64,000 nucleotides of DNA from NCBI RefSeq assembly GCF_025502585.1, contig NZ_CP106679.1, positions 1,283,001-1,347,000 of the forward strand. Reading direction: 5' to 3'. This document shows positions 1 to 64,000 of the stretch, piece after piece (the first letter of the stretch is position 1; each line of letters starts with the position of its first letter). A program made the position numbers and the translations under genes. The notes under the pieces were generated by a model. It saw nothing but the letters and a program-made list of their open reading frames with translations. It made no database searches and was not told the DNA's origin. Source of the DNA: Reichenbachiella agarivorans (GTDB lineage Bacteria; Bacteroidota; Bacteroidia; Cytophagales; Cyclobacteriaceae).

Positions 1-2
1 CA

Positions 3-863
3 AAGCCAACCGAATCACCACGTAAAAAAACTCCCAAAAAAGTAGTCGAGCATGTTGCCAAAGAAGAGCGGAAAGAAAATGATGAGGACATGGTAGCCAT
101 AGAGATGGACTATGTCGCAGACTATGCCACACCAGAGCAACAAGATACCCAAGAGAATGTAGTCACAGAAATAGAGTCCACCACAGAGCTGAATGAGAGC
201 TATGCCTCTGGCAGTGCTCTTAGATCTGCTCCTAGCGCAAAGATGAAAAAGTCTAGTGCAAAGCTAGAAAGGAGCAGTATCTCAGACCCTAAAATGGTCA
301 AGGGTCTGGTGGTAGATAGCGAAATGGAGCCCATCGCAGGAGCAACTGTCATCGTCAAACAAACAGGCGAAGCAGCCATCACCGATCTCAACGGGGAGTT
401 TCAGATTCCTGTACATAGTGAGGACGACATGTTGTCGGTGAGTTTCATAGGATTCAACACCCAAGACATCGTCGTAGGAGAGCAGGACAGCATCCGTGCT
501 ACCATGAGTCTGGACATGGCCTCACTAGATGAGGTGGTCGTGGTGGGCTATGGCACAGAGCAGCCAGCTAGCTCCTCAGCTACACCAGATGGTGGCTACC
601 GTGCATTCAAACAATACCTAAAGGACGATCTCGTCTACCCCAGATGGGCCAAAGCACAAAAGATAGAGGGCAAGGTAACACTACGCTTTCGCGTAAAAAC
701 CAATGGAGAATTGGCAGACTTTGAGATCCTAGAGGGACTAGGCTATGGCTGTGACGAGGAGGCCATCCGACTGATAGAGGAAGGCCCAGATTGGACACCC
801 GCCAGAGAAAACGGCAGCCCTAAGGAGTCTGTGGTCAATGTCAAAGTGAGATTCGAATTGTAA
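3..863 (+). CDS. TonB C-terminal protein with carboxypeptidase-regulatory domain (5' partial)
   Basis: The reading frame is open from base 3 and has no stop before the first in-window ATG at 90, so the N-terminus (probably a membrane anchor) lies outside the window. From the ATG: residues 1-65 are low complexity and rich in Glu/Ser/Thr. Residues about 69-150 form a carboxypeptidase-regulatory-like beta sandwich (VKGLVVDSEMEPIAGATV) ending in LDEVVVVGYGT, the sequence that normally precedes the plug of SusC-type receptors. Residues about 165-257 are a TonB C-terminal domain (YPRWAKAQKIEGKVTLRFRV, then WTPARENG). TonB domains transmit inner-membrane energy to outer-membrane receptors. Joining a receptor-like N-terminal domain to a TonB domain is unusual in textbook TonB but occurs in Bacteroidetes. 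The exact partner is unknown. Confidence 0.85.
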   Translation, partial: KPTESPRKKTPKKVVEHVAKEERKENDEDMVAIEMDYVADYATPEQQDTQENVVTEIESTTELNESYASGSALRSAPSAKMKKSSAKLERSSISDPKMVKGLVVDSEMEPIAGATVIVKQTGEAAITDLNGEFQIPVHSEDDMLSVSFIGFNTQDIVVGEQDSIRATMSLDMASLDEVVVVGYGTEQPASSSATPDGGYRAFKQYLKDDLVYPRWAKAQKIEGKVTLRFRVKTNGELADFEILEGLGYGCDEEAIRLIEEGPDWTPARENGSPKESVVNVKVRFEL

Positions 864-959
864 TCAGGTGCAGACAAAATAGCTGTCTTCCAATGGAATA
901 GCTCGATAAATTGATTATTTTAGGTAACGAAATTTATTTTGTCACCTAGCCAACCAACC

Positions 960-3900
960 ATGAAATATTCCCTCACTGCCCTACTATGGCTCAGCTGCTG
1001 GAGCCTATCTGCACAAGTCAATGATGATTTTTCGGATGGAGATTTTACTGCTAGTCCTGTTTGGAGTGGTGATGTCTCACAGTTTGAAATCGAAGGAAAT
1101 CAACTCAACTCAAATGGACCAAGTGCCTCTGCTGTTCTCCATTTGTCAACAGCCAATGACATCATGGATTATGCGCGATGGGAGTTTTTGGTTGAATTAA
1201 AGTTTGCCCCATCTGGAACCAACAAAGCTCGTATTTACCTTGTGTCCAATAGACAAAATCTTGAAGGAGATCTCAATGGGTACTTTATTGAAATAGGACA
1301 GAGCAATGAAGATTACATCAATTTTTATAGGCAAGACGGTTCATCGTCAACCCTGCTCTTTACAAGTTCGACTTTCTATTCTGGAAATGTACTGGTGAGA
1401 ATACAGATCACCAGATCAGCCTACGGTGTTTGGTCGATTGCTGCAGATCCTTTAGGTGGATCAACCTTTGATTCAGAGGGTGTACGGTTTGTAGACAATA
1501 CTTATACTGCTACCTCCTATTTCGGAGTGGTTGCTTTTCATACCTCCACCAATAAATCCAACTTTTACTTTGACGACATCCACGTCACGACATACGAACC
1601 CAGTGCAGGTGAGACAGGACCAATTATTGATTCGTTGGTGGTGAGCAGTGCCAATCTTCTGGAACTGTACTTTGCACAAAACTTTGATGTGATGTCAGTC
1701 ACTGATCCAGACAATTACAAAGTCGGCGGAGTAAGCCCTATCTCTGTTTTCGTAGATAGCGAAACAACGAAAATGGTGAATCTGATCTTTCAATCTGATT
1801 TTGATCCCAACAAAACCCTCAAACTAGAAGTCAATGGCGTCAAAGATGAAAGTGGCAGTCCCTTTCCCCGTCACTCATTGGCGTTTTTATATGACACATC
1901 CCCGCCCAAAATAGATCACCTTGAAGTACTGAGTTCGACTTCCATTAAAATCAAGTTCAAAGAAAGAGTTGAAAGGCAATCCGCAGAGACACGACAAAAC
2001 TACGAGTATGATGATGTGTACCCTATGTATGTGGAACTAATAGGAGACTCGGTGGTTGTTTTGGAATTTCGAGATGCATTCGTGCCTGAGACACTCTTTG
2101 ATCTCTACATTGATGAGGTAGAAGATTGGTACGGCAATGCTATTCAAACCCGAATCAAGACTCCTTTTGTTTATGATATTTTGCCTCCCAGATTGGACAG
2201 TGCCTTTGTAAAATCACCGCAAGAAATAGTTCTGCTATTCCATGAAAGGCTGAATGAATCCATATCGCAAGAAACGAACCGTTTTCTTTTGGATGGAATG
2301 AATCCAAGTATTATACAACTCGAAACAGAGTTTGGAAAAAAATTGACACTGAATTTTGCAGTGGATATCCCAGTGCAAGCACATTTATCTCTGCACATTT
2401 CAGAGGTCATGGATATGCTAGGAAATAAAACGGAAGATCAAACGATTAACATCGACAGTGACCTTTTCCGAGTAGGAGAGCTCGTTGTATTGAATCATAG
2501 ACAGTTGAAATTAGTATTTAACAATGTGCCTAGTACAACAGGCAGTCAACTGTCAAACTATCTTTTGACCCATGGCAATATTGAATCCGTAGCTGTTGAT
2601 GGTAGGGAGGTGTGCCTGACTTTTGCTGAGAGTCTGATCCTTGGAGAAAGCTATGAACTGAACATGACGGGTGTAGCAGATACCGATGGCCGAAATCTAG
2701 TAACACAGACAATCCATTTTGATTTTGATCCTCAGTTTGTAGCAGCGAGAATCATCGGTATGAAGGAAATAGAAATGACTTTCTCCACAAGTTTTGACAT
2801 CAACGGCTTGATCAATGCCACTTGGTTTGCCTTAGCCAATGGCAATCAAGCCTCAAGCGCAATTGTCAGTAGCAAAGATTCAAAAATCATTCGGTTGATA
2901 TTTGCGGATAATTTTCTCGATGATCAAACCTATACCCTCTCCTGGCAAACATTATACAACGAACATGGCAATGCCGTTTCTGGATTTACAACACAGGTGA
3001 TTCGAGATCAGACCGTCCCCAGCCTGACGAATCTTACCGTACTCAAGAGCAATCAATTGCAGCTTCATTTTTCCGAGCCGCTGCTAGAGTCATCAGCGGA
3101 ATTTACTGGCAACTACCAAGTAGATCCAGGGATTGGTTTTCCTCATACTGCCCTATACAATGCTTCGGATAGTACGGTACTTTTGACTTTTGGGCAAGTG
3201 TTTCAGGAGGAAACAGAATATGCACTGCAATTATCCGAGTTGAAAGACCTGTCCTACAACCAAATCCTGCCAGTTGCGATTCCATTTCAATACTTCCTAC
3301 CATATCAGCCTGCGTTTGGGGAGTTAATCATTTCGGAGATCATGTCCTCGCCTACAGAAGGTCAAGTAGAATTTGTCGAATTGTACAATGCCTCCGACCA
3401 TACGATTGAGCTGACAGGGTTGACTTGGCATGACGGGAGTGATCAGACTGTATTTACTACAGGAACCATTGAACCCAATGCCTATATTCTTTTGGCCGCT
3501 AGTGCGACCAATTTTTCTACCTCCAATCTAGGAAAGCTCGCAAAATGGCTGACACTCAACAACAGTGGAGAAACCTTGTCAATCTATGCTGGGGAATTAC
3601 TGGTTTTTTCCACAAATTATACAGACGATTGGTATGGCACAGCAGAACATCTGGGCATGAGTTTGGAAATGGTGGATTTGTCCAATTTTTGTGGAGAGGA
3701 AAGAAACTGGACCGCATCCCAAGTCGTCGGTGGGACTCCTGGAACCCCCAATTCTCAGTCCAAAACTAATCCAGACAATTTTGGCCCCAAGATTACCCAA
3801 AGCGTATTGGACGGAGCGGATCAAATATTGATTCAGTTCAACGAAAAGCTGTATCCTGACTATAACTTGCTCGACAACATCAAGATCGAACCTCATGTCA

Positions 3901-4916
3901 TCTTGGAGTCGGTTGATTTGATTCTGCCCCAGAGCCAAATGATACAGGTATCACTTTTGGAAGGTTTGAATGTGAAGGAAACTTATACAATGACCTTGGA
4001 GCACCTCAAGGACTGTGTAGGAAATGTCATTTCGAATGAGCAAAATTATGACAAAATTTCCATCCCTGAACCTGCAGATAGTTTGGACTTGCTCATCAAT
4101 GAGATTCTATTCAATCCCAAAACAGGAGGCGTAGACTTTGTGGAGATTTACAATCACTCCGACAAGGTCATCGATCTGCAAAACTGGCATCTAGCGAGTG
4201 TAAAACCCAGCGAAACCATCAGCAAAATGATCCATACGGATCACCTCCTGATTCAACCCGAACATTACATGGTTTTTACTTCCGATCCAGAATTGTTGAA
4301 AGCCAACTACCCAATCAGTGATGAGACTACCTTCGTCAATCTCCCAAGTTTTCCTTCTTACAATGATGATGAGGGAATAGTCGTTCTGATGAATCCAAAT
4401 GACCAAACCATTGACTATTTCGAGTATTTTGAGGATTACCACTCCAGTTTGCTGGATGATGAAGAGGGTGTTAGTCTGGAGCGAATATCCTTTGACTCGC
4501 CGACCAATGATCCCAATAGTTGGTTTTCAGCAGCCAGTACGAGCTACTATGCTACGCCTGGCTTGGTCAATTCTCAGTTTGTCGGATACTCTGATACTCA
4601 GAGCATGTTGTCGATAGAGCCCAAAGTGTTCATCCCCGACGGATCTGGTCAGGATGATTTTACTACCATCAGCTATCAACTGGATCAACCAGGCGGATTT
4701 GCCAATCTCTATGTTTTTGATACGAGAGGGAGAATCATCAAAGCGTTGGCTCAAAATCAACTGTTGTCAACATCTGGATTCATGACATGGGATGGGTCAA
4801 CAGATCAGGGCAATCTCGCACCCGTTGGATACTACATCGTTTTTGCGGAGATTTACGATACGAAAGGCAACAAAAAAATGATCAAAGAAACCGTCGTATT
4901 GGGAAGCAGACTATGA
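960..4916 (+). CDS. Secreted lamin-tail / Ig-like repeat protein with FlgD-like C-terminal domain
   Basis: About 1318 residues. I place the start at ATG 960 because it gives a clean signal peptide (MKYSLTALLWLS...LSAQ); a TTG at 939 would only add seven residues before it. After an N-terminal beta-rich region come at least four SbsA-like Ig units, each opening with a D-x-x-x-P motif (DTSPPKI, DILPPRL, DQTVPSL, FGPKI). Two lamin-tail domains follow: about 784-930 (ELIISEIMSSPTEGQVEFVELYN) and about 1041-1205 (LLINEILFNPKTGGVDFVEIYN). The last 100 residues resemble the FlgD-like/gliding-associated C-terminal domain (DGSGQDDFTTISY, TWDGSTDQGNLAPVGYYIV), which in Bacteroidetes is typical of proteins exported by type IX secretion. 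A surface or extracellular location is inferred; no enzymatic motif is visible. Confidence 0.85.
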   Translation: MKYSLTALLWLSCWSLSAQVNDDFSDGDFTASPVWSGDVSQFEIEGNQLNSNGPSASAVLHLSTANDIMDYARWEFLVELKFAPSGTNKARIYLVSNRQNLEGDLNGYFIEIGQSNEDYINFYRQDGSSSTLLFTSSTFYSGNVLVRIQITRSAYGVWSIAADPLGGSTFDSEGVRFVDNTYTATSYFGVVAFHTSTNKSNFYFDDIHVTTYEPSAGETGPIIDSLVVSSANLLELYFAQNFDVMSVTDPDNYKVGGVSPISVFVDSETTKMVNLIFQSDFDPNKTLKLEVNGVKDESGSPFPRHSLAFLYDTSPPKIDHLEVLSSTSIKIKFKERVERQSAETRQNYEYDDVYPMYVELIGDSVVVLEFRDAFVPETLFDLYIDEVEDWYGNAIQTRIKTPFVYDILPPRLDSAFVKSPQEIVLLFHERLNESISQETNRFLLDGMNPSIIQLETEFGKKLTLNFAVDIPVQAHLSLHISEVMDMLGNKTEDQTINIDSDLFRVGELVVLNHRQLKLVFNNVPSTTGSQLSNYLLTHGNIESVAVDGREVCLTFAESLILGESYELNMTGVADTDGRNLVTQTIHFDFDPQFVAARIIGMKEIEMTFSTSFDINGLINATWFALANGNQASSAIVSSKDSKIIRLIFADNFLDDQTYTLSWQTLYNEHGNAVSGFTTQVIRDQTVPSLTNLTVLKSNQLQLHFSEPLLESSAEFTGNYQVDPGIGFPHTALYNASDSTVLLTFGQVFQEETEYALQLSELKDLSYNQILPVAIPFQYFLPYQPAFGELIISEIMSSPTEGQVEFVELYNASDHTIELTGLTWHDGSDQTVFTTGTIEPNAYILLAASATNFSTSNLGKLAKWLTLNNSGETLSIYAGELLVFSTNYTDDWYGTAEHLGMSLEMVDLSNFCGEERNWTASQVVGGTPGTPNSQSKTNPDNFGPKITQSVLDGADQILIQFNEKLYPDYNLLDNIKIEPHVILESVDLILPQSQMIQVSLLEGLNVKETYTMTLEHLKDCVGNVISNEQNYDKISIPEPADSLDLLINEILFNPKTGGVDFVEIYNHSDKVIDLQNWHLASVKPSETISKMIHTDHLLIQPEHYMVFTSDPELLKANYPISDETTFVNLPSFPSYNDDEGIVVLMNPNDQTIDYFEYFEDYHSSLLDDEEGVSLERISFDSPTNDPNSWFSAASTSYYATPGLVNSQFVGYSDTQSMLSIEPKVFIPDGSGQDDFTTISYQLDQPGGFANLYVFDTRGRIIKALAQNQLLSTSGFMTWDGSTDQGNLAPVGYYIVFAEIYDTKGNKKMIKETVVLGSRL

Positions 4917-5356
4917 ATGAAAAATTAGAGATTAAAACGTTTGATCAACTCAGTACCAAAGAACTGTATCAATTCCTCAAACTGCGAGTAGATGTCTTCG
5001 TCGTGGAGCAAAACTGCCCCTATCCCGAACTCAGCGACAAGGACGAAAAATCGCTGCACTACATGCTCTATGATGGACAAGAGTTGGCAGCCTACTTGCG
5101 CACCTACCAACGGGAAAAAGGCGTCTATGCCATCGGGAGAATCGTGACCGATCATCGATACCGAGGCAAAGGACTCGCTGGTAAACTGATTCATGAGGCA
5201 ATAGCCAAAATACAATCAACAGAAGGAGCAAAAGAGATTTATGTCCAAGGCCAATCTCCTCTGGTAGATTATTACCGCTCTTTTGGACTGGAAGTGTGCT
5301 CGCAGGAATACTTGGAAGACAACATCCCCCATACTGATTTGAATCTTAAATTTTAA
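4913..5356 (+). CDS. GNAT-family N-acetyltransferase, ElaA-like
   Basis: 147 residues from the ATG at 4913, which overlaps the upstream stop by four bases (ATGA) and suggests translational coupling. The acetyl-CoA binding signature is visible around residues 75-92 (GRIVTDHRYRGKGLAGKLI, the R-x-x-G-x-G/A turn). The opening LSTKELYQFLKLRVDVFVVEQ and CPYPELSDKD match the ElaA branch of the superfamily, small cytoplasmic acetyltransferases of unknown substrate. Its length is normal for ElaA (about 150). A longer in-frame ORF begins at 4787 but lies inside the upstream gene and is not needed. Confidence 0.88.
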   Translation: MNEKLEIKTFDQLSTKELYQFLKLRVDVFVVEQNCPYPELSDKDEKSLHYMLYDGQELAAYLRTYQREKGVYAIGRIVTDHRYRGKGLAGKLIHEAIAKIQSTEGAKEIYVQGQSPLVDYYRSFGLEVCSQEYLEDNIPHTDLNLKF

Positions 5357-5360
5357 ACTG

Positions 5361-5690
5361 ATGGCATACAACGAAGAAACTGCCGCTCGGATCAGACAAC
5401 ATCTCCAAGCCTATGGAGATGCCATTACCGAAAAAAAGATGTTTGGTGGACTGTGTTTCCTCTACCATGGCAAGATGAGTGTAGGAATTGTCAAAGAAGA
5501 ACTCTGCGTCAGAGTGCTCGCACCCAAAGATCAGCAAGAACTCCACAAAGCTCATGTCCGACCGATGGATTTTACTGGTAAACCCATGAAGGAAATGATT
5601 TTCGTCGAGCCAGCAGGTTTCCAATCCGAAGCAGCTCTGGGATATTATATACTTCTGGGAATAGAACATGCCGAGAGCAAGCTAGGCTGA
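5361..5690 (+). CDS. TfoX/Sxy N-terminal domain family protein
   Basis: 109 residues, four bases after the acetyltransferase stop and on the same strand, so probably co-transcribed. The sequence follows the TfoX N-terminal domain: RIRQHLQAYGDAITEKKMFGGLCFLYHGKMSVGIVKEELCVRV, then a C-terminal amphipathic helix. In gamma-proteobacteria the full TfoX/Sxy protein activates competence genes. Stand-alone N-terminal domains like this one are common in Bacteroidetes, and their role is not established. There is no C-terminal TfoX domain, so a competence role should not be assumed. Confidence 0.85.
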   Translation: MAYNEETAARIRQHLQAYGDAITEKKMFGGLCFLYHGKMSVGIVKEELCVRVLAPKDQQELHKAHVRPMDFTGKPMKEMIFVEPAGFQSEAALGYYILLGIEHAESKLG

Positions 5691-5781
5691 CATTACTCCA
5701 CTCGTAGAAAAATGACTATAGAGTGTTTTTATACTCATCACAGATGTCTCATGACTCAATACACAGAGCGCAATACGGTCC

Positions 5782-6882
5782 TCATACTTTCCCCACGCTG
5801 ACTTTTTTCCAGAGCTCTGCTTTCTTCCTAAAAGCTAAAAAGTGCTCATAGATTTTTTTACTCTGTGGATCGCTGCTAATCAACTCAGACATGACTTCTT
5901 CTGATGCTTTTCGCAGGGTGTCCAATATTTCTGAAGAAAAGGCGCGAATATCGACTTTCTCATCAATCATTTTTTGTAGATAAATGGCGTTTTTAGCATC
6001 GAATTCAGAGAGCATCCATTGATTGAGGCGCAGGTTGGCCGAAATCAAGATCTCTTGCAAATCCAATGGTAACTCCTTGAACTTGTCTTTGTTCATTGCC
6101 ATCTCTAGCACAGTACCTGGCTCATGCCATCCCGGAAAATAATAATGCTTCGCAACTCGGTGAAACCCCATCATGTAATCGTGATAGGGTCCAATCCATT
6201 CGGTAGCGTCAATCACTCCACGCTCAAGGTTGGTAAATAGCTCTGCACCTGCGACAAGTACCGAGTTGCCACCGACCTTATTGATGACCTTGCCACCCAA
6301 TCCCGGCATACGGATTTTTAATCCTTTAAAATCTTCGATGGTGTTGATTTCTTTGTTGTACCAACCGCCTGCCTGCTGTCCTGTGTTGCCTCCAGGGAGC
6401 GGTATCAGGTTGAAGGGTTCATAGATTTCTTCCCACAGTTTTAGGCCTCCCGCATTGAGTATCCACGTATTCATTTGCTGCGCAGAGACTCCAAAAGGAA
6501 CGGAAGAAAACAAAGTAGCCGCAGGAATCTTTCCCGTCCAGTAATAACCAGACCCGCTCATCATTTCGATCGCACCATGACTTACCGCATCAAAACATTC
6601 TAGTGACGGAATCAGTTCTCCTCCTCCATATACCTCAATTTTCAACCGACCGCCACTCATCTGTTCGACCCATTTGGCCATGAGTTTGCAACCTTCCCCC
6701 AATACCGGAAAGTTGGGCGGCCAAGTGGTGACCATTTTCCATTGGTAGTTTTTGTTAAAATTGATGTTGGGGGTTTCGATGGCAGTCTTTTCATGACTAC
6801 ACGCCGACAAAGCACCCGTGACCCCAGCCGCCAACGCCAAGCCCCCTACCTTGATGAACTTTCTTCTATTTTGATCCGACAT
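5782..6882 (-). CDS. TRAP-type substrate-binding protein, TakP-like, Tat signal
   Basis: 366 residues from the ATG at 6882; a TTG three codons upstream also opens the frame. The N-terminus has a twin-arginine signal (NRRKFIKVGGLALAAGVTGALSAC) with a possible lipobox Cys. The mature part is colinear with the DctP/TakP family: GGELIPSLECFDAVSHGAIE, the PGGNTGQQAGGWYNKEINT segment, GLKIRMPGLGGKV, and the substrate-loop-like ERGVIDATEWIGPYHD. TakP relatives bind alpha-keto or other small carboxylic acids in the periplasm for a TRAP transporter. No DctQ or DctM membrane gene is present nearby. The adjacent upstream gene on the same strand is instead a sodium:solute symporter, so its transport partner is uncertain. 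Confidence 0.88.
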   Translation of the reverse strand: MSDQNRRKFIKVGGLALAAGVTGALSACSHEKTAIETPNINFNKNYQWKMVTTWPPNFPVLGEGCKLMAKWVEQMSGGRLKIEVYGGGELIPSLECFDAVSHGAIEMMSGSGYYWTGKIPAATLFSSVPFGVSAQQMNTWILNAGGLKLWEEIYEPFNLIPLPGGNTGQQAGGWYNKEINTIEDFKGLKIRMPGLGGKVINKVGGNSVLVAGAELFTNLERGVIDATEWIGPYHDYMMGFHRVAKHYYFPGWHEPGTVLEMAMNKDKFKELPLDLQEILISANLRLNQWMLSEFDAKNAIYLQKMIDEKVDIRAFSSEILDTLRKASEEVMSELISSDPQSKKIYEHFLAFRKKAELWKKVSVGKV

Positions 6883-6954
6883 ATCATGCAATATTATGGA
6901 GGAGCCAAATTAAGGGAATTAACTCGTTTTCTGAATAGGGAGTCCATGATTCAT

Positions 6955-8334
6955 TTAGCGCCTGCGCATCGCAAAATACACCAAAAATCCTGTAAGGATA
7001 CCGGGCATCATTTCGTAGACGATCGAGGACCAGCCTAGAAAATTCCAACCCAGTGTCACTACTGCTGCAGAAATCATCATCGCCAAGGTCGTATTGGCAT
7101 CTACTTTTTTGTGCAGCATCCTCAGCGTGATCACTGGTCCAAATACTGTCCCCAACACCGCCCAAGCATAAATCACTATCTCAAACACACTTTTGTTTCC
7201 TAAAAGGGAAATCCCTACCGCAAACAAAGTGATCAAAATCGTGAAAATCTTGCTCACGCGGTAGTTGTGCTTGAATTGTGGAAAAATGTCATTGGAGAGA
7301 GACGAAGTGCAACTGATGATCAATGAATCGGCTGTGGATATCGTAGCAGCAAATATCCCTGCCAGCATCACACCAACTAGATAATCAGGCAACAAATGCA
7401 TTGACATGAGCGGCAAGGCCAACTCTGGATCAAAACTTCCCTTGTCTGACAACACGATTCTGGACAGCAAACCTACTCCGATCGCCAAAGCATAAAAGCC
7501 CGTAAACCAGCTGTAATAATACACCCTGACTTTTCGGATGTTTTTGGGATGATCTAAAGTCATGTATCTGACCATGATATGTGGCTGACCCACTACTCCA
7601 AATCCTGCAAAGAGCCAACCAACGGCAATGAGTATGGAAGCTGACAAGGACAGTTCTGGTTTGAACAGACTCATGTATCCAACCTCTACACTTTTCAATC
7701 TGACTAGGGTCTCGTTCAATCCTCCCATATCATCTATCGCATAATACAACAATGTACCCATCGCAATAAACATGACGATTGACTGAGCAGCATCCGTCCA
7801 AATAGAAGCCCTAATCCCTCCCGAAAAACAATAAACTACTACCAAAATCGCGCCTGCTACTATCCCTACAGACTGATCCCAATGGAGTGTAGCTGCCAGA
7901 GCCTTTCCTCCAGCACTGAATTGTGCCGCTGCATAGGTGCTCAAAAACACAAAGCTGATTAACCCACTCAACAAACGAATGCTTTTGATGACTTTGCCAT
8001 CATGATAGGCAATCAGACTCCCAAAACTGAGAATCCCATATTTAGCACTCAAATCGCGGAGCTTGCCATACACCAACATCGATCCCACAAAATCACCAAT
8101 GATCCAGCCCACCATAAGCCAGATGGATTCCAAACCCGCCACATAGGTATAGCCAATCATCCCGATAAACATGTAGCCGCTGTTGTTGGTGGCTACTGCG
8201 GAGAGCGCTACCAACCATGGCTGCACATCTTGACCAGCGAGGAGATAGTCTTTGGTGTTATTTTGTTTGCGAAGAGAGGATGAGACGCCGATACCAGCAA
8301 AAAGAAGCAGCAAAGCTCCAAATACTATAATCAT
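6955..8334 (-). CDS. Sodium:solute symporter (SSS family, PutP-like)
   Basis: 459 residues with about 12-13 hydrophobic segments and no signal peptide, normal for the SSS family. Diagnostic stretches are SAVATNNSGYMFIGMIGYTY near residue 50, YCFSGGIRASIWTDAAQ near 170, GFGVVGQPHIMVRYM near 245 and AGIFAATISTADSLI near 325. GQPHI(M/L)VR(Y/F)M and the ATISTADS sodium-site region are closest to proline-type symporters, but substrates cannot be read from sequence in this family. It lies 72 bases upstream of the TakP-like binding protein on the same strand, so the two may form one transcript and serve a related organic acid or amino acid. Confidence 0.88.
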   Translation of the reverse strand: MIIVFGALLLLFAGIGVSSSLRKQNNTKDYLLAGQDVQPWLVALSAVATNNSGYMFIGMIGYTYVAGLESIWLMVGWIIGDFVGSMLVYGKLRDLSAKYGILSFGSLIAYHDGKVIKSIRLLSGLISFVFLSTYAAAQFSAGGKALAATLHWDQSVGIVAGAILVVVYCFSGGIRASIWTDAAQSIVMFIAMGTLLYYAIDDMGGLNETLVRLKSVEVGYMSLFKPELSLSASILIAVGWLFAGFGVVGQPHIMVRYMTLDHPKNIRKVRVYYYSWFTGFYALAIGVGLLSRIVLSDKGSFDPELALPLMSMHLLPDYLVGVMLAGIFAATISTADSLIISCTSSLSNDIFPQFKHNYRVSKIFTILITLFAVGISLLGNKSVFEIVIYAWAVLGTVFGPVITLRMLHKKVDANTTLAMMISAAVVTLGWNFLGWSSIVYEMMPGILTGFLVYFAMRRR

Positions 8335-8416
8335 AGATATTTCATTGTTGAACTATTCGCAAGTTAATAAAACTATGGCAGAGGGTAATTGTGCCATTCG
8401 CTATAAACCAGCTCCT

Positions 8417-8890
8417 TTAATTCAAGCGATCCAACTCCTGTTGGTAATCATACTGGAGGTCTTCGTGGAGAGACAAGAGAATCTTGCTGATGGCAGCTTT
8501 TTGTCTGAGGTAGATATTGTACAAGGCGAGGTTGTGATTGGGTGATGGGTGTAGCTCCTTCACAGATTGACAAAAATGTAGAAGTAACTCCACTTCAGTT
8601 TCCTTCTTCTTGGAATAGCGAATGTACTTTTTGGTTAGTCTCAGAACCTTACGTACCGTCTTATTCACGTAATAGTAGCTACTGGTATTCATACTCTCGA
8701 AAAGCTCGTCCATCTCTACTTTCACACTATTGATATAGGAGGTTTCATCCTGCTCCTCAAACAAAAGATACGTCAGCAGTTCTTTGCTTTCTTTCTTGAA
8801 TCGGGACAGGTGCAGACAGAGCTCAATCAGTTCCTTTTCTGATTTATCACCCAGTGCCAGCTTGATTTCTCTGAGAGTGGCTGCTTTCAT
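8417..8890 (-). CDS. Uncharacterised helical protein
   Basis: 157 residues with no family I recognise. It is rich in Lys, Glu and Leu and looks all-alpha (KSEKELIELCLHLSRFKKES, KTVRKVLRLTKKYIRYSKKK), with no signal peptide or membrane segment, so it should be cytoplasmic. Start ATG at 8890. Codon pattern and clean reading frame make it a credible gene, and no overlapping plus-strand gene competes. It sits between the symporter and the divergently transcribed DEAD-box helicase; nothing in the context identifies a function. Confidence 0.7.
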   Translation of the reverse strand: MKAATLREIKLALGDKSEKELIELCLHLSRFKKESKELLTYLLFEEQDETSYINSVKVEMDELFESMNTSSYYYVNKTVRKVLRLTKKYIRYSKKKETEVELLLHFCQSVKELHPSPNHNLALYNIYLRQKAAISKILLSLHEDLQYDYQQELDRLN

Positions 8891-9013
8891 TTGTATTAAT
8901 TTATGCGGGCAATTTAGCGTCTATTGGCCGTTTTTATACTCTTTTTACAGTTTTGCTTAACGACACTTTCCAAAAGATAAACATATAAAAGTTCGAATGC
9001 GAAACATTCCACG

Positions 9014-9021
9014 TACCTTTG
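9014..9021 (+). promoter_or_regulatory. Bacteroidetes-type -7 box upstream of the DEAD-box helicase gene
   Basis: TACCTTTG followed by C is an exact match to the Bacteroidetes housekeeping -7 element TAnnTTTG. It is 57 bases upstream of the ATG at 9079, predicting a 5' leader of about 50 bases. The -33 element is poor: a TTCG at 8992-8995 lies at the expected distance. The assignment rests on the -7 match and its position. Confidence 0.55.
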
Positions 9022-9078
9022 CCATCAAATACCGAAATGATGTTTAGCTTATAAATTGTCATTTCATTAACAATTTAT

Positions 9079-10365
9079 ATGACATTCGAATCACTAGGCC
9101 TATCTGATAAGATATTAGAGGCCGTTACAAAAAAGGGTTATACAACCCCATCTCCTATTCAGGAAAAAGCAATTCCAGTAATATTAGAAAGAAAAGACGT
9201 ACTAGCCTCCGCGCAGACAGGTACAGGAAAAACAGCAGGCTTTACTTTGCCTTTGCTTCAAATCCTAAACCAAGGTCAAACACTGAGAAACAGACCCGTC
9301 CGAGCATTGATACTCACACCAACCAGAGAGTTGGCCGCTCAAGTATATGAAAACGTAAGAGAATACAGCCAGTTTACCGACTTGAAATCTACGGTGATTT
9401 TTGGTGGTGTAAATGCCGGTCCTCAAATCAAAGATTTGAAACGTGGTGTGGATATCCTGGTAGCCACTCCAGGTAGATTGCTAGATCTCATCAATCAAAA
9501 GGTCATGACCCTCGACAAAGTAGAGATCATGGTTCTTGATGAAGCAGATCGTATGCTTGACATGGGTTTCTCTAGAGACATAAACAGAATCATCCAGCTG
9601 CTCCCAACACGCAGACAAAACTTGCTGTTCTCAGCTACGTTCTCCAAGGAAATCAAAAAATTGGCCAATGGCCTGTTGAATCATCCTGTCACGGTGGAAG
9701 CAACTCCCGAAAATACCACTGCAGAAAAAGTATTTCAAAGAGCGTTCAGAGTTGATCAAAAACAAAAACCCTATTTGACCATCCAATTGATCGAAGAGGG
9801 TGATTGGAGTCAAGTCTTGATTTTTACCAGAACCAAACACAAGGCTAACAAGCTAAGTGAGCAATTGGAGAAAAAGGGTATTACCTCTGCGGCGATTCAT
9901 GGCAACAAGAGTCAAGCTGCGAGAACCAAAGCATTGGATGGTTTCAAAAAAGGAAAAATCAGAGTTTTGGTTGCGACTGACATTGCTGCACGTGGGTTGG
10001 ATATTCCATTGCTACCTCATGTAATTAACTTTGAGTTGCCCAACGTGCCAGAAGATTATGTACACAGAATCGGCAGAACGGGTCGTGCAGGTGCCAAAGG
10101 CGAAGCAATCTCTCTGGTCAGTGTGGATGAAATCGAATACCAACAAGGCATCGAAAAACTCCTCGGACAAAAATTGCGCACAGAGGTCATGAAAGGATTT
10201 GAGCCCACGGAAACTGAGCCCACCAAAAGCGAAAGCAAATCTAAATCAAAAGGTGGTTTTCGCCACTCAAGCCACGGCGGAAGCAATGGTGCCAAACAAG
10301 GCGGAGGAAATAGCAGCAACAGCAGTAAAAAACCATTCAGAAGACGAAGAACCAGCAATTATTAA
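9079..10365 (+). CDS. DEAD-box ATP-dependent RNA helicase, RhlE-like
   Basis: 428 residues. All core helicase motifs are visible in order: the Q-motif region ([14 protein letters not shown]), motif [11 protein letters not shown], Ia PTRELA, GG, TPGRLLD, motif II DEAD, motif III SAT, motif V ARGLDIP and motif [12 protein letters not shown]. The C-terminal tail from about residue 370 is a low-complexity basic Gly/Ser/Lys/Asn extension, typical of RhlE-class helicases that remodel rRNA or mRNA in ribosome assembly and cold adaptation. It is monocistronic, with a TAnnTTTG promoter box upstream and a strong terminator downstream. The assignment to RhlE rather than another subfamily is by general resemblance. 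Confidence 0.93.
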
Positions 10366-10388
10366 TTGCAACATTTCATAAAAAGCAG

Positions 10389-10424
10389 AAAGCCCTCGTT
10401 GAATTGATCATCGAGGGCTTTTTT
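10389..10424. terminator. Intrinsic terminator between helicase and PNPOx-like gene
   Basis: A perfect 10-bp stem (AAAGCCCTCG at 10389-10398 with CGAGGGCTTT at 10412-10421) with a 13-base loop is followed by a run of six T. It lies 24 bases after the helicase stop and 13 bases before the end of the convergent gene, so it may serve both. Confidence 0.85.
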
Positions 10425-10436
10425 CTGTCAACAGTT

Positions 10437-10979
10437 CTATTCGAATATGCTGGTTTCATGCCCATCAATACTCACGGTATTCTTATCGTGCCAGTATTTT
10501 TTGATACGCTCGTCTCCCTGTTTCTCCCAATAGACCTTCAACTCATTGCGATCCTCCTTGTAATCCATGAATGGCACAGCCATTCCACAGGATGTTTGTA
10601 CCATATCTATGTCCATTTCGATGATTTGCCGAGACCCCATAATCGCAGGAAACATACTCAAGCACTTCTCATACTTTACGTCTCTTGGATGAAAAACTTT
10701 TGCATGCCCGTACAGCCTGAGGATTAAAGGTTTTCCCTCAAATGCACAAAACATGATTGTCATTCGGTCGCTTTCGAGCAGATGAGTGGCGGTTTCGTTA
10801 CCGCTTCCAGTCAGGTTGAGCCAAATGACTTTGTTGTCTGATAATACACGAAAGGAGTCCATACCTTTTGGAGATACATTTACCTTACCTTCCTTCATTG
10901 CCGTAGCGACAAAGAAAATTTTTTGATCCTTGATGAATTCTTTCAGCTCCGTCGTTAGACATTCTAGTCGCTTTCCCAT
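10437..10979 (-). CDS. Pyridoxamine 5'-phosphate oxidase-family protein
   Basis: 180 residues with the split-barrel flavin-binding fold typical of PNPOx-like proteins: FFVATAMKEGKVNVSPKGMDSFRVLSDNKVIWLNLTGSGNETATHL, then MTIMFCAFEGKPLILRLYGHAKV. The NVSPKG and GSGNETA segments are characteristic of the group that reads as 'pyridoxamine 5-phosphate oxidase-related'. Such proteins bind FMN or F420-like cofactors, and most have unknown substrates. It is monocistronic, convergent with the helicase, and soluble with no signal peptide. It is not the biosynthetic PdxH, which has a different conserved C-terminus. Confidence 0.85.
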   Translation of the reverse strand: MGKRLECLTTELKEFIKDQKIFFVATAMKEGKVNVSPKGMDSFRVLSDNKVIWLNLTGSGNETATHLLESDRMTIMFCAFEGKPLILRLYGHAKVFHPRDVKYEKCLSMFPAIMGSRQIIEMDIDMVQTSCGMAVPFMDYKEDRNELKVYWEKQGDERIKKYWHDKNTVSIDGHETSIFE

Positions 10980-11015
10980 TTCATTTTGGTTTAGGTTTTG
11001 CTATTATAAATTGGC

Positions 11016-12143
11016 TCAGAGCCACTTTCTTCTTTTGAAATAGATAAACATGCCGATAAACATCAAACCCATCACGCCCCAGACGATGTGGTAGCCATAG
11101 CGGTATTTGAGCTCAGGCATGTATTCGAAATTCATCCCATAGATACCTGCGATGAAGGTCATCGGTATGAATATCGTAGAGACAGTGGTCAAGACTTTCA
11201 TCGTTTCGTTCATTTTTTGGCTCAGAGACGAAAAATAGATGTTGGTCAAACTCTCCAGCGAATTGGCAGTAGAATTGATCTCTTCGATTGCACCGTTGCA
11301 ACTGCTCATCAAATCAAGGAAGTACTTTTTGGCCTCCTTGGTGATGAATGATGATTCTCGGTTCGAGATCAATCGCAGAGAATCTTTGAAGGGAGAAAGT
11401 GATTTTTTGATCGTCTGCGTCACTTGTTTCATTCGCTCCATTTTGATCAAGAGCTCTTGTGTAGGGTCGGCAAAAACCTGCTTCTCCAACTCTCTTACTT
11501 CTGTATTAATCCATTCGATCGTCTCATAGTAATTATCCAACACAGCATCTAGTAATTGACAAACCAAAAAATCTGATCTTTTACTCCGTATCAACCCCAA
11601 ATTCTCTTCGATTTTGTTTCGGATGTGATCAAAATGATCTCCATGCTCCTCTTGGAACGAGACTACATAATTTTTACCCAAAATGAACGAAAGCTGCTCT
11701 ACATTGAGACTTTTATCCTCATCATTCAAAATAGACTTGATGCTAAAGAAAAGGTATTTGTCAAATTCTTCGACTTTGGGCCGAAGCGTGGTGTCCAGTA
11801 CATGTCGGAGCGTGATTCTGTCCATACCCAGCTTTTGGCCGATGTCTTGGATGATTTCTACATCGTGCAAACCATAGATGTTGAGCCAGTGTACTAGTTT
11901 ATCATTTTCCTCTTTCACGAAATCCAAATTGTACTCGACCTCATTCACTTTCAACTCGTCCTTGTTATATTGGTAGTGTTGTACACTTACCTCATCAAGT
12001 TTCTTTTCTCCAATAAAGGAAACTTTACCGCTACCTTTTGCTTTACTCTTTTGTTCTGTGTAGAGATTCAATGGCAAGCTGACCAATGATTTGAGTCCTG
12101 TCAGGATAAGTTTGTCGGGTCTGGTAATATCAAATTCTTTCAT
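11016..12143 (-). CDS. corA: Magnesium/cobalt transporter CorA
   Basis: 375 residues. The long N-terminal cytoplasmic domain (about 1-300) carries the acidic and helical stretches of CorA (DVEIIQDIGQKLGMDRITLRHVLDTTLRPKVEEFDKYLF). The two C-terminal membrane helices surround the selectivity motif GMN (FIPMTFIAGIYGMNFEYMPE) and end with a basic tail FKRRKWL. CorA forms a pentameric Mg2+ channel in the inner membrane. It is 36 bases from the next gene on the same strand but shows no functional link with it. The slightly extended N-terminus is within the family range. Confidence 0.95.
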   Translation of the reverse strand: MKEFDITRPDKLILTGLKSLVSLPLNLYTEQKSKAKGSGKVSFIGEKKLDEVSVQHYQYNKDELKVNEVEYNLDFVKEENDKLVHWLNIYGLHDVEIIQDIGQKLGMDRITLRHVLDTTLRPKVEEFDKYLFFSIKSILNDEDKSLNVEQLSFILGKNYVVSFQEEHGDHFDHIRNKIEENLGLIRSKRSDFLVCQLLDAVLDNYYETIEWINTEVRELEKQVFADPTQELLIKMERMKQVTQTIKKSLSPFKDSLRLISNRESSFITKEAKKYFLDLMSSCNGAIEEINSTANSLESLTNIYFSSLSQKMNETMKVLTTVSTIFIPMTFIAGIYGMNFEYMPELKYRYGYHIVWGVMGLMFIGMFIYFKRRKWL

Positions 12144-12464
12144 CGATGCGATTTTGTAATGATCTTATATTTCAAGTTTAAACCTGAATGAAATAATTCA
12201 GGAGTTAAATGGCTGCTCACCTACAAAGCAGGGTTAAAATTAACGATCAAGATTATTTTTAATCCTATCTCACAATACTTTTGACTGGTAACCATTTTCC
12301 ATTAATTGCCAAATATGCTTTTGCATCATTTGGGTTAAAGCTAGTTGATTTATCGTATTTGCCCTATCCTGATCAGCGCATCCTTTTGGCAAAATGAGTA
12401 GAAGGACACGCTCCCAATATTAGATTTTCCATTCTTAACTATTTTATAACGAAACATGCTTTGA

Positions 12465-12499
12465 TTTGCCGATTAGATATGGGACATTTTCTATACTTG
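12465..12499 (+). promoter_or_regulatory. Candidate promoter of the retropepsin-rimK operon; note on the 12144-12523 gap
   Basis: A TTTG at 12465-12468 and TATACTTG at 12492-12499 (one mismatch to TAnnTTTG) are separated by 23 bases, compatible with a Bacteroidetes promoter. The predicted start of transcription is about 18 bases before the ATG at 12524. The rest of the 380-base gap is AT-rich and holds only a weak hairpin (CCTGAAT/ATTCAGG, 12183-12202); I see no gene in it. Confidence 0.4.
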
Positions 12500-12523
12500 T
12501 AAGTCTCATCGTCAAATAATCAA

Positions 12524-12961
12524 ATGATCGTCATTGGAAGAATCGACAAAATAGACTTACCAGAGTTTGAGTTGTTCGATATAGATGCAAAAGTAGATAC
12601 AGGAGCGTATGGCAGTGCGCTGCATTGTCATCATGTGAAAATAACAGAGCGAAATGGAAAACCAACTTTGGAGTTTATGATTTTGGATCCAGATCACCCT
12701 GAGTATGAAGGCAAGGTGTTTTACACCACAAATTTTAAAGAAAAGATGGTCAAGAGTTCGAACGGCGAACTGGAAAACCGACAATCAATCACAACAGAAA
12801 TAGTCATTTTTGGCAAAAAGAGGAGAGTGGAGTTTTCGCTCACAGACAGGAGCAACATGAGGAATCCTATCTTGCTAGGTAGAAAATTCCTTTCAAAGAA
12901 ATTTATAGTGGATGTACAATTGAAGAATTTATCTTATAATAATAAATACAAAGAATCATGA
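12524..12961 (+). CDS. Retropepsin-like aspartic protease of the RimB/'ATP-dependent zinc protease' family
   Basis: 145 residues, first gene of a three-gene overlapping operon. The motif [13 protein letters not shown] near residue 25 is the D-T/S-G-A active-site loop of single-domain retropepsins, and PILLGRKFL near 118 is the second conserved element. The family is often annotated as zinc protease, but the visible motif is aspartic. It is widely paired with RimK-type ATP-grasp ligases and is called RimB in Pseudomonas. It has no signal peptide, so it is cytoplasmic. Its stop overlaps the rimK start by four bases, which supports a shared process such as trimming ligase products, though that is inference. 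Confidence 0.85.
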
Positions 12962-13869
12962 AAATTGCAGTGCTATCGAGAAATCCGAGACTTTATTCGA
13001 CTCGGAGGCTAGTGGAGGCTATTGTGCAAAAGGGACACGAAGCACTCGTAATCGATCACATGAAGTGTGACATCATCATGGATGAAAAGGGACCTTCCAT
13101 TTATTACGAAGGTCAAAAGCTAAATGATCTAGATGCCGTGATCCCAAGAATCGGCGCATCTGTGACCTTTTACGGTACAGCTGTGGTCAGGCAGTTTGAA
13201 ATGATGGACGTATTCAGCCCAGTGAGTTCGATAGCGATTACCCGATCCAGAGACAAATTGAGAAGTCTCCAGATCTTGTCCAGACATGGAATCGGCATGC
13301 CCAATACTGCCTTTACCAATTTCAACAAGAAAGAAAACAATGTGCTCAAGCACATAGGTAAAGCCCCAGTGGTAATCAAGCTGCTGGAAGGCACCCAAGG
13401 GCTAGGAGTCGTTTTGGCAGAGACCGAAAAAGCTGCCACCTCCGTCATAGAGGCATTTGAAAGTTTGAAAACCCGAGTGATTTTGCAAGAGTTCATCGAA
13501 GAGGCTGGAGGAGCGGACATCCGTGCCTTTGTCGTAGATGGTGAAGTCGTAGGGGCGATGAAGCGTCAAGGCAAAGAAGGAGAGTTCAGATCCAATCTTC
13601 ACCGAGGTGGAGAAGCCAATGTAATCAAACTATCCAGAGCCGAAAAATCCACCGCACTCAAAGCAGCCAAAAGCATGGGACTAGCCGTGGCAGGTGTGGA
13701 TATGTTGCAATCCAAAAAAGGTCCTTTGGTATTGGAGGTAAATTCTTCGCCAGGCCTAGAAGGCATAGAGCAAGCCACCAAAGTGGACATAGCAGCCAAA
13801 ATCATCGAATTCATCGAAAAGTCAAAAAAGAAGACCAAAAGATCAAGCAAAAGTAACCTTCATGCCTAA
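12958..13869 (+). CDS. rimK: RimK-family ATP-grasp glutamate ligase
   Basis: 303 residues, starting in a four-base overlap with the retropepsin gene. ATP-grasp elements are visible: [19 protein letters not shown] (about 140-160), [19 protein letters not shown] (about 180-200) and [14 protein letters not shown] (about 259-273), with the metal-binding E and N in VLEVN. The N-terminal preATP-grasp domain starts [21 protein letters not shown], as in E. coli RimK, which adds glutamates to the C-terminus of ribosomal protein S6. A basic tail ([11 protein letters not shown]) follows. Whether S6 is the substrate here cannot be told from sequence. The operon context with a protease and an amidohydrolase-like enzyme points to reversible modification of a peptide or amine. 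Confidence 0.9.
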
Positions 13870-14825
13870 TGGATAGTGACAGTATGTGGATCAGCGATAC
13901 CGAAATATTGCCTGGGGAAACTAAAAAGGTAACCGTCAACATCGCACGGTTGCCATCACACTCACCCATCGAGATTTCTATTACAGTTGCGAGATCCAAA
14001 ATCCCTGGCCCAGTTTTCTTGATGATGGGTGGCATGCATGGAGATGAAATCAATGGGATAGAAATCGTCAGACGGATAATTCAAAACAACCTTCACATCC
14101 CTGAGCGGGGTACAACGATTTCTATCCCCATTATCAATGTATATGGTTTCATTCATTTCTCCCGCTATGTACCCGATGGCAAAGATGTCAACCGCTCCTT
14201 TCCTGGCAACAAGAATGGATCACTGGCTGCCAGAGTGGCCTATTATCTGATGAAAGAAATCATCCCGAAGATCGATTACGGGATAGACTTCCATACGGGA
14301 GGCGCTGACCGCACCAATTATCCACAGATTCGCTGCATGATGTCTGATCCAGTCAATGCTGAATTGGCTGCCGCCTTTGCTGCCCCATTTAGTTTACACT
14401 CAGCCTTTAGACCCAAGTCTCTCCGCTGGGCCGCTGGCAAAATGAAGAAGAAAATATTGGTGTACGAGGGAGGCGAATCCTCACGCTTTGATGAATATGC
14501 CATCAGCCAAGGAATCCTAGGTACAGAGCGACTCATGAATCATCTAGGATTAAAAACCTATGCCCCACCTGCTACAGAACACGAAACGATTCTGATCAAA
14601 TCCTCCTCGTGGATCAGGGCAAAAGCATCGGGACTCTTCGGGACACTAGTCAGCAGTGGACAGACGATCACAAAAAATCAGATCGTAGGCTACATCTCAG
14701 ATCCCTTTGGGGAGTTCAAAGTTCCCGTCCGTGCCGGAGCAAAAGGCTACGTCATCGGACTCAACAACAACCCCATCGTCCACCAAGGAGATGCGCTGAT
14801 GCACATCGGGGTGTTGAAGGGGTAG
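13869..14825 (+). CDS. Succinylglutamate desuccinylase/aspartoacylase-family metallohydrolase
   Basis: 318 residues; its ATG shares one base with the rimK stop (TAATG). Zinc-binding motifs of the AstE/AspA (M14-like) group are visible: GGMHGDEINGIEI (H and E ligands, about residue 56) and DFHTGGADRTNYPQIR (H ligand, about 143). The C-terminal ~80 residues form a beta-rich domain with a lipoyl/biotinyl-like feel (GLFGTLVSSGQTITKNQIVG, VIHQGDALMHI-type turns). Family members cleave N-acyl or amide bonds of amino acids. As third gene of the retropepsin-rimK operon it may hydrolyse products or precursors related to glutamate ligation; that link is inferred from gene order only. Confidence 0.88.
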   Translation: MDSDSMWISDTEILPGETKKVTVNIARLPSHSPIEISITVARSKIPGPVFLMMGGMHGDEINGIEIVRRIIQNNLHIPERGTTISIPIINVYGFIHFSRYVPDGKDVNRSFPGNKNGSLAARVAYYLMKEIIPKIDYGIDFHTGGADRTNYPQIRCMMSDPVNAELAAAFAAPFSLHSAFRPKSLRWAAGKMKKKILVYEGGESSRFDEYAISQGILGTERLMNHLGLKTYAPPATEHETILIKSSSWIRAKASGLFGTLVSSGQTITKNQIVGYISDPFGEFKVPVRAGAKGYVIGLNNNPIVHQGDALMHIGVLKG

Positions 14826-14885
14826 AAATTCTACTTTACAAAAGTAGAGCGGTGAATTGCCCTAAAAAATACGGTTAACTCTGAG

Positions 14886-14925
14886 AAACAGACCGTACTT
14901 TTTTGAGGAAAAGTACGGTCTGTTT
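14886..14925. terminator. Perfect 17-bp inverted repeat in the 14826-15212 gap
   Basis: AAACAGACCGTACTTTT at 14886-14902 pairs with its exact complement at 14909-14925 around a 6-base loop. It is 60 bases after the operon's last stop and is followed by GAGCATCTTTTT, so it may act as a rho-independent terminator. It is longer and more perfect than needed, however, and lacks an immediate U tract. The remaining ~290 bases of the gap are AT-rich with no convincing gene; a minus-strand frame at 14862-15119 lacks any recognisable protein feature. Confidence 0.5.
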
Positions 14926-15212
14926 GAGCATCTTTTTAACCCGTTCTTGATCAAACCCACTTCCATACGCATCAAATTATTTTCTTTGCTTATAGAATAA
15001 ATTTCCTTGCCTATAGGATTATTTTTTATAAGCATCGCTTTACAATCCGATAAGCATAAAACAGAAAAGCCATCAGTACATTTTTGACATTCAAATAAAT
15101 CCCAAATCAACAGTGCCACAAGTAACCAATTCTCCTTTCAGACCGTTTTAGATTTTCATGATCATTTCATTAGTTTAGTGCCTCATAACATTTTCTTTTC
15201 AATCAATACCCC

Positions 15213-15725
15213 ATGAAAAAAACACTCATCGCAGTAGCACTTTTTTTTTCTGTCCAAGCCTATGCTCAGGACAAACCCGCACCCGAATACCTAAAAGGCA
15301 GTGTGTTTCCAGATAGTGTCCGTGCGCTCTCATTGACGGCACTAGATGGTAGCGAGGTGTTCTTCGGTGAAATCCTCGCAGCACATACAGGTCAAAAAGT
15401 AGTTTTAGATATTTGGGCAACTTGGTGCAAGGATTGTATCGTCAGCCTACCTGAACTCCAACAACTGATGAAAGATGGGAAGAAAAATGATATCCATTTC
15501 GTCTTATTGTCAGTAGATAGAGAAGAAATCAAATGGAGAGAGGGAATCAAAAAATACAAAATCAAAGGAGAGCACTTCTTCATCAACGAAGGCTGGGACA
15601 ATGCCTTGTCCAACTACATTGACCTGGATTGGGTGCCTCGCTACTTGATCATTGATGAAGATGGGAAAATAACCGTACCAAAAGTTGTCAAAGTGGATGA
15701 TCCTACACTGAAGGATAATTTTTGA
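15213..15725 (+). CDS. TlpA-like periplasmic thioredoxin-fold protein
   Basis: 170 residues with a signal peptide (MKKTLIAVALFFSVQAYAQ). The redox motif WATWCKDCIVSLPELQQL gives an active-site CxxC (C-K-D-C) in the position of TlpA/ResA proteins, and the cis-Pro loop is WVPRYLIIDEDGKI near residue 145. Such proteins reduce disulfides in the periplasm, for example in cytochrome c maturation or for secreted substrates. It stands alone on the plus strand and faces the convergent hydrolase-OsmC gene 15 bases away. Substrate unknown. Confidence 0.88.
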   Translation: MKKTLIAVALFFSVQAYAQDKPAPEYLKGSVFPDSVRALSLTALDGSEVFFGEILAAHTGQKVVLDIWATWCKDCIVSLPELQQLMKDGKKNDIHFVLLSVDREEIKWREGIKKYKIKGEHFFINEGWDNALSNYIDLDWVPRYLIIDEDGKITVPKVVKVDDPTLKDNF

Positions 15726-15740
15726 GAAGAATTACTAAGC

Positions 15741-16946
15741 TCATAACAAGCTGGTCTTCAACTCTACATGATTGTGCAGAGTTTTATGAATGGGACATTT
15801 ATTGGCAATCTCTAATAGTTTTTGCCTCTGTGCCTCATCCAGATTTCCATGTATCTCAATTTCACGAGATATATGGTCAACCTTGACCTTCGGATCACAT
15901 GACTCACAGGCTACTGGAAAGTCTGTTTTATGATTCAAATGGACATCAACTTGCTCTAGATTCCAACCCTTGCGGTCAGCATACATACGCAAGGTCATTG
16001 CTGTACATGCTCCAAGTGAAGACAATAGCAAATCGTACGGAGATGGGCCAAAATTTTGTCCTCCAAGATCCAAAGGTTCGTCCGCTCTCAGTGCATGCTG
16101 ACCCGCCAATATCTCGGTGACATAAGGCTCGCGCCCAGTTTGTACCACCACCTGATGTTGAGATCTCAGTTTCAGCTCTTCTTCGGCAGGCAAATACCTA
16201 CCTGCCCAGCTGGCGATTACCTCACCTACATAAGTTGAATCTGCTTTGTTGCTGAGCAAGTGATCAGCTTTATCTAATGAAACAAAGCTTTTAGGATGCA
16301 TGGCATTGTCATATATCTCTGCGGCATTTTGAATCCCCACTATGTCATCCTGCGGCGAGTGCATGAGCAGAAGTGGCTTTTTTAATTCCTTGACGATGGC
16401 AGACATGTTTTTGGACGAAATATCATCTAAGAATTGCTTCTTCACCCAAAAAGTTCTCCCCCCAATGCTAACCTCTGCTGCATCTTGTTCATTGATCTGA
16501 TCCAGATTCTCTATCAACAGATGTTGCACATGATCAGGAGAAGATGGTGCGCCGATGGTAGCGACTGCTTGAATAGACTTAATTTTGCTCGCTGCAAAAA
16601 TTACCGCTGCTCCACCCAACGAATGACCCACCAGCAGACTTGGCGCTTCGAATTGCTCCGTCAACGCTTCTGCGGCAGCCACCAAATCGTCAATGTTGGA
16701 TGAAAAATTGGTATCAGCAAAATCTCCCTCACTCATTCCCAATCCTGTAAAGTCAAAACTCAGCACGGCGATTCCATGATGTGACAGGGCGCGAGAAATA
16801 CTGCGAACAGCATTGAGATTCTTGCTGCAGGTAAAACAATGTGCAAAGATCGCGTAGGCAAAAGGTTGCTGATCTACAGGTAGCTCTAGGTGTGCCGACA
16901 ACTCATCACCTTGCTTATTCTGGAAAGTAAATTTTCGGATAGCCAT
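15741..16946 (-). CDS. Bifunctional alpha/beta hydrolase - OsmC family protein
   Basis: 401 residues made of two domains. Residues 1-255 are an alpha/beta hydrolase (nucleophile elbow GHSLGGAAV near residue 107, acid in HSPQDDIV, His in KADHLL). Residues about 265-401 are an OsmC/Ohr domain with both redox cysteines (SSLGACTAMTLRMYADRKGW and IANKCPIHKTLHN). OsmC proteins reduce organic hydroperoxides. The fusion is known in Bacteroidetes and proteobacteria, where the hydrolase might release fatty acyl hydroperoxides for the peroxidase, though that coupling is unproven. It is cytoplasmic with no signal peptide and is a monocistronic minus-strand gene. Confidence 0.92.
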   Translation of the reverse strand: MAIRKFTFQNKQGDELSAHLELPVDQQPFAYAIFAHCFTCSKNLNAVRSISRALSHHGIAVLSFDFTGLGMSEGDFADTNFSSNIDDLVAAAEALTEQFEAPSLLVGHSLGGAAVIFAASKIKSIQAVATIGAPSSPDHVQHLLIENLDQINEQDAAEVSIGGRTFWVKKQFLDDISSKNMSAIVKELKKPLLLMHSPQDDIVGIQNAAEIYDNAMHPKSFVSLDKADHLLSNKADSTYVGEVIASWAGRYLPAEEELKLRSQHQVVVQTGREPYVTEILAGQHALRADEPLDLGGQNFGPSPYDLLLSSLGACTAMTLRMYADRKGWNLEQVDVHLNHKTDFPVACESCDPKVKVDHISREIEIHGNLDEAQRQKLLEIANKCPIHKTLHNHVELKTSLL

Positions 16947-17021
16947 ATATTTTCGGACGTAAACAGTAAATCAAGTCAACAATAATTTTATTCTCCTCTT
17001 TCTATCAAGAGGACAAAAGGA

Positions 17022-17657
17022 TTAGCTCTCCAATACCTGAGAGTAATAGATAGTCTCTAAGAATATCGTGGATTCAGCGTTTTTATCCTTCTTGTTTTTG
17101 AGCTCACGTATGATGCCTCCGCAGTGAATTCTCTGCTCTGGTAATTTTACGGCGTCTTTGCTTTGTGCTATCAGAAAATGCTCATCTGTATCTTGATCGC
17201 GGAGTTCATAGACATCGTACTTTTCAAAAATCGGAATCATGATCAAGGTGGTAATTTTGCCTGTACTGACTGGTACTGTGATAAAACCCGTGAGTTTGTC
17301 CTCCGAATCTACCCATTTGGGAATACCTGTGACGATTGCCATCGAGGATACCTTAGCCAAGATTGATGCTTCGGAAGGCAAAAATTGTAAGGGAGCATTC
17401 TTCTGAAATGATTCCATCAGGTCTTCTGAAAAACGCTGCCAGATGCTAAATTTTTCTTTTTCAGAAAGTGCCAACAATGACATTTCTAAATAAAGCATCA
17501 TTTTTTGCTTGTCAGTAAACACGCCTGCTGCCTTGGCCAGCTCCGCCGAAGTAATGTTTCCATCATTGGCTTTGGATGAAAAATTGTAAAATCGACCACC
17601 ATTGTCCAGAGAATCTAGTGCATGGTTCAAATCCGAAAATGGTTCGATTAATTTCAT
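17022..17657 (-). CDS. Conserved-looking protein of unknown function
   Basis: 211 residues I cannot place in a family. The N-terminal half is helical (KQKMMLYLEMSLLALSEKEKFSIWQRFSEDLMESF). The C-terminal half has beta-like repeats (KLTGFITVPVSTGKITTLIMIPIFEKYDVYELRD). It has no signal peptide, membrane segment or cofactor motif. ATG at 17657; codon use resembles its neighbours. It is upstream of the hydrolase-OsmC gene on the same strand with a 75-base gap, so co-expression is possible but not shown. Confidence 0.72.
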   Translation of the reverse strand: MKLIEPFSDLNHALDSLDNGGRFYNFSSKANDGNITSAELAKAAGVFTDKQKMMLYLEMSLLALSEKEKFSIWQRFSEDLMESFQKNAPLQFLPSEASILAKVSSMAIVTGIPKWVDSEDKLTGFITVPVSTGKITTLIMIPIFEKYDVYELRDQDTDEHFLIAQSKDAVKLPEQRIHCGGIIRELKNKKDKNAESTIFLETIYYSQVLES

Positions 17658-17740
17658 AAAGCGGGGGTTGTTTTTGATTGCAAAGATAATAGAAATGCAA
17701 ACTCACCAGCGACTACATAGAATCTGTCTACTTTTCAAAA

Positions 17741-18157
17741 TCATATCCCTTCTGCTCTTTCTTTTAACCCTTGATTCATGGCCTTAAAACTTTCCAAGGT
17801 CTCACCCTCCAGTCTTTTCTTGAACAGTGGTACGAGCATTCCACTGAAATTTTCGCCATGCAACAGGCGGGTGACACCATCTCCCATCACCTCTAGTACA
17901 AAATAGTGCTCACCATCAAAGAGTCCTTTGACCAATAGTTTCCCTTTCCATCTAAACTCTCTGTTTTCCTCTAGTACCAATACTTCTGGTTCAAATTTCA
18001 TTCCTGGCAATACCACATGGATATGTTTTCCTACGACAGGATCGCCACTGATACTCTTGACAAAAGGGTTCCACTCTGGATAGGCTTTAAAATCCATCAG
18101 GATAGCCCAAATTTTTTCAGGACTGGCGTTGATGTTGATTTCTGATACGATTTGCAT
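17741..18157 (-). CDS. SRPBCC (START/Bet v 1-like) domain protein
   Basis: 138 residues from the ATG at 18157. An upstream in-frame start at 18220 would add 21 residues without family similarity. The pattern VSEININASPEKIWAILMDFKAYPEWNPFVKSISG is the N-terminal strand and loop of the polyketide cyclase/SRPBCC family, followed by ENREFRWKGKLLVKGLFDGEHYFVLE and LLHGENFSGMLV. These helix-grip proteins bind hydrophobic ligands in a deep pocket; the ligand is unknown. The 262-base gap on the far side (18158-18419) holds the divergent promoter region towards glpD and no gene. Confidence 0.85.
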   Translation of the reverse strand: MQIVSEININASPEKIWAILMDFKAYPEWNPFVKSISGDPVVGKHIHVVLPGMKFEPEVLVLEENREFRWKGKLLVKGLFDGEHYFVLEVMGDGVTRLLHGENFSGMLVPLFKKRLEGETLESFKAMNQGLKERAEGI

Positions 18158-18419
18158 GCTTATGATATTTAGGTTGAGTATTGATATTTGTTTTCTTTGA
18201 AATGATGTGACACAATTCAAAAAGCAAACTGCTATTTCACCATTTTTGTTTGAGTTCCAGATTAGCCTTTTGCAAAATCTGGTTTAAATATACTAGAGTC
18301 TTGCTTCTAATATTGCTTAATCGCTAAATTCGGAGAATTGTTACCCAAAGATTAAGAATCAGGACTGACGATTACCTAATGACAAGATTTGACTAATTTC
18401 CATCGAAAAAATTAAGCCT

Positions 18420-20039
18420 ATGCCTCCATCATATACCGAACAACGTCAGACATTGGTCAACTCCCTCGAAAACGAATATTTCGACTTGGTCATCATAGGT
18501 GGTGGCATCACTGGAGCGGGCATCGCTCTCGATGCAGAAACCCGTGGACTCAAAGTAGCGCTGATAGAACAAAACGATTTTGCCTCTGGCACCAGCAGCA
18601 AATCCACCAAGCTGATACATGGAGGTTTACGGTATTTGAAGCAATTTGAATTTGGGTTGGTCAGAGAGGTAGGAAGAGAAAGAGCGATTTTGCACGATCT
18701 CGCCACCCACCTAGTCCGCCCCGAAAAAATGCTCCTTCCCCTCACCAAAGACGGGAGTTATGGAAAAATCATCGCATCGGTTGGCCTCATGGTCTACGAC
18801 GTACTGGCGGATGTCGAAAAGGAAGATCACCGCAGAATGCTCTCACCACAAGAAACCATGCAACTTGAGCCACTACTCAATGTAGATAAAATAGAAGGTG
18901 GTGGATTGTACTCCGAATACCAAACGGACGATTTTCGTCTGGTCATCGAACTACTCAAGGCCGCACAAAATGAGGGTGCCAAAGTCATGAATTACAGTGC
19001 TTGTCAAGATTTTATCATCAAGGCAGGGAAAATAGCAGGCGTCAAAGTTCATGACGACATCTTGGATCAAGAATACACACTCTACGCTGACTATGTGATC
19101 AATGCTGCTGGGCCATGGTCAGATCTGATCAGAAAAAATCAAGAAGAAGTCAAAGGAAAGAAATTGCACCTCACCAAAGGTGTCCATCTCGTGGTACCAT
19201 TTCAAAACTTGCCAATCCAGCAATCAGTCTATTTCGATGTCCCTGATGGTCGGATGATGTTTGCGATTCCTAAAAAGGACGTTACCTATATTGGCACAAC
19301 CGATACCACTTTTACAGGAGATTTAGAGGATGTAAGGACAACTTTAGAAGATGTGCATTATTTGCTGGATGCCGTCAATCATTATTTCCCTACTGTCCAT
19401 CTCGAACCCAAAGATGTGATTTCTTCTTGGGCAGGCATACGCCCACTGATCGAAGAGGAAGGTAAATCGGCCTCTGAAATTTCTAGAAAAGATGAAATAT
19501 TTGTCTCCGAACACGGATTGGTCACTATTGCTGGAGGCAAATTGACAGGCTACCGCAAAATGGCCAAAAGGGCAGTTGAAACTATCCTAGAGATTCGTCA
19601 TGAACAGACCGGAAAGAAAATCCCCAAGTGCAAAACCAAAAAATATTATTTACCTGGCAACAGCTTTAAAAATCAAAAAGCTGTCAAAAAATACAAGAAA
19701 AGTCTAGCAGAAGAAAACCCCAATACATCCATTGCTGACATTGATTATCTTGTCGACCTCTATGGCACACAATGTGAAGAAATCCTCAGCCATGCCAAAA
19801 CCAGTTCAATCATTATGTCAGAAGTACGATTCTGTATCGAGCATGAATGGGTCAGTCATTTGACAGACTTTTTTATTCACAGAACAGGGCGATTGTTTTT
19901 TGACATTGAAAGTGTCAAAAGCAATCTTGAGGTTGTCGCAGAAGAAATGTCTGCTATGCTATGCTGGAGTGACGAACAGAAAAATGCAGAAATTGAAGGC
20001 ATCAATCGGGAGATCACTAAGGCAACAGTATTCGAATGA
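18420..20039 (+). CDS. glpD: FAD-dependent glycerol-3-phosphate dehydrogenase/oxidase
   Basis: 539 residues, normal length. The FAD-binding motif is at the N-terminus (FDLVIIGGGITGAGIALDAE, residues about 21-40). GlpD signatures follow: SGTSSKSTKLIHGGLRYLKQFEFGLVREV, AAGPWSDLI, and TDTTFTGDLEDV with WAGIRPLIEEE. The C-terminal helical domain contains EVRFCIEHEWVSHLTDFFIHRTGR. The enzyme oxidises sn-glycerol-3-phosphate to dihydroxyacetone phosphate and passes electrons to quinone at the inner membrane. It begins an operon with a ROK kinase and an SDR enzyme (four-base overlaps). A glycerophosphodiesterase 2.7 kb downstream could supply glycerol-3-phosphate. Confidence 0.94.
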   Translation: MPPSYTEQRQTLVNSLENEYFDLVIIGGGITGAGIALDAETRGLKVALIEQNDFASGTSSKSTKLIHGGLRYLKQFEFGLVREVGRERAILHDLATHLVRPEKMLLPLTKDGSYGKIIASVGLMVYDVLADVEKEDHRRMLSPQETMQLEPLLNVDKIEGGGLYSEYQTDDFRLVIELLKAAQNEGAKVMNYSACQDFIIKAGKIAGVKVHDDILDQEYTLYADYVINAAGPWSDLIRKNQEEVKGKKLHLTKGVHLVVPFQNLPIQQSVYFDVPDGRMMFAIPKKDVTYIGTTDTTFTGDLEDVRTTLEDVHYLLDAVNHYFPTVHLEPKDVISSWAGIRPLIEEEGKSASEISRKDEIFVSEHGLVTIAGGKLTGYRKMAKRAVETILEIRHEQTGKKIPKCKTKKYYLPGNSFKNQKAVKKYKKSLAEENPNTSIADIDYLVDLYGTQCEEILSHAKTSSIIMSEVRFCIEHEWVSHLTDFFIHRTGRLFFDIESVKSNLEVVAEEMSAMLCWSDEQKNAEIEGINREITKATVFE

Positions 20040-20926
20040 AGCTTTGGGGCATAGACTTGGGAGGAACAAAAATAGAGGGGGTCGTACTAGAACCCTCTAC
20101 AAGCGAAGTATTATACAGAGAAAGAGTCCCAACTGAAGGAAACTTGGGTTATGAACACGTCCTCAATCAGATTTTAAAGTTGGTCACCAAACTCAAGGAG
20201 CAGTCAGGAGAGTCTCCAACCAAGATTGGCATTGGTACACCGGGTTCTATCGACCCCAGTACAGGTTTGCTAAAAGGATGCAACTCCACCCATCTCAACG
20301 ATCGACCCTTCTTGACAGATGTCAAAAAACTACTCGGCACAGAAGTGGCTGTGGCCAATGATGCCAACTGCTTTGCACTGGCCGAAACGCACATGGGCAT
20401 CGTGCATGAAGTGTCTCCCCAAGCAAAAGTTGTATTTGGTATCATCATGGGTACTGGAGTGGGTGGTGGTCTCATTGTCAATGGTCAGGCCATTCAAGGC
20501 AGAAATGGTATCGCTGGAGAGTGGGGTCATAATTTCCTCGACGATTCTGGAGGAAAGTGCTACTGTGGCAAAACAGGTTGTGTCGAAACCATTCTGTCTG
20601 GTCCTGCATTAGAAAAATATTACCACTCCATCAGTGGAGAAAAACTGCCTCTCCGTGAGATCATAGGGCAAAAAACTACAAACCCAAATGCAAAAGCAAC
20701 CTACGATCGACTCATTCAATTTTTTGGACTGGCTGTCTCGACCATCGTCAATATGATCGATCCAGAGGCGATTGTGATTGGGGGAGGGGTTGGCAACATC
20801 GATGGAATCTACACGGACGGATTCGAAAGTCTAAAAAAGCAAGTGTTCAATCCTAGTTGCCATACACTGGTACTCAAACCTAAACTAGGAGACTCCGCAG
20901 GAGTCTTCGGTACAGCTTATTTATGA
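20036..20926 (+). CDS. ROK-family sugar kinase
   Basis: 296 residues; the start overlaps the glpD stop (ATGA). It has the ATP-binding loop GIDLGGTKIEGVVLE, the phosphate loop GTGVGGGLIVNGQAIQGRNGIAGEWGH, the catalytic Asp in ANDANCFALAE, and the zinc-binding CYCGKTGCVETILSG typical of ROK proteins. The family includes glucokinase, fructokinase and N-acetylhexosamine kinases; substrate choice cannot be read with certainty. It has no N-terminal helix-turn-helix, so it is an enzyme rather than a repressor. Its operon places hexose phosphorylation next to glycerol-3-phosphate oxidation. It is followed by an SDR gene, again with a four-base overlap. Confidence 0.92.
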   Translation: MKLWGIDLGGTKIEGVVLEPSTSEVLYRERVPTEGNLGYEHVLNQILKLVTKLKEQSGESPTKIGIGTPGSIDPSTGLLKGCNSTHLNDRPFLTDVKKLLGTEVAVANDANCFALAETHMGIVHEVSPQAKVVFGIIMGTGVGGGLIVNGQAIQGRNGIAGEWGHNFLDDSGGKCYCGKTGCVETILSGPALEKYYHSISGEKLPLREIIGQKTTNPNAKATYDRLIQFFGLAVSTIVNMIDPEAIVIGGGVGNIDGIYTDGFESLKKQVFNPSCHTLVLKPKLGDSAGVFGTAYL

Positions 20927-21723
20927 AAAGTCAAGTTGTAATATTAATCACAGGGGTATCGTCTGGTATTGGCAAAACTTGCTTTGACTACCTATTTGCC
21001 AAAGGCTACAAAGTCTATGGCACCAGTAGATTCGCAGAACCAGACAATGCTTTTTTGTTGAAAATGGACGTGACCAAACCCAACAGCATTCGATCTGCTG
21101 TCAACTATGTTCTCCAAAAAGAAGGAAAAATAGATGTCCTCATCAACAATGCTGGTATTTCGGTTGTCGGATCTGCAGAAATGACGCTGACAGAAGATGC
21201 CCGCCAACAAATTGAAACTAACTTTTGGGGGGTAGTCAACACTACCAACGCCGTGCTACCCACCATGAGGCAGCAACATGCTGGCAAGATTATCAACATC
21301 AGTTCGTTGGCAGGCCTTTTTGCCATACCCTATCAGTCCTACTATACTGCCAGCAAATTTGCCCTAGAAGGATACTCAGAGTCGCTTCGTATGGAACTGA
21401 AAAAACGCAACATACAAGTATCACTCATCGAGCCTGGGGATTTCAAAACCGAAATCTCGCAAAACAGGATTTTATCCAATACGGAAGAAAATGATGATTA
21501 TTCACTCGGCCTACATTCTGCCATGGAGATCATCGTCAAAGGAGAGCGCCAAGGAGACGATACCAAAAAAATAGCTCGCGTGGTAGCACATATCATCCGA
21601 AGCAGGAATCCTCGACTCAGGTACTTGGTTGGCAAACCTATGGACTTGCTTGCTGCCAAGCTGAAGCGTATTTTACCTCCACGATTGTTTGAGTGGATCA
21701 TTATGAACCATTACAAGCTGTAG
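20923..21723 (+). CDS. Short-chain dehydrogenase/reductase
   Basis: 266 residues, last gene of the glpD operon, starting in an ATGA overlap. The classical SDR motifs are present: LITGVSSGIGKTCFDYL (cofactor loop), NNAGIS, catalytic Ser in NISSLAG and YTASK, giving Ser-Tyr-Lys. The sequence following the cofactor loop (GTSRFAEPDN) has an Arg and suggests NADP(H) preference. The C-terminal part (PRLRYLVGKPMDLLAAKLKRILPPRLFEWIIMNHY) resembles SDRs annotated as acting on lipids, retinol-like or steroid-like substrates. The real substrate is unknown. Confidence 0.9.
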   Translation: MKSQVVILITGVSSGIGKTCFDYLFAKGYKVYGTSRFAEPDNAFLLKMDVTKPNSIRSAVNYVLQKEGKIDVLINNAGISVVGSAEMTLTEDARQQIETNFWGVVNTTNAVLPTMRQQHAGKIINISSLAGLFAIPYQSYYTASKFALEGYSESLRMELKKRNIQVSLIEPGDFKTEISQNRILSNTEENDDYSLGLHSAMEIIVKGERQGDDTKKIARVVAHIIRSRNPRLRYLVGKPMDLLAAKLKRILPPRLFEWIIMNHYKL

Positions 21724-21840
21724 TAAATAACCAACAATGACAATCCAGTTTCTGACCTAGAACCAAAATCTTGAGTCATCTATTGGACGCTTTAAGTCCA
21801 GACATTCACTATTTTTGACAATTATTAAGAAGACATCATT

Positions 21841-22608
21841 ATGAGCGAAAAACTAATATCCTGGAACCTAAACGGTCTCCGAGCTGCTGTCAAAAAGGGT
21901 TTTCATGACTCCATCCTCCAATTGAATCCAGATGTATTATGTATTCAAGAAACCAAGGCACAAGACGACCAAATCCGAGAAGCCTTGGGTGATATTCCCT
22001 ATCACATATATTCTAGCAGTGCAATCAAGAGAGGTTACAGTGGCACTGCCATCCTTAGCAAAAAGGAGCCTTTGAGCATAAACTACGGTTTGGGGATTGA
22101 CATTCATGATCAAGAAGGAAGAATCATTACTGCTGAGTTTGAAGATTACTTTTTGACTACTGTCTACGTCCCCAACTCCAAAAATGACTTGAGCAGACTA
22201 GAGTACCGCCAAGGTTGGGATGCGGATTTCAAAAACTATCTGAAGAACCTAGAAAAAACTAAACCCGTCATCGTTTGTGGGGATTTTAATGTCGCGCACA
22301 AAGACATCGACCTAGCTCGCCCCAAAGCCAACTACAATAAATCTGCAGGTTTTACCCAAGCAGAAATCGATGGCATGGACAATTTTGTTGCAGCTGGACT
22401 GATTGATTCATTCAGACATTTGCACCCAGATCAACTGGACGCCTATAGCTGGTGGAGTTACAGAGCAGGTGCCAAAGAAAAAAACGTAGGTTGGAGAATA
22501 GATTATTTCTTGATGAGCGAATCCATGTTGGATAAGCTTGACAAAGCAGAGATTCACCCTACGTACGTAGAATCAGACCACTGTCCCGTCAGCATCACAT
22601 TGAAATAA
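21841..22608 (+). CDS. xth: Exodeoxyribonuclease III
   Basis: 255 residues, the usual length. Catalytic motifs of the ExoIII/APE1 family are all visible: SWNLNGLRAAVKKGF, CIQETKAQDDQI (metal-binding Glu), YVPNSKNDLSRLEYRQGWD, CGDFNVAHKDIDLARP (Asp-Asn) and ESDHCPVSITLK (Asp-His). The enzyme cleaves DNA at abasic sites and degrades 3' ends in base excision repair. Monocistronic, preceded by a 117-base gap with no clear structure. Confidence 0.95.
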   Translation: MSEKLISWNLNGLRAAVKKGFHDSILQLNPDVLCIQETKAQDDQIREALGDIPYHIYSSSAIKRGYSGTAILSKKEPLSINYGLGIDIHDQEGRIITAEFEDYFLTTVYVPNSKNDLSRLEYRQGWDADFKNYLKNLEKTKPVIVCGDFNVAHKDIDLARPKANYNKSAGFTQAEIDGMDNFVAAGLIDSFRHLHPDQLDAYSWWSYRAGAKEKNVGWRIDYFLMSESMLDKLDKAEIHPTYVESDHCPVSITLK

Positions 22609-22699
22609 GAACAAGTTATTTTTAATCACTGGCTTAGCATTGATTTTTATCATTCATTTGGTTTTAACTTAGTGATTATCCTCCTTGTATTCAACTGAC

Positions 22700-23608
22700 A
22701 TGAAACAACTTAGATTTCTACACATAGTCTTACTCTTCCTGATATTAGCCACTGCCTGTAGCAAACCAAAGACCATGAAAACCATTAGCATCGACATTCA
22801 GGGACACCGAGGCGCCAGAGGCCTGATGCCCGAAAACACTATTCCAGCTTTTATCAAGGCGCTGGAATTGGGAATAACTACACTGGAATTGGACCTAGCT
22901 GTTACCAAAGATGGTCAACTGCTCGTCTCTCATGAGCCCTTTATGAATCATGTCTTTGTGCTTGATTCTATGGGTCGTGACATCCCCAAAGTAGAAGAAA
23001 CAAAGCATAACATCTATGAGATGACTTATGCACAGGTAGAAAAATACGACGTGGGGTCAAAATTTCACAAGCATTTTCCTGATCAGCAAAAGATGGTAGT
23101 TGCCAAACCTTTGCTGATCGATGTGGTCAATGCTGTCAACGACTATGCCGCAAAGCACGATATCAAAGATATCCGATACAACATCGAAGTGAAAAGCCTC
23201 CCCGTAGGAGATGACAAGTTTCACCCTACCCCCCAGGTATTTTCGGATTTGGTCTATGACTTTATCAACAAGCACATGAACAAAAACCTTCTCAATGTGC
23301 AATCATTTGATTTTCGAGTTTTGCAATATTTTCATCAAAACTATCCAGATATCGAACTGGCCGTGTTGGTAGAAAATACACTTCCGATCGAAGAGAACCT
23401 TCAGGAATTAGGATTCCATCCACAAAAATACAGCTGCTACTACCCACTCCTAAATGAGGAAAAAGTTAAATACCTACATTCTCTCAATATGAAAGTCATC
23501 CCTTGGACGGTCAACGAAACAGCAGATATGGAAAAAATGATCTCTTGGGGCGTAGATGGGATTATTTCTGACTACCCAAATAGGGTAATAGACATATTTG
23601 AGAATTAA
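22700..23608 (+). CDS. Glycerophosphodiester phosphodiesterase, lipoprotein
   Basis: 302 residues from the ATG at 22700; a TTG at 22685 only lengthens the signal. The N-terminus is a lipoprotein signal (MKQLRFLHIVLLFLILATAC, Cys anchor). Catalytic GDPD motifs are visible: GHRGARGLMPENTIPAF, LELDLAVTKDGQLLVSHEP, and in the C-terminus VIPWTVNETADMEKMISWGVDGIISDYP. The enzyme hydrolyses glycerophosphodiesters to glycerol-3-phosphate and an alcohol, here at a membrane surface outside the cytoplasm. Its product could feed GlpD encoded upstream. A ~50-residue insertion between the HD-type motifs is common in the periplasmic class. Confidence 0.93.
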   Translation: MKQLRFLHIVLLFLILATACSKPKTMKTISIDIQGHRGARGLMPENTIPAFIKALELGITTLELDLAVTKDGQLLVSHEPFMNHVFVLDSMGRDIPKVEETKHNIYEMTYAQVEKYDVGSKFHKHFPDQQKMVVAKPLLIDVVNAVNDYAAKHDIKDIRYNIEVKSLPVGDDKFHPTPQVFSDLVYDFINKHMNKNLLNVQSFDFRVLQYFHQNYPDIELAVLVENTLPIEENLQELGFHPQKYSCYYPLLNEEKVKYLHSLNMKVIPWTVNETADMEKMISWGVDGIISDYPNRVIDIFEN

Positions 23609-23640
23609 ATTACAGATCGAGAAAAACAACAATCAGAATC

Positions 23641-24585
23641 ATGGAGTTTCCAAATTTAAGTGACATCAAGAGAGCGCATACCAGAATAGGCAACTATATC
23701 TACAACACACAGGTGATGACCTCTAGCACGATCGACGAGATGGTAGGTGGACAGGTATATTTCAAATGTGAAAATTTTCAAAAAATCGGCGCGTTCAAAA
23801 TGCGTGGTGCTGCCAACGTGATCATGTCTTATCGACCCGAGGAGCGCAAAAATGGATTTGCTACCCATTCGTCCGGCAACCATGCACAAGCTGTCGCCAA
23901 AGCTGCTGCCGAAGCAGGTGCCAAAGCCTATATCGTCATGCCTCACAATGCACCTCAAGTCAAAATCGACGCAGTGAGAGGATATGGTGCGGAGATCACT
24001 ATGTGTGAGCCAACTGAAACAGCACGCGCAGAAACTTGTAAGCAAGTGATCGAAAGAACAGGAGCGATACAAGTACACCCCTACCACGATGCAAGAATCA
24101 TTGCGGGCCAAGCCACAGCGGCTAAGGAATTCATCGAGGAGCTACCAGACCTGCACTACATGATCACACCAGTAGGTGGAGGTGGCTTGGCAGCTGGGTC
24201 TGCATTGACACTGGCCACTGTAAGTCCTACTACCAAAATGGTTTTGGCAGAACCAGAAGCTGTAAATGATACTTACCTATCCTTCAAAGCTGGAAAGCTC
24301 CAAGGAGTTAAAAACCCAAAATCAATTGCCGATGGATTACTTGTCTCGGTGGGTGAAATGAATTTTGAAATCATCAAACAGTATGTACATGAAGTGTACT
24401 GCGTGAGTGAAGAAGAAATCATCTCTGCGATGAGATTGGTTTGGGAAAGAATGAAAATAGTGATCGAACCTTCTAGTGCGGTAGCAGTGGCCGCCTTGTT
24501 GAAAAACAAAGAAGTGTTTGCTGGCAAGAAAACAGGCATCATCCTCACAGGAGGAAATGTTCAAATGAACGATTTGCCTTTTTAA
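23641..24585 (+). CDS. Threonine ammonia-lyase / serine racemase-type PLP enzyme
   Basis: 314 residues. PLP features: Schiff-base Lys in IGAFKMRGA near residue 53, SSGNHAQAVA near 80, glycine-rich phosphate cup PVGGGGLAAGS near 180, and C-terminal ILTGGNV. There is no regulatory ACT domain, so it is the short catabolic threonine dehydratase/serine racemase class rather than biosynthetic IlvA. It converts threonine to 2-oxobutanoate and may also act on serine. It is 32 bases downstream of the glycerophosphodiesterase and ends at a strong terminator. Confidence 0.92.
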   Translation: MEFPNLSDIKRAHTRIGNYIYNTQVMTSSTIDEMVGGQVYFKCENFQKIGAFKMRGAANVIMSYRPEERKNGFATHSSGNHAQAVAKAAAEAGAKAYIVMPHNAPQVKIDAVRGYGAEITMCEPTETARAETCKQVIERTGAIQVHPYHDARIIAGQATAAKEFIEELPDLHYMITPVGGGGLAAGSALTLATVSPTTKMVLAEPEAVNDTYLSFKAGKLQGVKNPKSIADGLLVSVGEMNFEIIKQYVHEVYCVSEEEIISAMRLVWERMKIVIEPSSAVAVAALLKNKEVFAGKKTGIILTGGNVQMNDLPF

Positions 24586-24616
24586 TCTCAAAAGAAAAAT
24601 TTGGCCATTATAACAC

Positions 24617-24655
24617 AAAAAGGCTTCTCAGTGATTGAGAAGCCTTTTTGTTTTT
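24617..24655. terminator. Bidirectional intrinsic terminator
   Basis: A perfect 14-bp stem (AAAAAGGCTTCTCA 24617-24630 with its complement 24636-24649), loop GTGAT, flanked by A-rich and T-rich tracts. It lies between the convergent threonine dehydratase and cysteine-rich lipoprotein genes and can serve both. Confidence 0.92.
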
Positions 24656-24664
24656 TATCCTAAT

Positions 24665-25534
24665 TTATATTTTTGATTTCACTAGCTCAACGAGCTCCAA
24701 TGCATCATTCACGGGTTGCTCATGATCGACATCAGTCCTGCCTCTTGCTGAACTACAAAGATCATCATAAGTATCCTTCAAGGTCTTGTAGGAATCCAGT
24801 ATGGCTCTTACATCTGTTTGAGACGCACCACTTTGACTCAAGCAATCAACAACTGAGTCATACCATGGTACAAACTCTGAATAGAAGAACGAACAAAGCT
24901 GATCAATGTCTCCTGACAAATTTGACAAACTAGTGCTGATGCGTTGTGCATCAGCATTCATCGTATTGGCATCACAGCTACATCCTACAGCCAATTCTTT
25001 GCATGAGGAATCATCACATGCACCACATCCTAATACCAATTCGTTGATGTTTTCATTAGAAATACGATACGATGATCCACCAGCACTCGCTACTGCAAAC
25101 TCATAGCATTTCACATCATGGCAAATACTCTTGATCTGATCACATAGGCCACTAGGTATGCCCATAGAAAAACTCAAAGTACCTGAAGAATAGCCTTTGG
25201 CAGCACTGATAGGTATCAGCCAAGATTTCCCAGAGTTACCAAATCTGATCCCAGCATGAGTCACATTGGCATCTGCAGAACTAAAAGTAATAGAAGCAGA
25301 AATGGTTTGGCCCTCTTCCACTCTTACCGCAGCAGACGAAGTACCACTCGAAATAGTCAAACCCGGATCACGCGTCAATTGATCGTCATCTACCGAAAAT
25401 GAGCCCGCAGGCAAAATGATTTCCTCATTCAAAACATCTTCGCCTTTCGGCTTTTCATCCTCCTCCCTGTTGAGCAAGCAAGAGGTAAAAAATAGTGTCA
25501 AACACACCAAACCATAAGTCAATAAATTTTTCAT
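24665..25534 (-). CDS. Cysteine-rich lipoprotein of unknown function
   Basis: 289 residues with a lipoprotein signal (MKNLLTYGLVCLTLFFTSC, Cys anchor at about 19). After a charged linker (NREEDEKPKGEDVLNEE) comes a beta-rich domain (about 45-125). A cysteine-dense stretch then runs from about 130 to 195 (GLCDQIKSICHDVKC, LGCGACDDSSC, VGCSCDAN), followed by a helical tail with further Cys residues (DQLCSFF, VVDCLSQ, DDLCSSA). I count eleven cysteines after the anchor, suggesting several disulfides and an extracytoplasmic location. I do not recognise the family. Monocistronic between two strong terminators. Confidence 0.8.
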   Translation of the reverse strand: MKNLLTYGLVCLTLFFTSCLLNREEDEKPKGEDVLNEEIILPAGSFSVDDDQLTRDPGLTISSGTSSAAVRVEEGQTISASITFSSADANVTHAGIRFGNSGKSWLIPISAAKGYSSGTLSFSMGIPSGLCDQIKSICHDVKCYEFAVASAGGSSYRISNENINELVLGCGACDDSSCKELAVGCSCDANTMNADAQRISTSLSNLSGDIDQLCSFFYSEFVPWYDSVVDCLSQSGASQTDVRAILDSYKTLKDTYDDLCSSARGRTDVDHEQPVNDALELVELVKSKI

Positions 25535-25712
25535 AAAATAAACGTTGAAAGGTTAAATAGTGAAAATTCAAGCAGGTGGATTCCACAAATAATCAAACTA
25601 TATTGCTAATCCGCAATACCTTTTTATGAGTATTTTTTATATGAAAAGGGGAAAAATTTTGTGTGTAATCTGGAATTTAATTTTACCAATATATTCTTGA
25701 CAGAATCTTAGA

Positions 25713-25750
25713 AAACAAAGAAGGGGCTCGAATGAGCCCCTTCTTTGTTT
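25713..25750. terminator. Strong intrinsic terminator after the S1/P1 nuclease gene
   Basis: A perfect 17-bp stem: AAACAAAGAAGGGGCTC at 25713-25729 pairs with its complement at 25734-25750 around the tetraloop GAAT. On the minus strand it lies 19 bases after the nuclease stop and separates it from the cysteine-rich lipoprotein gene. Confidence 0.88.
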
Positions 25751-25768
25751 CATATCTATATGCAAAGT

Positions 25769-26536
25769 CTAACCATATATCTCATTCAAGATGCCTGCCA
25801 ATCTCACACCAGCTTTGAGCAATCGGTCATTGACAATCGAGATATTCTTATAGTTGTATTCGTACGATAGCTTTCCATTTTCTGGAATGTCATAAACTTG
25901 GGGACGGTAACTCATAGATTCCTGAATCCAAACATCGATTCCTTCAGATTGGTATTTCTCCAATGCTGTTTGTGACACATGATTGATCCACTTAGAGTAT
26001 TCCGTAAAACTCAATTGTTGGTAATCAATCAAACCACTGTCCCACACACTGTGCAGATTGGTGTCTTCCCACATAAAATTCACTTTGACAGTGTTGCCAC
26101 CTTTGTCTTCTCCATTACCCACATGCAAGGGCTGATGAATATCTGCAACCAGGTGAACCAGGTACTTCAAATTTTCTAGTTCGTCACCATAAGTAAATTT
26201 TTTGGTCTTCAATTCTTCTATTAGCCTGTTGATCGTGACCACAGCATCACCTTCATCTGGTGTACCTGCCTCTGCATAGGTTTGTCCATCAGGTACTGTA
26301 CAATAGTGCCATGGCGTCATGTAATCGTTTTTACTATCCGAGCGAATAAAATCCATGTAGTTGCCCACCATGTTGAGGTGCTCATGTTTGAGCAACTGAT
26401 GAATGTTGCTCTTTGCCTTTTTATTGAGATGCCAATAGGCAATGTCTCCAACGACACGATGACCTGTTTTGCCCCAACCAAAGGCCGTCAAACAAGACAG
26501 CGTCAACGCCAAAACTAATATGCTTCTAGATTTCAT
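25769..26536 (-). CDS. Secreted S1/P1-type nuclease
   Basis: 255 residues. The signal peptide (MKSRSILVLALTLSCLTAFG) is followed at once by WGKTGHRVVGDIA; in this family the mature N-terminal Trp and the following His are zinc ligands. Other zinc-site motifs are visible: MTPWHYCTV, LKYLVHLVADIHQPLHVG, KGGNTVKV and NLHSVWDSG. The enzymes cleave single-stranded nucleic acids and 3' phosphates using three zinc ions. Here it is probably periplasmic or secreted, for nucleotide scavenging. Length is typical of the bacterial members. Monocistronic. Confidence 0.93.
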   Translation of the reverse strand: MKSRSILVLALTLSCLTAFGWGKTGHRVVGDIAYWHLNKKAKSNIHQLLKHEHLNMVGNYMDFIRSDSKNDYMTPWHYCTVPDGQTYAEAGTPDEGDAVVTINRLIEELKTKKFTYGDELENLKYLVHLVADIHQPLHVGNGEDKGGNTVKVNFMWEDTNLHSVWDSGLIDYQQLSFTEYSKWINHVSQTALEKYQSEGIDVWIQESMSYRPQVYDIPENGKLSYEYNYKNISIVNDRLLKAGVRLAGILNEIYG

Positions 26537-26694
26537 GTTGTTTCAATTTTTTCATAAAGATTTGAATTATTTCAGGATTAGGCAAATTTGAATCTATATT
26601 ATTGAGAGAGTGCAGAGTTTTTAAGACTTTTTAACTTTTGAGATAAACACCTTCGAAAAAGGTTAATTAGGTAAAATTGAAGAGGCTTAAAATG

Positions 26695-26870
26695 AATTCA
26701 GCACGCCCCAACGAGCGTGCTGAATTACTAACCTAACCTTAACATTTTTGAGCTAACGCAAGCTCAAAATATCAATAATACTAACTAGAACTTATTACTT
26801 ATTGTTTTAAAAGGAAAACCACCCGCTTAGGTTGCGCGGGCATGTAATTAATTTGTCAATGGGTAGTTTT
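26695..26870. other. Structured intergenic region with three hairpins (in the 26537-26976 gap)
   Basis: The 440-base gap between the divergent nuclease and mfd genes holds three inverted repeats. The first is AATTCAGCACGC/GCGTGCTGAATT (26695-26726, 12 bp perfect). The second is TTTTGAGCT/AGCTCAAAA (26746-26769, 9 bp). The third is CCCGC/GCGGG (26822-26840), followed on the minus strand by a T-rich tract. AAAACCACCC (26815-26824) can also pair, with one mismatch, with GGGTAGTTTT (26861-26870), which excludes the third hairpin. It may be a small RNA or a leader with alternative folds; no known RNA family is recognised. No ORF of note. Confidence 0.35.
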
Positions 26871-26898
26871 AACAGGAGCAATAGTCGTCAATTGGACA

Positions 26899-26906
26899 TA
26901 CCTTTG
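26899..26906 (+). promoter_or_regulatory. Bacteroidetes -7 box upstream of mfd
   Basis: TACCTTTG followed by C is an exact TAnnTTTG match 70 bases upstream of the mfd TTG start at 26977, and has the same sequence as the box before the helicase gene. No clear TTG-type -33 box is seen 19-23 bases upstream. It predicts a leader of about 60 bases. Confidence 0.5.
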
Positions 26907-26976
26907 CCCAAGCCTATTCATAGCCAGTGCTAAATTGCAGGGCATAATTCAATTATTGAATTCAAAATATTGAGTA

Positions 26977-29900
26977 TTGAAAAGTAAGGAACTTCTCTCC
27001 ATCTATCGAGCTGATAGTCAAGTCAAAGGCCTGGCAGATTGCATCAAAGCCAACGAAAATACCCACGTCAGTATCAAAGGACTCGTTGGTAGTATGGATG
27101 CTGTCGTCGCAGCGGCCGTTTTTGAAACCAATCACCAAAACCACATTTTCGTCCTTCACGAGAAAGAAGAAGCGGCCTATTTTCATAATGATCTTCAAAA
27201 TCTTTTGGGAGACAAAGAAGTACTTCTATTTCCGTCCTCCTACAAAAGGCCCTATCAGTTTGAAGAGACAGAAAATGCCAACATCCTGATGAGGGCAGAA
27301 ATCCTCAACCGCATCAACAACAAAGCCTCCTCTGGCGAAATCATCGTCACCTATCCAGAGGCTCTCACCGAAAAGGTAATCAACAAAAAATCGCTGGTAG
27401 AAAATACCTGGACTGCCAAAGTGGGTGAAACCGTCGATATAGTGTTCTTGACTGAGCTGTTGATCACCTACGGTTTCGAACAAGATGATTTTGTCTATGA
27501 GCCGGGCCAGTTTGCGGTCCGTGGCGGAATCTTGGATGTATATTCCTATGCAGGAGAGCTACCCTATCGGATAGAGCTATTCGGAGATGATATCGAAAGC
27601 ATCCGTACTTTCGATCCCGAAACACAGCTATCCAAAGACGCCCTGAAAACCGTCAACATCATCCCCAACATACAGACCAAATTGCTGGAAGAATGGAGAC
27701 AGTCTTTCATGGATTATGTCCCAAAAAACTCCAAAATATGGATCAAAGATCTACAACATACGCTGGATGTAATTGATAAATATTTTGAAAAAGCGACCGT
27801 CAATTTTGATGACATCATGGAGGCCAGTGGACAATCAGGGATTGTGCTAAGACCTGACTTGCTTTTCGAAACCCCTGAATCTTTTCAAACAGCTATTGAA
27901 AAATACGCCAAGATTGAATTTGGCAATCGCTACTCAGGTGATGCCAAACATAGCTTTTCGTTTGAGGTCAGCGCACAGCCCTCGTTTCAGAAGAATTTCG
28001 AAATCATGGCTGAGAGTTTTGAGAGCTATCAGCAAAAGGATTATGCTACCATTATTTCTTCGGATTCCGAAAAACCCATTCAACAACTACAATCCATTTT
28101 TGAAGAAATCAATCCCTTCATCAAGTTTGACAACATTATCCTCAGTTTGAGAGAGGGGTTCATAGACCACAACCAAAGGATCGCATTATTCACAGATCAT
28201 CAGTTGTTTGAGCGCTTTCATAAGTATGCGCTCCGAAAAAAACATTCAAAATCCAAAGCACTTACCCTCAAGGAACTCCGTACTCTCAATCCTGGGGATT
28301 ACATCGTCCATGTGGATTATGGAATCGGGCGATTTGCAGGATTAGATACTGTAGAAGTCAACGGCAACAAACAAGATGCTGTTAGAATCGTCTTCCGTGA
28401 TGACGATCTGTTGTATCTGAGTATCCACTCTCTACACAAAATCTCCAAATACAGTGGCAAAGAAAGTGGGCCTCCGCAGATGAGCAAACTTGGCTCACCA
28501 GAGTGGGAAAACAAAAAGAAAAAAGTACGCAGCAAAGTCAAGGACATCGCCAAAGAGCTGATTGCACTGTATGCAAAACGAAAAGCTGCCCCAGGTTTTG
28601 CGTTCGGCAAGGATACTTATCACCAGACCGAGTTGGAGACGTCCTTCGTCTATGAAGATACACCCGATCAAGCCTCTGCATCCGAAGATGTCAAGATCGA
28701 CATGCAAAAAGCACATCCGATGGACAGACTGGTTTGTGGAGATGTAGGCTTTGGTAAAACAGAAGTTGCGATTCGAGCTGCTTTCAAAGCAGCTATCGAG
28801 GGCAAACAAGTAGCTGTATTGGTACCTACGACGATTTTGGCCATGCAGCATTACCATACTTTCAAGGGTCGTCTGGACAGTTTTGCCGTCGTGGTAGAGT
28901 ACATCAACCGCTTCCGTACGACCAAAGAAATCAAAGATGTCCTCCAGCGAGTCAAAGAAGGAAAAGTTGATATTCTGATCGGTACACACCGTATCGTCAA
29001 CAAAGACGTGCAGTTTCATGACTTGGGTCTGTTGATCATCGATGAGGAACAAAAATTTGGTGTCAAAATCAAAGACAAACTCAAAGAGATCAAAGTCAAC
29101 GTCGATACACTTACACTCAGCGCAACGCCCATTCCTCGGACGCTGCACTTTTCGCTGATGGGGGCAAGAGATTTGAGTATCATCGCTACCCCTCCTCCGA
29201 ATCGTCAACCAGTCACCACGGAACTACATACCTTCAGTGAGGAAGTCACCAGAGATTCTATCAGTTTTGAGTTGCGTCGTGGGGGTCAGGTATTTTTCGT
29301 ACACAACAAAGTGAGTGATATCGAAAGTATAGCCAATCTGATTCATAGATTGGTACCAGATGCACGAGTCGGTGTGGCTCATGGCCAAATGGATGGACCC
29401 AAACTGGAAAAAGTCATGCTCAAATTCATCGAAGGTGAATATGATGTTTTGGTTTCTACCAACATCATCGAGTCAGGTTTGGACATCCCCAATGCCAACA
29501 CCATCATCATCAACTCAGCGCAGAATTTCGGCTTGTCCGATCTCCATCAGATGAGAGGTCGAGTCGGTCGCTCCAACAAGAAAGCATTTTGCTACATGTT
29601 TACGCCTCCTACCTCCAAGCTATCTACAGATGCACGCAAAAGATTGAGTGCTTTGGAGGAATTTTCGGATCTAGGAGATGGATTCAAAGTCGCCATGCGA
29701 GATCTCGATATCCGCGGAGCGGGCAATTTGCTCGGTGGAGAGCAGAGTGGCTTCATCACCGATATTGGGTTCGACATGTACCACAAGATTTTGGACGAGG
29801 CAGTCCAAGACTTGAAAGAAAACGAATTCAAAGAGTTGTTTGCAGATCAAGACAAAGACCTAAGCAAAACACTCATCAATGACTGTGTGATAGAGACTGA

Positions 29901-30333
29901 TTTGGAAATTTTGATTCCAGAAGACTACGTCAAAAACATCACTGAGCGACTGAGCCTCTATACACAACTGGACAACATCAAAACCAACAGTGAGCTGGCG
30001 ATATTTACCCAATCGATCCAAGATCGCTTCGGAAAAATTCCGAAATCAGTACTGGCCCTATTCGAAACCGTCAAATTGCGGTGGATTGCCATTGATTTGG
30101 GATTTGAAAAACTAGTGATCAAAAGCGGCAAAATGCGTTGCTATTTTCCACCACAAGAGAATGACAGATACTATACTTCCCCCATTTTTGGCAAAGTGAT
30201 GTCCTATATTCAGCAGCACCCCAAAGACTATCAGATCAAGGAGATGAAAGGAAAACTCATGCTGATCATCACAGGAGTAGAAGAAATAGAAATTGCGATC
30301 CAACAATTGGGCAATATCAAATCTTCATTTTAA
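26977..30333 (+). CDS. mfd: Transcription-repair coupling factor Mfd
   Basis: 1118 residues. N-terminal UvrB-homology module (about 1-330), RNA polymerase interaction domain (LNPGDYIVHVDYGIGRFAGLDTVEVNGNKQDAVRIVF near 430-470), then helicase motors: VCGDVGFGKTEVAIRAAF (Walker A), IIDEEQKFGV (DEEQ), TLSATPIPRTL, IESGLDIPNANT, and the TRG/HhH region ending RDLDIRGAGNLLGGEQSG. The C-terminal TRCF domain completes it. Mfd removes stalled RNA polymerase and recruits UvrA for strand-specific repair. The start is a TTG at 26977: the codon two positions upstream is a stop, and the next ATG (near 27097) would delete conserved N-terminal sequence (KSKELLSIYRADSQVK). Confidence 0.96.
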   Translation: MKSKELLSIYRADSQVKGLADCIKANENTHVSIKGLVGSMDAVVAAAVFETNHQNHIFVLHEKEEAAYFHNDLQNLLGDKEVLLFPSSYKRPYQFEETENANILMRAEILNRINNKASSGEIIVTYPEALTEKVINKKSLVENTWTAKVGETVDIVFLTELLITYGFEQDDFVYEPGQFAVRGGILDVYSYAGELPYRIELFGDDIESIRTFDPETQLSKDALKTVNIIPNIQTKLLEEWRQSFMDYVPKNSKIWIKDLQHTLDVIDKYFEKATVNFDDIMEASGQSGIVLRPDLLFETPESFQTAIEKYAKIEFGNRYSGDAKHSFSFEVSAQPSFQKNFEIMAESFESYQQKDYATIISSDSEKPIQQLQSIFEEINPFIKFDNIILSLREGFIDHNQRIALFTDHQLFERFHKYALRKKHSKSKALTLKELRTLNPGDYIVHVDYGIGRFAGLDTVEVNGNKQDAVRIVFRDDDLLYLSIHSLHKISKYSGKESGPPQMSKLGSPEWENKKKKVRSKVKDIAKELIALYAKRKAAPGFAFGKDTYHQTELETSFVYEDTPDQASASEDVKIDMQKAHPMDRLVCGDVGFGKTEVAIRAAFKAAIEGKQVAVLVPTTILAMQHYHTFKGRLDSFAVVVEYINRFRTTKEIKDVLQRVKEGKVDILIGTHRIVNKDVQFHDLGLLIIDEEQKFGVKIKDKLKEIKVNVDTLTLSATPIPRTLHFSLMGARDLSIIATPPPNRQPVTTELHTFSEEVTRDSISFELRRGGQVFFVHNKVSDIESIANLIHRLVPDARVGVAHGQMDGPKLEKVMLKFIEGEYDVLVSTNIIESGLDIPNANTIIINSAQNFGLSDLHQMRGRVGRSNKKAFCYMFTPPTSKLSTDARKRLSALEEFSDLGDGFKVAMRDLDIRGAGNLLGGEQSGFITDIGFDMYHKILDEAVQDLKENEFKELFADQDKDLSKTLINDCVIETDLEILIPEDYVKNITERLSLYTQLDNIKTNSELAIFTQSIQDRFGKIPKSVLALFETVKLRWIAIDLGFEKLVIKSGKMRCYFPPQENDRYYTSPIFGKVMSYIQQHPKDYQIKEMKGKLMLIITGVEEIEIAIQQLGNIKSSF

Positions 30334-30414
30334 AGATTTTAGATCACATTTTATGAAAAGTAGTAGATTTAACATTTACAACTTTGGCACATTTCGATAG
30401 ATTACTCCCCCACC

Positions 30415-30428
30415 CCCCTCCAAAGGGG
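30415..30428. repeat. Short C/G hairpin in the mfd-acylase convergent gap
   Basis: CCCCT-CCAA-AGGGG (30415-30428) within a C-rich run that starts at 30407 is a 5-bp hairpin. The gap (30334-30459) lies between convergent genes, so it may act as a terminator or be a copy of a short dispersed repeat. Dispersal cannot be judged from one window. Confidence 0.3.
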
Positions 30429-30459
30429 AAAAGCTTATTTCAAGAGATAGTGGCATTTT

Positions 30460-32846
30460 TCACTTCGGAACTAGGATCAATGGTGCTTTCGAAATGGATT
30501 TGATTTCCTTCTTGTTCATCAACATCCTTCTAAATTTCCCTTGTACGTACATTTTGGCTTGATCTTCATAGTGTGGAGAAAATATGTTGCCTGAGTTGCC
30601 TGTCGGCAAAATGCTCCAACTATTTTTTTCCACATCTGCGAAATCAACGATTCGGCGTGTAGAGGGTCCAGCATGTACGTGCGCTTCGCCCATTTCATTG
30701 AGAGAGAACAGGTAATTATTAATCACCTCGTTGCTACCCGATACTTCAAAAGGACCCACATTAAAAATCCCTCGGAGCAGTGCTACTTTGCCAAATACAT
30801 GCTGGTGCTCTAGTTGATGCACTTTGCCCCATTGCCAGTCTGATACCTGATCACCGAGTTGAGTTTGCAGCTCTTGGATTCCTGATATGAAAGCCTCCGT
30901 GATGATGTCCGTTCTACTTTCCTTTTCTTCCGTAGTGACATCATCCCACCACACAGATGAGTCATTGGCAATCAGTGGTTCGAGGCTTCTTTTCATCACA
31001 TGTGTTTTGAGATAAGCTTCAAATGATTCCTTGCCCAATTCATCCTGCATCGCCAGTTGTTGTATTTTGAATATCAACTTGTTGAAAACAGTACCGATTG
31101 GATCATCTTCTTTAAAATTTCCATCCCAGTCTTTCAACAAATCCAAGACGCTTTGATGGACAGGCTCTTTTAAGTGACCATAATCCAAACTCTGCAAAAT
31201 TGACTGATTGATACTCATCGCGGTATTGGATTGATAGTCGAGCATCATGGCTTGGGTCCCTTTCACATCCCACTTTTTGTCCTGATCCAAAAGTTCTATG
31301 ATTCTGTTGGCTCTATCCTCTGGCAAGTAATAGCCAGGATGTGAAATGCCATGGATAGAATCTGGTTGGTTATTGGCACTGTAGGCATAGCCCCAAGGTG
31401 CATTTTCTGATTTGGGATTGTACGAAAAATCATAATAACCCAAAGGGTCATTTTTAGAATCCGATCCATCCATGATGAGTTTCGGTGTGGCACTTTGTGA
31501 GCGATGAGTCAATGTAGCAGCAGACCAACGGGCATAATTGCCACCCACATCGGCATACATCATGTTGAGTCCTGGTGCATGGATTTTAGCTATTTGGTTT
31601 CTGGCTTCATGTATGCCTTTGGCTCGCTGCAATTTGTAAAGAACCTCTAGCTCATCACTGGGCAACTGGAGATAAGTCCACATCATGGTAACAGGGGGAA
31701 TCGAATCACTCAACCCTAATGCTTGATTCATGATTGGACCATGAGCTGTAGACCGTACATTTAGCAAAATGTCAGAACTGTCTTTGACGATAATGGTTTC
31801 TTGTCGGTAAGTCAGTACTTTGGAGATTCCATCTTGTATGTAGCGGCTGGTGTCAGACTTACTTATTTTTTCGAAGTACAAATCGATATCGTCATTTTCG
31901 AACATCGTCATGCCAGTCGCCATCCGTCGGTTGTGACCGATGACAGCAAAAGGGAATCCAGCGAGATGAAACCCGTAGAGACTAAAACCTGGCGCTTCGA
32001 TATGTGCCTCATACCAAACTGCCGGTTGGGAATAGCCTATGTGAGGATCATTGGCAAGAATTGCCCTTCCTGATTTGGTTTTGGTGGGGCCCAGTACCCA
32101 ACTATTGCTGCCAATAAAGGCTGCAGCAGGCAATTGATCCATAATTGCCGAAACCTGTCTCGAAATCTGAAGCAGCGAACGGACAATTGGTGGTTCATCA
32201 TCAGTTGAGTACCTTCTCTCCCATCTATGTCCAGATCATCCAGATACCTTACGCCATATTTTTGATAAATCTGAGTCAGGACGGGTTCTGTCTTATGCGC
32301 TTGTGCAAAACTGATGGACATGTATCCTAGGACATTGTAAATATCGACCAATTCGAAATCTCGCTTTTCGATTCCCAAAATAATAAACTCTATTGGAGTC
32401 GGACCATGATGCATATAGGCATTGATGCCATCAAGATAGGCTTGGGCAGCATTCAAAACATTTGGGTCTCCCTCACTTTTCAATCTTGCAACCTGCTGTT
32501 CGGAATATAGGTTGACACCTAATGTTTTGAAAAACATATCTGCACTCAACAAGTCTTTGCCAAAAATCTCAGACAATCTCCCTGGTGCAATTCGCCGTAC
32601 CAACTCCATTTGCCAAAGGCGATCCTGAGCATGGACATAACCCAGCGTACGATAGGCATCTAGCTCAGATTCTGCATAGATATGTGGCACGCCGTACTTG
32701 TCAAAATAAACCGTAGACTTAGATTCCAATCCCCACAAAACAGCGGTACCAGAATATTGGGGTTCTAGTGATGTGGAAATCAAATAATATATGAGGTAAA
32801 GCAAACCAATCAAGACTACGATGGCTACCGAAAATTTCTTGAGCAT
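30460..32846 (-). pseudogene. Penicillin acylase-family (Ntn) hydrolase, split by a -1 frameshift
   Basis: Two overlapping ORFs together make one ~795-residue acylase. The first (32846-32037) has an N-terminal membrane/signal segment and the alpha part (FDKYGVPHIYAESELDAYRTLGYVHAQDRLWQMELVRR, GRLSEIFG). The second (30460-32142) has the beta part, starting just before the catalytic Ser: DQLPAAAFIGSNSWVLGP, ANDPHIGYSQPAVWYEAH, and later GSNEVINNYLFS. The reading frame must move back one base between about 32240 and 32150. Frame 1 then runs into unrelated residues (RCFRFRDRFRQLW) while frame 2 continues VRSLLQISRQVSAIMDQLP. This is a recent frameshift, a sequencing error, or less likely recoding; no classic slippery heptamer is seen. 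Intact enzymes are periplasmic and hydrolyse amides such as acyl-homoserine lactones or penicillins. Confidence 0.85.
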
Positions 32847-32987
32847 AGATTTGATATTTTAGTCTATGCTTCAATTTAGCGTAGATTATGCGCATTGCAT
32901 AATCTGTTGAGGCTAGAAAAAGGAAAATAGTTATTTGAAATTTGTCAAATAGCGTTTCCAAAAAGGACTGTACTCTGAAGTTGGATG

Positions 32988-33395
32988 TTATGGGAGTTTC
33001 TCCAGATGCCTCACTTGAGCTTCACCATCTACGACCAGTTTGTTTTTTGCCTTGTCAAAAATTTGGGTCTTGATGGTAGCAGTATGTTTTCCCTCTGTGG
33101 TTTCGATGATTTCAAGTCGTACCTCGTAGGCCTCTTCTGGAAACACTGGTCGTTTGAAAGAAAGATTCTGAGACAGATACAAGGTGCCTTGTCCAGGAAA
33201 ATCCATGCCCAACACTTTGGAAATAAATGAGGCTGAAAATATTCCGTGTGCAATCGGCTTTTTGAAAGGCGTCTCTGCGGCAAACTCCGCATCGAGGTGT
33301 AGTGGGTTTTTGTCTCCCGACAACTCCGCGAATAAATTGACTTGCTCTTGGCTGATGCTAAACTCTGTGCTGTACTGATCTCCTACTTTCAACAT
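32988..33395 (-). CDS. MaoC-like (R)-specific enoyl-CoA hydratase
   Basis: 135 residues forming a single hot-dog domain. The hydratase-2 motif is clear: FAELSGDKNPLHLDAEFAAETPFKKPIAHGIFSASFISKVLG, with catalytic Asp and His in D-K-N-P-L-H. Members hydrate trans-2-enoyl-CoA to (R)-3-hydroxyacyl-CoA, linking fatty acid metabolism to other pathways. Length fits PhaJ-type enzymes. It sits 22 bases downstream of a small lipoprotein gene on the same strand and about 1.4 kb from a beta-oxidation operon. A shared role in fatty acid use is plausible but not shown. Confidence 0.9.
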   Translation of the reverse strand: MLKVGDQYSTEFSISQEQVNLFAELSGDKNPLHLDAEFAAETPFKKPIAHGIFSASFISKVLGMDFPGQGTLYLSQNLSFKRPVFPEEAYEVRLEIIETTEGKHTATIKTQIFDKAKNKLVVDGEAQVRHLEKLP

Positions 33396-33417
33396 ATCTC
33401 TAAAAATTTCGGCAATA

Positions 33418-33891
33418 TTAATCCATTCTCACTTGCACACCATCATATTCGTCGTTGGCAATTCCATCTCCATCCCAGTCCAGCGTAGCTTTGAATCTGA
33501 CACGATTTCCACGAATCTCGTATTTGTATTTCGTGGTTCCCTCTTCTGACAACATCACGAGCGAATCATTTTCAATCCACCACTTACCATAGACGGTGTT
33601 GAAATTCTGACCATCAACTGTGTAGTATTGAGAGGCAAAAGTGCTGTCGGCATTGAAAGTTGTCTCGATGGGTTTGATTTTTAGGATTTTCTCCCATTCC
33701 CCCTCATTGGCGAGCAAGACGGAGTCTTTGTTATTCAACCTTTTCATCGTGACGAGTAGGCTGAGATTCATCCATTTGCCCTCAATCTGTTCCTCCTTCT
33801 TGAGATCCGTACTTTCTGTACTTTCCTTTTTGTCAGTGGAGCAGGCTGCAAACAGCACAATTGCTAGGAGTAATATGGATAGCTTTTTCAT
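33418..33891 (-). CDS. Small lipoprotein, lipocalin-like
   Basis: 157 residues with a lipoprotein signal (MKKLSILLLAIVLFAAC, Cys anchor) and a charged linker (STDKKESTESTDLKKEEQIEG). The rest resembles the lipocalin-like 'GKW...' domain: IEGKWMNLSLLVTMKR, TFNADSTFASQYYTVDGQNFNTVYGKWWIENDSLVML, then KYEIRGNRVRFKATLDWDGDGIANDEYDG. The family is common in Bacteroidetes and of unknown function. It is probably in the periplasm attached to a membrane. Confidence 0.78.
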   Translation of the reverse strand: MKKLSILLLAIVLFAACSTDKKESTESTDLKKEEQIEGKWMNLSLLVTMKRLNNKDSVLLANEGEWEKILKIKPIETTFNADSTFASQYYTVDGQNFNTVYGKWWIENDSLVMLSEEGTTKYKYEIRGNRVRFKATLDWDGDGIANDEYDGVQVRMD

Positions 33892-33988
33892 GGAATAAAG
33901 ATAAGTGCTAATGTTGAAAAATGGACAATTTTATTAGTAGTTGGGGCGACTTGTAGCACAAATTACCAATGGTCGATTAGCTATAAAC

Positions 33989-34017
33989 CGTCACCCTCGC
34001 TCGGAGCAAGGGCGACG
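33989..34017. repeat. REP-like palindrome, left of the transposase
   Basis: CGTCACCCTCGCT (33989-34001) and AGCAAGGGCGACG (34005-34017) form an imperfect 13-bp stem (two mismatches) with loop CGG. It is nearly the same sequence as the perfect palindrome at 34716-34748, and the two lie on either side of a REP-associated transposase gene. Confidence 0.75.
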
Positions 34018-34037
34018 TTCCTGAAGAGAAGGGTGGG

Positions 34038-34646
34038 TCATTCTAATATTAGGCTTTCGATTTTGCTGAAATCAGCTTGTGATTCATGAAAATCGTGGTA
34101 TTGCTTTAAGCCACCAAACCAGTCCAAAACTTCGGTTCTATTTAATTTGGATGGCATATTGGTCAAGTGACTTTTGTATGAGGAGTGGGGATACTCTTTG
34201 TAATTTCCAAATAAGCCATGTATTTGTGGGTAGAGATGAATGTATGCAATCAACTGAGAAAAATAGGCTTCTTCTTCCACCAGCTTTCGTTTGAAAGGCC
34301 TTTCGAAAAGTGCGCCTGTTCTTTTGAATTTCTTGTTAATGGCTTGTGTATAACTTTTCAACCAGTAGGACAAAGCATCACTGATATGTCTGTAGGCGGG
34401 CTGATCATTATCGGCTTTTATTTGTTGATGGATTCCTTGCTCCGACTTTACACGGGTCAATAGGTGAAAATGATTGGGTAACAAGCAGTACGCAAAAGTC
34501 TCTAAAAATGGATGAGCATATCTGGCATATTGGCGAAGGAAAAAGTGATAACTCTCTGTATCAAAAAAGACCTTTCCTTTGTTTACTCCTCGATTATAGA
34601 TGTGATAGTATTTTTCGGGATGTAGTTGGGTGTGGCGAATACCCAT
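34038..34646 (-). CDS. REP-associated tyrosine transposase (RAYT, Y1/HUH family)
   Basis: 202 residues from the ATG at 34646; a TTG at 34700 adds 18 poorly conserved residues. Family motifs: KYYHIYNRGVNKGKVFFD at the N-terminus, the metal-binding HUH in LPNHFHLLTRV, IHQ and WLKSYTQAINKKFKRTGALFERPFKRKLV in the centre, YIHLYPQIHGL, and the Ser/Tyr-rich YPHSSYKSHL. Such single-copy transposases process REP palindromes as single strands. Here palindromes sit just outside both ends of the gene, as expected for the RAYT/REP system. It lies next to the end of the thiolase gene. Activity cannot be judged. Confidence 0.92.
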   Translation of the reverse strand: MGIRHTQLHPEKYYHIYNRGVNKGKVFFDTESYHFFLRQYARYAHPFLETFAYCLLPNHFHLLTRVKSEQGIHQQIKADNDQPAYRHISDALSYWLKSYTQAINKKFKRTGALFERPFKRKLVEEEAYFSQLIAYIHLYPQIHGLFGNYKEYPHSSYKSHLTNMPSKLNRTEVLDWFGGLKQYHDFHESQADFSKIESLILE

Positions 34647-34715
34647 GGTTTTAGTTGGCTGGGTGCTACTAAAGATATCCAAAGAGAAAGGAAAATACAA
34701 TTGACCTTAAATGAA

Positions 34716-34748
34716 ACCGTCGCCCTCGCTTCGAGCGAGGGCGACGGT
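34716..34748. repeat. REP palindrome, right of the transposase
   Basis: ACCGTCGCCCTCGCT (34716-34730), loop TCG, then its exact complement (34734-34748): a perfect 15-bp stem with a 3-base loop. It lies 69 bases upstream of the transposase ATG and 8 bases from the thiolase stop, where it may also end thiolase transcription. Confidence 0.82.
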
Positions 34749-34756
34749 AAACTAAT

Positions 34757-35932
34757 TTAGCTCAAAAACTCATAGATGCCTGCGACACCTTGTCCACCGC
34801 CAACACAGGCGGAAACCATGCCGTATTTTTGTTTTCTGCGGCGCATTTCGTTCAGCAGTTGGATCGAGAGTTTTGCTCCTGTGCATCCTAGTGGGTGACC
34901 GAGTGCCACTGCTCCTCCATTGACATTGATGATGTCTGGATTAAGTCCCGCTTCTTGGATCACGGCGAGTGATTGAGCAGCGAAAGCTTCGTTGAGTTCG
35001 ATTTGCTCGATATCACTGAGTTTCATCCCTGCTTGTCTCAAAGCTTTCGGAATTGCCTCGACCGGACCGATGCCCATGATGCGTGGACTCACGCCTGCCG
35101 CAGCATAAGTCACCAATCTCGCAATCGGCTCCAGTTTCAATTCTTTGACCATGCGCTCCGACATCACCATGACGAAAGCTGCTCCGTCAGAAGTTTGAGA
35201 TGAGTTACCCGCTGTAACCTGCCCTCCCATTTTGAAAGCTGGTCTCAGCTTGGCTAATCCCTCCATGGAAGTATCTGCTCTTGGACCCTCGTCAGTATCC
35301 ACTACATATTCACGCTCGGCTTTTTTGCCCTCGTCGTTGATGTAGGTTTCTTTGACAGTGATCGGGACGATCTCGTCTTTGAATTTTCCGTCTTTGATCG
35401 CTGCAAGTGCTTTTTCATGAGATTTAACGGCAAATTGATCCGCTTGCTCGCGAGAAATGCCATAATCTTTGGCGATTTCCTCGGCAGTCATGCCCATTGA
35501 CAAATAGTACTCTGGATTGTTCTTGGCGATTTCCCAGTTGAGGGCTGTTTTGTATCCCATCATCGGAACGAGAGACATAGACTCTGTACCACCAGCGATG
35601 ATACACTCGGCCATTCCGGCTTTGATTTTGGCAGTGGCCATGGCGATAGTTTCCAATCCCGAACCACAATATCTGTTGACGATCAAACCTGGCACTTCGA
35701 CCGGTAACGACAACAACGAAATCATCCTTCCCATCTGCATGCCTTGTTCCGCTTCGGGAATGGCATTGCCCACGATGAGATCATCTATTCTTTTTGGATC
35801 CAGCGCTGGCACTTGTGCCGTGAGGTGCTTGATCACATCTGCAGCGAGATCATCAGGCCTGATGAATCTGAATCCACCTTTTTTTGATTTACCAACTGCT
35901 GTTCTATATCCTTTAACTATGTAAGCTTCCAT
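34757..35932 (-). CDS. fadA: Acetyl-CoA C-acyltransferase (thiolase)
   Basis: 391 residues, standard thiolase length. Acyl-enzyme Cys in NRYCGSGLETIAMA near residue 89, then GGTESMS, GNSSQTSDGAA, the His loop NVNGGAVALGHPLGCTGAK and the C-terminal base CVGGGQGVAGIYE. It cleaves 3-ketoacyl-CoA to acetyl-CoA in fatty acid beta-oxidation. It is the last gene of the MarR-fadB-fadA series on the minus strand, separated from fadB only by a 412-bp four-helix-bundle element. Degradative rather than biosynthetic thiolase is inferred from the operon. Confidence 0.94.
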   Translation of the reverse strand: MEAYIVKGYRTAVGKSKKGGFRFIRPDDLAADVIKHLTAQVPALDPKRIDDLIVGNAIPEAEQGMQMGRMISLLSLPVEVPGLIVNRYCGSGLETIAMATAKIKAGMAECIIAGGTESMSLVPMMGYKTALNWEIAKNNPEYYLSMGMTAEEIAKDYGISREQADQFAVKSHEKALAAIKDGKFKDEIVPITVKETYINDEGKKAEREYVVDTDEGPRADTSMEGLAKLRPAFKMGGQVTAGNSSQTSDGAAFVMVMSERMVKELKLEPIARLVTYAAAGVSPRIMGIGPVEAIPKALRQAGMKLSDIEQIELNEAFAAQSLAVIQEAGLNPDIINVNGGAVALGHPLGCTGAKLSIQLLNEMRRRKQKYGMVSACVGGGQGVAGIYEFLS

Positions 35933-35935
35933 TTT

Positions 35936-35970
35936 TTTAGACTTTAGTACTTAGACATTAGATTTTAGAC
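35936..35970 (-). repeat. Five tandem 7-bp repeats at the left edge of the four-helix element
   Basis: Read on the minus strand the units are GTCTAAA / ATCTAAT / GTCTAAG / TACTAAA / GTCTAAA (35970 down to 35936). The array includes the last codons and the stop of the four-helix gene and stops 3 bases before the thiolase start. It mirrors the array at 36313-36347. Confidence 0.8.
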
Positions 35971-36310
35971 TTTCGCCGAAAACCCTTATCATTTTTTGTA
36001 TTTCATTTATTTCGGAGACTGCGGTCTCTTTTTGCTCCTCATTGATAAAATTGAGGTTTTCACCAATTATCAATTGAGTCTCTAGTTCACATAATGAACC
36101 CATGGCTATGCTCAAGAACTGGACAAATTCTTTGTCTGATTTTCTACCTGTTCCCTCAGCAATGTTTGAGGGAACAGAAACAGAACATCTACGAATCTGA
36201 TTGGTCAATCCAAATTTTTCAGATTCTGGAAAATGACCTGTGAGTTGATATATTTCTGTCACCAACTCAATGCTTCTTTTCCAAATGTTCAGTTTTCCAA
36301 AATCATGCAT
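35951..36310 (-). CDS. Four-helix-bundle protein (23S rRNA intervening-sequence family)
   Basis: 119 residues matching the IVS-encoded four-helix-bundle family: FGKLNIWKRSIELVTEIYQLTGHFPESEKFGLTNQIRRCSVSVPSNIAEGTGR, then FVQFLSIAMGSLCELETQLIIGENLNFI. The family was first seen in insertions inside 23S rRNA genes and is scattered through Bacteroidetes genomes; its function is unknown, with nucleic-acid binding suspected. Here the gene sits between fadB and fadA and is bracketed by inverted 7-bp repeat arrays. Its final residues (SLKSNV) and stop are encoded by the left array. This makes it look like an inserted unit rather than a beta-oxidation gene. Confidence 0.9.
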   Translation of the reverse strand: MHDFGKLNIWKRSIELVTEIYQLTGHFPESEKFGLTNQIRRCSVSVPSNIAEGTGRKSDKEFVQFLSIAMGSLCELETQLIIGENLNFINEEQKETAVSEINEIQKMIRVFGESLKSNV

Positions 36311-36312
36311 TT

Positions 36313-36347
36313 GTCTAGTGTCTAAAATCTAGTATCTAACTACTAGT
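36313..36347 (+). repeat. Five tandem 7-bp repeats at the right edge of the four-helix element
   Basis: The units read GTCTAGT / GTCTAAA / ATCTAGT / ATCTAAC / TACTAGT on the plus strand, so they are inverted relative to the left array and share its consensus RTCTARN. The last unit contains the fadB stop codon (36343-36345), and the first begins 3 bases beyond the four-helix gene start. Confidence 0.8.
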
Positions 36348-38745
36348 TTCTTAAAGGTTTTCCCTTGAACAAGATGCTATGAATTCTTTCCAGTGTTTTT
36401 GGTTCTCCTGTCAAGCTCAAGAAAGCTTCTCTTTCTAGATCAAGCAGGTATTGCTCCGAAACCAAAGTGTTGGAGGTCAAATCTCCACCACTCATGACGT
36501 AAGCCAATTTTTTGGCGATCTTGGCATCATGCTCGGAGATATAATTGCCGTACAACATACCTGTCACACCTGCTTCGAACATTGCCATCGAACTGCGTCC
36601 GTGGACTTTGATATCTTTTCGCTCGGTAGGTCTGGTGTAGCCAGCTTCTGCCAATTCGATGGCTCTGGCTTTGGCATCCGCCAAAAGTCGAGATCTATTG
36701 AGCGTGATTCTATCCGAAGATTTCAAAATACTCATCTCAGCTGCCTCTGCAGCTGAAGTGGCCACTTTTGCCGTAGCAATATTCATAAAATACTTCTGAA
36801 GAATATTTAGTTCTGGATCTCCTTCTGAATATTCATCCGAAGCACGCAAAGTCAACTCTTTGGTTCCTCCCCCTCCTGGGATCAGCCCAACTCCGACTTC
36901 AACCAAACCAATGTAAGTTTCGGCATGTGCCTGTATCGCATCACAATGCATGGACAATTCACAACCCCCACCCAATGCCAAGCCAGATGGCGCAGACACC
37001 ACAGGTATATCCGAAAATCTCGCTCGAACCATTGTTTGTTGGAATTGTCGGATCATCATGTCGATTTCGTCATATTCCTGATCTGAAGCATACATGAACA
37101 GCATCGCCAGATTCGCTCCAGCAGAAAATTGCTGTGATTCATTGCCAATCACAACTCCTCGGTAGTTTTCTTCGGCTTTCGAAATGGCTGTGTTGATACC
37201 TTCGATCACCTCACCTCCGATGGCGTTCATTTTGGTGTGGAACTCTACGTTGAGAATGCCATCTCCAATATCATAAACAGTAGAACCTGCATTTTGGAAG
37301 ACTACATTGTTTTCTTTGTAAGCCTCCAAAATCACAAAACCCTCAGTACCAGGGACTACCTTGTAAGATTTGGACGGAATGTCATAATACAGTTTTTTGC
37401 CTTTTTCGAATTTGTAGAAGCGCTCGTGACCACCATCGAGCATTTCTTGCACCCATGGTGCTGGCTTCATTCCTGCGGCCTCCATTTTTTGAGCTGTTTC
37501 CTTGACGCCTAAGACATCCCACGTCTCGAATGGACCAATCTCCCAAGCAAAGCCTGCGGCGACCGCCTGGTCGATCCTATATAGCTCATCGGCGATCTCA
37601 GGGATTCGCATCGAGCAGTACTTGAACATATCATAGAACGTCGCTCTGTAGAACTCTCCTGCTTTGTCCTCAGCGTTAACTAAGATCGGAAGGCGTTCTT
37701 TGACATTTTCGATGTCTTTTACCTTAGAGAGGCTCTCATAGCTTGCTTTGGTTCGCTCGCCATATTCCATGGTTTTGAGATTGAGCTCCAAAATGTCCTT
37801 CTGGCCATTCTTATCGACCGTTTTCTTAAAATAGCCTTGCTTGGTTTTGTCTCCCCACCATTTTTTGTCATAGAGTTCTTGGACAATTTTTGGGAGTTTG
37901 AATGCATCTCTGGATTCGTCGTGTGGCAAACCCTCGTAGAGATTCGTTGCGACTTTGACTGTCGTGTCCAATCCTACCACATCCATCGTGCGGAAAGTTG
38001 CAGATTTGGCGCGACCGATGATCGGTCCAGTCATTCTATCAATTTCACCGACGGTGAATCCCATTTTTTCGATGGTATGCATACCCGACATGATCGCATA
38101 GATTCCTATTCGATTGGCGATGAAGGCTGGCGTGTCTTTGCAAAGCACAGTTTCTTTGCCCAAAAACAAATCTCCATAGTTCATCAAGAATTTGACGACT
38201 TCTGGATCTGTGTCTTTGGTCGGGATAATTTCCAGCAGTCTCAGGTATCGTGGTGGGTTGAAAAAGTGTGTGCCACAAAAATGCTTTTTGAAATCCTCAC
38301 TTCGTCCATCCGTCATCAGATGGATAGGAATCCCTGAGGTGTTGGATGTGACGAGTGTCCCAGATTTTCGGTACTTTTCGACTGTTTCGAAAACCGATTT
38401 TTTGATGGCAAGATTTTCAACTACTACTTCGATAATCCAATCATAGTCTGCAATCTTGGGCATGTCATCGTCGAAATTCCCCAATTTGACTAATTCAGCT
38501 TTGGTGGGGTCGTACAATGCTGCAGGTTTGGCAGCCAGTGTGGATTGAAATGCTTGATTGACAATTCTGTTTTTTACTGCACTGCTATCGAGGGTCAGTC
38601 CTTTGGCGGTTTCGGCTGGGTCTAATTCCTTCGGTGCAATATCCAACAATAATACTTCCACTCCGATGTTGGCGAAATGGCAGGCTATCCGTGATCCCAT
38701 GATTCCGGAACCCAGTACAGCAACTTTTTTGATGGCTCTATTCAT
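36343..38745 (-). CDS. fadB: FadB-like fused 3-hydroxyacyl-CoA dehydrogenase / enoyl-CoA hydratase
   Basis: 800 residues in the order dehydrogenase then hydratase. The N-terminal NAD motif is VAVLGSGIMGSRIACHFANIGVEVLLLD, followed by TSNTSGIPI, FFNPPRYLRLLEIIP and FIANRIGIYA of 3-hydroxyacyl-CoA dehydrogenase (to about 480). The C-terminal crotonase part has GVVIGNESQQFSAGANLAML (oxyanion hole) and SGLALGGGCELSMHCDAIQAHAETYIGLVEVGVGLIPGGGGT. Together they carry out two middle steps of beta-oxidation. The dehydrogenase-first order is opposite to E. coli FadB but usual in this Bacteroidetes-type protein. The start overlaps the MarR stop by eight bases. Confidence 0.93.
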   Translation of the reverse strand: MNRAIKKVAVLGSGIMGSRIACHFANIGVEVLLLDIAPKELDPAETAKGLTLDSSAVKNRIVNQAFQSTLAAKPAALYDPTKAELVKLGNFDDDMPKIADYDWIIEVVVENLAIKKSVFETVEKYRKSGTLVTSNTSGIPIHLMTDGRSEDFKKHFCGTHFFNPPRYLRLLEIIPTKDTDPEVVKFLMNYGDLFLGKETVLCKDTPAFIANRIGIYAIMSGMHTIEKMGFTVGEIDRMTGPIIGRAKSATFRTMDVVGLDTTVKVATNLYEGLPHDESRDAFKLPKIVQELYDKKWWGDKTKQGYFKKTVDKNGQKDILELNLKTMEYGERTKASYESLSKVKDIENVKERLPILVNAEDKAGEFYRATFYDMFKYCSMRIPEIADELYRIDQAVAAGFAWEIGPFETWDVLGVKETAQKMEAAGMKPAPWVQEMLDGGHERFYKFEKGKKLYYDIPSKSYKVVPGTEGFVILEAYKENNVVFQNAGSTVYDIGDGILNVEFHTKMNAIGGEVIEGINTAISKAEENYRGVVIGNESQQFSAGANLAMLFMYASDQEYDEIDMMIRQFQQTMVRARFSDIPVVSAPSGLALGGGCELSMHCDAIQAHAETYIGLVEVGVGLIPGGGGTKELTLRASDEYSEGDPELNILQKYFMNIATAKVATSAAEAAEMSILKSSDRITLNRSRLLADAKARAIELAEAGYTRPTERKDIKVHGRSSMAMFEAGVTGMLYGNYISEHDAKIAKKLAYVMSGGDLTSNTLVSEQYLLDLEREAFLSLTGEPKTLERIHSILFKGKPLRN

Positions 38746-39202
38746 TTTCGATCAAAATTATTTGTTGTTCTATGTTTCTGTTTTCTTCTATGACTTGTTC
38801 GATGGAAGACATCACTTCAAAAAACGCAGCTAGTTTTTCGTCGGAAACTTTGCTACGTACACTTTCATTGAAGTAAATGACGGCCTTTTTTGAAAAACTC
38901 CTTTTTTTCTTCCCCTCTTCTGTCAACATGATTTTAACAGACCTCTTGTCGTTTGGATCTCTTTCACGGTATATCAATCCGTTTTCTTCCATACTCTTGA
39001 GCATTCTGGTCAAGCTCCTTGCTTCCATCCCCAAGAGTGGCGCGATTTTAGTCGCTGGTGTTCCTTTTTCTATATCTATGTTGAGCAATACAAAACCAGA
39101 AGATGCAGTGATCCCTCTCTCTTGTCCTCCTTGATTATACATTCTGGATATTGCATGCCAAACTACCTTGATGTGGTAGTCTACCGTTTCTTCTTTTTTC
39201 AT
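38738..39202 (-). CDS. MarR-family transcriptional regulator
   Basis: 154 residues with a winged helix-turn-helix: GITASSGFVLLNIDIEKGTPATKIAPLLGMEARSLTRMLKSMEENGLIYRERDPNDKRSVKIMLTEEGKKK, the D-x-R wing of MarR proteins. It is the first gene of the fadB-fadA operon, overlapping fadB by eight bases, so a local role as acyl-CoA- or fatty-acid-responsive repressor is likely. A palindrome overlapping the presumed promoter just upstream (39243-39256) is a candidate operator for autoregulation. Confidence 0.92.
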   Translation of the reverse strand: MKKEETVDYHIKVVWHAISRMYNQGGQERGITASSGFVLLNIDIEKGTPATKIAPLLGMEARSLTRMLKSMEENGLIYRERDPNDKRSVKIMLTEEGKKKRSFSKKAVIYFNESVRSKVSDEKLAAFFEVMSSIEQVIEENRNIEQQIILIENE

Positions 39203-39224
39203 ATCTTACACATCTCGTCCCTCT

Positions 39225-39256
39225 CAAAGATATATAAAAAATGTATGCACGCATAC
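39225..39256 (-). promoter_or_regulatory. Promoter and candidate operator of the MarR-fadB-fadA operon
   Basis: On the minus strand TATCTTTG (39232-39225) is an exact TAnnTTTG -7 box 22 bases before the MarR ATG. Just upstream, GTATGC-AC-GCATAC (39243-39256) is a perfect 6-bp inverted repeat with a 2-base spacer, lying in the -33/-7 spacer region where a bound repressor would block RNA polymerase. MarR proteins bind such short palindromes near their own promoter; the pairing here is inferred. Confidence 0.55.
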
Positions 39257-39293
39257 TAAGTTTGATTTTACTTTCAAACCTACAAACGGGAAA

Positions 39294-41105
39294 TTATTGG
39301 TAAACGTTATCGCCTCTTAGTGTTCTAAAACGCTTTCTCGCTTCCGCGACATAGATGCTGCCTGGGTAAGTGATCAGAAATGATTTGTAAAGCTCCATTG
39401 CAGTATCTGTATCATGCAAATATTCTTCAAATATTTTACCCTTCAGGAAAAGCGCATCATCGCCAAATATGTCTGTTTTGTAATCTGACTCTATCACATC
39501 CAGATTCAAGACGGCGTTTTCATACTCCCCAATCTCTAAGTATATATGAGCCAGTTGCCAGTGGATTTCGTCAGTCAACGAATGGTGAGGATAGGATTTC
39601 AACATCTGCAAATATTTGTCCTTGGCTTCCAGTGTTTTATTTTGAAAACGGAGCAAATCAATGTCAGCAAATTCCTTGAGTACAAAATCAGATGTATCCA
39701 AAACGGTATTGTTTTGAATCAACAAGCTCAATGCCATGGCATCATTGGCAATTTCTTTGGTCGTGGCGGTTTTGAGGATGTCCAAGTGACTCTTGGCCAA
39801 TTCAAAGTTTCCCAAGTAATAATTCAACTTTGCATTCTTGAATTTTGCCTCATAACCGATATCACTAGACTTGTTAGCTTTCTCCACTTGGGAATAAAGC
39901 AATGTTGCTTCCCATGGCTCATCGATCAATAAAAATATATCGCCAAGATCCAATTTGCTCAATGATTTAGATTTGAGATCCACTCTTGGCAGGGCTATAA
40001 TTTGATTAAGCATGGCGATCGCAGAATCTTTTTCATCCAGATAAAAAGCATGCAGCAGGGCTTTTTGTCTGAACGCTTCGATCGTCTCTGCATTCAATCC
40101 CACTTCGATAATCAATGACTCATAATCTTTGGTAAGCTGACGGATTGCCGTTTGATCTACAGGAAATACATTTTTCACTTTTTCTTGACGCGTTTTGATT
40201 AATTCACGCCTTGCTTGCAAATAGTATTGGCTTTCTGGCATACTTTGAATAATGTATTCAAATACCTCTTCTGCTTCAACATAACTTTTGTTGTCCAAAG
40301 CGATCATCCCAATATCCATCAAACGATAGCCATTTTCACGAAAACGCTTGGTTATTGCCTTGGCTTGAATAAAGGCTCCATGGAAATTCTTTTGCTGCAT
40401 AAAAGCCCAAATCAACAAGTCCGCATACATATCTGTACTAGGATCTCTCTGGATATTGTCCATGAGCGAATTTTGGAATTTTTGCATGTCCTCTTCGTTT
40501 TGAAGTAGGTTTTGGAGAATGTTCTTGACGTATCTCAAGTTTTGTGGTCTGAGCGAAGCGAAGACGAGATATTCATTCATCATCTTTTCTTTGTCTCCCA
40601 AAATACGATACGTATTGGCGAGCTCCAGAGCGTATTCCTGATGGTCGTTGCTAGACTTTCTTCCTTGCTGATAAGTCTGCAAAGCATATTCGGTCAATTG
40701 CTTGCTGATAAAATACTGCGCAGCAGTCCGCACCAAAAAACTGTTTTCTTTGATTTCATCTATGAGCTGAACGTATTTTTTGTCTGCTAGATCTTGGCGT
40801 TGCGTTGCGGTCAATAGGATTCCTTCATCTATTCTGTAGTAAACATTGGATGGATAATTCTTCAAAGCATTTTTCAAATACTTATCTGCAGTTTTGAAAT
40901 CATTGAGGGATAACAAGACATCAAAATAATTGTTGTGGATAGTTGGTATGTTTTCTCTGCGATTGGACAAATCATCATAGACATCCTTTGCTTTTTGAAA
41001 ATCACCATTAAGATAATATTCATTGGCAAGTTGAATTTTTTGATCGTCCTGCGCCACGAGGCTGAGCGGAATGATGATTGCTATTAGAGAGAGAAATAAT
41101 TTCAT
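39294..41105 (-). CDS. Exported tetratricopeptide-repeat protein
   Basis: About 603 residues from the ATG at 41105, which starts a signal peptide (MKLFLSLIAIIIPLSLVAQ); an ATG five codons earlier is also possible. The body is a chain of helical TPR-type repeats, for example LANEYYLNGDFQKAKDVYDDL, FDVLLSLNDFKTADKYLKNAL, IGMIALDNKSYVEAEEVFEYI, and near the end IHWQLAHIYLEIGEYENAVLNLDVIESDYKTDIFGDDALFLKGKIFEEYLHD. TPR proteins act as periplasmic scaffolds, and the last part resembles YbgF/CpoB-like repeats. Partners are unknown. Its 5' end borders the candidate replication origin. Confidence 0.85.
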   Translation of the reverse strand: MKLFLSLIAIIIPLSLVAQDDQKIQLANEYYLNGDFQKAKDVYDDLSNRRENIPTIHNNYFDVLLSLNDFKTADKYLKNALKNYPSNVYYRIDEGILLTATQRQDLADKKYVQLIDEIKENSFLVRTAAQYFISKQLTEYALQTYQQGRKSSNDHQEYALELANTYRILGDKEKMMNEYLVFASLRPQNLRYVKNILQNLLQNEEDMQKFQNSLMDNIQRDPSTDMYADLLIWAFMQQKNFHGAFIQAKAITKRFRENGYRLMDIGMIALDNKSYVEAEEVFEYIIQSMPESQYYLQARRELIKTRQEKVKNVFPVDQTAIRQLTKDYESLIIEVGLNAETIEAFRQKALLHAFYLDEKDSAIAMLNQIIALPRVDLKSKSLSKLDLGDIFLLIDEPWEATLLYSQVEKANKSSDIGYEAKFKNAKLNYYLGNFELAKSHLDILKTATTKEIANDAMALSLLIQNNTVLDTSDFVLKEFADIDLLRFQNKTLEAKDKYLQMLKSYPHHSLTDEIHWQLAHIYLEIGEYENAVLNLDVIESDYKTDIFGDDALFLKGKIFEEYLHDTDTAMELYKSFLITYPGSIYVAEARKRFRTLRGDNVYQ

Positions 41106-41497
41106 ATACGTTTTCCACATCTTTGACCGATCCTACAATATTAAAATAGATTATAAATAAACTATTATTATTTACTATCTGTGTAGATATGTGGATAAGT
41201 CTTTATGTTCTTTTGACTTGTTTGTAGATCGTGTATTAAAATTAATTTAAGGACAACTTATCTACATTCTAAGTTATTGATTTTTAGTTAGTCATATGGT
41301 TTTCCACAGTTTTTAGAACTATGTTGATTACTTTATACTGATGTGTGTTGTTGACCACAATTTGTTGATATATCTGAGTTACGGAAAGTTATTAGTTGGG
41401 GTATGAGTGACTTTGGTGTTAACTACTGTTTTGTCTGAATTTGTACACAGTCTCTGCGATCTATCTCAACGATTTATCCACAGTTATCCACATGGTT
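41106..41497. other. Candidate chromosomal replication origin (oriC): DnaA-box cluster and AT-rich segment
   Basis: A ~390-base AT-rich gap without genes. Perfect DnaA boxes TTATCCACA lie at 41474-41482 and 41484-41492 (plus strand) and 41190-41198 (minus strand). Close matches are TTTTCCACA at 41111-41119 and 41300-41308, TTATCTACA at 41258-41266 and TTGTACACA at 41441-41449. A ~37-base stretch at 41137-41173 has only two G/C and could be the unwinding element. In sampled 60-base lines the plus strand has more C than G to the left (39781: 8 G/14 C; 39901: 8/15; 40381: 8/14) and more G than C to the right (41881: 15/8; 42061: 15/7; 43561: 13/5), although genes on both sides are on the minus strand. 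Line 40501 (19/7) is an exception on the left. Confidence 0.78.
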
Positions 41498-43240
41498 TTA
41501 GAAGCTGATTAGAATGTTTTCAATCTCCCAATTGGCGCGAATATCAAATTCTTCTGGATAGAAGTATATGGGTTCAGGTTCCATTTGAAGGTTGAGATTG
41601 CCATGTGTCCAGGTTTGATCTTCATTTTTATCTATTAAAACTCTAAAGGTGTATTTTCCTGGTTTGACATAGTTGAAGATGAATTTGGTTGGATTTTTCT
41701 TCTGTGCTATTACCTTATAATCTTTATCTACTAGCTGTAGTGTATAGCTAGGATTGGTCGTCTCTACTTGTCCAGATACGATTCCGTAGTTTTCTGGATT
41801 TTTAAATTGATAGAATCTGGTTTGTTGTTCGGCTGTATCTAGATCGATGCTGATGAACGTACCTTTTTTGAATAGATAATATACTTGGTTGGTCTTGATC
41901 TTGGTGAGGTAGTTGACTTGTTTGACTTTCACTGTATCAATGGCACTGCTGTCTTGTGGAATATGAGTGCTGTCTGTAAGTAGGTTGAGAAGACTGTCTA
42001 CTTTGTGTTTGAAGAAATTCTTGTTGAGTTGATTACTAATGACCAGTTCGGTCATGTCTTCATTCCATTGAAGAATACTGTCAGGTATATTTTGTTTGTA
42101 AAGGGTGTCGTATTGCAGGATCATGCTATCTCTGTAGAACTCAGTGATGGGTTTGGTGAACCTGATAATCATGTTGAACTTTTCGTCGACATTACTCTGA
42201 TCTCTGGGCAACAGAGATGAATTGAATTTCTCAGGCTTTCTTTTAGATTCAGAGAATTGTACATAGACAGTATCTGACATGTGATTGTAAACCGTATCGG
42301 TGGTTTGGATGATGACAGCTAGGCTATCTTTTTCATATTGGTAAGCTGAGTCATAGTAGTACCTGAGTGTTGTCCTTTCTTTGATTAGGTTGCTCTTGGG
42401 AAGGGGTAGTTTACTCATTGAGTCTAGTTTCTTCATTTGATAGGATTGGATGTATTTGTTGTAGAGTACGTCAAAATACTGTCCTGTCTTTTTTGCTCTG
42501 ATCATTTTGAGATCATTTATGTTGAGCAACTGGATTGCTAGATCAATGTTTTCTTTGTTGCTGTTGAGATCAATAGAATCCTTTATGAATCCTTGTGTCT
42601 CTTCATCTGGTTGATTGGTCAGGTTGTTATTCTTGTCCTCGAATGCATAAATCTGGTAATAGGAGTTTTTGATGTTCTCTATTTTGTATGTGCCAGAGGT
42701 ATCTGTTTTGGCGAAGTACCTTGGTTTTCCTGTAAGTATATTGAGTGTGTCTGATACGTCGTATAATGTGACTGTCGCCTTGTCTACTTTTTTATTGTTG
42801 TAGAGGTTTCTGATGGTGCCTGAGATGCTAATCGAATCGATGTAGGGTCCTGTTGAGAATGCTAGGATGAAGTTTTCCACGGAGTTTTTTTCTGTGACAT
42901 CTACGACACCATCTGCAAAATTGAAAGTATAGGTGGTGCTGTCTTCAAAATCTTCTTCGAATTCAATAAACAATTCATTCTTCTTGATTCGATGTTTGTA
43001 TTTGTTTTCTGTGAATGGAGTGATGACAAGCTTCTGTTTTATTTTGGATGCATCGATTCTTTCATCAAACACAAAGTGAAATTCTTTGCTTTTGTAGTTA
43101 ATGCTTTTGTTGGCTGGAGTGCTTTCTATGAGTAGAGGGGGAATAGTATCTCTAGGTCCTCCAGTTGGTGTACCTTGATTGGCGCATGAGTAGATGTATA
43201 TAGCGACTAGACAGAGCAGGATGGGGAATAGACTTCTCAT
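41498..43240 (-). CDS. Ig-like (SbsA/Big_5) domain lipoprotein
   Basis: 580 residues with a lipoprotein signal (MRSLFPILLCLVAIYIYSC, Cys anchor) and the diagnostic start of the mature protein ANQGTPTGGPRDTIPPLLIES. An Ig-like domain follows (FHFVFDERIDASKIKQKLVITP, about 45-130), then a carboxypeptidase-regulatory-like domain (ISGTIRNLYNNKKVDKATVTLYD, about 135-215), then a long region without recognised domains. This lipoprotein is widespread and uncharacterised in Bacteroidetes. Its start overlaps the methyltransferase stop by four bases, and its 3' end runs up to the DnaA boxes. Confidence 0.88.
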   Translation of the reverse strand: MRSLFPILLCLVAIYIYSCANQGTPTGGPRDTIPPLLIESTPANKSINYKSKEFHFVFDERIDASKIKQKLVITPFTENKYKHRIKKNELFIEFEEDFEDSTTYTFNFADGVVDVTEKNSVENFILAFSTGPYIDSISISGTIRNLYNNKKVDKATVTLYDVSDTLNILTGKPRYFAKTDTSGTYKIENIKNSYYQIYAFEDKNNNLTNQPDEETQGFIKDSIDLNSNKENIDLAIQLLNINDLKMIRAKKTGQYFDVLYNKYIQSYQMKKLDSMSKLPLPKSNLIKERTTLRYYYDSAYQYEKDSLAVIIQTTDTVYNHMSDTVYVQFSESKRKPEKFNSSLLPRDQSNVDEKFNMIIRFTKPITEFYRDSMILQYDTLYKQNIPDSILQWNEDMTELVISNQLNKNFFKHKVDSLLNLLTDSTHIPQDSSAIDTVKVKQVNYLTKIKTNQVYYLFKKGTFISIDLDTAEQQTRFYQFKNPENYGIVSGQVETTNPSYTLQLVDKDYKVIAQKKNPTKFIFNYVKPGKYTFRVLIDKNEDQTWTHGNLNLQMEPEPIYFYPEEFDIRANWEIENILISF

Positions 43241-44118
43241 ACTTTTTTGAATACGTATATTAAACTGGAGTAATTGTTATTGTTTTTTCTTGCCCATCTG
43301 TTGGACAATAGACCGATGAAGAATGATTTGATGTAATTGGATTTGCCATTCTTGTACTTCTCGCTCAGAAGGCTCACGTAGAATGAATCAAACTTCATCG
43401 GAAGTGTTTCTACGAGTTCGAATGAATTGTATTTCATTAATTCCTTGATCGTAGCTTGATTGAAGTGATACAAATGTCTGGGTATATCATATGCTGCCCA
43501 GTGTTTTTTGTAGAATCGCTGATCGTATGAATCTGAATTGGGTAGTGCTATCACCAATCTACTTTGTTTGGATAGTAAGTTTCTGATGATTTGTAAGGTA
43601 TCATTGATATCATGAACATGCTCCAATACATGCCACATTGTGATGATTCCATACTTTCCTTTAGGCAGATCTCGGAGTTCTTCATGTACATGATTGCCTA
43701 TTTCGTTGATGGCTTGTTTCCTGGCCAATTCATCTGGTTCTATTCCTGTTACCTTCCAATCATTGGCCTGCAGATAGGAAAGCAACTGACCTGTTCCACA
43801 ACCTATGTCTAATATGGATTTCTTATCCGCCAATCTATCTAGTAGTTTGGACTTTGATCGGATGGTGTAGTTCCTGACTACCTTGTAGATTTGATTGGTT
43901 AGGTTCGTGCCTTTGTTGGTGTGAGATATGTAGTCCTTGAACTGGTAGTACTTGCCTATGGATTGTTTGCTAGGTCTGGGGTTGGTGAGGAGCAATTGAC
44001 AATTGCTGCATTTCATGATAGCAAAGCTCTCACCAGTCAAAGAGTAATCATCACATATGAGGTGGTTGACAAACTCTTTCGAGTTGCAGGATGGACATGA
44101 ATCTATTTTTTCGTACAT
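43237..44118 (-). CDS. Class I SAM-dependent methyltransferase with N-terminal zinc-ribbon-like motif
   Basis: 293 residues. The N-terminus has paired cysteines CPSCNSKEF and MKCSNCQLLLTNPRPS, as in methyltransferases acting on sugar or cell-envelope substrates. The SAM-binding motif I is SILDIGCGTGQLLSYLQ (about 95-112), with YGIITMWHVLEHVHD as motif II/III. The C-terminus GRWARKNNNNYSSLIYVFKKV is typical of this group. The acceptor is unknown. It lies three bases after mnmG and overlaps the next gene by four, so it is part of a tight operon. Confidence 0.9.
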   Translation of the reverse strand: MYEKIDSCPSCNSKEFVNHLICDDYSLTGESFAIMKCSNCQLLLTNPRPSKQSIGKYYQFKDYISHTNKGTNLTNQIYKVVRNYTIRSKSKLLDRLADKKSILDIGCGTGQLLSYLQANDWKVTGIEPDELARKQAINEIGNHVHEELRDLPKGKYGIITMWHVLEHVHDINDTLQIIRNLLSKQSRLVIALPNSDSYDQRFYKKHWAAYDIPRHLYHFNQATIKELMKYNSFELVETLPMKFDSFYVSLLSEKYKNGKSNYIKSFFIGLLSNRWARKNNNNYSSLIYVFKKV

Positions 44119-44121
44119 AGT

Positions 44122-45984
44122 TTATCTAGCCATATATACCATTAGAACTGAAATGTCAGCAGGATTGACTCCACTGATTCTAGAGGCTTGGCCCAAATTG
44201 GTAGGTTGAATATTTGATAATTTTTCTTTTGCTTCTTTGGATAGAGCGGGTATTTCACGATAGTTGAATCCTGATGGTATCTTCTTGTTATCTAAATCAC
44301 CCATTCTGTCAGCCAGACTTTTTTCTTTCTCAATATAGGTTTCATATTTGGCAAGAATGGAAGCTTGTTGAATGACCTCTTGAGACAGAGATTTGGTTCT
44401 TTCTTGTATCTCAGGATGTAGCTTGATGATATCTTCTATTTCCAATTCTGGTCTACGTAAGAAGTTGATCAATGGTGCTTTCTCCTTGATTGTTGCCGAG
44501 TTTCGCTTTTCTAGAATTTGATTGACTTCTTCAGGTTTTACTTTAATAGTGTTGAGATCATTCAGGAGCTGTTCTGTTTGATTTACTTTTTGCTGTACTT
44601 TCTCTAGTCTATCGTCGGATGCTAATCCAAGTGTGTGTCCAATAGGTGTGAGTCTAATGTCCGCATTGTCTTGTCTGAGTAGGATTCTGAATTCAGCACG
44701 TGAGGTAAACATGCGATAGGGCTCATCCGTACCTTTGTTGATCAAATCATCTATTAATACTCCTATGTAGGCGTCTGATCTGTTGAGGATGAATTTGTCT
44801 TTGCCATGCACCTTGTTATGTGCATTGATTCCTGCCATGAGTCCTTGACTGGCAGCTTCTTCGTATCCTGTTGTCCCGTTGATCTGTCCTGCGAAGTATA
44901 ACCCTGATATTCGTTTGGTTTCCAAGGTTGCATCGAGCTGCGTAGGAGGAAAATAATCGTACTCAATGGCATATCCAGGTCTAAACATTTTGACTTGTTC
45001 GAACCCTGGAATTTTAGTGATGGCTTTGTACTGCACGTCCTCTGGTAAACTTGTAGAAAAGCCATTGACATATATCTCCACTGTGTTCCAACCTTCAGGT
45101 TCTACAAATATTTGATGCCTTTCTCTGTCTGCGAACCGATTGATTTTATCCTCTATAGATGGGCAATACCTTGGACCCAAACCTTTAATCCGCCCTGTGA
45201 ACATTGGAGATTTTTCAAACCCAGTTTTCAGAATTTCATGTACTTCACTGTTGGTATAGGTGATATGACAAGGTCTTTGTGTTGCAAGAGGCTTTGTGTC
45301 TGTGAAAGAGAATTTACCTGGTTCTTCATCTCCTGGCTGTTCTTCCATCACATTCCAATTAAGGGAACGACCATCTACTCTTGGAGGTGTTCCTGTTTTC
45401 ATTCTCCCTGCTTCAAACCCTAGTTCCACTAATTGTTCGGTTATGCCTGTTGCAGCTTTCTCACCTGTACGGCCTCCACCGAATCTTTTTTCACCAATAT
45501 GAATGATTCCATTGAGAAAGGTTCCATTGGTTAGCACCACGGATTTCCCCATGATTTCAATACCCATGGATGTTCTCACGCCTCTGACTTGATTGTTTTT
45601 GACGACCAGTCCACTTACCATTTCTTGCCAGAAATCTACATTTGGTGTTTGCTCAAGTGCTAATCTCCACTCTTCGGCAAATCTCATTCTGTCATTTTGA
45701 GTTCTTGGACTCCACATGGCAGGACCCTTAGATTTGTTGAGCATCCTAAATTGGATCATAGACTTATCAGAAATGATCCCTGAGTATCCCCCGAGTGCAT
45801 CTATCTCTCTAACTATTTGTCCTTTGGCTACACCGCCCATGGCTGGGTTGCATGACATTTGAGCAATGGTATTCATATTCATGGTGACCAACATGACTTT
45901 GGAGCCCATGTTGGCAGCAGCAGCAGCGGCTTCACAGCCGGCATGCCCAGCACCTACCACGATCACATCGTATTCTGGAAACAT
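44122..45984 (-). CDS. mnmG: tRNA uridine-5-carboxymethylaminomethyl modification enzyme MnmG
   Basis: 620 residues, normal length. FAD motif [28 protein letters not shown], then [46 protein letters not shown], the signature RTGTPPR-like [33 protein letters not shown], and [20 protein letters not shown]. The C-terminal MnmE-binding helices end with GINPADIS-like [15 protein letters not shown]. With MnmE it modifies the wobble uridine of several tRNAs. mnmG (gidA) is often near the replication origin, as here (about 3 kb from the DnaA-box cluster). Two parS-like sites lie directly upstream. Confidence 0.97.
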
Positions 45985-45999
45985 AACGTTTATTAATAA

Positions 46000-46051
46000 T
46001 GTTCCACGTGAAACCTTTTGTGTTTTGTTGCAAAGTGTTCCACGTGGAGCA
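46000..46051. other. Two parS-like palindromes (candidate ParB binding sites)
   Basis: TGTTCCACGTGAAACC (46000-46015) matches the bacterial parS consensus TGTTnCACGTGAAACA at all specified positions but the last. TGTTCCACGTGGAGCA (46036-46051) is a second, weaker copy with two further differences. They are 36 bases apart in the 81-base gap between ybeY and mnmG. parS sites cluster near origins and recruit ParB for chromosome segregation, which agrees with the DnaA-box cluster 4.5 kb away. Confidence 0.75.
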
Positions 46052-46065
46052 GTGATATTGTTCTT

Positions 46066-46491
46066 CTAAAATTGCGGCAAAGATAAGTAAGCATTCTCTT
46101 TTTCTCTCATAAGGCTTTTTTCTTCATCGGTCTTGTCGTTGTACCCGACAAGATGTAATACTCCATGCACCATCACACGGCGTAGTTCTTCTATGAAAGT
46201 AATAGATTGTTGGTTGGCATTGTCGCTGACTCTGTCTATGCTTATAAATAGGTCTGCTTCGATTTTACCTTCCTCTTCAGAGTTGTCGAAGGTGATGATG
46301 TCTGTATAGTAGTCGTGATCTAGATAATCCACGTTGACTTGGTGTAGGTACTCATCTGAGCAGAAGATGTAGTTGATATTAAGTAATTCGTGTTTTTCTG
46401 CATTGATGGTATGCAATATCCATTGGCGGATATTGTTTTCTTGACCTAGTACAAAGTCGGTGTCCTCGTAAAAGAATTGTATTTCGTCCAT
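46066..46491 (-). CDS. ybeY: Endoribonuclease YbeY (rRNA maturation)
   Basis: 141 residues. The family is recognised by NINYIFCSDEYLHQVNVDYLDHDYYTDIITF and EADLFISIDRVSDNA, and by the metal site MVHGVLHLVGYNDKTDEEKSLMREKE. In the usual H-G-x-L-H-L-x-G-Y-D-H site the third His is replaced here by Asp (GYND), a variation I associate with Bacteroidetes sequences. The enzyme helps mature 16S rRNA and acts in ribosome quality control. Its ATG shares one base with the stop of the upstream ATPase gene (TAATG). Confidence 0.92.
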   Translation of the reverse strand: MDEIQFFYEDTDFVLGQENNIRQWILHTINAEKHELLNINYIFCSDEYLHQVNVDYLDHDYYTDIITFDNSEEEGKIEADLFISIDRVSDNANQQSITFIEELRRVMVHGVLHLVGYNDKTDEEKSLMREKENAYLSLPQF

Positions 46492-46892
46492 TAGTCTATA
46501 TAGAAACTCAATTCGACTCTCTTACCTTGGTCTTCAAACTTGACTTCATCACAAAGGTTTTTCATGAGGAAGATTCCCCTCCCTCCTGGCTTTTCTAGGT
46601 TTTCTGGAGCTGTTGGGTCTGGTAGGTTATCATAATTAAATCCCTCCCCTTCGTCTTGTATCGTAAACCGTATTTGACTTTTTTCTAAGAAAAGTGACAA
46701 GTCTACATTTTTGCTCTTGTCTGATTTGTTGCCATGTACTATAGCATTGTTTACAGATTCTGTGACTGCAATCATGATGTTGCCATAGATGTCATCATCA
46801 AATTGGTATTTCTCTTTGGCGTTATCAATAAAGCTTTCAATGATTCTAATGTTTTCGGAAAGAGAAGGGATCTGAATTTTTATGGCGTCCAT
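46491..46892 (-). CDS. RsbW-like serine kinase / HATPase domain protein
   Basis: 133 residues forming a stand-alone GHKL ATPase of the anti-sigma-factor type: N box VTESVNNAIVHGNKSDKSKNV, G1 box FTIQDEGEGFNY, G2 box GGRGIFLMKNLCDEVKF. RsbW/SpoIIAB proteins phosphorylate STAS anti-sigma antagonists and bind sigma factors. No STAS partner or sigma gene is adjacent here, so the target is unknown. It lies between the DUF4175 gene (30-base gap) and ybeY (one-base overlap) in a long minus-strand run. Confidence 0.9.
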   Translation of the reverse strand: MDAIKIQIPSLSENIRIIESFIDNAKEKYQFDDDIYGNIMIAVTESVNNAIVHGNKSDKSKNVDLSLFLEKSQIRFTIQDEGEGFNYDNLPDPTAPENLEKPGGRGIFLMKNLCDEVKFEDQGKRVELSFYID

Positions 46893-46922
46893 TGTTCGAT
46901 GTTTTTATGGTTCACAAATATA

Positions 46923-49900
46923 TTATTGTTCGTTCAACCTTTGGAAATATTTGTTTACTTCTTCTTTGTAGTACGGATTCATTTTGGCTGGTAATGTCTG
47001 TAAGAGTTCAAGTTCAGACTCTTTGGCCTTGATGTATTCTTCAAATTCTTTGTTAGGTGTATGTTGAAGGTCTTTGGCACTTTGTGCTTCTCTTTTTTGA
47101 TCTAGTTCACGCTCTTTCAATGCGTCTTCTGACTGTAGCATTCGAGTCAAGATTTCTTCTTGCCTGCGGAGCATTTCTTGAGATAGGTTTTTGTTGACCA
47201 GGTCTGTTTCTGTCTGCTCCATTTTTTTGATCATTTCTTGCAGGTTTTTGGACACTCCCTCTTCTCCCTGATTTAGTCCGTCTTGCATTTCTTGGAGTTG
47301 CTGTCTGAGCATTTCTTGCTCTGCAGCCAGTTCTGCTAGTTCTTGGGATAGCTGCCTTCCTGATTTCCCCTCTTTTTTCAATTGATTAATCTTTTCGTTC
47401 AATTGTTTTTGCATTTCTGACATGCTGGGTGATTGGTTTTTTGGTCCTTTTTTGCCCTTTTGTGGTGAACCCATCGCTTCTGCCATTTGCTGTTGCATCT
47501 GCTGTAGGACATCATTGAGCAACAGTGAGAGGTTGTTGATGGCTGTCATGGTGTACTGTTGACTGGCGACTGCTTCAGGTTTTTTTCTGTCCTTGAGTGC
47601 TTGAAGACTGGCTTCTATATTCTTGTTCATGTCATTGAGTTCTCTCGTCACGAAACTTTGGATTTGAAAGACCCTTTTGGCTAATGACAACAGGCTGTCT
47701 TCTATGATGACAGCATCATCACGGAGTTTGAGTTGGTTCTGTGAGAGCGTCACGTAGCGCGGATCACTTTGATTGACATCTGTGAAATCATCCATCAACG
47801 ATTCTTGGTCAAAAGAAAGCTTTAGCAAGTTGTCCAGTATGTCTCTCAGGTTGTCTAGATTTTCACTGAGCATTTCCATCTCCATACCTGCTTGCATTTC
47901 CTTCATCTTTTGACCTAGCTGTTGCATTTGATCAGCAGCTTTTTTCTGAGAGGATCCAGCCTTCTTTCTATTGTTATCTTCTAGTTCCTTTTTTGCATCC
48001 TCTTGTGCTTGATCTATTGATTCTTCTTCGGGAGACAAATCTTCTAAGTCTTCTGGTTGGGAGAGTTCTTCATTCATTTCTTCCATTTTGTCCATTTGCT
48101 CCTGGATGCGATCAAACTCTTCATCCAGTTTGGACTGTTCTTCCTTGATGGAATCAAGATCTTTTTCTTTGTTTTGCGTGTCTTCTGCCAGTTTGGACTG
48201 TTGTTTTTCCAAGTTCTCCAGGTCATTGATGATCTCATCCATTTTATAGTCGAACTGCATTCTTTTGAACATTTCAAGCGCTCTTTCTATTTCTTTTTCG
48301 AGATTCTTTTCTTTGTGTTGGATGTTGTTCATCAGATCCTTGAGGTCTGTGTCTGTTTTTTCGTTTTCTAAGAGTTTTTTTAGTTCATCATACAGTTTTT
48401 TAGTTTCCTCATCTAGGATGTCCTCCATTAGCTTTTGTAGCTCTGCTGCTTTCTTTTGTAGTTCAGGGTTGGGTTTATGAAACTGATTTTGTTTTTGCGT
48501 AAGCTCTTTGTGCTTCTTAGCCAATTCTTGCAGTTCTTGCTCTAATTGGGTCTTATCTTTTAGTAGTTTATTTAATTTTTTCTGCTCTTGCCAGCTGTTG
48601 TTGTTTTGCTTTTTAAAGTCTTTTTGTATTTCCGCAATTTTTTCTTTGATATCTTCAGCTTTGTCTAGGGCTTTGTCAATGTCTTTTTTTGCTTGACTGG
48701 CAGATTTTTCTATGTCTTTGTTGATTTCGGTCTTAACAGGAATTTTGAAGAGCATTTTTTGGGTGCGAGACTCTTTTGGCCCATTGACTGCATCATTGTC
48801 AAATACACTTACATAGTAGCTTAGTTCATCACCAAGAGTGAGATGAAGGGAGTCGATAGAGAGTTGATGATAGTAGTTTTGAGAGTTGATTTTTCGGTTA
48901 AAATTGATGTTTTCTTTATGGGTAGAACCGTTAATGTCATAAACCAACTGTAACTTTTGGAACCCATAATCATCAGAGATGATGCCATTGATCAGCAGAT
49001 ATTTGTAGAGTGTGGTATCCTGCTGTGTGCTGATTTTGATCTGGGGATATTGATCTTTGATGATGTCAATGTGATAAACAATGATTTCTTTGTTTTGGCT
49101 ATAGACATTGTGCAATTTGATCTCATAGTCCGTTTCTTGATTGAGTTTTTGCTGTGTTTTGAAAACACCGTTTCTATCTGTTGTGAGGTTAAGCGAATCA
49201 CGTTCAAAAACAAGCTGTATCTGGTCGGACTCTATTGACTCGATGCTCCATTTGGCAATAGTGCCTTCGGGTGCTGTGATGTTGCCATTGTTGATAATTT
49301 GTGAGCTTTCCAGACCTGTATAGACAGGAAAATCTAGGAGAATGCTCAGATTTTTGATCTCTGGACGTGATTTTACTTTGATGTTATATGTTTTGGATAC
49401 GAATGACCCAGCAGATATGCTAAAACTAAAATTGTCTTGAACTTTGGCAATTTGATAGCTCAAATTTTCTCCATCAAAGTTCATTTTGGCCCTTTTGTTT
49501 CCAGATTCAAAATAGAAATACGCTGGTATAGCTTGCCCTTCTACTTTGAAGTCTATTTGATAAGGCTCGTTGCGAAAGGCTATGAGTTCTGTGTTAACCA
49601 ACTGTATTTTGAATAAGGAGCTGTTGTATTCTTTGTCGTAGTTGATGATTCGTACGGTGCTTTCGGTCAGAAAGTGCGGTACAAACAAAAAAGCCAAGAG
49701 GATAATACAAAACGGTATAAGAATATATTTGAAATACCTAAAGTTGCCTTTCAAATCAATACTATTCGAAAATGTAAATATCGACAATGCCTGGGTTCGT
49801 TGTGCGACACTTGCGTTTAGAAGGGCATTGTCTTGCCCACTGTTACGCAACTGTATAGTATTCAGCAATTTGTCTTTTAGATCAGGAAAGTAATTTCCAA

Positions 49901-50204
49901 TATGTACTGCTGCTTCTTCGTTGCTGAGTAGACTGTCACTTTTGAAATATCGAATCAGTGGTACGATGACCAGTACAATGAGTCCAGTAATAAATGCCAT
50001 GCTTACCATAAAGAAAACGGCAGTTCTACCAGCTTCTGAGAACCTAAATGAAAACTCTAAACTGTTGGCTACTAGATAGATACATAGAGAAATCGCTACA
50101 AAAAATATACTTCCTCTGATGAATATGTTCAGAAAAAGCTTCTTTTTGTAAGCCTGTATATTTTGGACCAAAGTGTCCTGAGTATTTGAGTATTCGGTTT
50201 TCAA
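46923..50204 (-). CDS. DUF4175-family membrane protein with long coiled coil
   Basis: 1093 residues. Three N-terminal hydrophobic segments (LNIFIRGSIFFVAISLCIYL, AVFFMVSMAFITGLIVLVIV, YILIPFCIILLAFLFVPHFL) are followed by an Ig/fibronectin-like periplasmic part (about 200-490). A very long Glu/Lys/Gln-rich coiled coil spans about 505-760, and a Met/Gln-rich helical tail follows (AGMEMEMLSENLDNLRDILDNLL, QQMQQQMAEAMGS). This is the architecture of the DUF4175 family of Bacteroidetes and alpha-proteobacteria, of unknown function and often linked to cell-envelope or aerotolerance-like operons. It overlaps the upstream lipoprotein gene by four bases. Confidence 0.88.
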   Translation of the reverse strand: MKTEYSNTQDTLVQNIQAYKKKLFLNIFIRGSIFFVAISLCIYLVANSLEFSFRFSEAGRTAVFFMVSMAFITGLIVLVIVPLIRYFKSDSLLSNEEAAVHIGNYFPDLKDKLLNTIQLRNSGQDNALLNASVAQRTQALSIFTFSNSIDLKGNFRYFKYILIPFCIILLAFLFVPHFLTESTVRIINYDKEYNSSLFKIQLVNTELIAFRNEPYQIDFKVEGQAIPAYFYFESGNKRAKMNFDGENLSYQIAKVQDNFSFSISAGSFVSKTYNIKVKSRPEIKNLSILLDFPVYTGLESSQIINNGNITAPEGTIAKWSIESIESDQIQLVFERDSLNLTTDRNGVFKTQQKLNQETDYEIKLHNVYSQNKEIIVYHIDIIKDQYPQIKISTQQDTTLYKYLLINGIISDDYGFQKLQLVYDINGSTHKENINFNRKINSQNYYHQLSIDSLHLTLGDELSYYVSVFDNDAVNGPKESRTQKMLFKIPVKTEINKDIEKSASQAKKDIDKALDKAEDIKEKIAEIQKDFKKQNNNSWQEQKKLNKLLKDKTQLEQELQELAKKHKELTQKQNQFHKPNPELQKKAAELQKLMEDILDEETKKLYDELKKLLENEKTDTDLKDLMNNIQHKEKNLEKEIERALEMFKRMQFDYKMDEIINDLENLEKQQSKLAEDTQNKEKDLDSIKEEQSKLDEEFDRIQEQMDKMEEMNEELSQPEDLEDLSPEEESIDQAQEDAKKELEDNNRKKAGSSQKKAADQMQQLGQKMKEMQAGMEMEMLSENLDNLRDILDNLLKLSFDQESLMDDFTDVNQSDPRYVTLSQNQLKLRDDAVIIEDSLLSLAKRVFQIQSFVTRELNDMNKNIEASLQALKDRKKPEAVASQQYTMTAINNLSLLLNDVLQQMQQQMAEAMGSPQKGKKGPKNQSPSMSEMQKQLNEKINQLKKEGKSGRQLSQELAELAAEQEMLRQQLQEMQDGLNQGEEGVSKNLQEMIKKMEQTETDLVNKNLSQEMLRRQEEILTRMLQSEDALKERELDQKREAQSAKDLQHTPNKEFEEYIKAKESELELLQTLPAKMNPYYKEEVNKYFQRLNEQ

Positions 50205-51142
50205 TAGCTCTTTATGACTTCAAAATGTACTTTGCCGATTTGCTCGGCAAGGCTTCTATGTGCTAATAATCCCTTGAGATTGCCGTTGGTTAGGTAGTAA
50301 TCTGGATATATTTTTATTGCTACATATGCGTTGACTCTTGGGTTCTTACTTTTCATTTGATTAAAAAGACTATCAGCTACGGTACTTCTGTTATCCACTA
50401 AAAAATTGACATATTCAGATGACCAAATAATATACGGATCATTGCTGAGATGATCTGAACTTTCTGAAGGATATATGTGTACATTGTCCTGTTGCAGTGT
50501 GTCATGTATCAAATTTGGGTCATGGTATTCAAATACAAGTGGAATTTTGATCGTGTCGCTACCGATTTTGGGCGTAAAATGCGCTGAATCAATGGCAAAA
50601 TGGTTGTTTTGAGCCCCTAATAATTCAACACAGGTACTAAGAGTCGAAGAATCTTTGAAATTCACGAATGTATAGCCGTTTACAAAGCCACTTTTTCGTT
50701 CAATTAATGAATAATTGCTGTATTTATCCTCCTTTACTTGTCTGTAGAAGTCTATCGCTCTTGTGCTTGTACTTGTCCATTGATTGAAATGAATGATATC
50801 CAATTTTCCATCTATAAATTCATCAAGAATGGCATTTTCATTTTTTAGAAAACGGATGGATATGGTTTTGATTTGAGAGCTGTCATGGGTTGTGAGTTGA
50901 TAGAGAATGTCACTATCAGAGATTGCGAGCGTATATTTAGGTTTTGCACCAGTGCTTGTGATTTGATTTATAAACAGCTCTGCTTCATTGAATATCTTAC
51001 CAGAATCGAGACTAAGTACGTTTTGATTAAAATTAATATTTAATGTTTCACGTGAACTGATTTGTTCGACTGTATTTTGCTCCTTTCCACAAGAGCAACA
51101 CAGCCATAGAATAGCAGCCAAAGAAAGTAATAGTGTTTTCAT
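50201..51142 (-). CDS. Lipoprotein, possibly a degenerate periplasmic solute-binding protein
   Basis: 313 residues with a lipoprotein signal (MKTLLLSLAAILWLCCSC; Cys anchor followed by GKEQ). Stretches such as ISIRFLKNENAILDEFIDGKLDIIHFNQW, NGYTFVNFKDSSTLSTC and LKGLLAHRSLAEQIGKVHFEV recall peptide-binding (SBP family 5) proteins, but the resemblance is weak and I would not rely on it. It overlaps the DUF4175 gene by four bases and follows a small gene by two, so it belongs to that operon. A parS-like sequence lies inside it. Confidence 0.75.
   Translation of the reverse strand: MKTLLLSLAAILWLCCSCGKEQNTVEQISSRETLNINFNQNVLSLDSGKIFNEAELFINQITSTGAKPKYTLAISDSDILYQLTTHDSSQIKTISIRFLKNENAILDEFIDGKLDIIHFNQWTSTSTRAIDFYRQVKEDKYSNYSLIERKSGFVNGYTFVNFKDSSTLSTCVELLGAQNNHFAIDSAHFTPKIGSDTIKIPLVFEYHDPNLIHDTLQQDNVHIYPSESSDHLSNDPYIIWSSEYVNFLVDNRSTVADSLFNQMKSKNPRVNAYVAIKIYPDYYLTNGNLKGLLAHRSLAEQIGKVHFEVIKSY
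51044..51059. other. Third parS-like sequence, inside a coding region
   Basis: TGTTTCACGTGAACTG matches the first 13 of 16 bases of the parS consensus TGTTTCACGTGAAACA. It lies near the 5' end of the lipoprotein gene at 50201-51142. Coding-region parS sites are common in other bacteria. A single partial match may be chance, but its distance from the other two sites (5 kb) fits an origin-proximal cluster. Confidence 0.4.
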
Positions 51143-51144
51143 GA

Positions 51145-51522
51145 TTAAAATTCCAAGCCAATTTCTTTCTCGAAGTACTCTATGGTGTTCATTTTCAATA
51201 ATTTTTCTTGCTCCATCAGGTTGAGGTTAGGAATGTTACTGTTAGCTGCCCAGTGTGGCCAGCCTTCTTCGTCAAGCCCTTGCAATTCGTAATAGCCAGA
51301 TAAGCTCAGTACTTTGCATATCCCTAGATGAATTAAGTCCTGTTTTTCTTCTTTGGAAAAACTCATTTGACCTTTTCCTAATTCTTGGATTCCAATGAGA
51401 AATAAAACGCCGTTTAAATCGGCAGGTTTCTTCCCAATCACCAATTTCAATTTTTCCCTCAATTTAAGCCACCTTCTGTCTAAATCTAGATCCTTTTTCA
51501 TTTGTCTGGTATCAATTTTCAA
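51145..51522 (-). CDS. Small protein of unknown function
   Basis: 125 residues, first gene of the minus-strand run towards the candidate origin, two bases before the lipoprotein gene. Charged helical N-terminus (MKKDLDLDRRWLKLREKLKLVIGKKP), then LNGVLFLIGIQELGKGQMSFSKEEKQDLIHLGICKVLSLSGYYELQGLDEEGWPHW. No signal peptide or known domain. An internal ATG seven codons in (MKKDLD) could be the real start. Tight spacing and good codon pattern support a real gene. Function not inferred. Confidence 0.75.
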   Translation of the reverse strand: MKIDTRQMKKDLDLDRRWLKLREKLKLVIGKKPADLNGVLFLIGIQELGKGQMSFSKEEKQDLIHLGICKVLSLSGYYELQGLDEEGWPHWAANSNIPNLNLMEQEKLLKMNTIEYFEKEIGLEF

Positions 51523-51578
51523 ATATAATTGACCTCAATGCAGTAATCTATATTTATCTTAAAGAAAGCAAAGGAGAT

Positions 51579-52274
51579 ATGCACATCAATCAGTATTTCA
51601 AAGGCTTTATGTCACTTATTTTTCCTGTGACCTGCGCCAATTGTTCTAGACCTCTTGTGGACCATGAGGAGTTACTTTGTTTGCATTGTTATTTTGATCT
51701 TCCCAAGACGGGTTACCATCTTATGACAAAGAACCCCATGTTGGACCAGCTTTCTGGTGTAGTGCCAATGGAGGCTGCATATGCATTCTTAAAATACACT
51801 AAAAAGGGAATGGCTCAGAGATTAGTACATCAATTGAAGTATGGTGGATCCAAAAAGGTAGGTGTGATTTTAGGAAGATGGTTTGCCAAAGACATCCAAC
51901 AAAAAGTGCTGGAACAGGGCTTTGATTGTATCATGCCTGTTCCCATACATAGGTCACGTTTGATGAAAAGAGGGTATAATCAGTCTTTAGAAATAGCAAT
52001 TGGTATGAGCGAAGTATTAGGAATACCAGTAGAGACCAATGCCATCAAACGTGTACACATGACTCAATCACAAGCCAAGAAGATGAGGTTGGATCGTTTG
52101 ACGAATTTTCACGTGGAGTATGTGGTATGGGATGTGAGCAAGATTGATGGAAGGAAAATATTACTAATTGATGATGTGATTACCACTGGAGCCACCATCA
52201 CTAGTGTTTGTAGTTTGTTGACAGACTATGGTGTGAAATCCTTATCTGTTGGCTGTTTGGCAACTGGGAAATAA
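51579..52274 (+). CDS. comF: ComF-family phosphoribosyltransferase-like protein
   Basis: 231 residues. N-terminal zinc-ribbon cysteines (PVTCANCSRPLVDHEELLCLHCYF), followed by YTKKGMAQRLVHQLKYGGSKKVGVILGRWFA and the PRPP-binding loop ILLIDDVITTGATITSVCSLL near residue 195. The CxxC pairs plus PRTase fold are typical of ComF/GntX, involved in uptake of transforming DNA in competent bacteria; in others the role is unclear. It is divergent from the preceding minus-strand operon and ends at an intrinsic terminator. Confidence 0.93.
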   Translation: MHINQYFKGFMSLIFPVTCANCSRPLVDHEELLCLHCYFDLPKTGYHLMTKNPMLDQLSGVVPMEAAYAFLKYTKKGMAQRLVHQLKYGGSKKVGVILGRWFAKDIQQKVLEQGFDCIMPVPIHRSRLMKRGYNQSLEIAIGMSEVLGIPVETNAIKRVHMTQSQAKKMRLDRLTNFHVEYVVWDVSKIDGRKILLIDDVITTGATITSVCSLLTDYGVKSLSVGCLATGK

Positions 52275-52304
52275 AAAAGCCAACTGTAAAACAGTTGGCT
52301 TTTT
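52274..52304. terminator. Intrinsic terminator between comF and gldJ
   Basis: A perfect 14-bp stem: AAAAAGCCAACTGT at 52274-52287, loop AAA, complement at 52291-52304, with A- and T-rich ends. The comF stop is at its edge, and the convergent gldJ stop is 22 bases further, so it can act in both directions. Confidence 0.9.
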
Positions 52305-52325
52305 AAAGTTTCTTTATTTGATCTC

Positions 52326-53540
52326 TTAGTAGTTAGTACCAGCTCTAATCATAGCACATCTGAATCCGATTGTCGCTGTTGCTGAATCTTCTTCTAAGAA
52401 TCTTCTTGTTCCTGGTGACATCCAGTATGCTACGTCAGCCCATGATCCACCTTTGTAGACTCTTACTCTGTCACTTACCATAGAGTTGAAGTTTGCAAAG
52501 TCATAACCATCTTCCTCATCAAGGAAACCATCATTTCTGACAGGGTTCAAATCATCAAAGTCTTGGTAAGACAAAGGACGATAAATATCTTGTACCCACT
52601 CGTTGACATTTCCTGCCATGTTGTATAGACCGAAATCATTTGGAGGATAATCGTAGATATAGGTAGTAATCATTGCGCCATCGTTCAGTTTACCTGCGAT
52701 ACCTGCATAATCACCACGTCCTCTTTTGAAGTTGGCCATGAAAGTACCAATCTTCTTACCGTAAGGATTTCTCAAAGCATGTCCATCCCATGGATACAAT
52801 CTTCTGTGTGTTTGGTTTTCGTCCAACCACTGTGTACCGATCAACGCTTGCGCAGCATATTCCCACTCAGCTTCTGTAGGTAGACGATAGTTTGGCAACA
52901 CAAAACCAGTTTCCAATGGAATTCTTTGGTTTGGTGCAGCTTCAGCTTCAGCAGACTCTTCAAAATAACCAGCTTCTTCAGCAAGTTTCTGATTCACCAC
53001 GATAGATCTCCATGTACAATAGTCTTGTGCTTGTTTCCAAGTCACACCTACTACTGGGAAGAATCTAAAACCTGGATATCTTAGGTAATGATCTACATAA
53101 GGATCATTGTAAGCCAAGTCTTTGGTCCAAACAGTCGTGTCAGGAAGTGCTGATTTGTAGTATTCTGCAGAAGAATCCATTCTCACGTAGTGTAGGTACT
53201 CTAACCAGTGAATGTTGGCTACTTCTGTTTCATCCATGTAAAATGATGCTACCGTCACAGTTCTTTCGATGTTGTTGTTGGTATTCATCAAATCTTCTTC
53301 AAAACTACCAAGGATGGTACGTCCACCTTCGATAAATCTCAAATTGGGGCCTTCAGGCTGCCCTTGAAAGTCACTGACTTCAAACGCACCTTCTTCATTA
53401 TATTCTAGTCCAGTTGCTGAACTATAACCTCCTGGGTTTTGACTAGTTGCATGTCCACCTCCTCCACCACAAGAGCTTAATGCAAAACCTAATCCCAGTG
53501 CAAACGCCGATGCGTTCAAGAAAGGAATAAATTTCTTCAT
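52326..53540 (-). CDS. gldJ: Gliding motility / type IX secretion lipoprotein GldJ
   Basis: 404 residues. Lipoprotein signal with Gly-rich post-Cys sequence (ALSSC then GGGGGH). The rest is a formylglycine-generating-enzyme/SUMF1-like fold: EGGRTILGSFEEDL, VASFYMDETEVANIHWLEYLHYV, VVGVTWKQAQDYCTWRS, YRLPTEAEWEYAAQ, GLYNMAGNVNEWVQD, RVYKGGSWADVAYWMSPGTRRF, IGFRCAM. In Flavobacteria GldJ is needed for gliding and, with GldK, for the type IX secretion ring; it is not enzymatic. VASFYMDETEVANI and the long linker suggest GldJ rather than GldK. It is monocistronic here. Confidence 0.85.
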   Translation of the reverse strand: MKKFIPFLNASAFALGLGFALSSCGGGGGHATSQNPGGYSSATGLEYNEEGAFEVSDFQGQPEGPNLRFIEGGRTILGSFEEDLMNTNNNIERTVTVASFYMDETEVANIHWLEYLHYVRMDSSAEYYKSALPDTTVWTKDLAYNDPYVDHYLRYPGFRFFPVVGVTWKQAQDYCTWRSIVVNQKLAEEAGYFEESAEAEAAPNQRIPLETGFVLPNYRLPTEAEWEYAAQALIGTQWLDENQTHRRLYPWDGHALRNPYGKKIGTFMANFKRGRGDYAGIAGKLNDGAMITTYIYDYPPNDFGLYNMAGNVNEWVQDIYRPLSYQDFDDLNPVRNDGFLDEEDGYDFANFNSMVSDRVRVYKGGSWADVAYWMSPGTRRFLEEDSATATIGFRCAMIRAGTNY

Positions 53541-53775
53541 AACAATTTTTCAAATTTTATTCGAACTCCTAAAATAGCGACAAAATTCTATAAAACAAAT
53601 TGGAAACAATAGACTGGGCAATTATTAAATAAAAATATGCCCATTCCTGTTGCATTGAGATAGAACCCTATACACCTAATTAATACCAAAAGTATTCAAT
53701 TTATTGTCCACAAGATACATTTATTCAATAAATCGTGGAGAATAAATGTATTGAAAATACCTTAGGTGCTAAGTG

Positions 53776-53809
53776 TTGCTATGTCTTGACATTATTTTCT
53801 CTAAATTTG
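53776..53809 (+). promoter_or_regulatory. Candidate promoter of the ECF sigma gene
   Basis: A TTG at 53776-53778 and TAAATTTG at 53802-53809 (exact TAnnTTTG) are 23 bases apart. The -7 box ends only 8 bases before the ATG at 53818, so the transcript would be nearly leaderless if that is the start. The 53541-53775 stretch before it is AT-rich with no gene. Confidence 0.4.
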
Positions 53810-53817
53810 TGCTTGTT

Positions 53818-54420
53818 ATGTTGCACACAGAGGTTATATCATATCGTCCTTTTTTGATTGCTGTTGCATTCAAAATGGTAGGCTGTAGGTCTACGGCCGA
53901 GGATTTGGTACAGGATACTTTTTTGAGTTGGCTCAAAGTAGATGCAAGCAAGATACAAGATGTCAAATCGTACCTGACCAGAACTGTAACTAACAAATGC
54001 CTCAATTATTTGAAATCAATTAAACAAAAGAAGGAAGAGTTAATAGATCAAGTCAGCCCATCATTGACTTCTCTGAGTATTTCTCCTGATTTTAGTAATT
54101 TGGATTTGAAGTGTGAGGTGACCCACGCTCTTTCTTTGGTTTTTAAGAAACTAGCTCCGTCTGAACGTGCAGTATTTGTTTTGAAGGAATTATTCAATTT
54201 CGATTATTCTGACCTGACTACTATCTTAGGTAAGAAGGCAGATAATTGTCGTCAGATTTTGAGTCGTGCGCAAAGCAAGCTTTCAGATGAAACGGAGCGT
54301 TTTAGTGTAGATGTTGACAAATTGAGACGAACCGTTATAGACTTCAAAAATGCTACACTGGGTGAATTCTCTGGGTTGATTGATAATCTGAAATCAGATA
54401 TTTATAAAAAGGGTCTGTGA
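53818..54420 (+). CDS. ECF sigma factor of the SigJ/ECF41-like type, lacking a SnoaL domain
   Basis: 200 residues from ATG 53818; a GTG at 53773 also opens the frame but overlaps the promoter box. Region 2 is YRPFLIAVAFKMVGCRSTAEDLVQDTFLSWLKV with VKSYLTRTVTNKCLNYLKS. Region 4 is LAPSERAVFVLKELFNFDYSDLTTILGKKADNCRQILSRAQSKL. The last ~45 residues are all that follows, whereas ECF41/SigJ proteins usually carry a ~100-residue SnoaL-like regulatory extension, so this one is short. No anti-sigma gene is adjacent. Target genes are unknown; the divergent or convergent neighbours are gldJ and oxyR. Confidence 0.85.
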   Translation: MLHTEVISYRPFLIAVAFKMVGCRSTAEDLVQDTFLSWLKVDASKIQDVKSYLTRTVTNKCLNYLKSIKQKKEELIDQVSPSLTSLSISPDFSNLDLKCEVTHALSLVFKKLAPSERAVFVLKELFNFDYSDLTTILGKKADNCRQILSRAQSKLSDETERFSVDVDKLRRTVIDFKNATLGEFSGLIDNLKSDIYKKGL

Positions 54421-54442
54421 ACTTGAGTTTCTCACCTTAGTA

Positions 54443-55378
54443 CTAGAATTTTATCACATTCATATTTTTTTTACTCAAGAGTGTAGGCGGTAGCATCAAG
54501 TTGATTTCATCTTTGAGTGCTTTTATCATTTTATTCTTCACAAAACTTTTCTTCACAACTAAACCTACTTCTCTAGTTGGAATTGGCTCTGCAAAATGTC
54601 GCAATTTGTTTTTGTCATCTTTTGTCATGTCAAAAGTGAAAAGCTCAGGAATTAAAGTATAACCACCTCTTTTATCCACTAGTTTTTTTAGGGCTTCTAA
54701 TGAACCACTTTCATAAAGTACACGGTTGTTGAATCGATCTGAGTGCTTGACGTTACAGATATTCAGAGTTTGCTGTCTAAAACAATGACCCTCGTTGAGA
54801 ATCCACAGTCCATCTGCGTTTAAGTCTTCTACTTTGATTTTTTCTTGATCAAACATCGGATGCCTGTGTGATACATAAGCAGAGAATTCCTCATAGAAAA
54901 GGGGGATTTCTTTGAGATCGGCTTCTTTTAATGGAGTCACCAGTATTCCGATGTCTAGCTGGTCTTTTCTGAGCAAGTCGATCAGACTATCTGTCATATG
55001 CTCTGATATCTGTAGATTGATATAGGGATACTTCTCTATAAAACTGGAAATGAATAATGGAATAAGATAAGGAGCTAATGTGGGTATAACACCAATCCGA
55101 ATGTTGCCTTTGATGTCTTGTTTTTCTTCATCTATTATTTCTTTGATGCGCTGTGATTCACTTAAAGTCACCCTAGCTTGATCCAGAATTTTTTTACCTA
55201 TTTCTGTTGGCTGTACAGGATGCTTTGATCTATCAAAAATTAGCACCCCAAGAGAATCTTCTAATTTTTGAATTTGCATGCTCAACGTGGGCTGAGTGAC
55301 GAAGCATTTTTCGGCAGCCAGAGCAAAATGTCTGTAATTGTCAAGAGCAATAATATACTCAAGTTGGACTAGTGTCAA
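54443..55378 (-). CDS. oxyR: Hydrogen-peroxide-sensing LysR regulator OxyR
   Basis: 311 residues starting at a TTG (55378) in place of the usual ATG: TLVQLEYIIALDNYRHFALAAEKCFVTQPTLSMQIQKLEDSLGV is the standard OxyR N-terminus, and the upstream in-frame ORF to 55525 lies across a terminator and the next gene. The two peroxide-sensing cysteines are conserved with the correct spacing (GHCFRQQTLNIC, eight residues between). OxyR forms a disulfide on H2O2 exposure and activates catalase, peroxidase and iron-handling genes. It is preceded by a terminator only 18 bases upstream. Confidence 0.92.
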   Translation of the reverse strand: MTLVQLEYIIALDNYRHFALAAEKCFVTQPTLSMQIQKLEDSLGVLIFDRSKHPVQPTEIGKKILDQARVTLSESQRIKEIIDEEKQDIKGNIRIGVIPTLAPYLIPLFISSFIEKYPYINLQISEHMTDSLIDLLRKDQLDIGILVTPLKEADLKEIPLFYEEFSAYVSHRHPMFDQEKIKVEDLNADGLWILNEGHCFRQQTLNICNVKHSDRFNNRVLYESGSLEALKKLVDKRGGYTLIPELFTFDMTKDDKNKLRHFAEPIPTREVGLVVKKSFVKNKMIKALKDEINLMLPPTLLSKKNMNVIKF

Positions 55379-55395
55379 TGCGTAGAATTTTAGGT

Positions 55396-55425
55396 AAAAA
55401 AAAAGACCTAACATAATTAGGTCTT
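55396..55425 (-). terminator. Intrinsic terminator of the OmpA gene, immediately upstream of oxyR
   Basis: On the minus strand, AAGACCTAA (55425-55417) pairs with TTAGGTCTT (55411-55403) in a perfect 9-bp stem with a 5-base loop, followed by nine T. It lies between the OmpA stop (55440) and the oxyR TTG start (55378), so oxyR needs its own promoter nearby or read-through. Confidence 0.85.
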
Positions 55426-55439
55426 CAATTCTAAAGCTT

Positions 55440-57578
55440 TTATTCGAGAATTTTGAACTCAACTCGTCGATTGTTTTTCCGACCTTCGACAGTGTCATTG
55501 TTATCCACGGGTTTAGCCTCTCCATATCCTATTGTTACCATTCTACTGGTATCGATGTTGTGATTTTTGAAATACTCGTAAACAGCGTTGGCTCTTCGTT
55601 TAGACAGTTGCTGGTTGTAGTCTTTGTCACCAATGGAGTCTGTGTGTCCCGATATTTCTATCTTTTTGATTGCGCCAGAGTTTAACATTTCTAGAATTCT
55701 CTTCAACTCTGCGTAGGAAGAAGTCTCTAGTTCATCTTGATCAAACTCAAAGAAGATATTGTTCAATACCACTGCTGCACCTGAGTGTATTTTGTTTAGA
55801 GAAAGGTCTTGAACAATAACTTTTGCTTCCCTCACATCATTGAGGTCGATGTGTTCATTTTTGGATAAATAACCATCCTTCTCAGCCAAGAATCCATACC
55901 TAGCACCAGATCTAACTTTGAACTCGAAAAGCCCATTGGCATCTGTATTGGTTTCTCCAATTTTGATACCATCAGGAAGGCGCTCTACAACTACCTTGCT
56001 GGCAATGGCTTTTTTGGTATCCGTATTGAAGACTTGGCCTTTTACAGTCACTACGATTTCTGTGATAGGCACAACTACCGGTGCTGGCTCTGCGGCGACT
56101 GGTTCTACAGCAGCTACTGATTCTTCGGTAGTAGGTTTTTGCTCAGCTGCAGCAATGATTTCTTCTATGCTTTCTTGTTCCTCCCCAGGTTTTACAAACA
56201 GTTCATCGATTCTAAACTGGAATACATCTGTATTTTCGTCTGATGTACCTCGTGTAAAATAAGCATGACTACCTGTGGATGGGATGTTGAAATAAGTATC
56301 ATCCTCTGGGCCATTGACTCCCCTACCCATGTTTTCTGGTTTGGACCAGTTAGTCCAGGTGTCATCTAGCCTTTTTGAAACATAAATATCCGCTCCTCCA
56401 TATCCACGAAAACCCCTTGAGGTGAAGTACAATGTTTCATTGTCCTTGTCTAAGAATGGCGCATACTCTTCGTCCGCAGAGTTGATTACTGCTCCTAGGT
56501 TGAGAGGCTCGGACCATGTACCTGATTGTGCGTTTTTGAATGAAGTGTAAAGATCTCTTTCGCCATTGGTGTCATCTCGCTCTAGAGACATGATGATCAC
56601 CTCCGTATCTTGACTCATATAGAAATCAGCTTGGTCAGAATAATTGTAAGCGTTTTGGATATCAATGTTGACGGGTTTTTCCCATTTGCTACCGTCTTTG
56701 CTTCTCGTCATAGAAATTCCCTCGCCCATTCGACCTCTTTTTTCATATCGGTTTCCTAATAGAAGAATGATTTCATCATCTACTTGTGTGATCGAACAGA
56801 TATAATTAGGTCCAGCAGTATTGAGTGGCCCTCCGATATTTACGGCTGGCAACCATTCATGTGTGTTTTCATCAAGTTCTGAATACCAAATGTCAGAATA
56901 GTCATCCATGCCACCGACATTGTCTGGGTGACTTCTTCTACTAAAGTATAGTCGCTTTCCATCTGGAGAAAGCAATGGGCCTAGTTCTACATATTCGCTG
57001 TTTACGTTTTTGCTGAGTCGCTCTGTACTCAAGTTGTTGTTGACGTTGGCAGCCAACTCAATCAATACGCTGATTGGAATATTAGAAGATGAAATACCGA
57101 TAGCATCGATAGCATTGTAACCAGGTACTTTGCTACAATCCAAATCTACACGAAGATAGGCTATTCTATAAGGTGTCTTTTCAAAGAAAAGGTTGAGTAG
57201 TCTACTCTGCAGTGGGATTGGTCTTGCATTTAAGTCAAACAAGAGGTACTCATTGTCCAATGAGTCGTATGCGAATACCTTGGTAACCGCACCTGGGTTT
57301 TCAGTTTCAGCAATCGCAATCTGTTGTGCTCTGATTGGTTGATCAAAAAGAACAACAATGTACTCATTTCCATTGGCTTTGGCAGGTCGCCACGCGTTAG
57401 GGCTATCTCCGCCAGATGGATAGATATTTGGAGAATGCAAAGCCTGACTCGCAGCATATTGAAGAGCTGTTAGCTCTGACGTCACAAAGAGTACTTCGGA
57501 TGCCCATTGAACAGTTTCTTGTGCCCAAGATTTTGTAGTCAATAGGGAGATAATAATGAGGATATAATATTTCTTCAT
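55440..57578 (-). CDS. OmpA-family protein with PD40 repeats and carboxypeptidase-regulatory domain
   Basis: 712 residues. Signal peptide (MKKYYILIIISLLTTKSWAQ). N-terminal discoidin-like part (about 25-160). PD40/WD40-like beta-propeller repeats (about 200-460; RLYFSRRSHPDNVGG, EYAPFLDKDNETLYFTSRGFRGYGGADIYVSKR). Low-complexity linker (EEIIAAAEQKPTTEESVAA). Carboxypeptidase-regulatory domain (VTVKGQVFNTDTKKAIASKVVVE, about 510-590). C-terminal OmpA peptidoglycan-binding domain (ISGHTDSIGDKDYNQQLSKRRANAVYEYF, about 610-712). The layout resembles PorE of type IX secretion without its TPR part. It anchors the outer membrane to peptidoglycan. It forms a pair with the smaller OmpA gene 65 bases upstream. 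Confidence 0.9.
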   Translation of the reverse strand: MKKYYILIIISLLTTKSWAQETVQWASEVLFVTSELTALQYAASQALHSPNIYPSGGDSPNAWRPAKANGNEYIVVLFDQPIRAQQIAIAETENPGAVTKVFAYDSLDNEYLLFDLNARPIPLQSRLLNLFFEKTPYRIAYLRVDLDCSKVPGYNAIDAIGISSSNIPISVLIELAANVNNNLSTERLSKNVNSEYVELGPLLSPDGKRLYFSRRSHPDNVGGMDDYSDIWYSELDENTHEWLPAVNIGGPLNTAGPNYICSITQVDDEIILLLGNRYEKRGRMGEGISMTRSKDGSKWEKPVNIDIQNAYNYSDQADFYMSQDTEVIIMSLERDDTNGERDLYTSFKNAQSGTWSEPLNLGAVINSADEEYAPFLDKDNETLYFTSRGFRGYGGADIYVSKRLDDTWTNWSKPENMGRGVNGPEDDTYFNIPSTGSHAYFTRGTSDENTDVFQFRIDELFVKPGEEQESIEEIIAAAEQKPTTEESVAAVEPVAAEPAPVVVPITEIVVTVKGQVFNTDTKKAIASKVVVERLPDGIKIGETNTDANGLFEFKVRSGARYGFLAEKDGYLSKNEHIDLNDVREAKVIVQDLSLNKIHSGAAVVLNNIFFEFDQDELETSSYAELKRILEMLNSGAIKKIEISGHTDSIGDKDYNQQLSKRRANAVYEYFKNHNIDTSRMVTIGYGEAKPVDNNDTVEGRKNNRRVEFKILE

Positions 57579-57643
57579 TTAGGTAAGTCCATTAAATAAA
57601 AATGAATCATAGCGTGGCAGGAATCAAAGGTATTCAAATTATT

Positions 57644-58333
57644 TTATTGTTGAATGATTCTAACTTCAACTCGTCTATTTTTTGCTCTAGCTTCTGGAGT
57701 TCTTTCTCGGGTGAGAGGCTCTGTTCCTCCAAATGCTTTTGTTTGTATTCGGTTCTTTTTGACGCCTTTTGACACCAAATAATCCTTGACAGCCAATACT
57801 CTTTCTTCAGATAGCTGCATATTGGCATCTGCATTTCCTTGAAAATCAGTGTGTCCTTCTAGTTGCACAATTACATTGGGTCTCTCATCTAGCCATGCAG
57901 CAAACTCATCTAGTTCTTGGTTTGACTCTTCTGAGATTCCAGCCTTGCCTCTAGAAAACATCAAGTTGTCCAAGGTAAATTTTTCGTGCATGGCATCCGG
58001 TTCCATTTTAAAATTCTTTTCGATCAAGCCAATCCCTTGGTCTTTCACCTCGAATTCTTCACTGATTGGTTTGTAACCATCTGCTTTGACATTGATGATG
58101 TATTTTTCATTTTCTATCATGTATAGTTCATACACACCATTGCTTTTATCAGTATTAGATGTACCCATGTCATCATAATATGGGAGTTTTTCATAAAATA
58201 CATTGGCAAGAATGGGAGAATTAGAGACTGGATCGGTTACGGTTCCTGTGACTCGAATGACGGTTTGTTCTTGGGCAGATACTATACTGGCCCAGCTCAA
58301 TAGAATGGTAGTAAGGATAAGTTTTGTGGACAT
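57644..58333 (-). CDS. Small OmpA-family protein with carboxypeptidase-regulatory-like domain
   Basis: 229 residues. Signal peptide (MSTKLILTTILLSWASIVSAQ). A beta-sandwich domain (VIRVTGTVTDPVSNSPILANVFYEKLPYYDD, about 25-105) followed by an OmpA C-terminal domain (about 120-229; LEGHTDFQGNADANMQLSEERVLAVKDYLVSKGVKKNRIQTKAFGG, ending KNRRVEVRII). Binds peptidoglycan through the OmpA domain and is probably an outer-membrane-attached periplasmic protein. It has the same domain order as the end of the larger OmpA protein encoded downstream and probably arose by duplication. Confidence 0.9.
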   Translation of the reverse strand: MSTKLILTTILLSWASIVSAQEQTVIRVTGTVTDPVSNSPILANVFYEKLPYYDDMGTSNTDKSNGVYELYMIENEKYIINVKADGYKPISEEFEVKDQGIGLIEKNFKMEPDAMHEKFTLDNLMFSRGKAGISEESNQELDEFAAWLDERPNVIVQLEGHTDFQGNADANMQLSEERVLAVKDYLVSKGVKKNRIQTKAFGGTEPLTRERTPEARAKNRRVEVRIIQQ

Positions 58334-58513
58334 GGTTCAGGTGGTACTGTTGAATTCAACATCAAATATGAATAATTTATTTAAAAAATCAGGATTATTA
58401 TAGTGAATAGAAGTTAAAAATGTAGTTAGCAACATGCTGGATTGTAAGATTCACGGTTAAGAATCTCTGACGATAAATCTTAGTAGAAACATAGGAGATC
58501 AGTCGTGGACAAT

Positions 58514-58521
58514 TATATTTG
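58514..58521 (+). promoter_or_regulatory. TAnnTTTG box upstream of the histidine kinase gene
   Basis: TATATTTG (58514-58521) is an exact Bacteroidetes -7 match, 21 bases before the ATG at 58542, giving a leader of about 14 bases. No clear -33 TTG is at the right distance. Confidence 0.4.
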
Positions 58522-58541
58522 TTGGCTCATCAAAGGATTAA

Positions 58542-59759
58542 ATGGCAGTCAACAAACCCAATACCTCTTTAGATTTATACAGAAACCGATCTAAGTTCAA
58601 GTGGGTCGTGTTGGTGGTCTCGGTGATTATTAGTTTGGTATCCATCTACTATACCAACATACTGGTGAGTCAGCTAAAGAGTCGAGAGGAAAAATCAATC
58701 AGCCTATATGCCAATACTTTAGAACACTTTGCCAATCAGCAGAGCAATACAGATATGAATTTCATTTTTGAAGAAATCATCGTATCTAATAAATCCATTC
58801 CCGTCATCGTCACAGACGAAATTGGCAGGCCGCTAGAGTCAAGAAATGTCCCCAAGGCAGATCAGGCGCAAACAGTCAAGGAGCGAAACAGAATATTGAA
58901 GGAGGAATTGGAAATCATGGAGTCGCAGCATGAACCCCTCTTGCTAACCTTGCGCAGCAATGATGGCACGATCACGGGGTACCAATTTATCTACTATAGG
59001 AACTCTACCCTTTTGGCACAGCTCCAATATTACCCTGTGGTGCAACTGTCCATCATTGGTATATTCGGAATGATTGCTTTTCTTATTTTCAACTACTCTA
59101 AGGCTGCGGAGCAAAACAGAGTATGGGTAGGCATGGCCAAAGAAACGGCTCATCAACTGGGGACACCCATCTCGTCGCTCATGGCATGGGTCGAATATTT
59201 GAAAGCGGACGAAAATCTGACAGATCAAGAGATCGTCTTGGAGTTGGAAAAAGACGTGGAAAGATTGAACATGATCACAGCACGTTTTTCCAACATTGGT
59301 TCTGAGCCACTGTTGGAGAATGCCAACGTCTACGAAGTAATAGATGAGACAATTAATTACTTGAAAAGAAGGTTGTCCACGAAGGTCAACTTTACCATTA
59401 CATGTTTTCCCAACCAAGACTTGGAGGCCAATTTGAATATCCCGTTGTTTGAATGGGTAATTGAAAACTTGTGTAAGAATGCCGTAGATGCCATGAGCGG
59501 GGATGGTCAGATCGACATTAGAATTTTAAAAGCCAATGAAGGGCATGTAGTCGTTGATATTTCGGATACAGGCAAGGGGATACCTAAATCCATGATTCAA
59601 AAGATATTCCAACCAGGGTATTCGACTAAAAAGCGAGGTTGGGGATTGGGTTTGACTCTGGTGAAGAGAATCATAGAAATATATCACAAGGGAAAAATCT
59701 ACGTGAAAGAGTCAGAAGTAAACAAGGGAACGACCTTTAGGATCTCCCTTAAATCCTGA
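58542..59759 (+). CDS. Membrane-bound sensor histidine kinase
   Basis: 405 residues. Two membrane helices (WVVLVVSVIISLVSIYYTNI, about 20-40, and VVQLSIIGIFGMIAFLIFNY, about 165-185) enclose a ~120-residue periplasmic sensor. The H box is MAKETAHQLGTPISSLMAWVEYLK with the phospho-His, N box NLCKNAVDAMSGDGQIDI, G1 DISDTGKGIP, and GWGLGLTLVKRI. There is no HAMP or PAS domain and no response regulator next to it, so it is an orphan kinase whose partner is elsewhere. It is divergent from the OmpA genes, and atpD follows 102 bases later with its own promoter. Confidence 0.92.
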   Translation: MAVNKPNTSLDLYRNRSKFKWVVLVVSVIISLVSIYYTNILVSQLKSREEKSISLYANTLEHFANQQSNTDMNFIFEEIIVSNKSIPVIVTDEIGRPLESRNVPKADQAQTVKERNRILKEELEIMESQHEPLLLTLRSNDGTITGYQFIYYRNSTLLAQLQYYPVVQLSIIGIFGMIAFLIFNYSKAAEQNRVWVGMAKETAHQLGTPISSLMAWVEYLKADENLTDQEIVLELEKDVERLNMITARFSNIGSEPLLENANVYEVIDETINYLKRRLSTKVNFTITCFPNQDLEANLNIPLFEWVIENLCKNAVDAMSGDGQIDIRILKANEGHVVVDISDTGKGIPKSMIQKIFQPGYSTKKRGWGLGLTLVKRIIEIYHKGKIYVKESEVNKGTTFRISLKS

Positions 59760-59782
59760 TTAGCTAAAAACAAATATGATAG

Positions 59783-59814
59783 TTGGTGATTATGTCAATA
59801 TTGCCTTAACTTCG
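59783..59814 (+). promoter_or_regulatory. Candidate promoter of atpD-atpC
   Basis: TTG at 59783-59785 and TAACTTCG at 59807-59814 (one mismatch to TAnnTTTG) with 21 bases between. It predicts a leader of about 40 bases before the atpD ATG at 59862. Confidence 0.4.
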
Positions 59815-59846
59815 CACTCTGAAAAAACAGGACACAATTTTCATAG

Positions 59847-61370
<1,524 letters not shown>

Positions 61371-61374
61371 AGAT

Positions 61375-61632
61375 ATGTTTTTAGAGATCATCACACCAGA
61401 CGAGAAAATATTCAAAGGAGAAGTGGATCATGCGACCTTTCCTGGGAGCGAAGGTTCGTTTCAAGTATTGAATGACCATGCTGCGATGGTCAGCTCATTG
61501 GGTAAGGGCGATTTGAAAATGGTCATTACTCATGACAAAAAAACCAAAGAAGTACACATGGGCATCGATGGTGGAGTCGTGGAGATCTTGAACAATAGAG
61601 TTCTGGTCTTGGCCGAACATGTCGATCGTTAA
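61375..61632 (+). CDS. atpC: F1F0 ATP synthase epsilon subunit (short form)
   Basis: 85 residues covering only the N-terminal beta-sandwich: MFLEIITPDEKIFKGEVDHATFPGSEGSFQVLNDHAAMVSSLGKGDLK, ending IDGGVVEILNNRVLVLAEHVDR. The C-terminal inhibitory helix hairpin of the usual ~135-residue subunit is absent, as in many Bacteroidetes. It links the F1 rotor to the c-ring. It is translationally close to atpD (four-base gap) and ends at a terminator 22 bases later. Confidence 0.95.
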   Translation: MFLEIITPDEKIFKGEVDHATFPGSEGSFQVLNDHAAMVSSLGKGDLKMVITHDKKTKEVHMGIDGGVVEILNNRVLVLAEHVDR

Positions 61633-61653
61633 TCATAAAAAGTATAAGAATTG

Positions 61654-61685
61654 AAAACCCACAGGCCTGACTTGTGGGTTTTTTT
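61654..61685 (+). terminator. Intrinsic terminator after atpC
   Basis: AAAACCCACA (61654-61663) pairs with TGTGGGTTTT (61673-61682) around a 9-base loop, continuing into T to 61685. It separates atpC from the convergent BamA-like gene. Confidence 0.9.
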
Positions 61686-61698
61686 GTGTCCAAAAGGA

Positions 61699-63654
61699 TC
61701 ACTTGGTAAACCCAACTACTTCTGGTGCTTCGATATCAAAATCTGGCAACTTCAATTTAGAAGATGTAGAAGCGCTAATAAAATTAGATGTCGCATTGAG
61801 GGGCAAATGAGGATAATATGCCAACCTAATCGTCAATGTAGAGATCGCAAACTTATCATTGCTGATGCTGACACCCAATCCAACACCTGAGTAAAAATCT
61901 GTGTCGAAATAATCACTTTTGGTATCCTTGACCAAAGTACCCTCAACAAAACCAAAAAAAGCCAAACGCATATTCATGACGTTGTAAGGAGAGAAGAACA
62001 AAGACTCAAGCTGGGCATTCAACAAGCTAGTCGCCTTGAGATAATAACCACTCACGCCATAAATACCCAGCTGATTTGACCCTCTGATGTAATGATCATC
62101 TGTCGGTCTGATTGAATGTAGCAGCGTCAAATAGGCAAATTGTCTGAATCGATAATTCCCTATCCTCAACAAAGAAGTATAATAATTGGTGTTGATACGA
62201 ACAGTCCCGTCCTCCCAATGATCTTCATTATAAAACGCACCATAGGATGCCTGAATATTGAGATACCCGACTTTGGAAAAGTACCCTCCCAAAGCATATT
62301 TAAATCCCAAATAATATCTATCTACAAACTCTCGATGCTGAAAACCTGTCGTAACACCCATCGACGATCCAGTAGGGATATCCTCTGTTCGTCCATAGTT
62401 GAGGACATACCTGTCTTTGAAATAATTTCTAGAAGATAGACCTACTTCAACTAGGTAATTTGTCTTGCTATGGTAGATGTAATTGGAGTCTGGGGTTACG
62501 AGTGGTTTGTCATAGAAATTTTGGCGATCCAATCGTCCAGCCACCACAATGTTGATGTCATTTTTGAATCCCAATCTGTTCAAATCCGCCTTGATAGGAA
62601 AAGATCTGCCCAACCATAAATCAGAACGATCCACGCTATAATAAAACAAGCTTGTAGAGTCTACATCTGGATCATAATTGAATTCTCCATATTTATAATC
62701 ACTCAACTCGATTCCTCCAGCGTATTTAGTATCCTGAGTAAAAAAACTTCTGTTTGCTTCTATGCCCAAACCTCTTTTTCTAAAATGATCAGAAAGATCA
62801 AATTTAATATCTATATAGGAGGCAAAGAGGTTGTTGATCGTATAGAACAGTTCACTCCCTCCGTGCCTGATGTAATTGTATTCCAATTCGTGTCCTAGCC
62901 CACCTATATTCACTGAGCTGATTCCAACAAGAGCATTGTTGTCATTGTTGGGTTGAATAGAAACAGCATAGGGGAATATGTCTCGGGTGACAACATGGGT
63001 TTCTACAGAATCATGCGAACCAGAAGGCAAGACCATGATCCTGGCATCTCTGATAAAGTCCTTGGAACGAAGTAGACGCTCTGAATCGACAATTTTCTGT
63101 GCATCTACAAAGTCTCCTTCCCTAAAAGTCAACGTCCTACGAACGACCCATCGTTGGGTATGAACATGCAGTTTATTGATTACATTGGTATATGGATCTA
63201 CACGATACCTAGATGTATCATTCATGCTCGACCCAAATACAGCTAAGTGTTTGTATTTTAATGGATTGATAGTCCTATCTTCATAGGGAGTAAAGCGAAA
63301 CTCACTCAGACCCTCACCATGACTCTTGGATTCCTTGGTAAACAAAACATCATACACCATACTGGATACCCTAGACCGAGACATTTTTTGCTCTACCGAA
63401 TCATAAAAAGCATCAGACTTGCCAAGAGTATGTTTTCTTACGTAATAATCAGTGGTGTCTGAGATGGCAATGGTTGTGTCTCGGCGTATATAATAGACCT
63501 CATCACCCAAGAAAAGAAAACGATCTGCCTTAACTTTAATTGAATCATGGTTGACATGAGCCTGCTCCTTTAAAATTTGACCAGGCAGGTCTATGACCAT
63601 AAGCGAAAAGCAAAGGGCAGTCAAAAAACGCAAGAACAAAACCCCATTTCGCAC
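61699..63654 (-). CDS. BamA/TamA-like outer membrane protein with POTRA-type domain
   Basis: 651 residues; start GTG at 63654 followed by a signal peptide (MRNGVLFLRFLTALCFSLMVIDLPGQ). A POTRA-like module lies around 165-215 (VHTQRWVVRRTLTFREGDFVDAQKIVDSERLLRSKDFIRDARIMVLP), preceded by an N-terminal region without recognised domain. From about 230 on the sequence alternates short hydrophobic strands (SVNIGGLGHELEYNYIRHGG, YDTDFYSGVGLGVSISNDKFAISTLTIRLAYYP), as expected for a 16-strand barrel. Probably an outer membrane insertase-like or surface-antigen protein of the Omp85 superfamily. It is encoded 11 bases after the partial beta-barrel gene at the window end. Confidence 0.82.
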   Translation of the reverse strand: MRNGVLFLRFLTALCFSLMVIDLPGQILKEQAHVNHDSIKVKADRFLFLGDEVYYIRRDTTIAISDTTDYYVRKHTLGKSDAFYDSVEQKMSRSRVSSMVYDVLFTKESKSHGEGLSEFRFTPYEDRTINPLKYKHLAVFGSSMNDTSRYRVDPYTNVINKLHVHTQRWVVRRTLTFREGDFVDAQKIVDSERLLRSKDFIRDARIMVLPSGSHDSVETHVVTRDIFPYAVSIQPNNDNNALVGISSVNIGGLGHELEYNYIRHGGSELFYTINNLFASYIDIKFDLSDHFRKRGLGIEANRSFFTQDTKYAGGIELSDYKYGEFNYDPDVDSTSLFYYSVDRSDLWLGRSFPIKADLNRLGFKNDINIVVAGRLDRQNFYDKPLVTPDSNYIYHSKTNYLVEVGLSSRNYFKDRYVLNYGRTEDIPTGSSMGVTTGFQHREFVDRYYLGFKYALGGYFSKVGYLNIQASYGAFYNEDHWEDGTVRINTNYYTSLLRIGNYRFRQFAYLTLLHSIRPTDDHYIRGSNQLGIYGVSGYYLKATSLLNAQLESLFFSPYNVMNMRLAFFGFVEGTLVKDTKSDYFDTDFYSGVGLGVSISNDKFAISTLTIRLAYYPHLPLNATSNFISASTSSKLKLPDFDIEAPEVVGFTK

Positions 63655-63665
63655 ACCTATTCCAA

Positions 63666-64000
63666 TTACTTTTCAATCCTAAAAACTACTCCTCCACTAA
63701 ATTCTCCATGAAGTATAGGCACGGCAAATGAGGAACCCCCTCCACAACCCGAACCTGACGAACAGTAGATTCCCACGCCATCAAATAACAAAGGCATAAA
63801 CATTCTAGCTTGCATCTTGAGCCCTATTCTTTCTGTTGGGAAAATTTTGACCCCTGCTCCAAGCCCCATTGAGAAAAATATCCGAGTATCGTATCCTTGC
63901 TCCTGTGGTGCATAACTAGTGAGACCCATGCCAATCACACCATATGGGCGGATGAGCTCATCACCACCCAGCGATTTTTCAACCCCCAGATGAAAATTTT
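63666..64000 (-). CDS. Outer membrane beta-barrel protein (N-terminus beyond the window)
   Basis: The frame is open to base 64000 (it reads FHLGVEKSLGGDELIRPYGVIGMG before the first in-window Met), so this is the C-terminal ~110 residues of a longer protein. The alternating pattern (RIFFSMGLGAGVKIFPTERIGLKMQARMFMPLLF, ending GEFSGGVVFRIEK) with a terminal aromatic/charged strand suits a small OmpX/OmpW-type barrel. A Cys/Gly-rich loop (YCSSGSGCGGGSS) is exposed between the last strands. Same strand as the BamA-like gene, 11 bases upstream of it. Confidence 0.75.
   Translation of the reverse strand, partial: NFHLGVEKSLGGDELIRPYGVIGMGLTSYAPQEQGYDTRIFFSMGLGAGVKIFPTERIGLKMQARMFMPLLFDGVGIYCSSGSGCGGGSSFAVPILHGEFSGGVVFRIEK

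What the first reader, a model, noticed from the sequence alone, without database searches (positions are those of the whole stretch)
41106..41497. Candidate oriC: DnaA-box cluster in an AT-rich gap
Three perfect TTATCCACA boxes (41190 on the minus strand; 41474 and 41484 in tandem on the plus strand) and at least four one-mismatch boxes occur within ~390 bases between two same-strand genes. There is also a ~37-base segment with only two G/C. mnmG, a frequent origin neighbour, is 3 kb away and parS-like sites are 4.5 kb away. In most sampled lines G/C bias flips across the gap even though genes on both sides share orientation. dnaA itself is not in the window, which is common outside the classic dnaA-linked origins.
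Basis: partly seen in the sequence, partly recalled or inferred. Interest (0 to 1): 0.85.

Follow-up and report, generated by a model that had tools for sequence, protein, structure and literature searches.

The report
Chromosome replication origin of a marine bacterium
This short non-coding stretch is very probably where the cell starts copying its chromosome; most relatives examined keep the same arrangement, and a second conserved DnaA-box cluster elsewhere in the genome may be a separate control site for the starter protein.

Summary
The gap at 41106-41497 is very probably oriC of this Reichenbachiella-like bacterium. It holds 3 perfect and 3 (not 4) one-mismatch DnaA boxes; 2000 shuffles gave at most 1 and 3 boxes in all. 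Both refuting tests look positive at first: the raw local skew minimum is 187 kb away, and a denser perfect-box cluster lies at 1.9445 Mb. An inverted ~70 kb block explains the first (inferred from two relatives), and in two relatives skew changes around their own gap. Skew does not change sign at the other cluster. In relatives the gap holds a box cluster in 70 of 73 covering loci; a DnaA box, weaker tandem box and TAATAA-type core recurs in 67 of 71 gaps; an IHF-like palindrome lies 83-95 bp from it in 26 of 67; parS-like sites precede mnmG in 72 of 80. It is a new member of a known kind. The novel lead is the second cluster: three boxes at near-fixed spacing, with that palindrome in 25 of 30 copies outside the genus but 1 of 8 within it, not in this genome's copy.

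The parts
41106..41497 (.). oriC: non-coding gap between the TPR gene and the Ig-like gene
   Evidence: box cluster; box cluster in the same gap in 70 of 73 covering relatives' loci; skew
41190..41198 (-). Core DnaA box TTATCCACA next to the presumed unwinding region
   Evidence: perfect box; core score 21 of 22
41182..41190 (-). Second, weaker tandem box (two mismatches) of the core
   Evidence: second-box position is part of the core scored
41137..41177 (-). AT-rich presumed unwinding region (DUE) beginning with trio-like TAGTAAATAATAATAG
   Evidence: only 37-mer with two G/C in the window; partly invariant in 8 genus sequences
41111..41119 (+). DnaA box TTTTCCACA on the TPR-gene side of the DUE
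41258..41266 (+). DnaA box TTATCTACA, 68 bp from the core box
   Evidence: three-box geometry in 23 of 71 gaps at one mismatch, 44 of 71 at two, 0 in 20 rounds of shuffles
41270..41294 (-). IHF/HU-like palindrome (12 of 14 match to TAAN4YTGAN3TCARN4TTA)
   Evidence: in relatives 83-95 bp from the core box. A score of 12 or more also occurs 32 times in 0.98 Mb of this genome, so the position, not the motif, is informative
41300..41308 (+). DnaA box TTTTCCACA
41474..41482 (+). Tandem DnaA box 1, TTATCCACA
41484..41492 (+). Tandem DnaA box 2, TTATCCACA
46000..46015 (.). parS-like site (2 mismatches to TGTTCCACGTGGAACA)
46036..46051 (.). parS-like site (1 mismatch)
44122..45984 (-). mnmG (gidA), conserved origin neighbour
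   Evidence: Pfam GIDA 9.8e-164
41498..43240 (-). Flanking gene, bacterial Ig-like domain (Big_5) protein
39294..41105 (-). Flanking gene, TPR-repeat protein (the longest ORF starts at an ATG at 41120, which overlaps the 41111 box; the in-frame ATG at 41105 lies outside it)

Best explanation
The gap is the chromosomal replication origin. DnaA binds the box array. The core box at 41190 and its weaker tandem neighbour direct a DnaA filament across the adjacent trio-like, AT-rich stretch (41177 down to 41137), which melts and takes up the helicase. An IHF/HU-type protein bends the DNA at the palindrome 84 bp away, bringing the array and the core together. The parS-like pair 4.5 kb away is the ParB segregation site. 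Shown here: box clustering, local skew flip, conservation of position, core and (in part of the relatives) palindrome. Inferred: DnaA binding, melting site, bending, parS function.
For: Box cluster far above shuffles. The skew minimum within the window is at 1,323,449 (window 40,449), 0.66 kb from the gap. In this genome a parS-like pair lies 4.5 kb away and one ParB_N protein is encoded. The best box cluster of the whole locus lies 3.3-5.4 kb from the mnmG start in 70 of 73 covering loci; the gap test gave again 70 of 73, all 70 with same-strand flanks. Averaged skew over the 70 is negative in the 2 kb before the gap and positive in every 500-bp bin from +0.5 kb to +7 kb. G001 skew is negative at 1.200-1.220 Mb and positive at 1.240-1.260 Mb with mnmG at 1.231 Mb; G005 third-position skew of minus-strand genes changes from -0.108 (291-311 kb) to +0.132 (320-340 kb) with mnmG at 314 kb. 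Core >=18 of 22 in 67 of 71 gaps against about 0.2 per 71 in shuffles and 2 of 71 on the other strand; no hit >=19 in 2.0 million bases of sampled background, both strands counted, after a prefilter. Palindrome >=12 of 14 only in the 60-110 bp window: 26 of 67, against 0 of 67, 0 of 67 and 0 of 65 in three other windows. Two or more parS-like sites upstream of mnmG in 67 of 80 loci. The sampled cumulative skew is highest at the 3.36 Mb stretch; the point opposite 1.324 Mb is 3.56 Mb.
Against: Raw cumulative skew over 1.18-1.55 Mb is lowest at 1,510,918, not at the gap; it returns to the gap only if the sign of the ~1346-1418 kb block is flipped. The inversion rests on two relatives, G002 and G007; G001, G003, G004 and G005 have other arrangements. 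A second negative block, 1470-1490 kb, is unexplained. The densest perfect-box cluster is elsewhere. The averaged skew of relatives is positive again from 3 to 7.5 kb on the mnmG side in most bins, highest in mnmG itself. One G001 sample at 1.160 Mb is slightly positive, and plain skew in G005 near the gap is weak. The parS pattern had no more matches in the genome than its reversed control (10 against 15). The published loose BUS rule is met in 63 of 71 gaps but also in 41 of 71 on the other strand. Three of 73 covering loci lack the gap cluster in each test (L117, L137, L164; L117, L136, L137). The 80 loci are the best 80 of 449 confirmed relatives, not a random sample. The core was written. 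No wet-lab data.
Confidence: 0.93

Rival explanations
1. The true origin is the other cluster at 1,944,554-1,944,846 (beside a ClC channel gene), and the gap is a regulatory DnaA site.
For: Four perfect boxes in 293 bp, the densest run of perfect boxes in the genome; conserved in relatives with near-fixed spacing.
Against: Skew is positive on both sides there (0.118, 0.086, 0.128 at 1.920, 1.935, 1.980 Mb). In G001 and G005 skew changes at the mnmG gap while the clc locus is about 0.89 and 0.76 Mb away. No parS-like match nearer than 2.146 Mb.
Confidence: 0.03
2. The gap is not an origin but a DnaA-regulated promoter of the TPR gene, or a titration site.
For: It lies directly 5' of the TPR gene and one box overlaps that gene's upstream ATG.
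Against: A promoter does not predict the skew change, the parS-like pair, or the AT-rich trio-like core conserved across the relatives examined.
Confidence: 0.03
3. The origin is near 1.51 Mb, at the raw skew minimum.
For: Raw cumulative minimum over the sampled 1.18-1.55 Mb.
Against: The skew changes sharply at the gap first; the negative block in between matches a block inverted relative to G002 and G007. No perfect DnaA box within 38 kb of 1.511 Mb and no parS-like match between 1.33 and 2.14 Mb.
Confidence: 0.01

Closest known systems
E. coli oriC (between gidA/mnmG and mioC)
   Same: mnmG near the origin, dnaA elsewhere; DnaA boxes, an AT-rich unwinding region and an IHF-type site at set spacing (E. 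coli details recalled, except the gidA-mioC placement, seen in a passage of PMC10225481).
   Different: Other flanking genes (Ig-like and TPR genes), another box layout, parS-like sites next to mnmG; no sequence homology is claimed.
BUS (basal unwinding system) of Bacillus subtilis oriC, PMC8287927 (passages seen)
   Same: Strong box, weaker tandem box, short spacer, then trinucleotide repeats with 5'-TAG (3'-GAT) nearest the box; 12 bp from box to first trio here, inside the reported 10-13 bp peak.
   Different: The trio run is interrupted by one base here (TAGTAA A TAATAATAG), and many relatives show only TAATAA before the run breaks; dnaA is not adjacent.
E. coli datA / DARS2 (compared with the second cluster only), PMC10950094 and PMC4585315 (passages seen)
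   Same: Non-coding locus away from oriC with three key DnaA boxes and, in most copies outside the genus, an IHF-like site between them; spacing kept.
   Different: Different order and spacing, different phylum; the IHF-like palindrome is weak or missing in 7 of 8 genus copies, this genome's included; Fis sites not looked for; no activity tested.

Membership tests
Bacterial chromosomal origin (DnaA-dependent oriC) | Cluster of DnaA boxes beyond chance in a non-coding region | tested here: met
Bacterial chromosomal origin (DnaA-dependent oriC) | AT-rich region next to a strong box | tested here: met
   that it melts was not tested
Bacterial chromosomal origin (DnaA-dependent oriC) | GC-skew switch at the site | tested here: met
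   locally and in G001, G005; the raw regional minimum is displaced and needs the inversion correction
Bacterial chromosomal origin (DnaA-dependent oriC) | Position and core kept in relatives | tested here: met
   70 of 73 covering loci, 67 of 71 gaps
Bacterial chromosomal origin (DnaA-dependent oriC) | Replication starts here in vivo; DnaA binds | not testable with these tools
   needs read depth, ChIP or a minichromosome
BUS | DnaA box, spacer up to 16 bp, at least three NAN trios | tested here: inconclusive
   rule met in 63 of 71 gaps but also in 41 of 71 on the opposite strand
BUS | Tandem boxes, the one farther from the trios stronger, trio-like repeats next to the pair | tested here: met
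   window sequence; fixed-position core in 67 of 71 gaps, a core defined after viewing these gaps
parS centromere | parS-like palindromes near oriC and a ParB in the genome | tested here: met
   ParB binding not testable
datA/DARS (second cluster) | Three DnaA boxes at kept spacing, apart from oriC | tested here: met
datA/DARS (second cluster) | IHF-type site between the boxes | tested here: inconclusive
   palindrome >=12 of 14 in 25 of 30 copies outside the genus, 1 of 8 in the genus, score 9 and off position in this genome
datA/DARS (second cluster) | Changes the nucleotide state of DnaA | not testable with these tools
   needs biochemistry

The most novel reading that the evidence does not exclude
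Cytophagales carry a two-site DnaA control system: the mnmG-linked oriC and a separate conserved locus beside a ClC-channel gene (here 1,944,554-1,944,846). That locus has three DnaA boxes in near-fixed geometry (box, 65-69 bp, inverted box, 10-11 bp, inverted box) and, in most copies outside Reichenbachiella, the same IHF/HU-like palindrome as many of the oriC gaps at a fixed place in the spacer. It would work like E. coli datA or DARS2, assembling DnaA to inactivate, reactivate or titrate it: an independent or ancient counterpart of datA/DARS in another phylum. (Odds lowered from 0.5 to 0.45 after one search showed the palindrome weak in this genome's own copy.)
Probability: 0.45. Interest if true: 0.75.

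Novelty: new member of a known kind. Interest (0 to 1): 0.5.

Why it matters
It gives a position, to a few hundred bases, and a core signature for the origin of a group of environmental Bacteroidota; in this genome the origin is not next to dnaA. That lets draft genomes be oriented, minichromosomes be built in laboratory strains, and the unwinding rule be tested outside the usual models. If the second locus controls DnaA, the datA/DARS type of control would not be special to E. coli and its kin.

Tried and rejected
Rfam on the window and on seven loci with the second cluster, and tRNA scans of the window and of 20 loci, found nothing, so neither cluster is part of a known RNA gene at those thresholds.

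The idea that the second cluster is a redoxin promoter was dropped. By eye, four of its 18 clc loci have no redoxin gene within 1.5 kb (L208, L215, L218, L219), and 19 of the 20 pattern-found loci show clc but no redoxin hit in the ~3.1 kb held. A promoter role in some genomes is not excluded.

dnaA-linked origin rejected: seven scattered one-mismatch boxes and no perfect one in the 14 kb around dnaA.

A forward-only IHF consensus was first tested on the second cluster (14 of 38 spacers, 16 of 38 reverse) and replaced by the palindrome. The palindrome was thus chosen after seeing those sequences; the oriC gaps were a separate test of it (27 of 71 at >=12 against about 2 in shuffles; position). 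The box core was written after viewing, so its 67 of 71 partly describes the set that suggested it; L285-L296 (10 of 12 at >=19, scanned over 4.5-6 kb) and the background scan are fairer checks, although L285-L288 had been seen. A tight IHF-next-to-box pattern in oriC gaps gave only 8 and 3 of 71.

Literature: in searches (lists partly capped; one search found no paper) I saw no title or abstract start describing a Cytophagales oriC or a datA/DARS-like locus in Bacteroidota. Listed but not opened: PMC8994065 (Elizabethkingia, mentions oriC and DnaA boxes) and PMC4755523 (Prevotella). Passages only were seen of PMC8287927, PMC10950094, PMC4585315, PMC10225481, PMC6323995 and PMC2768785; the others only as listings. 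The lineage table of indicator genes of Ori-Finder and the DoriC entries were not seen and may already list mnmG-linked origins for this group.

Full report
Observation. The gap lies between a TPR gene (39294-41105 or 41120) and a Big_5 (Ig-like) gene (41498-43240), both on the minus strand. In 2000 dinucleotide shuffles the maxima were 1 perfect box and 3 boxes in all. The stretch 41137-41174 is the only 37-mer run with two G/C in the window. TTATCCACA itself is not enriched genome-wide: 44 places against 52 for the reversed word.

Genome. The window is part of a single 4,474,154-base contig. The nearest named relatives by MnmG are Reichenbachiella agariperforans (90%), R. faecimaris (86%) and R. 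versicolor (84%). dnaA is at 4,276,795; the 14 kb around it have no perfect box. A parS pattern with up to two mismatches gave 10 matches, no more than its reversed control (15); but the only one-mismatch match and the only neighbouring pair lie at window 46000 and 46036, just upstream of mnmG. One ParB_N protein is encoded, at 3.63 Mb.

Skew. About 1.0 Mb was fetched: 75 stretches over the whole genome and 13 more for 1.18-1.55 Mb, besides the window. The cumulative sum over the sampled stretches is lowest at 1.313 Mb (-2.11), nearly as low at 1.380 Mb (-2.10), and highest at 3.36 Mb. Within the window the minimum is at 40,449, 0.66 kb from the gap. Third-position skew of minus-strand genes jumps from -0.02 in the TPR gene to +0.52 in the Ig-like gene. 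However, 1346-1430 kb and 1470-1490 kb run negative again, so the raw minimum of 1.18-1.55 Mb is at 1,510,918.

Why the minimum is displaced. Two marker genes in or near the negative block were placed in relatives. With mnmG set to the minus strand, G002 and G007 have marker A on the minus strand at about +82 and +86 kb, and marker B on the minus strand at about +95 and +99 kb. The window's genome has A on the plus strand at +22.6 kb and B on the minus strand at +97 kb. A is thus flipped and moved while B stays, as expected for inversion of about 1346-1418 kb. Flipping the sign of that block returns the minimum to 1,323,449 for all three block ends tried. Caveats: G004 has both markers on the plus strand at about +75 (A) and +65 (B) kb; G003 and G005 have B about 157 kb on the other side of mnmG; G001 has B at +118 kb; A has no full-length match in G001 or G003 and lies at 1.26 Mb in G005. 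So the region is often rearranged. The 1470-1490 kb block was not tested.

Relatives' skew. In G001 skew is negative at 1.200-1.220 Mb and positive at 1.240-1.260 Mb, with mnmG at 1.231 Mb; one earlier sample, at 1.160 Mb, is slightly positive (+0.022). In G005 third-position skew of minus-strand genes goes from -0.108 (291-311 kb) to +0.132 (320-340 kb), with mnmG at 314 kb; plain skew there is weak. Averaged over 70 relatives' loci, skew is negative in the 2 kb before the gap and positive in all bins from +0.5 to +7 kb, but it is also positive in mnmG and in most bins to 7.5 kb on that side.

Conservation. 449 relatives of MnmG were confirmed and the tool kept the best 80. Seventy-three of the 80 cover 5.4 kb from the mnmG start. 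In 70 of 73 a non-coding gap holds at least three boxes (one mismatch or fewer), and all 70 have same-strand flanks (exceptions L117, L137, L164). In 70 of 73 the best box cluster of the whole locus lies 3.3-5.4 kb from the mnmG start (exceptions L117, L136, L137). parS-like sites (two mismatches or fewer) lie within 300 bp upstream of mnmG in 72 of 80 loci, and two or more in 67 of 80, against 8 sites in the other 1.58 Mb of the same loci.

Anatomy. Reading the minus strand from 41198 down, the core is TTATCCACA, a weaker tandem box, then TAGTAAATAATAATAG running into the AT-rich stretch. Scored as box, second box at +10, 1-6 bp and TA(A/G)TA(A/G), it reaches 18 of 22 in 67 of 71 gaps (the window and 70 relatives), with spacer 3 or 4 in 66 of the 67. 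Shuffles give about 0.2 per 71, the opposite strand 2 of 71, and 2.0 million bases of sampled background (both strands, with a prefilter) no hit at 19 or more. Of twelve further loci 10 reach 19 or more. This is the layout of the published BUS: strong box, weaker tandem box, short spacer, trios (PMC8287927, passages). The published rule alone is loose: 63 of 71 forward, but 41 of 71 on the reverse strand. A geometry of three boxes ('<', 65-69 bp, '>', 70-84 bp, '<') occurs in 23 of 71 gaps at one mismatch and 44 of 71 at two, and in none of 20 rounds of shuffles.

Bending site. A palindrome TAAN4YTGAN3TCARN4TTA was noticed in the second cluster and then tested on the oriC gaps: 27 of 71 score at least 12 of 14, against about 2 in shuffles. 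Of the 67 gaps with a core, 26 score at least 12, all with the centre 83-95 bp from the core box; three other 50-bp windows give 0 of 67, 0 of 67 and 0 of 65. The window scores 12. Scores of 12 or more also occur 32 times in 0.98 Mb of this genome, so only the fixed position is telling. Half of it resembles the IHF consensus WATCARN4TTR (recalled, from no call). The genome has one clear HU/IHF-family protein and seven weak matches. Which protein binds is unknown.

Second cluster. The densest run of perfect boxes is at 1,944,554-1,944,846, 3' of a ClC-type channel gene. Skew does not change sign there. Of the 24 clc-search loci (L201-L224), 18 have at least three boxes close together beside clc. 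The three-box geometry matched in 38 of 42 loci tried by script, 18 of 22 from the clc search and 20 that had been found by such a pattern. The strict pattern is present in 37 of 390 Cytophagales genomes: 33 of 74 of the same family and 4 of 316 others, counted by hand from the table; the reversed control has none in 390. The palindrome scores at least 12 of 14 in 26 of 38 spacers, against about 0.15 of 38 in shuffles. Split by origin it is 25 of 30 outside the genus (8 of 10 and 17 of 20) but 1 of 8 in Reichenbachiella, and this genome's copy scores 9 at another place. clc adjoins the element in 20 of 20 of L265-L284; L170 (G008) has a similar box group beside the redoxins instead. G019's best clc locus lacks boxes, and G024 has no clc hit. 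The layout resembles datA, whose minimal region has one IHF site and essential boxes 2, 3 and 7 (PMC10950094, passages) and whose box-IHF spacing matters (PMC4585315, passages). It is resemblance of layout, not proof of function, and it is weaker in this genome than in its relatives.

Verdict. The finding is right: this is oriC, at 0.93 confidence without experiment. As an object it is a new member of a known kind. The more surprising part is the second locus, whose odds were lowered from 0.5 to 0.45.

Noticed in passing
L002:9554-9846 (G000 1,944,554-1,944,846): Second conserved DnaA-box element beside a ClC channel gene: three boxes at near-fixed spacing, with an IHF-like palindrome in most copies outside the genus but not in this one.
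   Followed up: partly
G000 1346-1418 kb (window end; L082-L085): Block apparently inverted relative to two Reichenbachiella relatives, with reversed GC skew.
   Followed up: partly
G000 1470-1490 kb (L087): Another negative-skew block in the right arm, not explained.
   Followed up: no
L117 (Xanthocytophaga flavus), 9.9-10.2 kb from the mnmG start: 14 DnaA boxes (6 perfect) in about 350 bp at a different place from the usual gap; possibly a relocated or enlarged origin.
   Followed up: no
window 34038-34700 (-): ORF that looks like a REP-associated tyrosine transposase (by eye, no search).
   Followed up: no
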